From: Deltaproteobacteria bacterium
Lineage (GTDB): Bacteria; Desulfobacterota; Desulfarculia; JACQYL01
Length of the DNA stretch: 45,392 bases
Reading direction: 5' to 3'
Assembly (NCBI GenBank): GCA_016208165.1
Contig: JACQYL010000105.1
Coordinates: 1-45,392 of the forward strand
In this document: in pieces, positions 1 through 45,392 of the stretch
How the letters are laid out: every line of letters begins with the position of its first letter
Numbering within the stretch: position 1 is the stretch's first letter
Program-made: the position numbers and the translations under genes
Notes under the pieces: model-generated
What the model saw: the letters and a program-made list of their open reading frames with translations, nothing else
Database searches by the model: none
Told to the model about the DNA's origin: nothing

Positions 1-23
1 ATGATCCGTGCGCCTACGGATTC

Positions 24-57
24 GCTGGGTTACGTTCGCTCCGCTCGCTAACCCAGC
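24..57. repeat. Inverted repeat (hairpin) in intergenic DNA
   Basis: Nine-base arms GCTGGGTTA and TAACCCAGC flank a 16-base centre rich in CGCTC. The same style of element (GTTGGGTT ... AACCCAAC with a GCTCGC centre) occurs twice at 38051-38116, so this is probably one copy of a dispersed repeat family. No protein reading is convincing here. Confidence 0.55.
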
Positions 58-101
58 CTACCCGGCTGACCATGGAGTCTGCCGGGCGCGGAACGGCACA
101 A

Positions 102-126
102 GCCTCTCCGCCGAAGGCGGTGAGGC
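102..126. repeat. REP-like hairpin, family A
   Basis: Arms GCCTCtCCGCC and GGCGGtGAGGC pair over 11 positions with one internal T-T mismatch, around a GAA loop. A closely related hairpin in the opposite orientation lies at 45338-45368, with the same GGCCTC arms, internal mismatch and GCCTTCGGC core. Two copies in one window suggest a dispersed repeat rather than a gene-specific terminator. Confidence 0.6.
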
Positions 127-132
127 CTGCAT

Positions 133-160
133 GTAGGGGCGTATTGCAATACGCCCCTAC
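133..160. repeat. Perfect 28-bp palindrome
   Basis: The 14-base arm GTAGGGGCGTATTG is followed directly by its exact reverse complement. It lies 36 bases beyond the stop codon of the minus-strand DUF169 gene, so it could end that transcript. There is no clear U-tract, and palindromes of this style are widely dispersed in bacterial genomes. Repeat identity is the safer call. Confidence 0.6.
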
Positions 161-195
161 TTTCTCGAAAGTTTTTCCCCAACCATCCCCCGCAC

Positions 196-984
196 CTATT
201 TTCCGGCGGGACCGGGTGTCATCAATTGGGGTGGAAAGTTCGGCTCGTGCCGGACGTCGATGGGTATGGGGTACCGGACACCGGCCCGATGGGTCACCTC
301 GAGGCTCTCGACAACCCGTTCGATATCGTGTCCCGGTATGGTGAAGATCATTTCATCGTCCTGGACCATTCCCCAGACGCGGTCCCCGTTTCCGGGCACC
401 ACGACTTCGGGCCGGTTCGTTTGGAGGGTGCGGAGAATCCCTTCGTTGCACGACCCGAACCGCCCGCTGAAAACGGACGTCAACTCATCACCCGTCTCCC
501 TGGTGGCTGCGTGCACCAGGCGCATGAGCTGAGCTGAATTGCAGAAGATCATGATCAGGTCCGGGTCGATCCGTCCCAGTTCCATGGGAGAAACCACGAT
601 TCCGCCGCATCGGCCCGGCTCGAGCTTGTAGCGGGTCGACGAGGCAATCAGATGGGACAGGGCGTTGTCATTAACGCCGTAATTCAGGGACTTCAGGAAG
701 TTGAACAGCGAAGTTTCGTTCTCGCCCGGTGTGTCGGCCCAGCCGTAGAACAGTTCGGAAACCGGGCAATAGTTGTCTTCCGGCGTCAATCCGATGGTCC
801 ACCCGTATTTGCGCGCCATGGCGATGGACACGCAAATCGTGGTCTTGAACCCGAGATCGGACAGGGGGCGTCGCGTTTTGGCCGGGAATTCGCCGGCGGA
901 TGAAACCAACTTGATGCCCACGGGTATGGTCGGCGGTTTGACGAATTGATTGATCGATTGGGCCAGTTTGGTCCAGTCCTTCAT
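196..984 (-). CDS. DUF169 domain protein
   Basis: This 262-residue soluble protein has no signal peptide or membrane segment. The overall pattern places it in the DUF169 family: an N-terminal PVGIKLV segment, conserved Cys and Tyr residues around CPVSELFYGW, a glycine-rich SPMELGRIDPDLIMIF segment and a C-terminal VWGMVQDDEMIFTIPG segment. The biochemical role of DUF169 is not established, although it is common in anaerobes. The start is supported by AGGAGG 7 bases upstream of the ATG. It is the last gene of a minus-strand run, 30 bp after the acetyltransferase, so co-transcription with the acetyltransferase and HD-GYP genes is likely. A palindrome follows the stop. Confidence 0.8.
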   Translation of the reverse strand: MKDWTKLAQSINQFVKPPTIPVGIKLVSSAGEFPAKTRRPLSDLGFKTTICVSIAMARKYGWTIGLTPEDNYCPVSELFYGWADTPGENETSLFNFLKSLNYGVNDNALSHLIASSTRYKLEPGRCGGIVVSPMELGRIDPDLIMIFCNSAQLMRLVHAATRETGDELTSVFSGRFGSCNEGILRTLQTNRPEVVVPGNGDRVWGMVQDDEMIFTIPGHDIERVVESLEVTHRAGVRYPIPIDVRHEPNFPPQLMTPGPAGK

Positions 985-1014
985 AACAGTACCTCCTGGT
1001 TATACATCATTTGA

Positions 1015-1467
1015 TTAAATATCCAACTCGAGGTTGATCATATCGCCTTTCTGGAAGCCCATGCTGTTGAAGAATTTCAAGAGAACCCAGTCCCGGCGCG
1101 TGACCAGTGTATAGATGGTAACGACTCCCGCTTTCTTGAGGCTGTTCGCCATTTCCTTGAACAGCATCCTTGCGACGCCCGTTCTCTGGCAGTCCGGGTC
1201 CACGCCGATGGTGTCGATCCAGCCGATTTTATTGGGAACGCCGTATTCCCACATGCTCGGGTAACCGATAATAAAACCGATCACCCTGCCGTCCAGTTCA
1301 GCCACCAGGGAGGATACCTGGGAACGTTTTTCCACGAGTTCGAGCTGCTTTTTCCAATAGTCGGGCCTGGGCTTGCCCAGAACCCTGATGTCGATTTCAA
1401 TGATTCGGTCGAGATCCGAGGGGAGCATTGTTCGGATAGCGGGCAACCCGGAAGATTCCTCACTCAT
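1015..1467 (-). CDS. GNAT family N-acetyltransferase
   Basis: This 150-residue protein spans a single GNAT fold. The N-terminal part (IRTMLPSDLDRIIEID) fits the beta1-alpha1 start. SSLVAELDGRVIGFIIGY gives the central strands, and IDTIGVDPDCQRTGVARML (about residues 85-103) carries the acetyl-CoA pyrophosphate-binding QRTGVA loop. The C-terminal part has the usual LLKFFNSMGFQ segment before the last strand. The acceptor substrate cannot be predicted; small molecules or protein amino groups are both possible. The start has a strong AAAGGAGG eight bases upstream. It sits between the HD-GYP gene (57 bp upstream) and the DUF169 gene (30 bp downstream) on the same strand, which suggests an operon. 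Confidence 0.85.
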   Translation of the reverse strand: MSEESSGLPAIRTMLPSDLDRIIEIDIRVLGKPRPDYWKKQLELVEKRSQVSSLVAELDGRVIGFIIGYPSMWEYGVPNKIGWIDTIGVDPDCQRTGVARMLFKEMANSLKKAGVVTIYTLVTRRDWVLLKFFNSMGFQKGDMINLELDI

Positions 1468-1524
1468 AGCACCCTCCTTTAGGTCAAATGTTCATCCAAG
1501 CCGCATCGTTCAAGTTATCCCAAA

Positions 1525-2310
1525 TTATTCCGACTCTTCCACCACTCCTGCGAGGGCGTCGAGAATGTCGGCCCGGAATTTCTTGCCGGCCTGTGCTTGG
1601 AGTTTCTCGATGGCCACGGTTTTGCTCATCCCCTTCTGATACGGCCGGTCCGTGGTCATGGCGTCGAAGCTGTCCGCCACGCCGAGGATCTGGGCTCCGA
1701 GCGGAACATCGTCGCCTTTCAGGCGGCGGGGGTAGCCGCTTCCGTCGATGCGTTCATGATGGCAGAGCACATAATCGAGGGCCGGACCCAGGAAGTCCAG
1801 ATCCTTGAGGATTTCAGCCCCGAGCCTCGGGTGATTGACGATCTCCTTGACCAGCTCCGGCGTATTCTTCAGGCCGTGGTCGGTGAACAGCGGATCGCTG
1901 AAGCCGATTTTGCCGATGTCGTGCAACTGCCCGCCGATGCGCACGAACTCGGCTTGCTCTTCGTTGATGCCGAGCCTGAGGGCCATCTTCCTCGCGCAGT
2001 CGGCGACCCGTGTCGTGTGCCCTTCCGTATACATGTCCCGGGCGCCCAAGGCCTGGGCCATGGCTGAAACCGCGCCGATGGCGTTCCGTTTGATCCGTTC
2101 GTTGAGGGCTTTCAACTCCTCGATGAGCCCTTCGAGACGGAACTCGCGCGCCTCGACCTTGACCATCATCATACCCATGGCCTCGGCCACCGTGCGCATG
2201 GATTCGGGAAACTCGTCCCTGGTGAATTCCATAATGTCGTTGGAATAGTGTCCTTCCGCGACATTCCGGATGACTTGCAGCAGCTTGCGTCCGGCTTCCT
2301 CTTCATTCAT
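1525..2310 (-). CDS. HD-GYP domain protein (probable cyclic-di-GMP phosphodiesterase)
   Basis: The protein has 261 residues. The first ~80 residues form a helical N-terminal region with no recognised sensor (a possible coiled coil at LEGLIEELKALNERIKRN). A full HD-GYP domain follows, with the metal-binding HDIGK at about 130 and the signature HHERIDGSGYP at about 184-194. HD-GYP enzymes usually hydrolyse cyclic di-GMP, which would link this gene to motility and surface behaviour; the activity here is inferred. No receiver domain is present. I chose the ATG at 2310 because AAGGAG lies about 8 bases upstream. A TTG six codons earlier is also in frame but has no ribosome site. It is the first gene of the three-gene minus-strand run. 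Confidence 0.85.
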   Translation of the reverse strand: MNEEEAGRKLLQVIRNVAEGHYSNDIMEFTRDEFPESMRTVAEAMGMMMVKVEAREFRLEGLIEELKALNERIKRNAIGAVSAMAQALGARDMYTEGHTTRVADCARKMALRLGINEEQAEFVRIGGQLHDIGKIGFSDPLFTDHGLKNTPELVKEIVNHPRLGAEILKDLDFLGPALDYVLCHHERIDGSGYPRRLKGDDVPLGAQILGVADSFDAMTTDRPYQKGMSKTVAIEKLQAQAGKKFRADILDALAGVVEESE

Positions 2311-3032
2311 GGGATCTGCTCCTTCCAACAGGCGAAATGGTCATCGATTCCGCCCTCATGAGTAGGCCGTACCATCGCCCGGTGTCAAGTGAAAGTGGTT
2401 TTTCGGATGATCGTTGGGGAACCCTTCCGAGAAATCCCGCCGCGGCGGGACCAAACCCCTCCCAAGACTTTTCAATCGGGCTCCGGGACGGCGGTCGGCG
2501 AAGAAACACCCTCGCCACGTCCTTCTCCCTCCTCGTGGATGATTTCTCAATACGCACCAACGTTGGCCCGTGCTCGCCACTCGAACTGGAAGCCGGTTCT
2601 GATTCCCTGAATAGGCGCCTCACAACGCTTGAAGTCCAGCCCGCCCGATCCCGCTAAAATGTACCTCCAAGCTCCACGGATTGCGCAGAAGTTGAGCATT
2701 CCGTAGGGCCGATTGAGAGGGCAATGTAAACATTCGCGTAAATTTGGATAGTTACACACGTTGCATTGTAGGCATATTTCTTGCTACCCACTGGTTCTGA
2801 AAAGGCTCCGTTTACCAACGCGCCGCCGTCGGCATTGTCGGGCAAAGACGGACCGGCTGGAGATTACCGTGGAGATGAACGTCCGGGTAGCGGGCGTGAG
2901 CGTTCCGTCCTTTGGATGGGCGAGTCAGGAGGTGAAACAGAAACGTTGCTGGAAATCCGCTCTATGGACACGAGTTACGTGCTCAAATCACGAAATCGTC
3001 TAATGAACCTTCTCAGAGAAAGGAGACAACCA
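2311..3032. other. Intergenic region between divergent genes
   Basis: These 720 bases separate the minus-strand HD-GYP operon from the plus-strand binding-protein gene, so both promoters should lie here. Short overlapping frames exist on both strands, but none has a ribosome site plus a recognisable protein. No riboswitch, repeat or strong hairpin was recognised. Confidence 0.5.
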
Positions 3033-4019
3033 ATGAGGCAGATTCCCGTTCCCGGGTATTTCACCATCATCACGACAACCGTACTTGCGGCCCTTGTTCT
3101 TCTGGTTTCTCAAACGGATGTGCGGGCGGCCGAAAGTGCGACGCTGGCTCAAATCAAGCAGGACGGACAGATCCGCATCGGCATGTATCTGTCGTTCGAA
3201 GGCCTGAGCTTCAAGGAAAAGGGCAAGCTCACCGGTCTTGAAGTGGCCCTTGCCGACATTCTGGCCGAGGAGCTGTCCAAGGACCTCGGGCAGACGGTTA
3301 AACCCGTGATTGTCGATCAGGAGTGGAGCCAGATCATCAAAGTGCTTCGGGACGGGAAATACGATGTGGTTTTTTCCGCCGTCATTCCGAGTCCCATGTA
3401 TGCCCATTACAATGTCCGCTATTCCCGCCCGTACCTCGATACTGGACCCGTGGTCTGCTGCCGGGAAATGGACGGCAAACCCGTCAAGGACGTGACGGCG
3501 GAGGCCGGTTCCTTGGCTGATAAAAAGGTGGTGGTGATCAACGACCCCGCCGTCCGCCGTGTCATGCGACGCGCCGGAATCTATGTGCCTGCCGACGAAG
3601 GCAAGACCGATATCGAGAGAACGTTCCCGAAAAGCGAAACCGAGGCCGAGATGAACAGGGCCGGCAAAGCGGTCCCCTTGATTGCAGTGAAGGAAATCCT
3701 GCAGATTGACGAGATGCCGGTGATTTACAAGATGATCGCCGACGGCGAAGTGGACGCCGGTGTCATCGATCTCGGGATCATCTGGTGGGTGGCCAACGAT
3801 TCCAAACGATGGTCCAAGAAGATCCACGCCTTTTCCCAACCTATCGGACCGTACATCTATTCGGCCGTCACACGCGCGGAAGACGAGGACCTCGGCAACC
3901 TCATGGACAAAGCCGTCGAGAGGATGTTGAAAAACCCCAAATACGCGGACACCTGTAAACAGTGGCACGGCACGGAGATATTCAGCTGGGGATTGACCGC
4001 GGATGATTTCATGAAATAG
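3033..4019 (+). CDS. Periplasmic solute-binding protein (SBP_bac_3 type), orphan
   Basis: This 328-residue protein has a clear signal peptide (hydrophobic TTVLAALVLLVSQ, then cleavage near VRAAES). The mature part has the order of family 3 solute-binding proteins: an opening QDGQIRIGMY, GLEVALADILAEEL, the DGKYDVVFSA hinge region, SRPYLDTGPVV, then a second lobe with DGEVDAGVID. Such proteins usually bind amino acids or related small molecules for an ABC importer. No permease or ATPase gene is next to it, so it may serve a distant transporter or deliver ligand to a receptor. A chemoreceptor gene follows 402 bp downstream on the same strand. The start is chosen at 3033 because AAAGGAG precedes it. 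The frame stays open about 250 bases further upstream without a signal sequence. Confidence 0.8.
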   Translation: MRQIPVPGYFTIITTTVLAALVLLVSQTDVRAAESATLAQIKQDGQIRIGMYLSFEGLSFKEKGKLTGLEVALADILAEELSKDLGQTVKPVIVDQEWSQIIKVLRDGKYDVVFSAVIPSPMYAHYNVRYSRPYLDTGPVVCCREMDGKPVKDVTAEAGSLADKKVVVINDPAVRRVMRRAGIYVPADEGKTDIERTFPKSETEAEMNRAGKAVPLIAVKEILQIDEMPVIYKMIADGEVDAGVIDLGIIWWVANDSKRWSKKIHAFSQPIGPYIYSAVTRAEDEDLGNLMDKAVERMLKNPKYADTCKQWHGTEIFSWGLTADDFMK

Positions 4020-4421
4020 AGGCCCGGCAGGGCGACGAAGAATCCGAGCGGGTTGCCGCCGTCTCTTTATTCGAGCCTCACGTGCAGCCCGCCCGCTTCC
4101 AGGGAACGCCGGCGTTGTTCGATTCCGATCGCGCCGGCGGCCGGGTGGATCCGTCGAACGTATCTTCCCGGTTGTCGGGCCGTAGTCCGGTCCCGGACCT
4201 TTTCTCCCCGGCCGGGCGTTCCCGCAAATGCCTCGAAAGAGGGATGGGCGTGAGATGGATCCGGTAAAGATTTGCCCTTCGATTTTGGCGTTCAAACCGT
4301 ACGATGCCTTCTCGATACCGGGCGTGGGTTTGCCGCACGGGTGTGTACATCATGTATGCGCGAAGCATTCTTCACCGTTGATCCGAAGCGCCGGACCGTC
4401 CCACGGAAAGGAATCTATGGA
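4020..4421. other. Intergenic region
   Basis: No gene is supported between the binding-protein gene and MCP1. The MCP1 frame is open for another 50 codons upstream of the chosen start, but those residues do not resemble a receptor N-terminus. No clear promoter or hairpin was identified. Confidence 0.4.
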
Positions 4422-6848
4422 ATGTTCAATAGCATCAACAAAAAAATGATCGCAATCATTTCGCTCCTTCTCCTGTGTACCGTCATACTTGGGGTGGTCG
4501 CTTTATGGTCCGTGCGAAAACAGGGAGACTTACTCCAACACGTTGCGGGCACGGCCGGTGACGTAATGGGACGAACGGCGGGGCTCGGCGAGAAGCTGAA
4601 CGAAGCCGGCGCCAACGCCGCCAAGATGGGCGACATGGCCGCCGAACTCGGCGAAGAATTCAAATCCATGCGGCAATTGATCCAGGATTCCAATGTGTCG
4701 GCCGGAGAGGCGCTTCGCACCAATCTGAGTGCACTGGCCGGAACGGCTCTAAAGCTCTTGGATCGACGGATCGACTCGGCCAAGTTCCTGGCCGATGCGG
4801 CCGTAAAATCCCGCGACGTTCGAGAAAGCGCCGCCGGTTTTTATTCCGCCGGCGTGCAGGATATGGGCGGTGATCCGGGAATCGAGTTGGGCGCCGGCGT
4901 CGATCCTTACGAAGACCAGGGCGTTTTGAACGATTTTGTTGGAGCCCTGGTATCTTCCGCGAACGCGAACTTTTACACGGTGCTCGGCCTGAAAGGCGAC
5001 CTTCGAGGCAAGGGTCTGTATTCAAACGAGGAAGTCTTGTTCAACGCGGATCTGTCCGATTCCTATCTCTTTCAAGCAGCCATTAGAGAAAACCGCCTCA
5101 CCAAGAGCATCGACCGGATAGGGAACGACTTGGCCCTGGGAGCTGCCGCTTTTTTAAAGACCGATTCCGGCTTGGATTTGGGGCTGCTTGTTTGCGGATA
5201 TTGGTTCAAATTGGATATGCTGCGCTTCCTTTCGGACGATCTGGGGGCTCGGTTGGCTCTTTTTGTCGCCGATGCCAATGGAAAGATCGGGAAAGCGCGA
5301 TATTCGACATTTGTGGATCAAAAGGGCGACATACTGGAGGACATCCCCATAGAAGATGGTCTGGCCGCTGATTTCAATCAGCGATTGGCCGCCTTGATGG
5401 AAAAGGCCCGGGGGGAAAACCAGATCCTCGACGGACGTTCCGTACGTAACGATTTTCTTCAAGTGAAAGAAGTCGAAGCCGGAGGATTGACGTATGAAGT
5501 CGCCTACCAGGGGTTGTTGGACGACGAGGGCGGGTTTTTAGGCATCCTTGCGGTAGGTCGCGACGTCACGGAAACGCTCGCTCGACAAGATGAGATCATT
5601 GTCAAGTCCGAGTCCGCGATCCAAAACTCGGAACGCATCGAGATGAACCGTGAGACGATACTCGCGGCGAACGAGCAGAGCCGGAAAGAAAACCAAGAAT
5701 TAGGCAAATCAACTCAACAGGCGAACGAAGAACTCAAGGGTACGCTGGCCACCGCCGGCCGTGTGGCCGGCATGGCGAGCATTACTACCCTGGCCGCCCT
5801 CCTGGGGGCGATTCTCATCGGAATCGCGATGTGTTTTCTGGTCAATCGGGTCATCACCAAACCGATCAAGAAAGTCATAGACGGTTTATCACAAAGCGCT
5901 ACCCAGGTCTCATCCGCCTCGGACCAGGTATCCTCCGCGAGCCGATCGCTGGCCGAAGGATCCTCGCAACAGGCGGCCTCGGTGGAAGAATCCTCGGCGT
6001 CTCTAGAGGAAATGGCTTCCATGACCAAACAGAATGCCGGAAACGCCGGTCAGGCCGACCACCTGATGAAGACGGCCAATCAGGTGGTTGCCAAAGCCAA
6101 CAGCTCCATGGACGACCTCACCAACTCCATGAAGGAGATCTCCAAAGCGAGCGAGGAGACATCGAAAATCATAAAGACCATCGATGAAATCGCCTTCCAG
6201 ACCAATCTACTGGCTCTGAATGCGGCGGTCGAGGCGGCCAGAGCCGGAGAAGCGGGGGCCGGATTTGCCGTGGTGGCCAACGAAGTGCGAAACCTGGCCA
6301 TGCGCGCAGCGGAAGCGGCTAAGAGCACGGCGGAGTTGATCGAGGAAACGATGATGAAAGTTAAGGCCGGATCGGACCTGGTGCGAAGGACCGGTGACGA
6401 GTTCACGGAAGTGGCGAAAAACGCGACCAAAGTCGGTGAACTGGTGGCCGCTATTGCCACTGCATCCGCGGAACAGGCCCAAGGTATCGATCAGGTAAGC
6501 AAGGCCGTGGCCGACATGGACAAAGTCACGCAGGAGAACGCGGCCAATGCAGAGGAATCGGCAAGCGCTTCAGAGGAGATGAACTCTCAAGCCGGGCGCC
6601 TTAAGAGGTTTGTGGGCGAGTTGGTGGCCCTGGTCGGCGGCCGGACTGCTTCGGATGGACAACGCCGTAGACCACGCGGCACAATCCGGAAAAAGAAGCC
6701 GGATCGGCATCCCGATGCCGAGGAGGCAAAAGCCCTTGCCGTTCACACGAGAACCGCTCCGGCCGACAAAACATCCGCCCACCAGCCGAAGCAAGTGGAT
6801 CCCGAACAGGTCATCCCCCTGGATGAGAAGGAATTCGATGACTTCTAA
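4422..6848 (+). CDS. Methyl-accepting chemotaxis protein (MCP1)
   Basis: This is an 808-residue transmembrane chemoreceptor. TM1 is at about residues 9-29. A long periplasmic region (about 30-450) contains a Cache-like stretch near [21 protein letters not shown]2 is at about 450-474. Only the first HAMP-type helix ([12 protein letters not shown]) is visible before the signalling coiled coil. The hairpin tip, from [20 protein letters not shown] to [17 protein letters not shown], lies at about 588-637 and is well conserved, so it should couple to CheW and CheA. The C-terminus is a Lys/Arg/Pro-rich linker ending [11 protein letters not shown], a tail shared with the other three receptors here. 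The start has GGAAAGGAA about 8 bases upstream. The ligand is unknown; the binding protein just upstream is one candidate partner. Confidence 0.88.
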
Positions 6849-6856
6849 GTTTCGCG

Positions 6857-6884
6857 GGGGAGCCTTTTTGAAGCGAGGCTCCCC
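6857..6884 (+). terminator. Hairpin after MCP1
   Basis: Nine-base arms GGGGAGCCT and AGGCTCCCC flank a ten-base loop, starting nine bases after the MCP1 stop codon. No U-tract follows. It may act on either strand, since the minus-strand gene ends just beyond it. Confidence 0.5.
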
Positions 6885-6911
6885 TACCCCTCCACTTGCC
6901 GGTGTTCAGCA

Positions 6912-7532
6912 TCATCCTTCCTGAAGCACCTTCAATAATACCGGGGCTTTCCGATCCTTCCAAATAATCCGCCGCAGTTCCTCGGCGCTCAGCGCCCGGC
7001 CGTCCAGTTCGATCCGGCGGCATCCGGACCAGAAGTCCGGAGACTGACGTTCGAAAAAATCATCGAGCGACGCGCCTTCCACATACATACCCCGTTCCAG
7101 AAAAGCCGCGCCCAGGTCTTTGGCCACCAGATTGAACAGCTTCACCCGCACCCACGTGTCTCCGCCGGAGGCCTGTGTGGTTGCGGCGCCGTAACTGATT
7201 CCCTCACGCATGGCCGCGTAATACCCTCCCTTTCTGAGAGTTGCGCCCACCAGTCCCGGTAATGCGGCCGAAAGCGCCAGAACCGCTCCCTCGGTAATCG
7301 TTGCCTTAGCAGGATCATCCACGGCTTTGTTGTTCATGAAGACCGTTTGGATGCGGTTCTGAACATATTCCTTGTCCAGGCCCAGTCGTTCACGGAGAAA
7401 CGTTTCGATCGTCGACCCCAGTGCGGCTCTCACCTTGAATCCGCTCTGGAGCAACGGGTTGAAGAGGCCGGAAGAGCCCGGACGGACGGTCACGCTTAGA
7501 GTTACGGTTGATTCTGCTGGTATTGAAGCCAT
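6912..7532 (-). CDS. Conserved-looking protein of unknown function, possible beta-grasp N-terminus
   Basis: This 206-residue soluble protein has no signal peptide. I do not recognise the family. Residues 1-95 read as alternating strand and helix (STVTLSVTVRPG, STIETFLRERLG, IQTVFMNNKAVDDP, ATITEGAVLALSAALPGL), a pattern compatible with a ubiquitin/MoaD-like beta-grasp fold; that is an inference from the pattern only. The second half has GGDTWVRVKLFNLVAKDLGAAFLERG and a tryptophan-containing ending. GGGGGAA lies about eight bases upstream of the ATG. The gene faces MCP1 tail to tail and is divergent from the pst operon, so its promoter shares the 7533-7943 region with the Pho-like sites. Confidence 0.6.
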   Translation of the reverse strand: MASIPAESTVTLSVTVRPGSSGLFNPLLQSGFKVRAALGSTIETFLRERLGLDKEYVQNRIQTVFMNNKAVDDPAKATITEGAVLALSAALPGLVGATLRKGGYYAAMREGISYGAATTQASGGDTWVRVKLFNLVAKDLGAAFLERGMYVEGASLDDFFERQSPDFWSGCRRIELDGRALSAEELRRIIWKDRKAPVLLKVLQEG

Positions 7533-7680
7533 TGGGATGATTCCCCCGGGTAATCTGATTTCATAAAGTAAAATTGCGTGGTGAATCCGGTAAGGGGGAG
7601 AGATTTACCGCTCAACGCATCCGGCGGAAACCGTCTCCACAACCACCTTTATACTACAACATCGAGGACGGCCGGTCGAG

Positions 7681-7719
7681 TTCATACAATCGTAACATCC
7701 GGATCACACCTCGGCCAAC
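7681..7719 (+). promoter_or_regulatory. Pho-box-like array 1
   Basis: Half-sites TTCATA (7681), GTAACA (7692) and ATCACA (7703) are spaced exactly 11 bp apart, with a weaker fourth unit GCCAAC (7714). PhoB/PhoP sites are direct repeats of 6-7 bases with 11-bp periodicity and a T-x-A-x-A core. The array lies upstream of the pst operon. Regulation by a PhoB-type response regulator is inferred. Confidence 0.6.
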
Positions 7720-7753
7720 AGAGGGAGGTAAAAGCAGGAACCCGGCGGTTGAG

Positions 7754-7792
7754 TTCACGCAATCGTAACAATCGGATCATACATCGGCCATA
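7754..7792 (+). promoter_or_regulatory. Pho-box-like array 2
   Basis: This is a second copy of the same arrangement 73 bp downstream: TTCACG (7754), GTAACA (7765), ATCATA (7776) and GCCATA (7787), again at exact 11-bp steps. About 40 bases around the half-sites are similar to array 1, so the two arrays form an imperfect direct repeat. AT-rich TAGATA or TTTAAT just downstream could be the -10 element, in the activator-replaces-minus-35 layout of Pho promoters. Confidence 0.6.
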
Positions 7793-7943
7793 GATAAGCT
7801 TTAATAGACATCAAGAAATCAATTTTGGGAAGCGACATGGACCCTCCATCGGGCAACCAACCCCAAGGAGCCCGGAAACATCCAGAGGCCGTGACGGAAA
7901 ACAGCGGTGTGTCCCGCACCCATTCAGAGGCAAAAGAAGAGTC

Positions 7944-9336
7944 ATGTTTTCGAAAAGCCATATCCTCATTGGTCTCCTTGCGCTGTCATCCATCGTCTAC
8001 ATGATCGGTAGAAGGCGCGCTTTCAGCGTGGCGGGGGGACGGTCGAACATCCCGCGTCCTGCATTCCCGTCCCGCGTACTACGGAGCGTTGACGGCCCTG
8101 TGGTGCTTCATACCCGCGATTATCCTTTACGGGGCTTGGCTGGCCATGGAGCCGGCCATCGTCTCCCACCTGGTCATTTCCGTCCTGCCCGCTGAAATGC
8201 CGCAACTCCCTCCGGAACGCCTCAGTCTGATCATCAATGACATCAAGAACGTGGCGGAAGGCAACATCGCTTCCGGCGAGACCGGGCCCGTGATTCGGCA
8301 CGCGGCGGATCATTACAACCGGCTTCGCGGCACCGGCGCGATGGCTTTGGGTGTGATTCTGCTGTGCATCGTCCTGTTCAGCACGGTTCTGGTGTACCGG
8401 AGCATTTCTCCGGGGCTGAAGGCCCGGAATCAAGTGGAGGGCGTGGTCACCCTTATTCTTATCTTCTGCTCGACCATTGCCATCTTTACCACGGTGGGTA
8501 TTGTACTTTCGGTCCTGTTCGAGAGCATTCGGTTTTTCAGAATCATTCCTTTGACCGATTTTCTGTTCGGGTTCGAGTGGAGCCCTCAAATGGCCATTCG
8601 GGCCGATCAGGTGGGCTCGTCGGGCAGTTTCGGAGCCATACCGGTTTTTGCCGGCACGCTCTTGATCACCGCCATAGCCATGGTGGTGGCGGTCCCGGTC
8701 GGCCTGTTCTCAGCCATTTACATGTCCGAGTACGCGGGCAAAAAGTTTCGAACGGCCGCCAAGCCGTTGATGGAGATCCTGGCCGGCATTCCCACCGTAG
8801 TCTATGGGTTCTTTGCGGCCTTGACCGTTGCGCCGATAATCCGAAACAGCGGATCCGTTTTCGGACTGGATGTTTCTTCTGAAAGCGCCCTGGCCGCGGG
8901 TCTGGTCATGGGCGTGATGATCATCCCTTTTGTTTCCTCCCTATCGGACGACGTGATCAACGCCGTTCCGCAAGCCTTGCGGGACGGCGCCTACAGCTTA
9001 GGGGCCACCAAGTCCGAGACCATCAAGCACGTGGTGCTGCCCGCCGCTTTGCAGGGCATTGTCGGCGGGGTCCTGTTGGCTGTTTCGAGGGCCATCGTTG
9101 AAACCATGATCGTTGTGATGGCCGCCGGCCTGTCGGCCAACCTGACCGCCAATCCCTTCGAGACCGTCACCACGGTGACCGTACAGATTGTTACTCTGCT
9201 CGTCGGCGATCAGGAATTCGACAGCCCCAAGACACTGGCCGCTTTTGCCCTGGGATTGGTGCTGTTCCTGGTTACCCTGGGCCTCAATGTGATCGCCCTT
9301 CGGGTCGTTCGAAAATACAGGGAGCAATATGAGTAA
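7944..9336 (+). CDS. pstC: Phosphate ABC transporter permease PstC, with an apparent one-base frameshift
   Basis: PstC is one of two inner-membrane permeases of the high-affinity phosphate importer. From 7944 the frame encodes a typical long-form N-terminus (MFSKSHILIGLLALSSIVYM then GRRRAF). The rest, from about 8056 (RVLHSRPAYYGALTALW) to the stop at 9336, is in the +1 frame. Removing one base, either in the G6 run at 8033-8038 or the CCC at 8051-8053, restores a 463-residue protein of normal long-PstC length. The C-terminal part carries the permease core, including the GAYSLGATKSETIKHVVLP EAA-like loop. If the shift is real, only a shorter form starting at an internal codon such as the TTG at 8089 (415 residues) could be made. 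It overlaps pstA by 8 bp. Confidence 0.8.
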
Positions 9337-10645
9337 CGTCGGCGAAGAGAACATGTGGATCGGACCAAGTGTAATGGACGCGCCCGTGAAAACGCGGCCC
9401 ATCGATATTGTCAAACAGGGCATGGTCAAACGACGGCAGGCCGAACGTCGCTTCCGGCTTTACGGACTCGGCGCCATCGTCTTGAGTCTCGGTTTTCTCG
9501 GATTCCTGCTGTTCAGCATTTCCATGAACGGTTACAGCGCCTTCAAGAAGTCCTTTGTGCGTCTCGAAATCGATTTTGACCGGGAAATCGTGGGGCGCGA
9601 TCTGTCCAGAGCCGATTATCACCTCCTCGTGAAACGATCGCTTCACTATCTGTTTCCGGATGTGAAAGGCCGGAAGGATCGTCGTGAACTCTACGACATG
9701 GTAAGTCCCGGAGCGGTTTTTCAGCTTAGAGAAATGCTCCTGAAAGACCCCGATCTGGTGGGCAAAACCATGGAAGTCTGGGTTCCGGCCGACGACGACG
9801 TGGACATGGCCCTGAAAGGCTATTACCGCCGGGATGTGGCCGAAGGAGAGCGAAGGCTTACCGACCGGCAACTGGCCTGGATCGATGCCCTGAGTCAACG
9901 AAATCGACTCGACGTGCGTTTCAATAAAGCCTTCTTTGCCGCGGGTGATTCCAGAGAGCCGGAACTGGCGGGCATCCGCGGCGCACTCAAGGGTTCCTTT
10001 TACACTCTGCTGGTCACCCTTTTGCTCTCTTTTCCCATCGGGCTGGCAGCTTCGGTTTACCTCGAGGAGTTCGCGCCGAAAAACAGATGGACGGATCTCA
10101 TCGAGGTCAATATCAACAATCTGGCGGCCGTTCCTTCCATTGTATTCGGCTTGCTGGGCCTGGCCGTGTTTCTCAATTTTTTCGGCCTGCCCCGCTCGGC
10201 GCCTTTGGTGGGAGGCCTTGTCCTTACCCTGATGACCCTTCCCACCATTATTATCGCCGGACGAGCCGCACTGAAGTCGGTGCCTCCCTCCATCCGAGAG
10301 GCCGCTCTGGGTATCGGCTCATCGAAAATGCAAATGGTGACCAACCATGTGCTCCCGTTGGCCATGCCGGGTATCCTCACGGGCGCCATCATCGGTATGG
10401 CGCAGGCCCTGGGAGAGACGGCTCCATTGCTGATGATCGGAATGGTGGCATTTATCGTTGACGTTCCTACCGGGATAACCTCGCCGGCCACGGTGTTGCC
10501 GGTTCAAATTTACTTGTGGGCGGACAGCCCCGAACGCGCCTTCGTTGAAAAGACCTCGGCCGCCATCATGGTTCTTCTGGCCTTCCTCATCGTCATGAAC
10601 GCTCTGGCCGTCACATTGCGCAAACACTTCGAGCGCAGGTGGTAA
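9329..10645 (+). CDS. pstA: Phosphate ABC transporter permease PstA
   Basis: This 438-residue protein is the second inner-membrane permease of the Pst complex. The long N-terminal part has one membrane segment (LGAIVLSLGFLGFLLFSISM) followed by a large periplasmic insert to about residue 215, as in the DUF3333-containing long form of PstA. The permease core follows, with KGSFYTLLVTLLLSFPIGLA, NINNLAAVPSIVFGLLGLA and the cytoplasmic coupling loop IREAALGIGSSKMQMVTNHVL. The ATG lies inside the last codons of pstC (8-bp overlap), indicating translational coupling. Confidence 0.92.
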   Translation: MSNVGEENMWIGPSVMDAPVKTRPIDIVKQGMVKRRQAERRFRLYGLGAIVLSLGFLGFLLFSISMNGYSAFKKSFVRLEIDFDREIVGRDLSRADYHLLVKRSLHYLFPDVKGRKDRRELYDMVSPGAVFQLREMLLKDPDLVGKTMEVWVPADDDVDMALKGYYRRDVAEGERRLTDRQLAWIDALSQRNRLDVRFNKAFFAAGDSREPELAGIRGALKGSFYTLLVTLLLSFPIGLAASVYLEEFAPKNRWTDLIEVNINNLAAVPSIVFGLLGLAVFLNFFGLPRSAPLVGGLVLTLMTLPTIIIAGRAALKSVPPSIREAALGIGSSKMQMVTNHVLPLAMPGILTGAIIGMAQALGETAPLLMIGMVAFIVDVPTGITSPATVLPVQIYLWADSPERAFVEKTSAAIMVLLAFLIVMNALAVTLRKHFERRW

Positions 10646-10690
10646 TGAGGAAGACTCCATAATAACTCTAACATGAAGATCCGGAGGGAA

Positions 10691-10706
10691 GGACCGACTT
10701 CGGTCC
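10691..10706 (+). other. Small hairpin between pstA and pstS
   Basis: Arms GGACCG and CGGTCC with an ACTT loop lie in the 91-bp gap before pstS. It could protect or attenuate the downstream mRNA so that the binding protein is made in excess, but this is only a suggestion. A very strong ribosome site (AAAGGAGGAGAAGG) follows. Confidence 0.3.
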
Positions 10707-10736
10707 GGCCCCCAACCACCCAAAGGAGGAGAAGGA

Positions 10737-11798
10737 ATGTTCAGAAGATGGATCGTGCTCACAACCCTGTTCTCGTTTATGTTCATCGCGGCCGTGGCAT
10801 CGGCTCAAAGTTCGAGGGATCACATCGGCATCGTGGGATCCTCGACGGTCTACCCGTTCGCCACGGTCGTGGCCGAGCAGTTCGGCAAAATGACCAAGTT
10901 TCGAACCCCGAAGATCGAGTCCACCGGGTCGGGCGGCGGCCTGAAGCTGTTCTGTGACGGTATAGGAGTCCAGCATCCGGATATCGCCAACGCTTCCCGA
11001 CGCATCAAAAAGTCCGAATGTGAAAAATGCGCTGAAAACGGCGTGAAGGAAATCGTGGAAGTCAAGATAGGGTACGACGGCATTGTGTTGGCCAACTCGA
11101 AAAAGGCCGCACCCATGAACATCACCCGCAAGGAGATCTTTCTGGCCCTTGCCAAAGAAGTGCCCGATCCCGACGGTGGTGAAAAAGCGATAGCCAATCC
11201 TTACCAAACTTGGAATCAGATCAACCGGAACCTTCCCGACCACAAGATCGAGGTGATGGGTCCCCCTCCGACCTCCGGAACCCGGGACGCCTTCGTCGAG
11301 CTGGCCATGGAGGAAGGAGCTAAAGAGTTCGGGTGGATCAAGGCTCTCGAGAAAGAGGACAAAAAGACGTTCAAATCCATTGCCCATACTATCCGCGAGG
11401 ACGGCGCCTACATCGAGGCCGGTGAGAACGACAACCTTATCGTGCAAAAACTGGGGGCCAACTCCAATGCCAACGGAATCTTCGGATTCAGCTTCCTGGA
11501 CCAGAACACGGACGCGATCCAGGGAGCTCACGTTGACGGCGTTGTCCCAACGTTTGAAAACATATCATCCGGCGCCTATCCTCTGTCGCGGCCTCTGTTC
11601 TTCTATGTCAAGAAAGCGCACGCGGGTGCGATTCCCGGTATAATGGAGTACATCGATGAATTCACCAGCGAAAAGGCATGGGGACCGGAAGGATACCTGG
11701 CGGACAAAGGCATGATTCCGATGCCCGAGGCCGAACGCGCCAAGTATCGTCAGGCCGCCGAGAAGCTCGAGACCATCTCCTGCTCCGACATAGATTAG
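10737..11798 (+). CDS. pstS: Phosphate-binding protein PstS
   Basis: This 353-residue periplasmic protein has a signal peptide (LTTLFSFMFIAAVASAQS). The mature protein starts with the phosphate-binding loop IGIVGSSTVYPFATVVAEQF. ESTGSGGGLKLFCDG and PPPTSGTRDAFVELAMEEGA supply the other conserved phosphate ligands of the family. It delivers phosphate to PstC/PstA. The position after pstA, rather than first in the operon, differs from the classical pstSCAB order. Extra cysteines (SECEKC and a C-terminal Cys) are present. The start is supported by AGGAGG upstream. Confidence 0.93.
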   Translation: MFRRWIVLTTLFSFMFIAAVASAQSSRDHIGIVGSSTVYPFATVVAEQFGKMTKFRTPKIESTGSGGGLKLFCDGIGVQHPDIANASRRIKKSECEKCAENGVKEIVEVKIGYDGIVLANSKKAAPMNITRKEIFLALAKEVPDPDGGEKAIANPYQTWNQINRNLPDHKIEVMGPPPTSGTRDAFVELAMEEGAKEFGWIKALEKEDKKTFKSIAHTIREDGAYIEAGENDNLIVQKLGANSNANGIFGFSFLDQNTDAIQGAHVDGVVPTFENISSGAYPLSRPLFFYVKKAHAGAIPGIMEYIDEFTSEKAWGPEGYLADKGMIPMPEAERAKYRQAAEKLETISCSDID

Positions 11799-11885
11799 CA
11801 CTGATGTCCATGCCCGGAATCGGATCCTTGGATCCGGCTCCGGGAACCCGCAGGGAAAACCGTTTGTTACTGGATACAAGGTACT

Positions 11886-12773
11886 ATGAATCAAACGAGG
11901 CAAGACGCGGATACGCCTTGGACGCACAAGGACAAAGACGGCGCGGGCAAGAAGCTGCAACGCCGGTATCTCGTACCAAGGGAGATCAGGGATACGGTTG
12001 GAGAACCGGAATCACCGGATCCCAAGATGCGCTGCCGCAACGTCGATGTCTATTACGGCGAAAAACAAGCGATCAAGGACGTGACTCTGGATATCGGATG
12101 CAATGAAGTCATCGCCATGATCGGACCCTCGGGATGCGGCAAGTCCACTTTCATTCGGTGCCTCAACCGCATGAACGACACGATTGAGAACTGCCGGGTG
12201 ACCGGTGAGATCGCTCTGGACGGCGAGGACATCTACGACCCCAGGCTCGATGTAGGACCCTTGCGGGCCCAGGTGGGCATGGTTTTCCAGAAACCGAACC
12301 CGTTCCCCAAATCCATCTACGAGAACATCGCCTACGGGCCTCGAATTCATGGTTTGACTACCAACAGGCATGAGGCGGACGAGTGCGTGGAAACGTCACT
12401 TAACCGAGCGGGTCTGTGGGAAGAAGTCAAAGACCGTCTTCACCAGCCGGGTACCGGCCTTTCCGGGGGCCAGCAGCAGCGCCTGTGCATTGCTCGCACG
12501 ATTGCGGTCAGGCCGGAAGTGATCCTGATGGATGAACCATGCTCCGCGTTGGATCCCATTGCCACCGCCATTATCGAGGATCTCATCTACGAGCTCCGCG
12601 AACGGTATTCCATCGCCATCGTGACCCACTCGATGCAGCAGGCATCGAGGGTATCGCAGAGAACAGCCTTCTTTCACCTCGGAGACTTAATCGAGGTAGG
12701 CTCCACGGAGCGTATGTTCACCCAACCGCTGCATCAATTAACGGAAGATTATATCACCGGACGGTTCGGTTAA
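11886..12773 (+). CDS. pstB: Phosphate ABC transporter ATP-binding protein PstB
   Basis: This 295-residue ATPase energises phosphate import. It has Walker [11 protein letters not shown]-loop [22 protein letters not shown], signature LSGGQQQR, Walker [14 protein letters not shown] and the H-loop histidine in VTHSMQQA. The region [12 protein letters not shown] is typical of PstB rather than other ABC ATPases. About 45 hydrophilic residues precede the usual start (around [13 protein letters not shown]). They may be a real extension, or translation may begin later, since no strong ribosome site precedes 11886. It lies 87 bp after pstS and 35 bp before phoU. Confidence 0.93.
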
Positions 12774-12808
12774 CTCGTCCGCGGGAAGCACTAAATTCAG
12801 GGACAACT

Positions 12809-13483
12809 ATGTTGAAAAAGCACACGATGAGGGTATTCGACGAAGAACTGGCCAAGCTGGAGAAGGCCATTATCCGTATGATCGATATGGCGGCAAATCA
12901 ACTCGACAACGCCGTCCTTGCCCTTTCAAACAGAGACTACACTCTTGCAAAAGAGGTCATCGAACGCGACCAAAAAGTAAACCAGCTCCAGGCCTCGGTG
13001 GACGCCTGCACCCTTCGCCTGCTGGCCATGCGGCAACCCATGGCCGTCGATTTGCGACACATCCTGGCCTCTTCACGCATGGCCTCGGATTTGGAACGCA
13101 TCGCGGACTATGCTTCAAGCGTCGCCAAACGCAGCCTCGAACTGGGTGAGAACAGGGTGAAAGAGCCGGTCAACATCATCGCCGCCATGGGCAAAATCGC
13201 CTGCGCCATGTTATCCAAAGTGGCCCGGGCCTATCAGGACTCGGACCCGCAACTGGCCGTCGAGATCTGGCAGCAGGATCAAGAGATCGATCAGCTCTAC
13301 TCACAGGTCATTCAAACCCTCAGCATCCTCATGTCGGGCGAGCCGGAATGCGTTGAACCCTGTATTGCCTTGCTGAACGCCTCCAGGGCCGTCGAGCGGA
13401 TTGGAGACCACGTCACCAATCTGGCCGAGCACATCTACTTTATGGCCACCGGGAAAGTGTACATACCCGCGGCCGAGGATTGA
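12809..13483 (+). CDS. phoU: Phosphate signalling complex protein PhoU
   Basis: This 224-residue all-helical protein is made of two similar three-helix halves. Each half has the PhoU metal-binding E/DxxxD motif: DLERIADYASSVAKR in the first and AVERIGDHVTNLAEHIYFM in the second. PhoU links the Pst transporter to the PhoR/PhoB two-component system and represses it when phosphate is plentiful. No phoR or phoB gene is in this window. The ATG at 12809 gives the family N-terminus (FDEELAKLEKAIIRM). The open frame begins far upstream inside pstB and is not used. It is the last gene of the pst operon. Confidence 0.92.
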   Translation: MLKKHTMRVFDEELAKLEKAIIRMIDMAANQLDNAVLALSNRDYTLAKEVIERDQKVNQLQASVDACTLRLLAMRQPMAVDLRHILASSRMASDLERIADYASSVAKRSLELGENRVKEPVNIIAAMGKIACAMLSKVARAYQDSDPQLAVEIWQQDQEIDQLYSQVIQTLSILMSGEPECVEPCIALLNASRAVERIGDHVTNLAEHIYFMATGKVYIPAAED

Positions 13484-14175
13484 AACTGCGCTCCGGCGGT
13501 GCGCTGAGAGCGGTTGGCATTGGTTTCAATGCTCTCAAAGGGGCTGACGTTCCCGAATTAGAGCCGAATCGGACGGCCGGGCGCCGCAGTCGCCCAAGTC
13601 CCAACTAATAACCCTACCCTACGTTAATCCCTCGCAACAGGCCTCAAATACGCGCCCTCCGCGGGCTGCTCCATCCGGATTACGTCATCAGCCGGACGAC
13701 GGGTGCAGAATGTTCACTTTCCGGAAAACACGCCACGGCCTCTTTGTAAAAGATCTCTTTCAACTGCTTGACTAGCGCATCCCGGAGAACCGCGTGCACT
13801 TTGGCCTTTCCCAACGTTTGTTCAAGGCGTTCCTGCGGTTCATGATAAGAGTATCGCCTTGTACGGAGAAAACACCTTTGCAGGCCATTCGGAAACCTAA
13901 CGTTGTGCAGCTTTATGGCGGGCTCCTGAGTGGGAACCACAAACACCGACGGGAGGCTTGCCTTCTAGTATTACATGGATATTATACGAGCAACAAGGAT
14001 ATATGAACTACTGCACATATATATCGGTAAGTGTTCTGAAATCTTACCGTTAGTTCGGGAGGCCGGTTGGCGACCTGCTGGAAGAGGTCCAGCGCCCGCG
14101 AATGGCTCTCGAAGACTGGGAACCGGATAGCGTGACAGGGTGTGCGCAGAATTCCGGAGGATGGAGGAGTAAGAA
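13484..14175. other. Intergenic region, one weak minus-strand frame
   Basis: This is 690 bases without a convincing gene. The only candidate is a minus-strand frame at 13680-13946 (88 codons, GTG start, no good ribosome site), which has helical character but no recognised family. An AT-rich stretch around 13975-14045 precedes the next gene and may hold its promoter. No terminator with a U-tract was identified after phoU. Confidence 0.4.
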
Positions 14176-15738
14176 ATGGAAAAACGAAGATATATAGTGC
14201 TGAGCCTAGCGGTTCTGGCCGCTGTCTCGATGGGTTTTTCGAATCTGTCGTCGGCCCAGGGGTTCCCTATTACAGGTCCGGGAGCCTTCGGAGTCCCCGA
14301 TCCGACATTGGGCTCCATGGTTATGGGCTGGTTCGACATCGACAAAAACGGAACGGACAATGTGCTGCCCGTAATCGTCAATATGTCTACCCTGGACATC
14401 GGTTCCGTTCCAGGAAACCGTTTTCGAGTTCACCTGATCATTTGGGACGTAAACAGCAACCACGTGTGGGACCGAAACCTGGTCTTGTCTCCATGGGACG
14501 TATGGAGCGACGCCAGCATTCGGGACATTGTCGAAAACACATTCGGTAGCGGCATGTCTTCCACTCAAAGAAATCAGGTAACCGAAGCAGTCACCATCGA
14601 TGGCGTGGAAATAGAGCGTTATCGAGGCTACTGGACAGCCACGGTGGTGCTGACGCCCGTGGGCGCCGGCCGGCCGTTCGAGCTGAGTTACCCCCATGCC
14701 TATGAAAACGTATTGGGCGGCTGGGTCTACGTGGTGGACCTTTTGGACGGCCGCACGGACGGATACTCCATGGTAACGGTACAATCTTCCATTCTCTACT
14801 CGAACAGCATCGAGCTTGCCTTCATGTTGTCCTTTTCCGCCGACTTTTGGAACCGGCCATGGTGGTGGGTAGGAGGAAACTACATGTTCGGGGATCTCTC
14901 CGGGAATACGCAAGGGCCGTTTTTTTCGGCTTTATGGCAATGCAGCCTGGATGAGTTCTTCATCGAAATCAATTTGGATACCCTAGGCTTTGTGTACGAA
15001 CGCTTTGACGCCGTTTCCTGTTTGAACTCCCAGCTCCTGACCACGGGGAAAGCCGTTACGAGTGACGACACCTGGTTGGCGCGAAATCCTTCCTGTGACC
15101 AATTACCTTATGACGGCGGAGAGGCTTTCGTGGACGAGGACCGCGGCGGCATGATGCTGTTCGGGCGTTTTTTCCGGAACCCTATCGGCGGAAGCATAAC
15201 CGGTTTCAACAACCGACTGGTGCTCTGGATGGACACCAACTCGACGGGACGACAGGTGGTGCTGGTGGTGTGCGACGAAGAGGAAGCCTGTCATTCGTTT
15301 CCACTCGTGGTACCGGACGAGCTGAACATCCACCGGCTGGACGAAGTAGTGGCCGACGTGTCGGCAGGGTACATCTATTTTCACACCCGCCAGATCGAGA
15401 ATCCGGGCGCCAGGCAGCGCATGATCGACTACTGGAGAAACGTAGCGGATCCATTGGCCGCCAATCCCACGGCGAGCCTGTACAATTGCGCCAACGGAAA
15501 CACGATCTCGGATTTCCTGCCCGTCAACGTAAACTGCTCTCTCGATGGCTTACGGAATACGGCGCCGTTTGGAAACTCGCTTCAGATTCTGGGATGGACC
15601 ACCAACGAAGGATTCGGAACCGCGGCCGAGAGTTGGGGCGCTATCTTCCCAATGATCCGAAAGTGCATTTTGGGAAGTCCGACGAACCTTCAGGTACTGG
15701 ACGTTTCGCCGGAGGCGGCGGTAAAGGTGGCGGAGTAA
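14176..15738 (+). CDS. Secreted protein of unknown function
   Basis: This 520-residue protein has a clear signal peptide (YIVLSLAVLAAVSMGFSNLSSAQG), so it is exported to the periplasm or beyond. The mature part is rich in aromatic residues and beta-strand patterns (RFRVHLIIWDVNSNHVWDRNL, YRGYWTATVVLTPVG, ELAFMLSFSADFWNRPWWW) and contains several cysteines that could form disulfides. I recognise no catalytic motif or named domain. There is no lipobox and no C-terminal sorting signal. AGGAGGGTGCT-like signals are absent, but GGAGGA-GTAAGAA lies just before the ATG. It is a single gene followed by a good terminator. Confidence 0.75.
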   Translation: MEKRRYIVLSLAVLAAVSMGFSNLSSAQGFPITGPGAFGVPDPTLGSMVMGWFDIDKNGTDNVLPVIVNMSTLDIGSVPGNRFRVHLIIWDVNSNHVWDRNLVLSPWDVWSDASIRDIVENTFGSGMSSTQRNQVTEAVTIDGVEIERYRGYWTATVVLTPVGAGRPFELSYPHAYENVLGGWVYVVDLLDGRTDGYSMVTVQSSILYSNSIELAFMLSFSADFWNRPWWWVGGNYMFGDLSGNTQGPFFSALWQCSLDEFFIEINLDTLGFVYERFDAVSCLNSQLLTTGKAVTSDDTWLARNPSCDQLPYDGGEAFVDEDRGGMMLFGRFFRNPIGGSITGFNNRLVLWMDTNSTGRQVVLVVCDEEEACHSFPLVVPDELNIHRLDEVVADVSAGYIYFHTRQIENPGARQRMIDYWRNVADPLAANPTASLYNCANGNTISDFLPVNVNCSLDGLRNTAPFGNSLQILGWTTNEGFGTAAESWGAIFPMIRKCILGSPTNLQVLDVSPEAAVKVAE

Positions 15739-15815
15739 GACCTCTGTGAACACACATTGGGCTTGGGAACCGGAGAGTGTAACCCGGCGTCCCACACCTT
15801 CTCCCACCGCAATCC

Positions 15816-15850
15816 GGAAAGCCTCCCACAAAGGGGGCTTTCCTTATTTC
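15816..15850 (+). terminator. Rho-independent terminator
   Basis: An 11-base stem, GGAAAGCCTCC with GGGGGCTTTCC (one G-T pair), has a six-base CACAAA loop and is followed by TTATTTC. It lies about 80 bases after the stop of the secreted-protein gene. Confidence 0.7.
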
Positions 15851-15973
15851 GATCCTCCGAATGCGTAGGTCAATGAATTCATGGAAGGGCCTCAGTAGGG
15901 GAAGATCTTTTTGACTGTGCATTCAGGTGGCGCGGGAGAAGCCTCCTGAAAAAGAGTCGCCTCCCGTGAATGA

Positions 15974-17551
15974 TTATCTCTTTGCACCGGTTCTTCTTCC
16001 GGTGCGCGGCCTCGACCCACTCGAACGTGGCCCTTTCTTTCCGGGAACCGTTTCAGGAAGTGTGAGCCATTCTTCATCCGGGGTGATGCAGTTCAATTCG
16101 CGGCCCATGAACTTCTCGATGGCGGGAAGGTACAAGGCGTCCTCTTCATCGGCGAAGCTGACGGAAGTGCCACTGGCGCCGGCCCGGCCGGTCCGTCCTA
16201 TGCGGTGTACATAGTCCTCCGCATCGTGCGGCAATTTGAAATTAATGACATGATCCATGCCTTCGATGTGAATTCCCCGCCCGGCCACATCGGTTGCCAC
16301 CAGAATCCGTATCTTTCCGCTCTTGAATTCATCGAGACGGCGGATGCGTCTCTTCTGGGGAACATCGCCGGAAAGCTCCGAGCAGTTGATTCCGTACCGG
16401 GTCAGCGTCTCCGAGAGTCGCCTCACCTCGTCGCGCCTGTTGCAGAAGACCAGAACACGGCTCAGATTCTGCCGGCTGATGATGTTGTACAGCAGCGCAA
16501 ACTTCTTTTCGATGGTCACGATGTACACGATCTGGTCCACCGTATCGACCGCGACCTGCTCGGGTTCGATTTCGACCTTTACCGGATTGCGCGTCCATTC
16601 GGAGGCGAGGCGGGTGATTTCTTCGGTCAACGTGGCGCTGAAAAGCAGGGTCTGGCGTTTATCCTTGGTCGGAGTGCTGTAGATAATACTGCGGACGTCC
16701 GGGATAAAACCCATATCGAGCATACGATCGGCCTCGTCGATGATCAGCACCTCAACCCTTTTTAGGGTTATGTCTTGCCGGCGCTTGAAGTCGAGCAACC
16801 TTCCGGGCGTTGCCACGATGATGTCCACCGGACCGGCGCCCAATTGCTTCCTCTGTTTTTCATAATCCATGCCGCCGAACACGGAAACAATGTTCAGGCC
16901 GCAGTATTTGGCAAGCTGTCGAGCCTCTCCGGAGATCTGAAGCACCAGTTCCCTCGTGGGGGCAAGGATCAGGATCCGAGGCGTCCCCGGTTCTCTTTCA
17001 CCCTCGATGGGGTTGTTCAGCAGGCGTGTGAGCACACTGATCAGGAAGGCGGCCGTTTTCCCCGTGCCGGTCTGGGCCCGGCCGCTTGCATCCCTGCCGG
17101 CTAAGGTGCTGGGCAGGATTTCGGCCTGTATGGGCGTGCAGTACTCGAAGTTAAGATCGCTGATCGCATGCAAAATGGGATTGGGAAGATCGAAATCGTG
17201 AAAGCGGGTTCTGCCCTCTACCGGCGGCACATTGAACTGGGAGAGGTCCCAATGGTTTTCCACGTCCTCGGCCGCCGGAGCCACCTCGATTTGACGGATC
17301 TTCTTGACCCTTCTCCTCGATGGCCGTCTGCGCTGGGAACGACCTTCTTCTTCAGAACTCACAGACTCGGGATTGCTTTCCACATTGGATTCTTCCATTT
17401 TCCGAGGTTTGCTTCTTGAGGTGACTTCTTCATTGATCTCCTTTATTGCCATTTCATTCATAGTTTCAATGCCTTTTGATAAAAATCGTTCATTTGTCCT
17501 CACTTCTGTCAAAAAGAGTTTTCTTACATCTTGAATGTAAGCAGTCCTCAT
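15974..17551 (-). CDS. DEAD-box ATP-dependent RNA helicase (RhlB/RhlE-like)
   Basis: This 525-residue protein has all helicase motifs in order: Q motif [10 protein letters not shown], motif I AQTGTGKT, Ia PTRELVLQI, Ib [50 protein letters not shown] and [12 protein letters not shown]. The ~100-residue N-terminal extension is charged and Arg-rich ([12 protein letters not shown]). The C-terminal tail is basic ([12 protein letters not shown]) and probably binds RNA. It likely remodels structured RNA or ribosomal precursors; the exact target cannot be told. The start is uncertain. The ATG at 17551 gives the longest form, while the ATG at 17461 ([12 protein letters not shown]) has AAAAGG about ten bases upstream and is a good alternative. 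Confidence 0.92.
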
Positions 17552-17762
17552 CCGTATTTGAAGTCGGGAATGAGAGAAAAAAAGCGGACCACAGGGAAGG
17601 CTTCTTTCTTAGGATAAGGATTCTTATCCCTTTTATCAAGCTTTTAAGTGATTTTCCAATTATATCAAGATGAAGTCACGTCTGAAACGCGATGGGCCGC
17701 CCCTCGGCATTGAGTGTTATTCAACAATGATTACTAGTAAATTAAATAGCTTAAATCATTAT

Positions 17763-17802
17763 GACGGTTCAGCGGATCGGTGGGAACATCCGTTGAACCG
17801 TC
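17763..17802. repeat. Long imperfect hairpin between divergent genes
   Basis: Outer arms GACGGTTCA and TGAACCGTC enclose a second pairing, CGGAT with ATCCG. It lies between the helicase gene and the divergent dehydrogenase gene. It has no clear U-tract on either side, so it may be a 5' leader structure or an operator rather than a terminator. Confidence 0.45.
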
Positions 17803-17887
17803 CTGGGTACATTCTGACGGACGGCGTTTGGGAAGCTTTCTTGTGACCTTTACGCTCGCCCGATGAGTGAATCGAGGTGAGGTACAG

Positions 17888-19144
17888 ATGAGAGGCAAGA
17901 CATTGAATGCTGCTCGTAGAAAGAAACGGCAGATTCTGCTTTTGTTCGCTTGCTTTTCGGTTTTGGCCTTCTCGATGCTCGCCAAAGGGGGTATCCCCAT
18001 CGCGGCGGAAACGCAGCCAGGCTCCGCGATGATCAGTGTGTTGCCTGCGTTCTCTCCACTGATCTTCAACCAACCTACGGCCCTTCTTCAGGCTCCCAAC
18101 GACCCTTCAACATGGTTCGTGCTGGAACGGCAGGGCTACGTGAAACGCTTCAGGAGGGGTGACGCCGTTTCCGTCGTTTTTGCGGACCTCACTGCGAAAA
18201 TCGCCTCAGCCGCGGGTGAACAGGGATTGCTGGGATTGGCGTTTCATCCCATGTTTCCCGCGATTCCTCGGATATTTGTTTCCTACACGAACACCTCGGG
18301 TAATTCGGTCATTTCCAGATTCAACAGTTCGCCGGACGGACAAAGCTTCCTCCCGAATTCGGAAACCGTTCTGATGACCGTTGCGCAGCCGTTTACCAAT
18401 CACAATGGGGGGAACATGGCCTTCGGCCCGGACGGTCACCTGTACATCGGATTTGGTGACGGTGGGTCCGGAGGAGATCCCCAGGACCAGGCTCAGAACA
18501 CGAATTCGCTTCTGGGAGCCATGTTGCGAATCGACGTCGATACGGGAAGCCTTTACGGAATTCCACCGGATAATCCTTTTTCAAACAGCGCGGGATGTGG
18601 GCTAGGACCGGGTTGCCCGGAGATTTTCGCCTATGGCTTTCGCAATCCATGGCGGTGGAGCTTCGATCGGGTCGACGGCCGGCTCTGGGCCGGTGACGTA
18701 GGACAAAGCGCTTACGAAGAAATCGACGTAGTCGACGTGGGTAAAAACTACGGCTGGCGCTGCTATGAGGGAACTCACCCATACAACCTGGCAGGCTGCG
18801 GCCCGGCGGGCGACTACACGCCTCCGGTGGCGGAGTACGACCATACAGCCGGCGAGTGTTCAGTGACGGGCGGTTACGTATATAGGGGAAGTCGCATCCC
18901 TGAACTGGAAGGAGCCTACATGTACGGCGATTACTGCACAGGCAAAATCTGGGGGCTTTTCAGCCAGGGGGGGATTCCGACCACTCAATTGCTGGTGGAC
19001 ACAGGACTCCTGATTTCGTCCTTCGGGGAGGGTAATGACGGAGAGCTGTACGTAGTCAGCTACGCCGAAGGGAAAATCTACCGGCTTTCGCGTGCACCGG
19101 TCTTTCCAGCGGGCGCCATCCTGGGTCCCCTGCTCCTCGAATAA
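17888..19144 (+). CDS. PQQ-dependent sugar dehydrogenase family (glucose/sorbosone dehydrogenase-like), secreted
   Basis: This 418-residue protein begins with a basic N-terminus and a hydrophobic segment (ILLLFACFSVLAFSMLAKGG), so it is exported or membrane-anchored. The rest matches the glucose/sorbosone dehydrogenase beta-propeller: GEQGLLGLAFHPMF, HNGGNMAFGPDGHLYIGFGD, YGFRNPWRWSFD, AGDVGQSAYEEIDVVD and NYGWRCYEG. Known relatives use PQQ to oxidise aldoses, but many members have no proven substrate. Six or more cysteines in the inserted loops (CGLGPGC, CYEG, AGCGP, GECS, DYC) suggest disulfides, which fits export. The start at 17888 follows GAGGTGAGG; a GTG seven codons earlier is also in frame. 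Confidence 0.85.
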   Translation: MRGKTLNAARRKKRQILLLFACFSVLAFSMLAKGGIPIAAETQPGSAMISVLPAFSPLIFNQPTALLQAPNDPSTWFVLERQGYVKRFRRGDAVSVVFADLTAKIASAAGEQGLLGLAFHPMFPAIPRIFVSYTNTSGNSVISRFNSSPDGQSFLPNSETVLMTVAQPFTNHNGGNMAFGPDGHLYIGFGDGGSGGDPQDQAQNTNSLLGAMLRIDVDTGSLYGIPPDNPFSNSAGCGLGPGCPEIFAYGFRNPWRWSFDRVDGRLWAGDVGQSAYEEIDVVDVGKNYGWRCYEGTHPYNLAGCGPAGDYTPPVAEYDHTAGECSVTGGYVYRGSRIPELEGAYMYGDYCTGKIWGLFSQGGIPTTQLLVDTGLLISSFGEGNDGELYVVSYAEGKIYRLSRAPVFPAGAILGPLLLE

Positions 19145-19146
19145 TG

Positions 19147-19185
19147 AAACAGGACCACACGACCGTGAGCCTGTTTTAGTTCTTG
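19147..19185 (+). terminator. Probable terminator after the dehydrogenase
   Basis: Stem AAACAGG with CCTGTTT, plus an inner CAC/GTG pair, is followed by TAGTTCTT. It starts three bases after the stop codon. Confidence 0.5.
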
Positions 19186-19267
19186 ACCCTGAAGTCGGGT
19201 CGGTTCATATTCAACAAACTCCAGAACCCGAGAAAATCCTATCGCTTCGCTGAAACTGAGGGCCCGC

Positions 19268-20329
19268 ATGGCGCTCGATCTTTATGAAACGATCCGGACC
19301 AACAAGAAAGTCGTCATCTGGTCGGCTTTTCTCGTGCTGCTTTTTCTGGTGCGCAAGCTGTTCGGGCTTGTATTCCTCACCTTCATTCTCTGCTATATTT
19401 TCAACAACATTACAGCGAGATTGGAGCGCCGCCTACCCATCTCCAGGCGGCTGAATCTCGTGATCATTTACATCGTGTTCGTATGTCTGGTGGCCGGCGT
19501 GCTGTTCATCGTGATGCCGCGCATCGCCTCCGAGACGACCATCTTTGTAAACCAATTTCCGGCATCCCTGGACACCTTACATGAACGGCTGGACGAACTG
19601 GCCCGAAAACAGCCCGACATGGCGCCTTTGTTCCTCGGCGTCAAAGATACCCTTACCATCAAGGGCATGCTGGGGGTCAATCGCGAAACGCTGGTGGCGA
19701 CGATAGGCAAGACCCTCAATAAAGTCACGCACTACGTCAGTTATTTTTTCCTGGGCACCCTGTTCAGCTTTTTCATCCTGTTCGATTTGCCGAATTTGAG
19801 CACAAGGACCCAATCCCTCGAGCACACGCGATTCCGGGCCATTTATGAGGAAACGGCCGAAAGCGTGGTCCAATTCGCCATGGTGGTCGGAGCGGCCTTC
19901 CAGGCCCAGATTCTCATCGCTGCCTTCAACACGGCCCTGACCGCACTGGGGTTATGGCTGCTGGGTATCGAACCCGTTGCGCTTTTATCCATCATTGTTT
20001 TTTTCGCCGGGTTGATTCCGGTATTGGGGACCTTCATTTCTTCAGTGCCCATTCTTCTGTTGGCCTTCAACAGCCAGGGATGGATACTCGCGCTGAAGGC
20101 GGTCGGTATGATTGCCGTGGTGCACGTCGTGGAAGCCTACATCCTCAATCCGAATATTTTTTCCGCGGTTCTCAAGATCAATCCCATCCTGACCCTCATC
20201 ATCCTCTACCTCGGCTACAGCTTGTTCGGGATATGGGGCGTGCTGCTCGGCGTTCCTTTCTCCGTTTACATTTATCGCTACATCCTCTTTCCCGCCGTCG
20301 ACAGGATTGTGGAACGGGACTCGGAATGA
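19268..20329 (+). CDS. AI-2E family transporter (PF01594-type membrane protein)
   Basis: This 353-residue integral membrane protein has the family topology. Two helices lie at the N-terminus (VVIWSAFLVLLFLVRKLFGLVF and LVIIYIVFVCLVAGVLFIVM). A soluble loop (about 90-155) is followed by a cluster of C-terminal helices including ALLSIIVFFAGLIPVLGTFIS and the family signature around LNPNIFSAVLKINPILTLIILYLGYSLFGIWGVLLG. Members export autoinducer-2 or act as ion antiporters; the substrate cannot be told here. No strong ribosome site precedes the ATG. It appears to be a single gene. Confidence 0.88.
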   Translation: MALDLYETIRTNKKVVIWSAFLVLLFLVRKLFGLVFLTFILCYIFNNITARLERRLPISRRLNLVIIYIVFVCLVAGVLFIVMPRIASETTIFVNQFPASLDTLHERLDELARKQPDMAPLFLGVKDTLTIKGMLGVNRETLVATIGKTLNKVTHYVSYFFLGTLFSFFILFDLPNLSTRTQSLEHTRFRAIYEETAESVVQFAMVVGAAFQAQILIAAFNTALTALGLWLLGIEPVALLSIIVFFAGLIPVLGTFISSVPILLLAFNSQGWILALKAVGMIAVVHVVEAYILNPNIFSAVLKINPILTLIILYLGYSLFGIWGVLLGVPFSVYIYRYILFPAVDRIVERDSE

Positions 20330-20774
20330 ACAACCTGAAACTTGATTTTCAGACCAAACGCGCCGGAATGACGCCATAACGCTCTTTGTCACACTCGTCC
20401 GACGAGACGGTGATGATCCTCCCAGACCTGACCAAGCCCCCTGTTTCAGAGGAGGAAATTCTTTCCGCAATCACTAAAAGCCGTCTCCGATAGGCCGTTG
20501 CGGCAGACGGCATCAACCATGGTGTGAAACGTGACAGGTTTTCGTCGCCTTTCAGGGGTTGGAATAAAATCTAAAATATTTATTATATCAAATTGTTCTA
20601 CGACACGTCATTGTTCCGGTATATTTTTTGCTGTATGGATGCGTCGAGATGAGCGGGCCACGACCGAAAGAAACGCTTTGAACGATTGACACGGACCGAG
20701 GCTGTTCACCCACCCCCCCCCGTGATGCACCACTAGAGCCGAGTTTGAAAAAGGTTACAGGAGGAAAAAACAGG
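20330..20774. other. Intergenic region with a C9 homopolymer
   Basis: No gene is supported in these 445 bases. An AT-rich stretch at about 20565-20630 (AAAATATTTATTATATC) probably carries the promoter of MCP2. A run of nine C lies at 20713-20721, about 54 bases before the MCP2 start. Such a run is prone to length change and could alter promoter spacing, but no evidence of switching is visible. Confidence 0.45.
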
Positions 20775-23558
20775 ATGAAATTGACCATAGGCAAAAAGCT
20801 GGGTTTGAGCACGTTTCTATTTTCATTGGCGGCGCTGGTTCCTTTTGTCATTCTTGGGATTATGGCTGTTTCCACGGCCAGGGAGTCCTTCATCGAAGAT
20901 CGGTTCGCACAACTCGAATCCGTCAGGGGGATCAAGAAGGCGCAGATCGAGAAATTCTTCGCTGAACGCAAAGGCGACCTGGGCGTCCTGGTGGAGAACG
21001 TCCGAAACTTGCGCGAAGGGGCTTTTGACAAGCTGAAGGTGGTTCAAAGTATCAAGAAACATCAAATCGAAGGTTATTTTCAAGAGCGTATGGCGGACGT
21101 CTCCGTTTTGTCCGCCAATGATACCGTGGCCTCGGCTATGGAATCCTTTGCACAGGCGTTTAAGAATGAAAACCGTCAGACGGGAGGAGAGCTCTGGAAA
21201 GCCGTGGAAGAGTCTTACGAACCGTGGATGAAACACTATCAAAAGGAGTACGGATACCACGATCTGGTTTTGATTTGCCAAAATGGCGATGTTGTTTACA
21301 GCGTGGCCAAGGAGTCCGATCTGGGTCAGAATGTGGTGACCGGCGAGCTGAAAGACAGCCCGCTTGGAAGCTGCTTTCGGAAGGCCATGAAGGGGGCGGC
21401 GATTCAGGACTTCGAGCCTTATGCCCCTTCCAATCACCGTCATGCCGCCTTTATTGGTGCGCCGGTGAAAAACAGGGACGATACTCTGGGCGTTGTCGCA
21501 CTTCGGCTGCCCACGGCTCCTATTAACGCCATTGTGCAGGATCGCGCCGGTATGGGTAAGACCGGCGAGACCTATCTGATCGCGGAAGAGGAGGGAAGGA
21601 TCACTTTCCGGAGCGACATGAAAACCATGGGCGATGGAAAATTTGTCCTAGGGTACGACATCACGGATATAAAGACCCGTTATATCGAGGAGGCCTTTTC
21701 GGGAAAAACCGGCCATGACGTTTTCACGGATAGTAAGGGCAAGCTGGTCATGGTGGCCTTTGAGCCATTGAGCGTGCCGGGTCTCAACTGGGCCTGCATC
21801 TCCAGGATCGATCTTGAAGAAGCCATTGCCCCCAAGCTGGCAGGGGAAGAGAAGGATTTCTATGCCAAGTATATCGATGCATACGGATACTACGACCTCT
21901 TTCTGATTCATCCCGAAGGCAGGGTCTTCTATTCCGTGACTCATGAGGCGGATTACGGAACCAACATGGTGGATGGAGAATACAAGGACACCGGGCTCGG
22001 CAAACTGGTCAGGCGGGCGTTGGAAACCAAAGAATTCGGCACGGCCGATTTCGAGCCCTATGCGCCTTCCAATGGGGAACCCGCCGCCTTTATCGCCCAG
22101 CCGGTGCTCCGGGGAGCGGATGTAGAGCTGATCGTGGCGCTTCAGCTTTCCATCAAAGCCATCAACAGCATCATGCAGGAACGTTCCGGCATGGGCAGAA
22201 CCGGAGAGACCTATCTAGTTGGGAGCGACAAGCTGATGCGATCGGATTCTTATCTTGATCCCCGGACCCATTCGGTCAAAGCCTCCTTTGCCGACCCCGT
22301 CAAAGGCAGGGTGGACACGGAGGCCTCCCGTGAAGCCCTCGCCGGGAACGAGGGGCGCAAGATCGTCATCGATTACAACGGCAACCCGGTGCTGTCCGCT
22401 CACGCGCCTTTGAAAATCGGGGAAACGACCTGGGCGTTGCTGGCCGAAATCGATGAAAAAGAAGTGGTGAGCGATTCGACGGCCGCTGAGAATCTGCTGA
22501 ACCGCGTCTGGCTCATCGGCGTCATCGCGGTCATCGCCATCGTAATGGTCATTCTGTTTAACGTCCTTAATATCCGGGACCTGCTAAAGACGTTGCGAAG
22601 AATCATAGAAGGACTCAGCGAGGGCTCCGATCAGGTCTCGTCGGCCTCGAGTCAGGTGTCGTCCGCCAGTCAATCCCTGGCTGAAGGCTCCTCGGAACAG
22701 GCGGCCTCCCTCGAGGAGACATCCTCATCTTTGGAGGAGATGGCTTCCATGACCGCTCGAAACGCCGAGAACGCCAAGGAGGCCAACGATCTCATGACGA
22801 AGGCCAACGAAACGGTTCGCCAGGCCAACGACTCCATGGGCCGGTTGACATCATCCATGGAAGAAATTTCCAAGGCCAGCGAGGACACTTCGAAAATCAT
22901 CAAAACCATAGACGAAATCGCTTTCCAGACCAATCTTCTGGCCCTCAACGCGGCGGTGGAAGCGGCGCGGGCCGGAGAGGCCGGAGCCGGTTTCGCCGTG
23001 GTGGCCGATGAAGTGAGAAACCTCGCCATGAGGGCGGCGGAAGCCGCCAAGAGCACCTCCGGACTGATCGAAGGTACGCGGCGGAAAGTGCGGGACGGCT
23101 CCGAGTTGGTGAACAGGACCAACTCGGCGTTTTCCGAAGTAGCACGAAGCACCGCCAAGGTGGGTGAGCTGGTGGGGGAAATCGCCGCCGCGTCCAACGA
23201 GCAGGCCCAAGGCATACAGCAGACCAACAAGGCGGTGGCGGAAATGGACAAGGTGGTGCAGCAGAACGCCGCGAACGCCGAGGAAAACGCCGGCGCCTCT
23301 GAGGAAATGAACGCTCAGGCCGAACAGATGAAGATATACGTCGCGGAACTACTGTCACTGGTCGGTGAGACCGGAAGAGGTTCGAGCAACGGACGGGCAG
23401 CCAAACCCATTGGACGTGGCCCGGCGGTTCATGGGAGCAAAAGCCTTACGGTTTTTTCCGGCAAGGTCGGAAAACGAACGGCGATCCTTCCAAAAGCGAA
23501 AGAAATCCACCCCGAACGGATGATTCCGTTGGGAGATAAGGATCTTAGTGACTTCTAA
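20775..23558 (+). CDS. Methyl-accepting chemotaxis protein (MCP2) with duplicated sensor
   Basis: This is a 927-residue receptor. TM1 is at about 11-34. Two similar periplasmic modules follow, at roughly 155-345 and 365-565. Each contains the sequence pattern YGYxDL, a short insert, DFEPYAPSN and then a GMGxTGETYL segment, which points to Cache-like double sensing domains. TM2 ([19 protein letters not shown]) is at about 580-598. A single HAMP-like helix then leads into the signalling coiled coil. The tip, [20 protein letters not shown] to [17 protein letters not shown], is intact. The tail ends [11 protein letters not shown]. The start ATG follows ACAGGAGGAAAAAACAGG. The upstream open frame adds ten non-receptor residues and is not preferred. 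Confidence 0.9.
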
Positions 23559-23597
23559 CTAGCTGTAACCTCTCTCGAATCCAAATGCTTGAATGAT

Positions 23598-23622
23598 AGA
23601 GGGCAAGGTAGACTTGCCCTCT
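23598..23622 (+). terminator. Hairpin after MCP2
   Basis: A perfect ten-base stem, AGAGGGCAAG with CTTGCCCTCT, has a five-base loop and lies 40 bases after the MCP2 stop. The sequence leading into it is almost the same as that following MCP3, so the 3' flank was duplicated with the gene. No U-tract follows. Confidence 0.6.
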
Positions 23623-23882
23623 GTCTGCACATTGGGCGACCATGTATTCGGGAAAGAAGTCGAGTAAGTCGCCTTGTATCCGATCATCAGTCCTGAGGGG
23701 CTTTTCGACGAGACAGGCCTTGATCCAAATCATTGCAACCTCTGTTTCTCCGAACGAGTCGCAGCCACAAGCAGCGGAGCGTTTGCGACGGACTAGTCGG
23801 ATCTTGAAGCTAAAGAAAAACCTCCGGAATTCCGACTATATCTATAGATAGAATAAACGACTCGAAAAAAAATGGGAGGGGA

Positions 23883-24119
23883 TTGGGCCCTCAATCATCC
23901 GTATCGGACCTCGCCCCCGAGACGCTCCATTGCTTCAATGGAGAAAACGTTATTCCGGTGATGGACCTGAGATTGAGATTCGGCATGAAATCCACGGAAT
24001 ACACGGAACGGACTTGTATCATCGTGGTTGGGCTCAAGGCCGAACCAAGCGCGATCTTGATCGGAATCGTGGTGGGTTCAGACTTCCCAGAAGTAAGGAA
24101 ATCGCTCCCAACCTCCTGA
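23883..24119 (+). pseudogene. Decayed cheW fragment
   Basis: The 78-codon frame contains a stretch that reads like the core of CheW: GENVIPVMDLRLRFG, then EYTERTCIIVVGLKAE, then ILIGIVVGSDFPEV. CheW couples chemoreceptors to the CheA kinase. Here only about 55 of the usual ~150 residues remain. The N-terminal SH3-like subdomain is missing, the C-terminal part stops soon after PEVRK, and no ribosome site precedes it. Its place between two receptor genes fits the family. The call rests on my recognition of the motif, not on a search. It could instead be the remains of a CheW-like domain from another protein such as CheV. Confidence 0.6.
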
Positions 24120-24245
24120 TGCCGTCGGAGGATAAGAATTTTACCGATTTGAACATGGAACTTTCACAAAACCTGAAGACCGAGATCTTTTTGCAAAGGG
24201 AACATCCGGTGTCCTCAGGGTCCAAGTGGTCATGGGAGAATGGAT

Positions 24246-26243
24246 ATGAACTGGAAGAGTATGAGTGTTGGAAGGAAGATGGGACTCGGCTTCGGGTTTG
24301 TGTTAACCCTGTTGATCGTGGTGAGCGCCACGAGTCTTTTCGGCGTCAAAGGAATCGTCCGTAACGCCGATCGTGTCGCCGCAGGCCACGAGCTCAATGA
24401 GACGCTTGCTCAAAAAGAAATAGATCACCTCAATTGGGCCGCCAAACTCAATGCGCTCTTGACGGACGACAATATACACAAGCTCGAAGTTGAAACAGAC
24501 GATCACAAATGCGCCTTTGGAGAATGGCTTTATGGCGCAGGGCGAAAAGAGACTGAAAGAACACTCCCTTCGCTTTCCACTCTTCTGAAGGAAATCGAGG
24601 ATCCGCACCGGAAGCTGCACCGCTCGGCAATCGAGATAGGCGAAGTCTTCAAACAGGCGGATTCGAAATTGCCTCTCCTCTTTACGGAGAAGGAAGTGGA
24701 TCACTTGAAGTGGGCCGCCCGGATTCGAGAGGCTTTTCTCCAGCAGACTGACTCACTTGGCGTTCAGACGGATCCGACGAAGTGCGCCCTCGGGGAATGG
24801 CTGGCAACGGAACAAGCCAAGCAGATATATGAAGCCGGGGGTGCCGATTTTAGGAGAGCGTGGGATCAAATGCGGACTACCCATGACAAACTGCACCAAT
24901 CAGCCGTCGATATAGAGCAGCATCTGGCTTCCGGCAAGATCGAGGCAGCGCAGAATCAGTTCCGTCAGGTCACGGCCCCTTTATTGAATGAAACGGTCGG
25001 CCATCTGGACACACTCAAGGCTGAAGTGATGCGGGACATGGATGGGATGGAAAAAGCGAACGCCATATACGCAACCCAAACCGTTCCGGCCCTTCATGCG
25101 ACCCAAAAACTGTTGCAAGAAATCCGTGCGGAGGTAAAAAAGAAAACCGAGATCGACAATGAGGCCATGATGGACATGACGCAAGCGACGCAGCGCAACG
25201 TGACGCTTGTGAGCATTGTGGCCATCGTCGCCGGAGTGCTGTTGGCCTTTCTGATCGCCCGAGGAATTACTGCTCTTCTTAGAAGGATCTCCATTCAAAT
25301 GAAGGAGAGCGCCGAACAGGTCGCATCCGGGGCCGGGCAAGTTTCCTCGGCTAGTCAGTCTCTGGCGGAGGGGACTTCCGAGCAGGCCGCATCCATTGAA
25401 GAGACGTCTTCGTCCATGGAAGAGATGGCTTCCATGACCAAACAGAACGCGGACCATGCCGAAGAGGCGAATGTCATAATGAAGGATACAAATCAGATCG
25501 TGAGCAAGGCGAACCGGTCCATGTCGGAACTGACCGAATCCATGGCGGAGATATCCAGGGCCAGCGAAGAGACCCAGAAGATCGTCAAGACCATTGACGA
25601 AATCGCCTTCCAGACGAATCTCCTGGCCTTGAACGCGGCGGTTGAGGCGGCCCGGGCGGGGGAAGCGGGGGCAGGCTTCGCCGTGGTGGCCGATGAGGTG
25701 CGTAACTTGGCCATGAGAGCGGCGGACGCGGCTAAAAACACGGCCAATTTGATTGAAAGCACGGTCAAAAAGGTCAAGGACGGCACGGAACTGGTGAGTG
25801 CCACTAATGAAGCGTTTTCTCAAGTGTCCGAGAGCTCCTCGAAAGTCGGTGGACTGGTGGCCGAGATCGCCGCAGGCTCGAACGAGCAGGCCCAGGGCAT
25901 CGAGCAGGTCAACAAAGCGGTGACGGAAATGGATAAGGTTGTCCAACGCAATGCGGCCAATGCCGAGGAAAACGCCGGCGCGGCGGAAGAGATGAGCGCC
26001 CAATCGGAGCAGATGGCGGTATACGTGGCCGAATTGATGGCGCTGGTCGGCGGAAGCGGTAAGGGTTTAAGCAACGGTCGCAGCGGCAAGGTCGCTCCAC
26101 ACAACGCGCCGGCGCGTACACATCGGCGTCCGGCGTCCTCTTCAGGCAAAGTCGGAAAAAAGACGGCGGTCCTTCCCAGGGGAAAGGAAGTTCATCCCGA
26201 GCAGATGATTCCGCTGGAAGATAAGGATCTTAGTGACTTCTAA
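24246..26243 (+). CDS. Methyl-accepting chemotaxis protein (MCP3) with two CZB zinc-binding domains
   Basis: The protein has 665 residues. TM1 is at about 11-33. Next come two CZB domains, each with the full 3-His/1-Cys ligand set: H61, C89, H121, H125 (motif HLNW ... CAFGEWL ... HRKLH) and H153, C180, H213, H217 (HLKW ... CALGEWL ... HDKLH). TM2 is at about 319-339, then a short linker and a complete signalling coiled coil with an intact tip, [20 protein letters not shown] to [17 protein letters not shown]. The tail ends [14 protein letters not shown] domains are usually cytoplasmic; here they lie between the two membrane helices and should be periplasmic. The start at 24246 has GGGAGA six bases upstream; the ATG at 24240 abuts it. 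Confidence 0.9.
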
Positions 26244-26280
26244 CCAGCTGTACCATCTCACGAATCCAAATGCTTGAATG

Positions 26281-26308
26281 ATAGAGGGCAAGGTAGTTCG
26301 CCCTCTAT
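26281..26308 (+). terminator. Hairpin after MCP3
   Basis: Nine-base arms ATAGAGGGC and GCCCTCTAT flank a ten-base loop, 38 bases after the stop. It is a diverged copy of the hairpin after MCP2. Confidence 0.6.
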
Positions 26309-26853
26309 CTTCGCTTCGGTTGGTGAATCTCCGGCTCCCAAAGACTTCGCACCAGGTGTGAGGTTCCATCTATATTTCTATACCGCTTCATCGGGAAACC
26401 CAAGAAACGTATCACTAAAATATTATGTACAAATGATGAAGACATCCATAGAATATGTCGTTCAGACATCTATAATAGAAGGAGTGTGATCCAACAGTTC
26501 TCAATAACAGCATTTTTGAATAAAGTTTTTGCGGTGGGCGCCGATTTGTATGACAGTAAGCTATCGAGGGATATCGTCGCTGGAAAGGAGATCGAGGATG
26601 AATAGGGAAAAGGCGAAAGTGACGGTGTATATGATCACGGATATGTTGTGGGGTCCCCACCCTGCCCGGGGAGGAAACAGCGCGCGCACGTGACCAGGTG
26701 GTACGCGGCGCGGGCGACAGCCGGGAAACCCAGTCATCTCGAAAAGCTTCCTAATGAGTAATTTGGAGACTTAGCCTATTGGCACTTCATAAACAAGCGT
26801 TCCGCTCATTTGCCTGAGAAGGATGAGTCTAAACAGGCTGAAAGGAGAGCGAG
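26309..26853. other. Intergenic region with one possible leader peptide (26598-26693)
   Basis: No normal-sized gene is seen before MCP4. An ATG at 26598 follows GGAAAGGAGATCGAGG, a good ribosome site, and opens a 31-codon frame ending at 26693. The peptide (beginning MNREKAKVTVYMITDMLWGP) resembles nothing I know. The G+C-rich stretch at 26640-26740 could fold, but matches no riboswitch I recognise. The peptide is a weak candidate only. Confidence 0.3.
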
Positions 26854-28839
26854 ATGTTAAAGCGCCTTTTATCCCGTAGTCTTCGGTTCAAAATCCTGTT
26901 CGGATTGCTCTTGTCATTGGCGCCCTTGCTCGCCATCGTGGGCATTACCTACTATTCCGCACTGAGTACGGCGGAGAACAGTAAACGTATCATGAACATC
27001 CTCAGCCGGAGCGGGGCCAGGGAAATCGACACGTTCATCGAAACGCAGAAAACGCGGTTCCTGAATTGGACCGCAAAGGACATATATGGCATGGCCATCC
27101 AGTTCCAAACCACGAACATGGAAGACAAGTTCTCATCCTACCTCGAAGAGGATCCTGGTTTTTCTTTGCTAATGCTGGTGGATATGGAGGGAAAAGTGCT
27201 CGTAACGGCCTCCGCGGGAGCTCGGAAGGACGAAGCCAAGGGAAGATTCCTTGGGCGGTCCCTCGAGGGAGTGTCCGAACTTTCCGATAAGCCCCCACGG
27301 TCCGCCGCCCTGGCAAAGAGTGCTCTTGTTAAAGAGATCCTCCCAGGGTCCGGACATACGTTTATGTTCAGTTTCAAGACTGCGAACTTTGAGCGCGAGC
27401 CCAACGGGTACTTTATCGCATTTGTGGACTGGGCAAAGGTACAGGAAAAAGTCAACACTCTGCATGAGGAAATGAAAGGGAATGGGTTTAACAAGCTCAA
27501 CATCGCCGTCTTGAACCGATCCTCCGGTTTAGCGCTCAGCCACTCGGACGAGAAAATGACCGGCAGCTCCCTGGAAATGCCGGATTCACTTAAAGCGTGG
27601 CTGCAGGGAACCGAAAGCGGGCAGGTGCGCGGTTTCGAATTCGGAAAAAAGAGCGAATACCTCACCTTCTATCCGATCCTCAGTCCCGAGGGACTTTTCG
27701 ACGAGAAAGGCCGCGATCGAAATCATTCCGATCTCTGTTTCACGGTGTCTGTAGATCGAGCCGACATCATGTCCGACGTCCGGAGAATCCTGTGGGCGTC
27801 CGGCGGGGTTGCCGGGATCGGCGCCGTTGTCGTGGTGCTGATCGGTCTGTTCATCGTCCGCCTGATCTCCAGGCCTCTCGACCGCATTATTGGAGGTTTA
27901 GGCGAAAACTCGAACCGGTTGGCCTCCTCTTCCGAAAAGGTGACCTCGGCCAGTCAGTCAGGAGCCGAGGGCGCTTCAGAGCAGGCGGCTTCACTCGAGG
28001 AGACGTCTTCGTCCATGGAACAGATGTCTTCCATGACGGAACAGAACGCCGTCAATGCCCAGCAGGCCAATCATCTCATGAATCAGGCGAATGAGGTGGT
28101 GTCCCGGGCCAACGAGTCCTTGGCCCAGCTTACAGCGTCCATGATCGAGATATCCAAAGCCAGCGAAAAGACGTCCAAAATCATCAAGACCATTGATGAA
28201 ATCGCCTTTCAAACCAATCTGCTGGCTTTGAACGCGGCCGTTGAAGCGGCTCGAGCGGGGGAAGCCGGAGCCGGATTCGCGGTAGTGGCGGACTAGGTCA
28301 GAAATCTGGCCAAGCGGGCAGCCCAGGCAGCCAGGGACACGGCCGGCCTCCTCGATGGAACAGTGAAAAAGATCAAGGAAGGTTCCGACCTGGTAACCAG
28401 AACCAACGACGCGTTCTCCCGAGTATCCGAGAGTTCGTCCAGGGTCGGCGAACTGGTGGCCGAGATCGCAGCCGCCTCCAAAGAGCAGGCTCAGGGCATT
28501 GACCAGGTGAGCAAGGCCGTGGCTGAAATGGACAAGATCACCCAGCGGAATGCTTCCAACGCCGAGGAGAACGCAGGCGCCGCCAAGGAAATGAATGTTC
28601 AGGCCGATCAGATGGCGGGATACGTGGCGGAACTCATGTCCCTGGTCGGCGGAAGCGGCAGGCGATCGAGCAACGGTCATGGCGCGGTCGTTCAGCAAGG
28701 CCTGGCGGTTCGCAGGAATAAAACCCTTGCCGCCGCGTCCGGCAAACTCGGAAAAAGCACGGCGACCGTTCCCAAAGCGAAGGTACTCCATCCCGGGCCG
28801 ATGATTCCGTTGGAGGATAAAGATCTCAACGACTTCTAA
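26854..28839 (+). pseudogene. Methyl-accepting chemotaxis protein (MCP4), interrupted by an in-frame TAG
   Basis: One continuous frame of 661 codons encodes a receptor, except for TAG at 28294-28296 (codon 481). TM1 is at about 15-35. A Cache-like sensor ([35 protein letters not shown]) extends to about 310. TM2 ([21 protein letters not shown]) is at about 313-333. The signalling region then begins. The stop replaces the glutamate of VADEVRNLA, which the other three receptors keep as GAA or GAG, so a single G-to-T change explains it. After the stop the frame is intact to a normal tail, [11 protein letters not shown]. Without read-through the product lacks half of the hairpin and could not signal normally. 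The start has AAAGGAG upstream. A sequencing error is possible. Confidence 0.85.
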
Positions 28840-28877
28840 GGCCATGCGACGAACAGTATCCCAACGGTTCTGGAGCG

Positions 28878-28910
28878 AGGGGCAAGTTTAGCTTGCCCTT
28901 TCTTTTTCTC
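28878..28910 (+). terminator. Rho-independent terminator after MCP4
   Basis: Stem GGGCAAG with CTTGCCC (extended by two weaker pairs) and a TTTAG loop is followed by TTTCTTTTTC. It shares its GGGCAAG/CTTGCCC core with the hairpin after MCP2. Confidence 0.75.
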
Positions 28911-29128
28911 GCCGAAGAAGCCTGGATTGCCGATCGGCGATTTGGTAGTAATGGGGAATCGTGCAGGGATTGTTTCTGCGTCCGCGACCCCGACAACCGG
29001 TTCATCAATGACAAGCGTACAGGGCATTGTTACAAAAGAATCCATTCGACGTGCGAAGCGGTTCATGGATCCCACGATAGTGTGAATGCCCTATGCCGGC
29101 TCAGGTCGGCCAATAACGGTGAATATGC

Positions 29129-31198
<2,070 letters not shown>

Positions 31199-31343
31199 AA
31201 GTACGGTTCTGTAATCATTCGCTGGGGGGAGAAGGCCGGGATGAGGGCATCTCTACCAAACATCTTCGCGAGGCACAAGGCTGGTATAATCTTTGCCTCT
31301 CCGCAACAGGAGATCGGAGCACAACCAAGGAAAGGAGATCCGT

Positions 31344-32969
31344 CTGAAACTTGCCTCGGGAACGATGAGTTTGGCGATTCTCATCTGGTTACTGCTATCT
31401 CCGTCGAATGAGCAGGGCGTCATCTACTATGTCCGAACGGACGGGGGAACCGCCGATCAATGCACGGGCCTCAAAGACGCGCCGTACCCCGGATTCGGAA
31501 CCGATCAGCCTTGCGCCTGGTCTCACCCGTTCTGGGCCTTGAACAACAGCGGGGAATGGAAAATCCAGGGGGGTGAAACCCTGGTCATCGCGAGCGGGTC
31601 CTACCGCATGGGCATAGGCGCCCCCAATTCGGACTGGTGCGGAGCTGCATGGGCGTATGACTGTCATCTGCCGCCTCTGCCGTCAGGTCCTTCCCCGGCC
31701 AACCCCACCCGTATGCTGGGGGCCGGGTGGAATCAGGGTTGCGCCGATCCACCCGAGCTGTGGGGCGCTGAAAGACCCTGGCAAATCCTCGGCCTGGCGG
31801 GCACGGATAACGCTGTCGTCGCCTGCCTGGAACTCACCGATCATTCCGACTGTGTCGAATCCCACGCAAACCCCGCAATTCGATGCGAACGAGATGCCCC
31901 ACCGTTCGGAGATTGGGCGGCTTTCGGCATCAGCGCATCGGATTCTTCCAACGTGACGCTGAAAGACCTGGATATCCACGGCCTCGCAGGAGGGGGCATT
32001 CACGCCGGCCGGCTGGCGGACTGGACCGTTGATAACGTTCGAATCGCCGGCAACGGCTGGGTGGGATGGGACGGTGACATTTACGGCATTGACGCCAACA
32101 CCGGAACCATGGTCTTTAAAAAATGGACGGTGGAATGGAACGGCTGCGCGGAATCCTACCCTGAAGAAACAATGAACAACTGCTGGGCTCAGACAGCCGG
32201 CGGATACGGCGACGGAGTCGGTACGGGAGAGACCGGCGGGAATTGGGTCATCGAAGATTCGATATTCAGATACAACACTTCGGACGGGCTTGACCTGCTG
32301 TATACCCGTCTTCCTAGCCAAATCACGATCAGAAGAACCCAATCCTACGGCAATGCCGGGAACCAGATCAAGGTCAACGGTCCCTCGCGCATCGAGAACA
32401 GCCTGATGAGGAGCGACTGCGGATTTTTCAACGGGAAATCCTTCACGTATCAAGTGGACGATTGCCGCGCGGGCGGCGCCGCGCTGGCGTTCGCCCTCAG
32501 GCCGGACACCGCCGTGTCGTTGGTCAATTCAACCCTTACCGGGCATGGCGACTGCCTCCTTACCGCCGAATGCGACGACGGTAGCTGCAATGGATCCGAA
32601 ACCGTCACCATCCAGAACACTATTTTTGTCGGCAACCGGGAGTTCCTGGATCCGGAAGACACCACCTGCTATATCTGGTTCGACCAAATGAATCTGTATG
32701 ATACTCAGATCGACTACAACGTGGTGTACCGTGCAAAACCAGGGAACATCGGCTTGTCGGAAAATGACCTCTCCCAGGATCCTCAAGTGGTCGACGACAC
32801 CCTGGAAACGTTTGACGGTCACCTGGAAGCCGCCGGTCCGGCCATCGACAGCGGCGCGCCTGTGGGCGGGCTGGGCGGATTGATTCCGAACCACGACTTG
32901 GAAGGATTCAGCCGCCCCCAGGGCGGCGGCGTAGACCGCGGGGCCTACGAGCGGGTGAATTCGCCCTGA
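31344..32969 (+). CDS. Secreted right-handed beta-helix protein
   Basis: This protein of about 541 residues has a signal peptide and a long parallel beta-helix region. Short repeating strand-turn units are visible: NVTLKDLDIHGLAGGGIHAG, WTVDNVRIAGNG, WVIEDSIFRYNTSDGLDLLY, ITIRRTQSYGNAGNQIKVNG, VTIQNTIFVGN. The end (AAGPAIDSGAPV ... RPQGGGVDRGAYE) is the DxGAYE closing motif common in such proteins. Many paired cysteines suggest disulfides. The start is unclear. CTG at 31344, six bases after AAGGAG, would give an M-KLASGTMSLAILIWLLL signal peptide. The first ATG, at 31365, has no ribosome site and loses the basic residue. No catalytic site is recognised; polysaccharide binding or cleavage is possible. 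Confidence 0.75.
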   Translation: MKLASGTMSLAILIWLLLSPSNEQGVIYYVRTDGGTADQCTGLKDAPYPGFGTDQPCAWSHPFWALNNSGEWKIQGGETLVIASGSYRMGIGAPNSDWCGAAWAYDCHLPPLPSGPSPANPTRMLGAGWNQGCADPPELWGAERPWQILGLAGTDNAVVACLELTDHSDCVESHANPAIRCERDAPPFGDWAAFGISASDSSNVTLKDLDIHGLAGGGIHAGRLADWTVDNVRIAGNGWVGWDGDIYGIDANTGTMVFKKWTVEWNGCAESYPEETMNNCWAQTAGGYGDGVGTGETGGNWVIEDSIFRYNTSDGLDLLYTRLPSQITIRRTQSYGNAGNQIKVNGPSRIENSLMRSDCGFFNGKSFTYQVDDCRAGGAALAFALRPDTAVSLVNSTLTGHGDCLLTAECDDGSCNGSETVTIQNTIFVGNREFLDPEDTTCYIWFDQMNLYDTQIDYNVVYRAKPGNIGLSENDLSQDPQVVDDTLETFDGHLEAAGPAIDSGAPVGGLGGLIPNHDLEGFSRPQGGGVDRGAYERVNSP

Positions 32970-33973
32970 ATCCTCCGCGGTTTTCATGGACACCGGATGA
33001 GGTAAGAGAGTATGATATAAAAGTGGTGTCCGCACGTTAAAAGATCGTGGACCGAAAGCAGGCCCATGGGAGAGAGCCCGGCGCGGCGCTCCCCCCCTGT
33101 TGCGGGAGTTTTACCTATAGCCCGAAACAGGGGTTTCTCCCACTTCCTAGGAAAATCCCCCATTCGTAAAATGAGAATCGTCCCGGATAGGAACGCCCGC
33201 CGTCCCATGTTATGGTCGAAAAATCCGGAGTCCAACCGGAGAGAGGCTGTTATCGATCTCATACCATCAAGCCGGTACGATGAAAAAGAGAACCACCGGA
33301 AGAGCCCTTTACCGAAAACAGTGGAAATCAGCCGTTTCTCGTATAAACAAATTCGTGTTTACCTGGACTCGGGGCTCCAAAGACCCGACACGGGCCATCC
33401 GTACCTCGCAACCGGCAAAAACGGCCCAAAAACAGCAAGACGAGGTTAACATCTTTCCACCGGACGAAGCCGTATGCCCGGCAAGACCGGGACTGCTCGA
33501 TCACGTCAGGGCGCTTACAGGGGATGAGGCCGCCGGGTATTTCTCGCGCCTTGTGGAACAGAGGGTTCCCATACACGTAGGTACACCCCGTGCAAAGAAT
33601 CGCCGGAGTGAAGAAGACGATCTCCTCGAAACCGCCCACTTCGCGGGAGCTTTTCTGCTTCCGGAACTTGCCACGCATGCGAAGTGGTTCACGTTTTTAG
33701 CCCGGACAGGTCGGGCGTGTTCTCGGAGACCCTGCCCTAGACCTCTCTTTTTCAGCTTATCGAAAACAACCGCGGAAAAGGAGATGAGTTTCATCCCGAG
33801 GTCCCTTTGGACGGAGCATTTCCGTCGTAAGTAGTTTAGCGTACAAAACAGAACGCAGGTCTTAATGAAAGAGGGGCATGCCGACTTGATCTAACCATGC
33901 GCCGGTGCGTCCCTCATCCGAATCGTTTGTAATAGTGCGGTCCTAAGTTTAAGAGAAAGGAGGTGCGACCCGA
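32970..33973. other. Intergenic region, about 1 kb, no convincing gene
   Basis: Overlapping frames are open on both strands: 33280-33834 (+, 184 codons, starting KKRTTGRALYRKQW), 33328-33678 (-, 116 codons, with FTPAILCTGCTYVYGN) and 33501-33794 (-). None has a good ribosome site together with a recognisable domain, and I cannot decide between them. The stretch may hold a decayed gene. Nothing repeat-like or structured stands out. Confidence 0.35.
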
Positions 33974-34228
33974 ATGCCGGACTTGAAACTCACCCTTTCC
34001 GCCGAGGATCTTGGCGCCGATAAAGGGCTTTTGGTGGAATGGGTGAAGGAACTGGGGGATTGGGTTCGAAAAAACGAAGTCATTGCTGTCTGCCGGGCGG
34101 ACGGCCGGGAAGTCTCGCTCAAAGCCCCTGTTCAAGGCGTATTGAAGAAGATTCTTGTAGAACCCAACACGGATTTCGAAGCCGATGCCGTTTTAGGGAT
34201 TCTTCGAACCGTGATGGGAGGAACCTAG
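33974..34228 (+). CDS. Lipoyl/biotinyl-domain-like small protein lacking the modified lysine
   Basis: This 84-residue protein covers little more than one lipoyl/biotinyl hammerhead fold. It has GLLVEWVKELGDWVRKNEVIAV, then the turn, then VSLKAPVQGVLKKILVEPNTDFEADAVLGIL, which is the usual order of E2-type lipoyl domains. At the exposed turn where lipoyl domains have D-K-A, the sequence reads RADGREV, so glycine replaces the lysine that would carry lipoate or biotin. It may therefore be a structural or interaction domain. The start has a strong AAAGGAGGTG upstream. The DUF362 gene follows 192 bp downstream on the same strand, so joint expression is possible. Confidence 0.75.
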   Translation: MPDLKLTLSAEDLGADKGLLVEWVKELGDWVRKNEVIAVCRADGREVSLKAPVQGVLKKILVEPNTDFEADAVLGILRTVMGGT

Positions 34229-34420
34229 TATACCCTGATCCGTTGTGCAGTTTCGATTCGAAGGTCATCGGTTGAATGGGCTCATGAAGAGCGCGTTAGG
34301 AGGGTCGTCCGGAAGGGTCGATGCGTATGCTCGAGGTTCCACGGTCGAAGCGGACGCATACGGCCGGCCAGAAATACCCGGATGACTATGGATCCAAAAA
34401 AATCCAGAAGGAGATGTCCC

Positions 34421-35812
34421 ATGAGGAATGCACACATCGCGGAAAAGTTTGGCGAAAAGTCTACCGTGGCCCTGATCAAGCGGGACAAGGTGGCGGGAAG
34501 CCCCGGCAAGTACACACAGGAAGCGGTAAAACAAGTCAAAGCCATGCTCAAGGAAGGCGCCGACTATTTGGGCGGCATGAAGAAATTCGTCAAGCCCGGA
34601 AATTCCGTGCTCCTTAAAGTGAACTCCGTTTATCCGGTTCCGCCCGAAGCGGCCTGGAACGTAGACCCGCGCCTGGTGGAGGCTCTTATCGGCCTCATCA
34701 AGGATGAAGTCCCCGACGTGGGAAAAATCATCGTCGCCGACGACTCCGCAGCGGTAAAGCAAGTGCCGGACATCGACACCGTTGACGTCATGGTCCAGAA
34801 CGGTATTGCGGCTGCCGCGCGAAAAGCGGGCGCCGAGGTCATCTGCCTCGAGTACGATTCGCATGTGAGGACCACCATTCCGGATGCGCGTACATTCCCC
34901 TATTTTGAATGTCCCAAGGCGCTGCTGGATGCGGACGTCATTATCACCGTTCCCAAATGGAAAAACCACATCGAGGGGCACATGACTTTGGGCATCAAGA
35001 ACGCCCAGGGGTATTATACGCGCGTGCTGAAGCAGGACGGCATGACGGATCACAGGAATGACAAGGAAAGGCGCCACGCCAACGACGTTCATCTGAAGTT
35101 CACGGACACCTTGAAGGTCATCTATCCGGATCTGACCATTATCGACGGGCTGTGGGCCATTCAGGGAGACGGTCCGGGTGTGGCCCGGGATTGGGAAGTG
35201 ATTCGCGATATGAACATGATCGTCATGAGCGACGACATCGTTGCGGCGGATTCCGTCGCGGCCCAGGCATCCGGATACGCCTGGGACTATGTGCCCACTA
35301 CGCGTCTCGCCGGGCGGCAGGGCTTCGGTCATGCCAAGCCTGAAGAGATCAATATCAAAGGCGCGGACCTTCAGAAGGTCATGGTGAAGTTCGTGCCGGC
35401 CAAGCTCTACGACATCCAAGGCTACTATGACAACGTGGACGTATATACGCACGGCGGGTGCGTCACCGGATGTCAGCCGCTTCTTCGCATGACGCTCAAC
35501 TTTCCGGACGAAGCCGGAACACTTAAGAAGCTGAAAGAACCCATCAACTTTATCGTCGGAAACAACACCTACATACCCCATGATCTCAAACCCGAGAGAA
35601 CCTGCCTGCTGGGTGACTGCCTTTGGAACAACTGGCTGGACCTGGAAGCTGAAGGATCTCTCACTCCGCAGAATCTGAAGGACCGCGGGGCCCTCGTTAT
35701 TCCGGGATGCCCGTCTTTCGCCAACATCTTCTCCAACATTCCTCCGTGGATTGACAAGATAGCGGCCAAGGACCAGGCGGAGTTGGCAGCCGCGGCTGCC
35801 GCGGTCGCGTAG
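34421..35812 (+). CDS. DUF362 domain-containing protein
   Basis: This 463-residue cytoplasmic protein has no signal peptide. The DUF362 pattern is visible: SVLLKVNSVYPVP near the start, DSAAVKQVPDIDTVDVM, the core ITVPKWKNHIEGHMTLGIKNAQGYY, IDGLWAIQGDGPGVARDWEV and SDDIVAADSVAAQASGY. Many DUF362 proteins carry ferredoxin-type clusters; here only scattered cysteines (CVTGCQP, CLLGDCLW, PGCPSF) are seen. The function is unknown; redox or ligand-binding roles have been suggested for the family. The start at 34421 follows AGAAGGAGATGTCCC. An ATG 13 codons earlier lies before this site and is less likely. The C-terminus is an Ala-rich run. Confidence 0.88.
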   Translation: MRNAHIAEKFGEKSTVALIKRDKVAGSPGKYTQEAVKQVKAMLKEGADYLGGMKKFVKPGNSVLLKVNSVYPVPPEAAWNVDPRLVEALIGLIKDEVPDVGKIIVADDSAAVKQVPDIDTVDVMVQNGIAAAARKAGAEVICLEYDSHVRTTIPDARTFPYFECPKALLDADVIITVPKWKNHIEGHMTLGIKNAQGYYTRVLKQDGMTDHRNDKERRHANDVHLKFTDTLKVIYPDLTIIDGLWAIQGDGPGVARDWEVIRDMNMIVMSDDIVAADSVAAQASGYAWDYVPTTRLAGRQGFGHAKPEEINIKGADLQKVMVKFVPAKLYDIQGYYDNVDVYTHGGCVTGCQPLLRMTLNFPDEAGTLKKLKEPINFIVGNNTYIPHDLKPERTCLLGDCLWNNWLDLEAEGSLTPQNLKDRGALVIPGCPSFANIFSNIPPWIDKIAAKDQAELAAAAAAVA

Positions 35813-36139
35813 GATACTAAATCCTCGACCTCCTCGCCGGACGGCTGCCGCCGGCCGGCAGGGAGGTTCCGTGTTTCTGCGCCTCAGGATGCCGGGGAGA
35901 AACCCCGACCAACCAAACGGATTTGCCCCGGCATCCGCCGGCCAATACTCCAACGTGCCCGAAACACCCGCGGAGACGATCTTCTTGCAGGACTTTGCCA
36001 AAACCGGCAAGTCGGCTTCGGGTAGGGTGCATCGAGCCGGGAGAGGGACTCGTTGCCGCGCTTTGACCGGCCGCTCCGTGCCCCGCTCTTAGATGGTTCC
36101 ATTTCATTTTCATTGCACGCTGATGTGGAGGAAGCGGAC
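35813..36139. other. Intergenic region
   Basis: No gene is supported. A GC-rich hairpin (CTGCCG, five-base loop, CGGCAG at about 35845-35861) just after the DUF362 stop may help end its transcript, but it lacks a U-tract. The next gene's frame is open upstream to 36053 without a ribosome site. Confidence 0.35.
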
Positions 36140-36895
36140 ATGCGTTTAAGCAACAAGGTGGCTTTCATTACAGGGGCCGGCTCCGGCATCGGAAGAGAAA
36201 TCGCCCTTCACTTTTCCGAGCACGGCGCAAAGATTGTAATAGCGGAAATCGTGGAAGAACGAGGCCGGGAAACGGCAAGCTTGATTGAAAAGAAAGGCGG
36301 AGAAGCCCTTTTTGTCCGGATCGATGTAAGCTCGGTGGAATCCATTGAGGCGGGGGTTAAACAAGCGCTCGAACGTTTCGGCAAAATAGATGTGTTGGTG
36401 AATAATGCAGGAATCCTGGAGTATCTTCCCTTTCTGCAAATAAAGGAGAAAAACTGGGACCGTCTCATGAACATCAACCTGAAAGGGACGTTTTTTTGCG
36501 CTCAGAAGGTTGCCAAAGAGATGATTCGTTTGAAGAGCCCTGGATCCATCATCAACCTGGCTTCCATCGCCGCCGAGTTGGCCATTGAATTCCAGAGCCA
36601 TTACGTGACCTCCAAGGGAGGGGTTCGAATGATGACAAAGGGTTTGGCTCTCGAGCTGGCGCCCTACGGAATCCGCGTGAACGCCATAGCGCCCGGTGTC
36701 ATTCTGACGGAAATGACCAAGGAGGACTTGGAGGAGCCTTCGGTTCGGGAAGAAGCGGAAGCCAAAATTCCTCTGGGCCGTTTGGGCGCCCCTTTGGATG
36801 TAGCCCGCGCAGCGCTCTTCTTTGCATCCGACGAATCGGACTACATTACCGGAAGCTTGTTGTTCGTTACGGGTGGTTTCGAAATCAGCGTGTGA
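36140..36895 (+). CDS. Short-chain dehydrogenase/reductase (SDR), FabG-like
   Basis: This 251-residue classical SDR has the NAD(P)-binding TGAGSGIG at 11-18, NNAG at 88-91, catalytic S142, Y155 and K159 (YVTSK) and the IRVNAIAPGVILTEM segment after the active site. E36 in IVIAEIVEE, at the end of the second strand, suggests NAD rather than NADP as the cofactor; this is an inference. The substrate is unknown: a 3-hydroxyacyl or other secondary alcohol is typical. The start at 36140 has GGAGGAA about seven bases upstream. It stands alone; a MITE-like repeat follows. Confidence 0.92.
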   Translation: MRLSNKVAFITGAGSGIGREIALHFSEHGAKIVIAEIVEERGRETASLIEKKGGEALFVRIDVSSVESIEAGVKQALERFGKIDVLVNNAGILEYLPFLQIKEKNWDRLMNINLKGTFFCAQKVAKEMIRLKSPGSIINLASIAAELAIEFQSHYVTSKGGVRMMTKGLALELAPYGIRVNAIAPGVILTEMTKEDLEEPSVREEAEAKIPLGRLGAPLDVARAALFFASDESDYITGSLLFVTGGFEISV

Positions 36896-37025
36896 TCAGC
36901 CGCTTCGGCTTCGAGCGGGGAGATGCGTTTCACCTTCCGGTTCGTTTGCACGGCCCTTGGTCGGAGTCTTTCAGTGCTCGTTCCATATCCTTAACAGCCC
37001 GTTGAAAAAGCCGGGTTGTTACAGA

Positions 37026-37142
37026 CCGTTGAAAAACGATGAGATGCAAGGCGCGCAAATCCCGAGGAATGAGACGTACATAGAGTACGTCGCAGTGACG
37101 AGGGATGAAGCGCAACGCCGCAGATCGCGTTTTTCAACAGCC
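37026..37142. mobile_element. MITE-like inverted-terminal-repeat element
   Basis: About 117 bp are bounded by inverted ends (CCGTTGAAAAACG at the left, CGTTTTTCAACAG at the right) with a GTACATAGAGTAC palindrome near the middle. It has no coding capacity. A further GTTGAAAAA copy lies just before it (about 36997). Elements ending in GTTGAAAAACG/CGTTTTTCAAC, with a GAGTACGTC core, are known to me as dispersed repeats in Desulfobacterota genomes. The nature of the mobility is inferred. Confidence 0.6.
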
Positions 37143-37173
37143 TGTTAAGCAAGTACGGAGGTGCGTCGAATAG

Positions 37174-37872
37174 ATGTCCTTACATATCAATGCCAAAAAC
37201 GGGATTGCCGGTAATATGTCGGTGGCGGCCCTGATCGATCTTGGAGCCGATCAAGAAACTGTAGTGAGAACCGCGGAAAATGCCGCGTCCACACTCATCA
37301 GCACAAAAGCGGTCCTGCGCAAGGTTTCCAGAAACGGAATTGCGGCCTTGCATCTCGATACCGTATGCGAGGACATGTCCTTTCCCATAGAGGATATCAA
37401 GCGTGCGATCGGTTCGGCGGATATCGAGGGTACGCAACGCGCCCTGAATATCTTGGAAACACTCATCAAGGCCGAGCAGGAATACCACATGACCCACCAT
37501 GTGCATTTCCATGAGATCGGATGCGCCGATCTGGTCTTCGATATCGTGGGAACCATCAAAGCGCTCGAGCTTCTGGGAGAAACCGATATCACGTGCACGC
37601 CGGTCTCCGTAGGCGGTGGAACCGTGACGTTCTCCCACGGTACGCTGGACGTGCCCGCTCCGGCGACCAAAAAGATATTGGAGACCTACAGGATCCCGTT
37701 TGCCAAAGGTCCCATCGACCGGGAGCTCGCCACGCCCACCGGAGTCGCCATTCTCGCCAATATTGTGGGAAGATACACGGAACACGCTTCCGCCCTTCAA
37801 ACGGGATACGGAGCAGGATCGAACTTCAACGGTATACCCAACGTCCTGGAAATCAGCCGCGTGGCTTCCTGA
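37174..37872 (+). CDS. larC: LarC-like nickel-insertion protein, N-terminal (LarC1) half only
   Basis: This 232-residue protein has the LarC (formerly DUF111) N-terminal pattern: an opening NGIAGNMSVAALIDLGAD, the histidine motif HHVHFHEIGCADLVFDIVG, PVSVGGGTVTFSHG, LDVPAPATKKIL and ELATPTGVAILANI. LarC makes or uses the nickel-pincer nucleotide cofactor of lactate racemase-type enzymes, inserting the nickel. Full LarC is about 400 residues; the C-terminal half (LarC2), which completes the nickel-CTP site, is not found downstream in any frame. No larA, larB or larE is in the window. The gene may encode an LarC1-only relative or a truncated one. GGAGGTG precedes the ATG. Confidence 0.8.
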   Translation: MSLHINAKNGIAGNMSVAALIDLGADQETVVRTAENAASTLISTKAVLRKVSRNGIAALHLDTVCEDMSFPIEDIKRAIGSADIEGTQRALNILETLIKAEQEYHMTHHVHFHEIGCADLVFDIVGTIKALELLGETDITCTPVSVGGGTVTFSHGTLDVPAPATKKILETYRIPFAKGPIDRELATPTGVAILANIVGRYTEHASALQTGYGAGSNFNGIPNVLEISRVAS

Positions 37873-38304
37873 ATGCCCGGCTCGTGGTCCGCGGCCTTCA
37901 GCCGTTCTTCAGAGGCGGAGGCCAAAGAACGTCCACGCGGAACCTCTCCGGCCAAAGGCGCCGCCGACCCCATGCGGATGTGCGCCGGTTTTTCTCAAGC
38001 ACGCGCAATCACCGTAACTACCACCCCCGATGATTTAAGACGTACAGTAAGTTGGGTTGAGCACTGCGAAACCCAACCACATGGGGCATCCGTTGGGTTA
38101 CGCTCGCAAACCCAACCTTGTATCTGGTGGCATGGAACCCACCCCCTCTCCGAACCTATCCGCCATTCACTCACACATTACGCGGAAGTGCTCCCTTTAC
38201 CGAGAAGACGCATGAAAGGAGAAAAGGGCTCAAGCCAAGTATATCCGTGAAGGGCATTGCGTTGCTGAAGTGGATGTCGACCCGATCCGCTCGATCGAAC
38301 AGCC
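37873..38304. other. Intergenic region with paired hairpin repeats
   Basis: There is no gene, and no LarC2 remnant was recognised in any frame. Two hairpins are described separately at 38051-38116. Confidence 0.4.
38051..38116. repeat. Two hairpin repeats (GTTGGGTT/AACCCAAC)
   Basis: GTTGGGTT (38051) pairs with AACCCAAC (38070-38077), and a second GTTGGGTT (38092) with AACCCAAC (38109-38116). The second hairpin has a GCTCGC centre like the one at 24-57. These are probably copies of one dispersed repeat. Confidence 0.55.
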
Positions 38305-39417
38305 TTACCTGGTTTCTCTTAGAACGTGGGTAATTCTGGGGTCAGGCAGAAACGGACCTCTGAGAACAGCCATTCCCGTTTCCTCACCCGCCGAGGTGAA
38401 GCGACAAGTGGGGCTTCCATTCCGGTGGTAAAAGACGACGGTATCACCTTCCAAACCCCACCGGGATTCGTTGGGGTGGCTGTATCCTTCGATCCGTCCG
38501 TCGGGCAACAGCCTGATTCGGTCTGCGATTATACTCCCGTCGCCCCGACCAAACTGCCACACCAATAGGGTGACATCGATTTGAACCTTTTGAGTCTTTC
38601 CCTTTTCCCTTAGAACGTGGGTAATTCCGGGGTCAGGCAGGAAAGAGCCTCTGAGAACAATCCCCCCTGCTTCCTGACCCGCCGAAGTGAAGCGACAAGT
38701 GGGGCTTCCACTTTGGTGGTAAAAAACCACGGTATCACCTTCATAACCCCACCGGGATTCGTTGGGGTGGCTGTATCCTTCGATCCGTCCGTCGGGCAGC
38801 AGCCTGATCCGGTCCGCGATTATACTCCCGTCGCCTCGACCAAATTGCCAGTCCGTGAGGGTGACGTCCGTTTGAGCCTTTCTATGGATTTTAACATGAA
38901 CAGGCGGGGACTCGTTGAGGGTGGTGTCCGTGGGTCGGATCTTTGCGCCGAACAAGTCCTTTAGGAGGCTACGGCTCATGCCGGTGATCAGGTCCACGTC
39001 GTCTCCGGTCACATTGCTTCCGAGTTTCGCTTCCCCGGTAACCACGTTGAGCATTCGGGAGTTTATGGTATAGGCCCCCCCTATTTTCACCACGGAGCCC
39101 ACCACGATGAAGTCCGCTCCCAGCAGTTTTCCTAATTGGACAACGCTTTCGTCGTCCAAGAGACCGGATTGCCGGAGTTCATGCTCTTTTATAGCCTTGC
39201 CAATCTGGGCGCGCTCAATAACTCTGAATTTCTCGGTGCCGATCAGTTCGGTACGCATGATCTCAGCCACCGCCTTGCCAAGGTGCTCCTCGGAACCAAT
39301 GCTTTCGAAGTCCAGCACAGCCACGGTGGGTCTAATGTCCGGCAGTCCTGTGTTCGGGTTCCACGCAGACAAAATCGCGGCTGTGACTAAGACTACCTTG
39401 AGAAACCTCCGGCACAT
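38305..39417 (-). CDS. CsgG/LpoB-like secreted protein with a duplicated C-terminal module
   Basis: This 370-residue protein has an N-terminal signal peptide (FLKVVLVTAAILSAW) without a lipobox Cys. Residues about 30-165 match the CsgG/FlgO/LpoB-type domain: PTVAVLDFES, HLGKAVAEIMRTELIGTEKFRVIERAQIGKAIKEHEL, LLGADFIVVGSVVKIGGAYTINSRMLNVVTGE. These proteins work in outer-membrane assembly or secretion. The C-terminal part holds two near-identical copies, 97 residues apart, of a beta-rich module (DWQFGRGDGSIIADRIRLL then GRIEGYSHPNESRW). The DNA of the copies is almost unchanged, so the duplication is recent. It is a single gene with CTGGAG upstream of the ATG. Confidence 0.8.
   Translation of the reverse strand: MCRRFLKVVLVTAAILSAWNPNTGLPDIRPTVAVLDFESIGSEEHLGKAVAEIMRTELIGTEKFRVIERAQIGKAIKEHELRQSGLLDDESVVQLGKLLGADFIVVGSVVKIGGAYTINSRMLNVVTGEAKLGSNVTGDDVDLITGMSRSLLKDLFGAKIRPTDTTLNESPPVHVKIHRKAQTDVTLTDWQFGRGDGSIIADRIRLLPDGRIEGYSHPNESRWGYEGDTVVFYHQSGSPTCRFTSAGQEAGGIVLRGSFLPDPGITHVLREKGKTQKVQIDVTLLVWQFGRGDGSIIADRIRLLPDGRIEGYSHPNESRWGLEGDTVVFYHRNGSPTCRFTSAGEETGMAVLRGPFLPDPRITHVLRETR
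38321..38880. repeat. In-frame tandem duplication, 291-bp period
   Basis: Unit 1 begins at 38321 (AGAACGTGGG) and unit 2 at 38612, a 291-bp step equal to 97 codons. Long stretches are identical, including the segment around GGGATTCGTTGGGGTGGCTG. It lies inside the CsgG/LpoB-like gene and keeps the frame. Confidence 0.85.
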
Positions 39418-39703
39418 GGTACGACTCCAGTATAGGAAATGATCCCCCGGCCGATGGAGAAAAGGAAGGGGAAACCGTACCCTCCGAATTCACCACGAAC
39501 CTACATCGTCGAGCGCATCAAGCAGAGACCCCAAGGCCTAAATTGCGCAAAAAGATTTTACCGCTCTAGTAGGACCTTGGCAAATGATCATGATCTCGTT
39601 TGTCCTGACTTGTGAAAGCCTCCTCGCTCTGTTATCGCGCCCGGAATCGGAGGGAGTTCCGGAAAAAGGACAGGTGTCGAACCTGTTTCAAGATGTTTGA
39701 TGA

Positions 39704-39907
39704 TTACTTGCGGACTCTTGTAATGGTGCCGTCACTCAGCATCTGATTAAACTGAGACAATAAAGCCTTCTCTTCCTTATCCAGAGTATTGTCATTTTGG
39801 GATAGAATCATAATATCTTCATACTCTTTGGGTGTTATTTCAAGATCCGTGATGGCATGCTTAATGATCTCTTTCAGATTTCCGGCGCTCTTACTTGGTG
39901 TCTTCAT
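39704..39907 (-). CDS. Small acidic protein, possibly TerB/EF-hand-like
   Basis: This is a 67-residue helical protein of lower G+C than its neighbours. The segment NDNTLDKEEKALLSQF resembles an acidic D-x-N-x-x-D loop followed by a helix, and the end, MLSDGTITRVRK, is a common closing pattern of small TerB-like proteins. Metal binding is only a guess. AAGGGGA lies about eight bases before the ATG. It is isolated, with unassigned DNA on both sides. Confidence 0.6.
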   Translation of the reverse strand: MKTPSKSAGNLKEIIKHAITDLEITPKEYEDIMILSQNDNTLDKEEKALLSQFNQMLSDGTITRVRK

Positions 39908-40713
39908 CGATTTTCCCCTTGTCTTTGTATAGCTTACCGTTAACTGTCCAAATGCTTTATTATGAACACCTTTAATAGGTGAGCATTTTGAAAAAATGGT
40001 GAAGCCATCGCTCTCAATCTATCGGCGGAACTTGATAGAAAGCCGTTTATTCATGCAGATTCAGTGAAATCACGAGCTGTGCATCATCGGCGCCATCTCG
40101 TCAAAAACAGGAGGCCCTGTAGTCACAGTAATCTGCGGCTTTTCTAGTAGCGAAAGTTAAATGGAGTGTCAAGTTCAATAGGCGAAAGACAACCACTCAA
40201 CGGTCCCATGCCCAGTCCCCGCGAAGACAGCGCCGATCAGCACGGTTGACCCGAACGATTCAGCGACTGAAAAACGGTACGAGGAAACACGGCGCCAGGA
40301 GTGGTCCTGCTCTAAAATCGTGGAAAAAGAAGGAGCCGGGAGTTAATGCAAGATTTGATCCCTAAGAAAGCTGATAATCACTTAGATCCGGTTTCGAAAA
40401 TTCGAAACATCGACCATACCGTGGGCCGAGCCGTATTTTTTGAAGCACAACAGGCCGTAATTGCATCAAGGAGGCATGGCTTGTGAAACGCCTTGAGAGA
40501 ATCCGACAGGAGAGGTATTATCGAAAAACACGGAAAATGGTTCCAATCAGGTTTGGAGGTCGTATTTTAAGGGCTTTTAGCGGTTTCACGCACCTTTCTA
40601 TCATTTCAGCCAAAGCAAGGACTTCGAGAACGGGCGGAATAGGTATCCGGAGGCCGTGGATGAGAGAACCGCCGCATAATCTGCGATAACCATTTATCGT
40701 AAGGAGTTCGTCC
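39908..40713. other. Intergenic region, possible small frames before the AOR pair
   Basis: About 800 bases of lower G+C. Two short frames near the end have ribosome sites. 40346-40486 (46 codons, starting MQDLIPKKADNHLD) has GGGAG upstream. 40483-40689 (68 codons, GTG start, MKRLERIRQERYYRK) has AAGGAGG eight bases upstream and overlaps the first by four bases, as coupled genes do. Neither resembles a known family. No molybdenum/tungsten cofactor riboswitch was recognised. Confidence 0.35.
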
Positions 40714-40932
40714 ATGTCCGACATCATCGTACATGAAGAGAAATGCAGTGGATGCAACACCTGTGAGCTTTGGTGTTCCTATGCATTTCAGGGATCGTTC
40801 AACCCTCTCCTGGCTCACATTCACAATGATTTCGTCCCAGGACAAGGGTTCAAGATCACTTTCACGGAGGACTGCAATAGCTGCAGGATCTGCGTGGAGC
40901 ACTGTGTGTACGGAGCGTTGTCCCTCGAATAG
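40714..40932 (+). CDS. 4Fe-4S ferredoxin-like subunit
   Basis: This 72-residue protein has two four-cysteine cluster motifs: CSGCNTCELWC near residue 11 and CNSCRICVEHC near residue 54, each fitting a [4Fe-4S] cluster. There is no signal peptide, so it is cytoplasmic. It lies nine bases before the AOR gene and is probably its electron acceptor or small subunit, taking low-potential electrons released on aldehyde oxidation. GTAAGGAG lies upstream of the ATG. The upstream frame at 40483 ends 24 bases earlier. Confidence 0.9.
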   Translation: MSDIIVHEEKCSGCNTCELWCSYAFQGSFNPLLAHIHNDFVPGQGFKITFTEDCNSCRICVEHCVYGALSLE

Positions 40933-40941
40933 GAGGAAGAG

Positions 40942-42798
40942 ATGAAGGACTTCTTCGGATATGCCGGTACGATACTGGAAGTGAACCTAAGCGACGGTAA
41001 AATACAACAAACGCCTCTGGAGGACGCGCTTGCCGGGAAGTTTATCGGCGGGATCGGAATGAGCACCAAACTGCTCTACGATCGCATAAAACCCGGCGCG
41101 GATCCGCTTTCAGAGGACAATGTCCTGGTCATGGGGTCGAGCCCCCTCAACGGCACGTTCGCTCCGACGGCCGCGCGAGCCGAAATAACTGCCAAGTCCC
41201 CGCTCAGCGGGCTCATCGGCTGGGCGAATACGGGGAATTCGGTGGCCAACATGCTTAAATACGCCGGCTACGATCAGTTGGTGGTGACCGGCGCCGCGGA
41301 CACCCCGGTGTACCTGAAGATCGACGACGACTCCGTCGAGATATGCGACGCCACCCGTCTCTGGGGAAAGGACGCTTGGGAGACAACGGATGTCCTTTGG
41401 AAAGAGCTCGGCAAAGACTACCGGGTAACGTGCATCGGCCCGGCCGGGGAGAACCTGGTGCGATTCGCATGTCCTGTGAGCCAGAAACATTCCGCCGCTG
41501 CCAGGACGGGCATGGGAGCCGTAATGGGCTCGAAGAAGCTCAAGGCCTTGGCCGTGCGCGGGACCAAAGGAATCATCGTTTCCGATAAGAAGAGATTCAT
41601 CGCCCTGGTTGACGAGGCCGTGAACCGGTTCAAGGCGCGGGAAAAGTTGGTGGGGGCGTGGAGAACGTACGGTTTCCTGGCAGGATTTTTACAAGCGGTC
41701 AATCCAGAGGAGTTTCTCCGCCTGAAAGGCGGGTATTATGCCTGCCAATCCTGTCCCGTGGCCTGCAACGCATGGGTCAATATACCGGACGGGAAGTACG
41801 CGGGTCTGAGCTATCTGGCCTCCGCGCCCGGGACGAAGATCATGGTGGATCTGATGCTGGGCCGAATCATTGGGCCCTATGATGAGATATTCAAGTCGTT
41901 GGAGCTGGTCAATAGATACGGGTTGGATTTTTTCTCGGCGATCAGCGGCGTGAGCCTCGCCGTTTCGCTCTATGAGAACAACATCGTAACAAAGGAGGAC
42001 ACCGACGGTCTGAGCCTCGCGTCCGATGCCGAGACCTTCAACGAGCTGTCCCGGAAGATGGCGTATCGTGAGGGATTCGGGGATATTCTGGCCGAGGGCG
42101 TGCACGGCGCCGCGGTCAAGATCGGCAGAGGAGCCGAAGAGTACGACGTCTCCATCCGGGGAGTCGATTCGGCGGTGGGAAAGGGAGGCATACTCGGAGC
42201 AACGGAGACCTTTGGATTTGTCACCAATCACCGGGCCGGCATGATGGAGAGAAGCACGTCCATCTCCTTTCGCAAAAGGGACAGGGAGTCCTACGTGAAG
42301 TACTGCGGCGCCGTCGGGGTGCCTGAAGAGGCCGTGGATCGCGTATGCGACGGGCCGGAGGGGCTCAGCGTGCCGAGATTGACCCGGTACGCCGAGGACA
42401 TGCTCACTCTGGTGGCCATGCAGGGCCTCTGCCGCCGTGCTCCCGTGACACAGGTGTACGACCTGGCTCTCCACGCGGATTTCTATTCCGCGGCCACGGG
42501 AATCGACACGACCGGCCGGGACATCTTGACCTGTGCGGAACGCGTGTGGAATTTGCAGAAGTGCTTCAACGTTAGAGAAGGAGCCACCCGCGCCGACGAT
42601 CGGTTCCCCAAAACGATGCTTCCCATGAAACTTGGAGGCAGCACCCTGGATCAAGACACCATGGATTCGTGGTTGAATGAATACTACGATGAAAGAGGTT
42701 GGGATGTGGAAACAGGAAGACCCACCGTAAGGAAATTACAGGCTATGGGCCTGGAAGACGAGGCCGCCGAGCTCAAACGATCGGGATTGATAAGCTAG
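40942..42798 (+). CDS. aor: Aldehyde:ferredoxin oxidoreductase (tungsten enzyme)
   Basis: This 618-residue enzyme oxidises aldehydes to carboxylic acids (or the reverse) with ferredoxin, using a tungsten bis-pterin cofactor and one [4Fe-4S] cluster. It opens with GYAGTILEVNLSDG and has AARAEITAKSPLSGLIGWANTG in the pterin-binding part. The cluster cysteines are C268, C271, C275 (CQSCPVACNAW) and C497 (QGLCRRAP). KHSAAARTGMGAVMGSKKLKA is also typical. The length is normal. It is cytoplasmic, with AGGAGGAAGAG before the ATG, and forms a two-gene unit with the ferredoxin. The substrate cannot be predicted; members of this family also act on aromatic acids or glyceraldehyde-3-phosphate. Confidence 0.95.
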   Translation: MKDFFGYAGTILEVNLSDGKIQQTPLEDALAGKFIGGIGMSTKLLYDRIKPGADPLSEDNVLVMGSSPLNGTFAPTAARAEITAKSPLSGLIGWANTGNSVANMLKYAGYDQLVVTGAADTPVYLKIDDDSVEICDATRLWGKDAWETTDVLWKELGKDYRVTCIGPAGENLVRFACPVSQKHSAAARTGMGAVMGSKKLKALAVRGTKGIIVSDKKRFIALVDEAVNRFKAREKLVGAWRTYGFLAGFLQAVNPEEFLRLKGGYYACQSCPVACNAWVNIPDGKYAGLSYLASAPGTKIMVDLMLGRIIGPYDEIFKSLELVNRYGLDFFSAISGVSLAVSLYENNIVTKEDTDGLSLASDAETFNELSRKMAYREGFGDILAEGVHGAAVKIGRGAEEYDVSIRGVDSAVGKGGILGATETFGFVTNHRAGMMERSTSISFRKRDRESYVKYCGAVGVPEEAVDRVCDGPEGLSVPRLTRYAEDMLTLVAMQGLCRRAPVTQVYDLALHADFYSAATGIDTTGRDILTCAERVWNLQKCFNVREGATRADDRFPKTMLPMKLGGSTLDQDTMDSWLNEYYDERGWDVETGRPTVRKLQAMGLEDEAAELKRSGLIS

Positions 42799-42968
42799 AA
42801 CCCTTCCCTCGGGCCGTGCGCCAGGTCGGCAGAAAAAGGCAGCAGCGGGTGGTGTCCGGAACCCGATAGAATTCGTATGCGAAAACCCATGAAAAATTCA
42901 AACTGCAAGTTCAGTGGCTTCGTGTTGGATTTCCGCAGGAATGACCGTTTTTTTTATTTCTCGGTTCT

Positions 42969-42993
42969 CGTTCCCAAGTTGCACTTGGGAACG
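42969..42993. repeat. Palindromic repeat CGTTCCCAAGT/ACTTGGGAACG
   Basis: Perfect 11-base arms with a TGC loop. Hairpins of the CGTTCCCAAG type are dispersed in many Desulfobacterota and other genomes. It sits between the AOR gene and the convergent vWA gene and may also end either transcript, though a U-tract is missing. Confidence 0.6.
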
Positions 42994-43044
42994 CGGGGTT
43001 TCGTCATAGCTGCGCTTTGAACTGGAGCTTCGTAGAGAAGCGTA

Positions 43045-45117
43045 TTATTTAATGGTAATCGTCGCCTTGCTTAACATTTTATTGCCCAGACCCAGGATGT
43101 ACCGCACTTCATAGGTCCCAGGCTCTTTGACGCCCTTGATTTTCACCGGATTGTCCTTTGCATAGGAGTAGGTGACATAATTGCCCGGACCCTGGTCGGG
43201 CCGCGCAATGGAGATGTAATCCCCTTTATAGCCCGGCCCCTCCCATGCGACTTCAAACCCTGTATTTACATGTGCAGTTGCCGGTGGTGATACCTTTGCG
43301 CTGACCGCTTCGATCTCAATCGTAGCCTTGGCGAGCAATTTGTTGCCACGGCCCAGGATATAGCGCACTTCATAAGTCCCCGGATCGGACGGCGCCCGCA
43401 CTTTCAATGGCGATCCCTTGCCGGTGTACGTGTAATTCACATAGGTACCCGGCTCCTGGTCCGGCCGCGCTATGGAGATATAGTCCCCCTTGTTGCCCGG
43501 CCCCTCCCAGGTTACGTCAAATTCTGCAGCCACGTCCGCAGAAGCTGGGGCCTGAACCGAAGCAGACACCGCCTTGATCTCAATGGTGGTGGCGGCGAGC
43601 AATTTGTTGCCACGACCCAGGATATAGCGCACTTCATAGGTCCCCGGATCGGACGGCGCCCGCACTTTTAATGGCGATCCCTTGCCGGTGTACGTGTAAT
43701 TCACATAGGTACCCGGCTCCTGGTCCGGCCGCGCTATGGAGATATAGTCCCCCTTGTTGCCCGGCCCCTTCACATAGGTACCCGGCTCCTGGTCCGGCCG
43801 CGCTATGGAGATATAGTCCCCCTTGTTGCCCGGCCCCTCCCAGGTTACGTCAAACTCTGCGGCCACGTCCGCAACCGGGGGCGCATCCACGGAAGCTCTT
43901 ACCCCTTTGATCTCGATAGTCGTCTTGGCCAGCAAACTATTCCCCTTGGCCATAATGTAGCGCACTTCATAGGGACCCGGGTCCGAGGGCGCCCGCACTT
44001 TCAATGGCGATCCCTTGCTGGTGTACGTGTAATTCACATAACTGCCCGGCTCCTGGTCCGGCCGCGCTATGGAAATGTAATCGCTCGGATAGGCGGGTCC
44101 CTGCCATTGGACTTCAAACTCGACGGCGACATCGGCTTCGGCCGGCGCCTGAACCGCGGCCTGCACCGGGGTGACCTTGATGTCGGCGCGCCCGATCGTT
44201 TTTTTGCTCCGGGCGTGGATGTAGCGCAATTCATAGTCCCCCACCTTTCCGGGCGCCGTGAATCCGGCAGGATTGCCATTTTTGGTATACGCATAGTCCA
44301 CATAACGGGCGTCCTCCGAACCCTTTTCCGCAATGGCGATATAGTCGCCGCGACTGTCCGGCCCCTCCCACTCCACGGAAAAGGTCGACCCTGCCGAAAC
44401 GCTCTCCGGACCTTTCAAAACAGCGGCCCCAGGTTCTTCCACGACCGGCGGAGGAGGCGCCTTGACCTCTTCAACGGTTTTGAAAAGCGCTTCACGAAGA
44501 GAACCGGCATCATCCGCGGCCAGAAAAAGCCCTCCGGTCTTATCGGCCAGACAACGCAGCCGACCCTGATCTTCCTGGCTGATGTCAAATCCGATTACAT
44601 GAACCGTGAAATCCATGCCGCTCATGGCCAGTTCGGCTGCAAGGGCGCAGGGATCGACATCGCACGTCTCCAGGCCGTCGCTTACCAGAATAACGGTCGC
44701 CCGCTCTTCGGTATAACGCAAGGCCTGAGCCGCCTGTCGCACCGCCTCGCTCAAAGGGGTCTTGCCCTTGGGGCTGACGGCAAGTATCTTGGCCTTCATG
44801 GCTGCGCCATTGTGAGGCCCCACGGGGACAACCATTTCGATATCTTTGCAGTCGCCTTGTCGGCGATGGCCGTAAACCATCAGGCCGGTCTGAAAATCCG
44901 CCGGCATTTTGTCAATAAGCTCGGTCATCACCTCTTTGGCGATAACGATTTTCGCCCTGCCTTCAACCTGACCCCACATGGACCCGGAGGCATCGAGCAC
45001 CAGCACCACGCGCGGCGAATCGGCCGCCGCTGCATGGACCACACCAACCAGCAATACACACAGAACACACCAAAAGGCCTTCAAGGGAAAAGAACTTGCA
45101 TTTTCAGCGCGGACCAT
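43045..45117 (-). CDS. Secreted von Willebrand factor A protein with five C-terminal beta repeats
   Basis: This 690-residue protein has a signal peptide (FWCVLCVLLVGVVHAAAAD). A vWA domain follows with the metal-binding MIDAS motif DASGSMWG at 42-49, a threonine in GKTPLSEAVRQ and the aspartate of VILVSDGLETCD. After a proline-rich hinge (KAPPPPVVEE, about 240) come five beta-sandwich repeats of about 88 residues. Each has the pattern WEGP, GDYISIARPDQEPG, YVNYTYT, GSPLKVRAPSDPG, YEVRYILG. Modules 3 and 4 are nearly identical. A 23-residue direct duplication (GDYISIARPDQEPGTYV core) interrupts module 3. Extracellular or periplasmic adhesion or metal-dependent binding is likely. The start at 45117 follows GAGAGGTGGAT; the upstream open frame lacks a signal peptide. 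Confidence 0.85.
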   Translation of the reverse strand: MVRAENASSFPLKAFWCVLCVLLVGVVHAAAADSPRVVLVLDASGSMWGQVEGRAKIVIAKEVMTELIDKMPADFQTGLMVYGHRRQGDCKDIEMVVPVGPHNGAAMKAKILAVSPKGKTPLSEAVRQAAQALRYTEERATVILVSDGLETCDVDPCALAAELAMSGMDFTVHVIGFDISQEDQGRLRCLADKTGGLFLAADDAGSLREALFKTVEEVKAPPPPVVEEPGAAVLKGPESVSAGSTFSVEWEGPDSRGDYIAIAEKGSEDARYVDYAYTKNGNPAGFTAPGKVGDYELRYIHARSKKTIGRADIKVTPVQAAVQAPAEADVAVEFEVQWQGPAYPSDYISIARPDQEPGSYVNYTYTSKGSPLKVRAPSDPGPYEVRYIMAKGNSLLAKTTIEIKGVRASVDAPPVADVAAEFDVTWEGPGNKGDYISIARPDQEPGTYVKGPGNKGDYISIARPDQEPGTYVNYTYTGKGSPLKVRAPSDPGTYEVRYILGRGNKLLAATTIEIKAVSASVQAPASADVAAEFDVTWEGPGNKGDYISIARPDQEPGTYVNYTYTGKGSPLKVRAPSDPGTYEVRYILGRGNKLLAKATIEIEAVSAKVSPPATAHVNTGFEVAWEGPGYKGDYISIARPDQGPGNYVTYSYAKDNPVKIKGVKEPGTYEVRYILGLGNKMLSKATITIK
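43701..43838. repeat. Tandem 69-bp duplication in the vWA gene
   Basis: Two head-to-tail units (43701-43769 and 43770-43838) both begin TCACATAGGTACCCGG and are identical as far as I can read. 69 bp is 23 codons, so the frame is kept. The duplicated piece lies inside module 3 and splits it, which suggests a recent slippage or recombination event. Confidence 0.85.
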
Positions 45118-45280
45118 ATCCACCTCTCGAATTGTAATTGCGTCGATTATCGAACACAATCTGTGTTGACCAAACATATTCCGGCATGGGACATAAAATC
45201 ATAGCCGAATGTTTAGAGGAAAATCAATCCAACCCGGATCATGCGACGACTTCCATGTAAAAGCGCTTCCGTAACCATTC

Positions 45281-45314
45281 ACAGGGGGGAACTTTTGAAA
45301 AAGTTCCCCCCTGT
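45281..45314. repeat. Perfect 16-bp-stem hairpin
   Basis: Arm ACAGGGGGGAACTTTT pairs perfectly with AAAAGTTCCCCCCTGT across a two-base GA centre. It lies upstream of the minus-strand vWA gene in non-coding DNA. It is probably a dispersed repeat; a strong terminator for a gene beyond the window edge is possible. Confidence 0.6.
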
Positions 45315-45337
45315 CGCCCCCTTCAAAACGTTTAAAG

Positions 45338-45368
45338 CAGGCCTCACAGCCTTCGGCTGAGAGGCCTG
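45338..45368. repeat. REP-like hairpin, family A
   Basis: Outer arms CAGGCCTC and GAGGCCTG and inner arms CAGCC and GGCTG surround a TTC loop, with an A-A mismatch between the two pairings. It has the same design as the hairpin at 102-126, in the opposite orientation. Confidence 0.6.
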
Positions 45369-45392
45369 GAACAGAGGGGGTCCGGGGGAACA

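Follow-up and report, generated by a model that had tools for sequence, protein, structure and literature searches.

On balance, the evidence favors reading the gene at positions 24,246 to 26,243 of the window (i.e., the whole 45,392-nucleotide stretch of DNA analysed here) as a membrane chemoreceptor whose outward sensor is a stack of two nested CZB bundles carried on one shared return helix without HAMP, and which is driven by metal or redox state. The gene and its two modules are as follows:

24246..26243, + strand: CDS, 665 aa plus stop, for the membrane chemoreceptor and its two periplasmic CZB modules (Pfam CZB twice and MCPsignal)
24426..24638, + strand: CZB module 1 (proximal), residues 61-131 (PF13682, 59.1 bits; ligands H61, C89, H121 and H125)
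24702..24914, + strand: CZB module 2 (distal), residues 153-223 (PF13682, 47.7 bits; ligands H153, C180, H213 and H217)

The original prediction, made from the letters alone, had seen two complete CZB domains here, each with all four 3-His/1-Cys ligands, and had proposed a PF13682 search of the product. That search bears the reading out: both copies score over the curated cut-off of 29.4 bits, the whole protein reaches 95.5 bits (E 2.4e-27), and all eight ligands are present. C89 and C180, both predicted metal ligands, are the sole cysteines of the product, and each sits in a CxxGxW motif (CAFGEWL and CALGEWL, respectively) with Ala after the ligand Cys, a position dominated by A, G or S in the relatives. 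There is also an in-frame ATG at 24240, six bases upstream; the start at 24246 is preferred because GGGAGA at 24234-24239 suits it better. Promoter and terminator sites around the gene were at chance level.

The topology of the product follows from three further features:

24291..24347, + strand: TM1, residues 16-34, N-terminus cytoplasmic (hydropathy peak 2.26; positive-inside over relatives)
25200..25256, + strand: TM2, residues 319-337 (hydropathy peak 2.95)
25482..25940, + strand: Tsr-like signalling domain of the MCP type (PF00015), residues 413-565 (151.5 bits; aligns with Tsr 265-513)

Only two hydrophobic segments of TM strength, these same residues 16-34 and 319-337, are found in the product, and the CZB pair does lie between them, although TM1 spans about residues 16-34 and not 11-33 as first proposed. 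The loop between the TMs is placed outside because the MCP signalling domain follows TM2, and the positive-inside statistics, which covered 71 relatives, agree: two-module relatives carry on average 3.6 K+R ahead of TM1 and 2.6 behind TM2, vs. 1.0 and 1.6 at the ends of the loop. Hence, the pair faces the periplasm and stands in for a conventional ligand-binding domain, as had been predicted on both counts. That the sensor segment is not periplasmic, or that the receptor is non-functional, appears very improbable; the source genome is a draft of 142 contigs and a neighbouring MCP gene has an in-frame stop, but exactly two TMs with the signalling domain after the second, more K+R outside the TM pair than within it, an intact ORF, an intact paralog (a second two-CZB receptor on contig 34 of the source genome) and conserved relatives all speak against it.

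To place the receptor among its relatives, CZB loci were sampled from named genome contigs and from genomes of the same phylum. In the phylum sample, a CZB was present in 96 of 297 genomes and tandem CZBs, among the matches listed, in at least 17. The proposed search for other receptors with CZB-CZB between two TMs returned relatives in at least five phyla, with tandem-CZB receptors in Thermodesulfobacteriota, Planctomycetota, Bacteroidota, Pseudomonadota and Kiritimatiellota. Adjacent CZB copies are spaced by exactly 92 aa in 21 of 27 pairs and by 90-91 aa in five more, and because this strict register recurs in many unrelated genomes, and given the Pfam scores, a chance or low-complexity match was rejected. 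A recent tandem duplication in the source genome was also rejected: copies within a protein are about one-third identical on average, and in a tree of 123 modules (about 75 residues each, with many forks unresolved) the copies cluster mainly by position, across phyla, and not by protein. Mean identity among the copies in two-module proteins is 46% for proximal and 32% for distal modules, module 1 being the best conserved.

The number of CZBs between the TMs varies from one to three among the receptors, whose lengths follow a rule. TM1 lies at a constant distance from the first CZB (median 45 residues), and the stretch between the last CZB and TM2 has medians of 59 residues with one module (n = 35), 95 with two (n = 28) and 130.5 with three (n = 8). 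ORFs fetched later obey the same rule (doubles 93-98, 7/7; triples 130-131, 3/3; singles 52-60, 4/5); this second batch was not used to see the rule and came from the same phylum sample, that is, it represents a repeat test that is not fully independent. Its sole exception is the single L107, with the CZB distal in a two-bundle scaffold. Among singles that break the rule, L107 (1283-2500) and L055 (928-2200) have their CZB as the distal module over a non-CZB lower bundle, and L082 and L086 carry a Gly-rich insert. In L107, positions 1-134 of the 181 in the PF12729 (4HB_MCP_1) profile match immediately ahead of the CZB; this cut at 134 fits insertion of the CZB before helix 4 of an ordinary bundle, for which L107 provides independent support at the sequence level. 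A different arrangement was observed in L023 (4893-7358), where two periplasmic CZBs of one receptor are separated by a Cache domain (sCache_2, residues 177-315); this apparent outlier keeps the return length at the two-module value despite the Cache domain.

The segment that returns from the last CZB to TM2 has its own periodic features:

24939..25199, + strand: return helix, periplasmic part, residues 232-318 (AlphaFold2 helix 232-363; length rule)
24960..24986, + strand: return motif of the distal module, F239-R-Q-V-T243-A-P245-L-L (76 residues before TM2; aligns with the last helix of the DgcZ CZB)
25068..25094, + strand: return motif of the proximal module, Y275-A-T-Q-T279-V-P281-A-L (40 residues before TM2, 36 after the first motif)

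Across the relatives, TM2 is preceded by copies of the motif (roughly [FY]xxxTxPxL) some 39-40, 75-76 and 111-112 residues ahead of it, with one copy per module every 36 residues in the clearest cases. Autocorrelation of 46 return segments gave a sole peak at lag 36 (mean BLOSUM62 +0.18); the other lags score between about -0.4 and -0.9, and shuffled segments reached at most -0.53. The sensor region is predicted by the structural models described below to take in the return helix 232-318 as well, which would complete both CZB bundles.

AlphaFold2 modeled residues 1-365 (26 sequences) with a pLDDT of 92.8, placing helices at 8-73 and 108-134 in module 1 and at 142-166 and 200-228 in module 2, with short helices between, followed by one unbroken helix at 232-363. 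The model of the three-module relative L064 (8 sequences; pLDDT 86.2) has the same pattern three times and a return helix at 319-423. Chemoreceptors work as dimers; these models are metal-free monomers. With VIA-align, residues 138-263 of the model superpose on the DgcZ CZB (PDB 3t9o) with Z 13.5 and rmsd 2.4 Å over 116 residues, a score to be read with the ease with which helical bundles score in mind, since it is barely above the reach of unrelated helical bundles and is equaled or bettered by other 4HB sensors. The DgcZ CZB falls on residues 226-350 of the three-module model, and in both models it covers the distal module together with the beginning of the return helix. For 8bsb, a single-bundle sensor of 161 residues, the alignment stretches over residues 26-315 with only 155 residues matched, a spread that is as expected if an inserted module splits the lower bundle. 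These Z scores support the nested fold but fall short of proof. Foldseek vs. the PDB had no match at E <= 0.001, the top hits being generic coiled coils, and the structural claim consequently rests on VIA-align and the sequence rule. The best PDB match of the two-module family profile was 3t9o (weak, E 0.011); in this alignment all four ligands correspond, and the C-terminal helix of DgcZ falls on the return motif. Taken as models, these structures indicate nested four-helix bundles, in which each extra module would be inserted before helix 4 of the module below.

In the alignment to Tsr, residue 347 pairs with Tsr 265, which is past the HAMP of Tsr, and TM2 ends near residue 337, about 10 residues earlier. 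The offset from TM2 to the hairpin tip is 131 residues vs. 193 in L030, a one-module relative with a Pfam HAMP; it is 129-133 in all 11 three-module receptors and in 23 of the 31 scorable two-module ones, and larger in the rest. No PF00672 match was found in the window protein. Because the Tsr alignment starts after the HAMP and the offset is short, the receptor lacks HAMP, a domain whose presence after TM2 is usual in MCPs but not universal and hence not defining. According to the model, the return helix would lead straight on into the coiled coil that controls the kinase.

Judging by its anatomy and by the CZBs already studied, the receptor is most likely a periplasmic sensor of zinc availability and/or redox state that drives flagellar chemotaxis. 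In the scheme that follows, we infer which metal is bound, what the stimulus is, how the parts move and in which direction the receptor responds. TM1 would rise into module 1, and module 2 would interrupt module 1 between its helices 3 and 4; one return helix would then descend past module 2 and next past module 1, lending each its helix 4, and continue via TM2 into the kinase-control coiled coil without HAMP. Each module would hold one metal ion, most likely Zn2+, by three His and one Cys. Gain or loss of the metal, or periplasmic oxidation of the metal-bound thiolate, may alter how the modules pack on the shared return helix, and this change would pass through TM2 to CheA and so to the swimming bias. 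The two metal sites should be about 54 Å apart (36 helix residues x 1.5 Å; not from coordinates), and any coupling between them would therefore be mechanical, via the return helix.

The main rival to this reading is that zinc or another metal merely holds the bundles together while the receptor senses something else, i.e., a small molecule within the bundle or a solute-binding protein that docks on the tall stack. The periplasmic sensors of four-helix or HBM type, Tsr, MCP2201, McpS and NarQ, to which the model aligns, do bind small ligands, and some distal modules (L066, L031) lose ligands yet retain the scaffold; of the 57 distal modules, 3 have a ligand that is missing or fails to align, so that metal binding need not extend to every module. 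However, the ligands are the most conserved module positions while the others diverge widely, the HCHH set being intact in 86 of the 87 proximal modules and 54 of the 57 distal ones among relatives, counts that carry a bias toward intact ligands because the relatives were found partly by patterns from the conserved CZB core. Further, the sequences showed no second patch of extreme conservation beyond the CZB core, and the metal site is the sensor in the characterised CZBs of DgcZ, TlpD and McpA (PMC8262984 and PMC13370339). Hence, we regard a purely structural metal as unlikely. How CZBs sense is itself debated (PMC6715182, PMC8262984 and PMC13370339), between thiolate oxidation and response to the zinc pool.

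Many of the relatives come from sediments and sulfate reducers, judging from record titles, and it is conceivable that the sites hold a periplasmic metal other than zinc, e.g., Cu(I), Fe(II) or Ni(II), which would make the protein a copper or iron taxis sensor. Zinc precipitates as sulfide in such habitats, and a 3-His/1-Cys set could take other soft or borderline metals. We consider this quite unlikely, however, as the characterised CZBs that use this ligand set bind Zn(II), the affinity of DgcZ being sub-femtomolar (PMC8262984).

A broader extension of the preferred zinc/redox reading, which we offer as tentative and somewhat doubtful, is that the family represents an expandable sensor, growing by nested insertion at the tip (of CZBs, and even of Cache in L023), adding a 36-residue return piece per CZB, and thereby carrying one to three metal sites on a lever without HAMP, with the number of modules setting the sensitivity or range of an outward zinc/redox response.

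The gene sits in a cluster of MCP genes and not in a che operon. The source genome has one CheA, three flagellin and 13 MCP signalling-domain matches, and CheW, CheA, CheB or a response regulator adjoins 8 of the roughly 22 tandem-CZB loci with readable flanks. The neighbouring MCP gene at 26854-28839 of the window is interrupted by an in-frame TAG at 28294-28296, which falls shortly after the hairpin tip (FAVVAD*VRNLA), and either is a pseudogene or contains a sequencing error. The MCP products of 4272-6848, 20775-23558, 24246-26243 and 28363-28839 have a common C-terminal tail, ...IPL.(D/E)K(D/E)(F/L).DF; that of 4272-6848 (EFDDF) alone fits the aromatic CheR/CheB pentapeptide pattern, the other three having Leu. 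Elsewhere, the closest relative by score (L005, 2677-3960; 52% identity) lies on a 6-kb contig and adjoins a Rep3 plasmid initiator, which suggests that this tandem-CZB receptor is plasmid-borne, and at L016 (8306-10576) a three-CZB receptor has as neighbours a gene for CheW and another MCP, whose sensor is of the HBM type. In L030 (4890-6920, Desulfospira joergensenii) and L032 (4743-6899, Desulfosarcina cetonica), an inter-TM CZB is joined by a cytoplasmic C-terminal CZB (both Pfam); such receptors might possibly compare metal or redox state across the membrane.

The CZB systems studied in PMC6715182, PMC8262984 and PMC13370339, namely TlpD, McpA and DgcZ, are cytoplasmic. With an outward tandem CZB, metal and redox sensing become testable without the cellular zinc buffer in between, and the series of one, two and three modules amounts to a natural experiment in signal transfer along a single membrane-crossing helix that has no HAMP. 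The length rule could also serve as a design rule for metal-responsive receptors.

Perkins et al. 2021 (PMC8262984) count 384 putative periplasmic CZBs (about 3.9%), located in the N-terminal part of membrane chemoreceptors, with the residue after the Cys being Ala or poorly conserved rather than Arg. A premise that known CZBs are all cytoplasmic is not supported by this; the idea of an outward-facing CZB sensor in the original prediction was correct, but such a sensor is not new, the class being already known though uncharacterised. The window gene, with its extracytoplasmic N-terminal CZBs and Ala after the ligand Cys, is probably a two-module member of this group. The main-text passages covered say nothing of tandem or triple copies, of a module rule, of a shared return helix or of the absence of HAMP. 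No description of tandem periplasmic CZBs was found among the open-access papers searched, including the main texts of PMC8262984, of PMC12871147 (a preprint on the TlpD structure) and of PMC13370339 (a 2026 preprint on McpA). Therefore, while outward-facing CZB receptors are already known, the building rule of one, two or three modules, with nested, countable modules on one HAMP-less helix, is the part not found described.

Like the window protein, TlpD and McpA couple a CZB with a 3-His/1-Cys site to an MCP signalling domain, but they are soluble and cytoplasmic with one C-terminal CZB, as opposed to two TMs and two outside CZBs at the N-terminal side. The ligands of the modules align with those of the DgcZ CZB (3t9o), whose four-helix fold they are predicted to adopt, whereas DgcZ itself is a diguanylate cyclase of the cytoplasm and has a single CZB. 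The 4HB_MCP sensors of Tsr, Tar and MCP2201 also place a four-helix bundle between two TMs; these, however, are single bundles without a metal site and usually with HAMP next. PF12729 (4HB_MCP) scores 24.8 bits in the window protein, below its cut-off of 27 and over the TM1 region only, and matches 14 of 26 family members at E <= 0.01. For HBM (PF16591), the window protein gave no match at E <= 1, and 26 two-module proteins gave none at E <= 0.01. HBM sensors such as McpS (2yfa/2yfb) stack two helical bundles between the TMs with common long helices, an arrangement that the model would resemble (model vs. 2yfa: Z 11.9, rmsd 8.5 over 220 residues); in contrast to HBM sensors, each module of the window receptor is a CZB with its own predicted metal site, and some of its relatives have three such modules.
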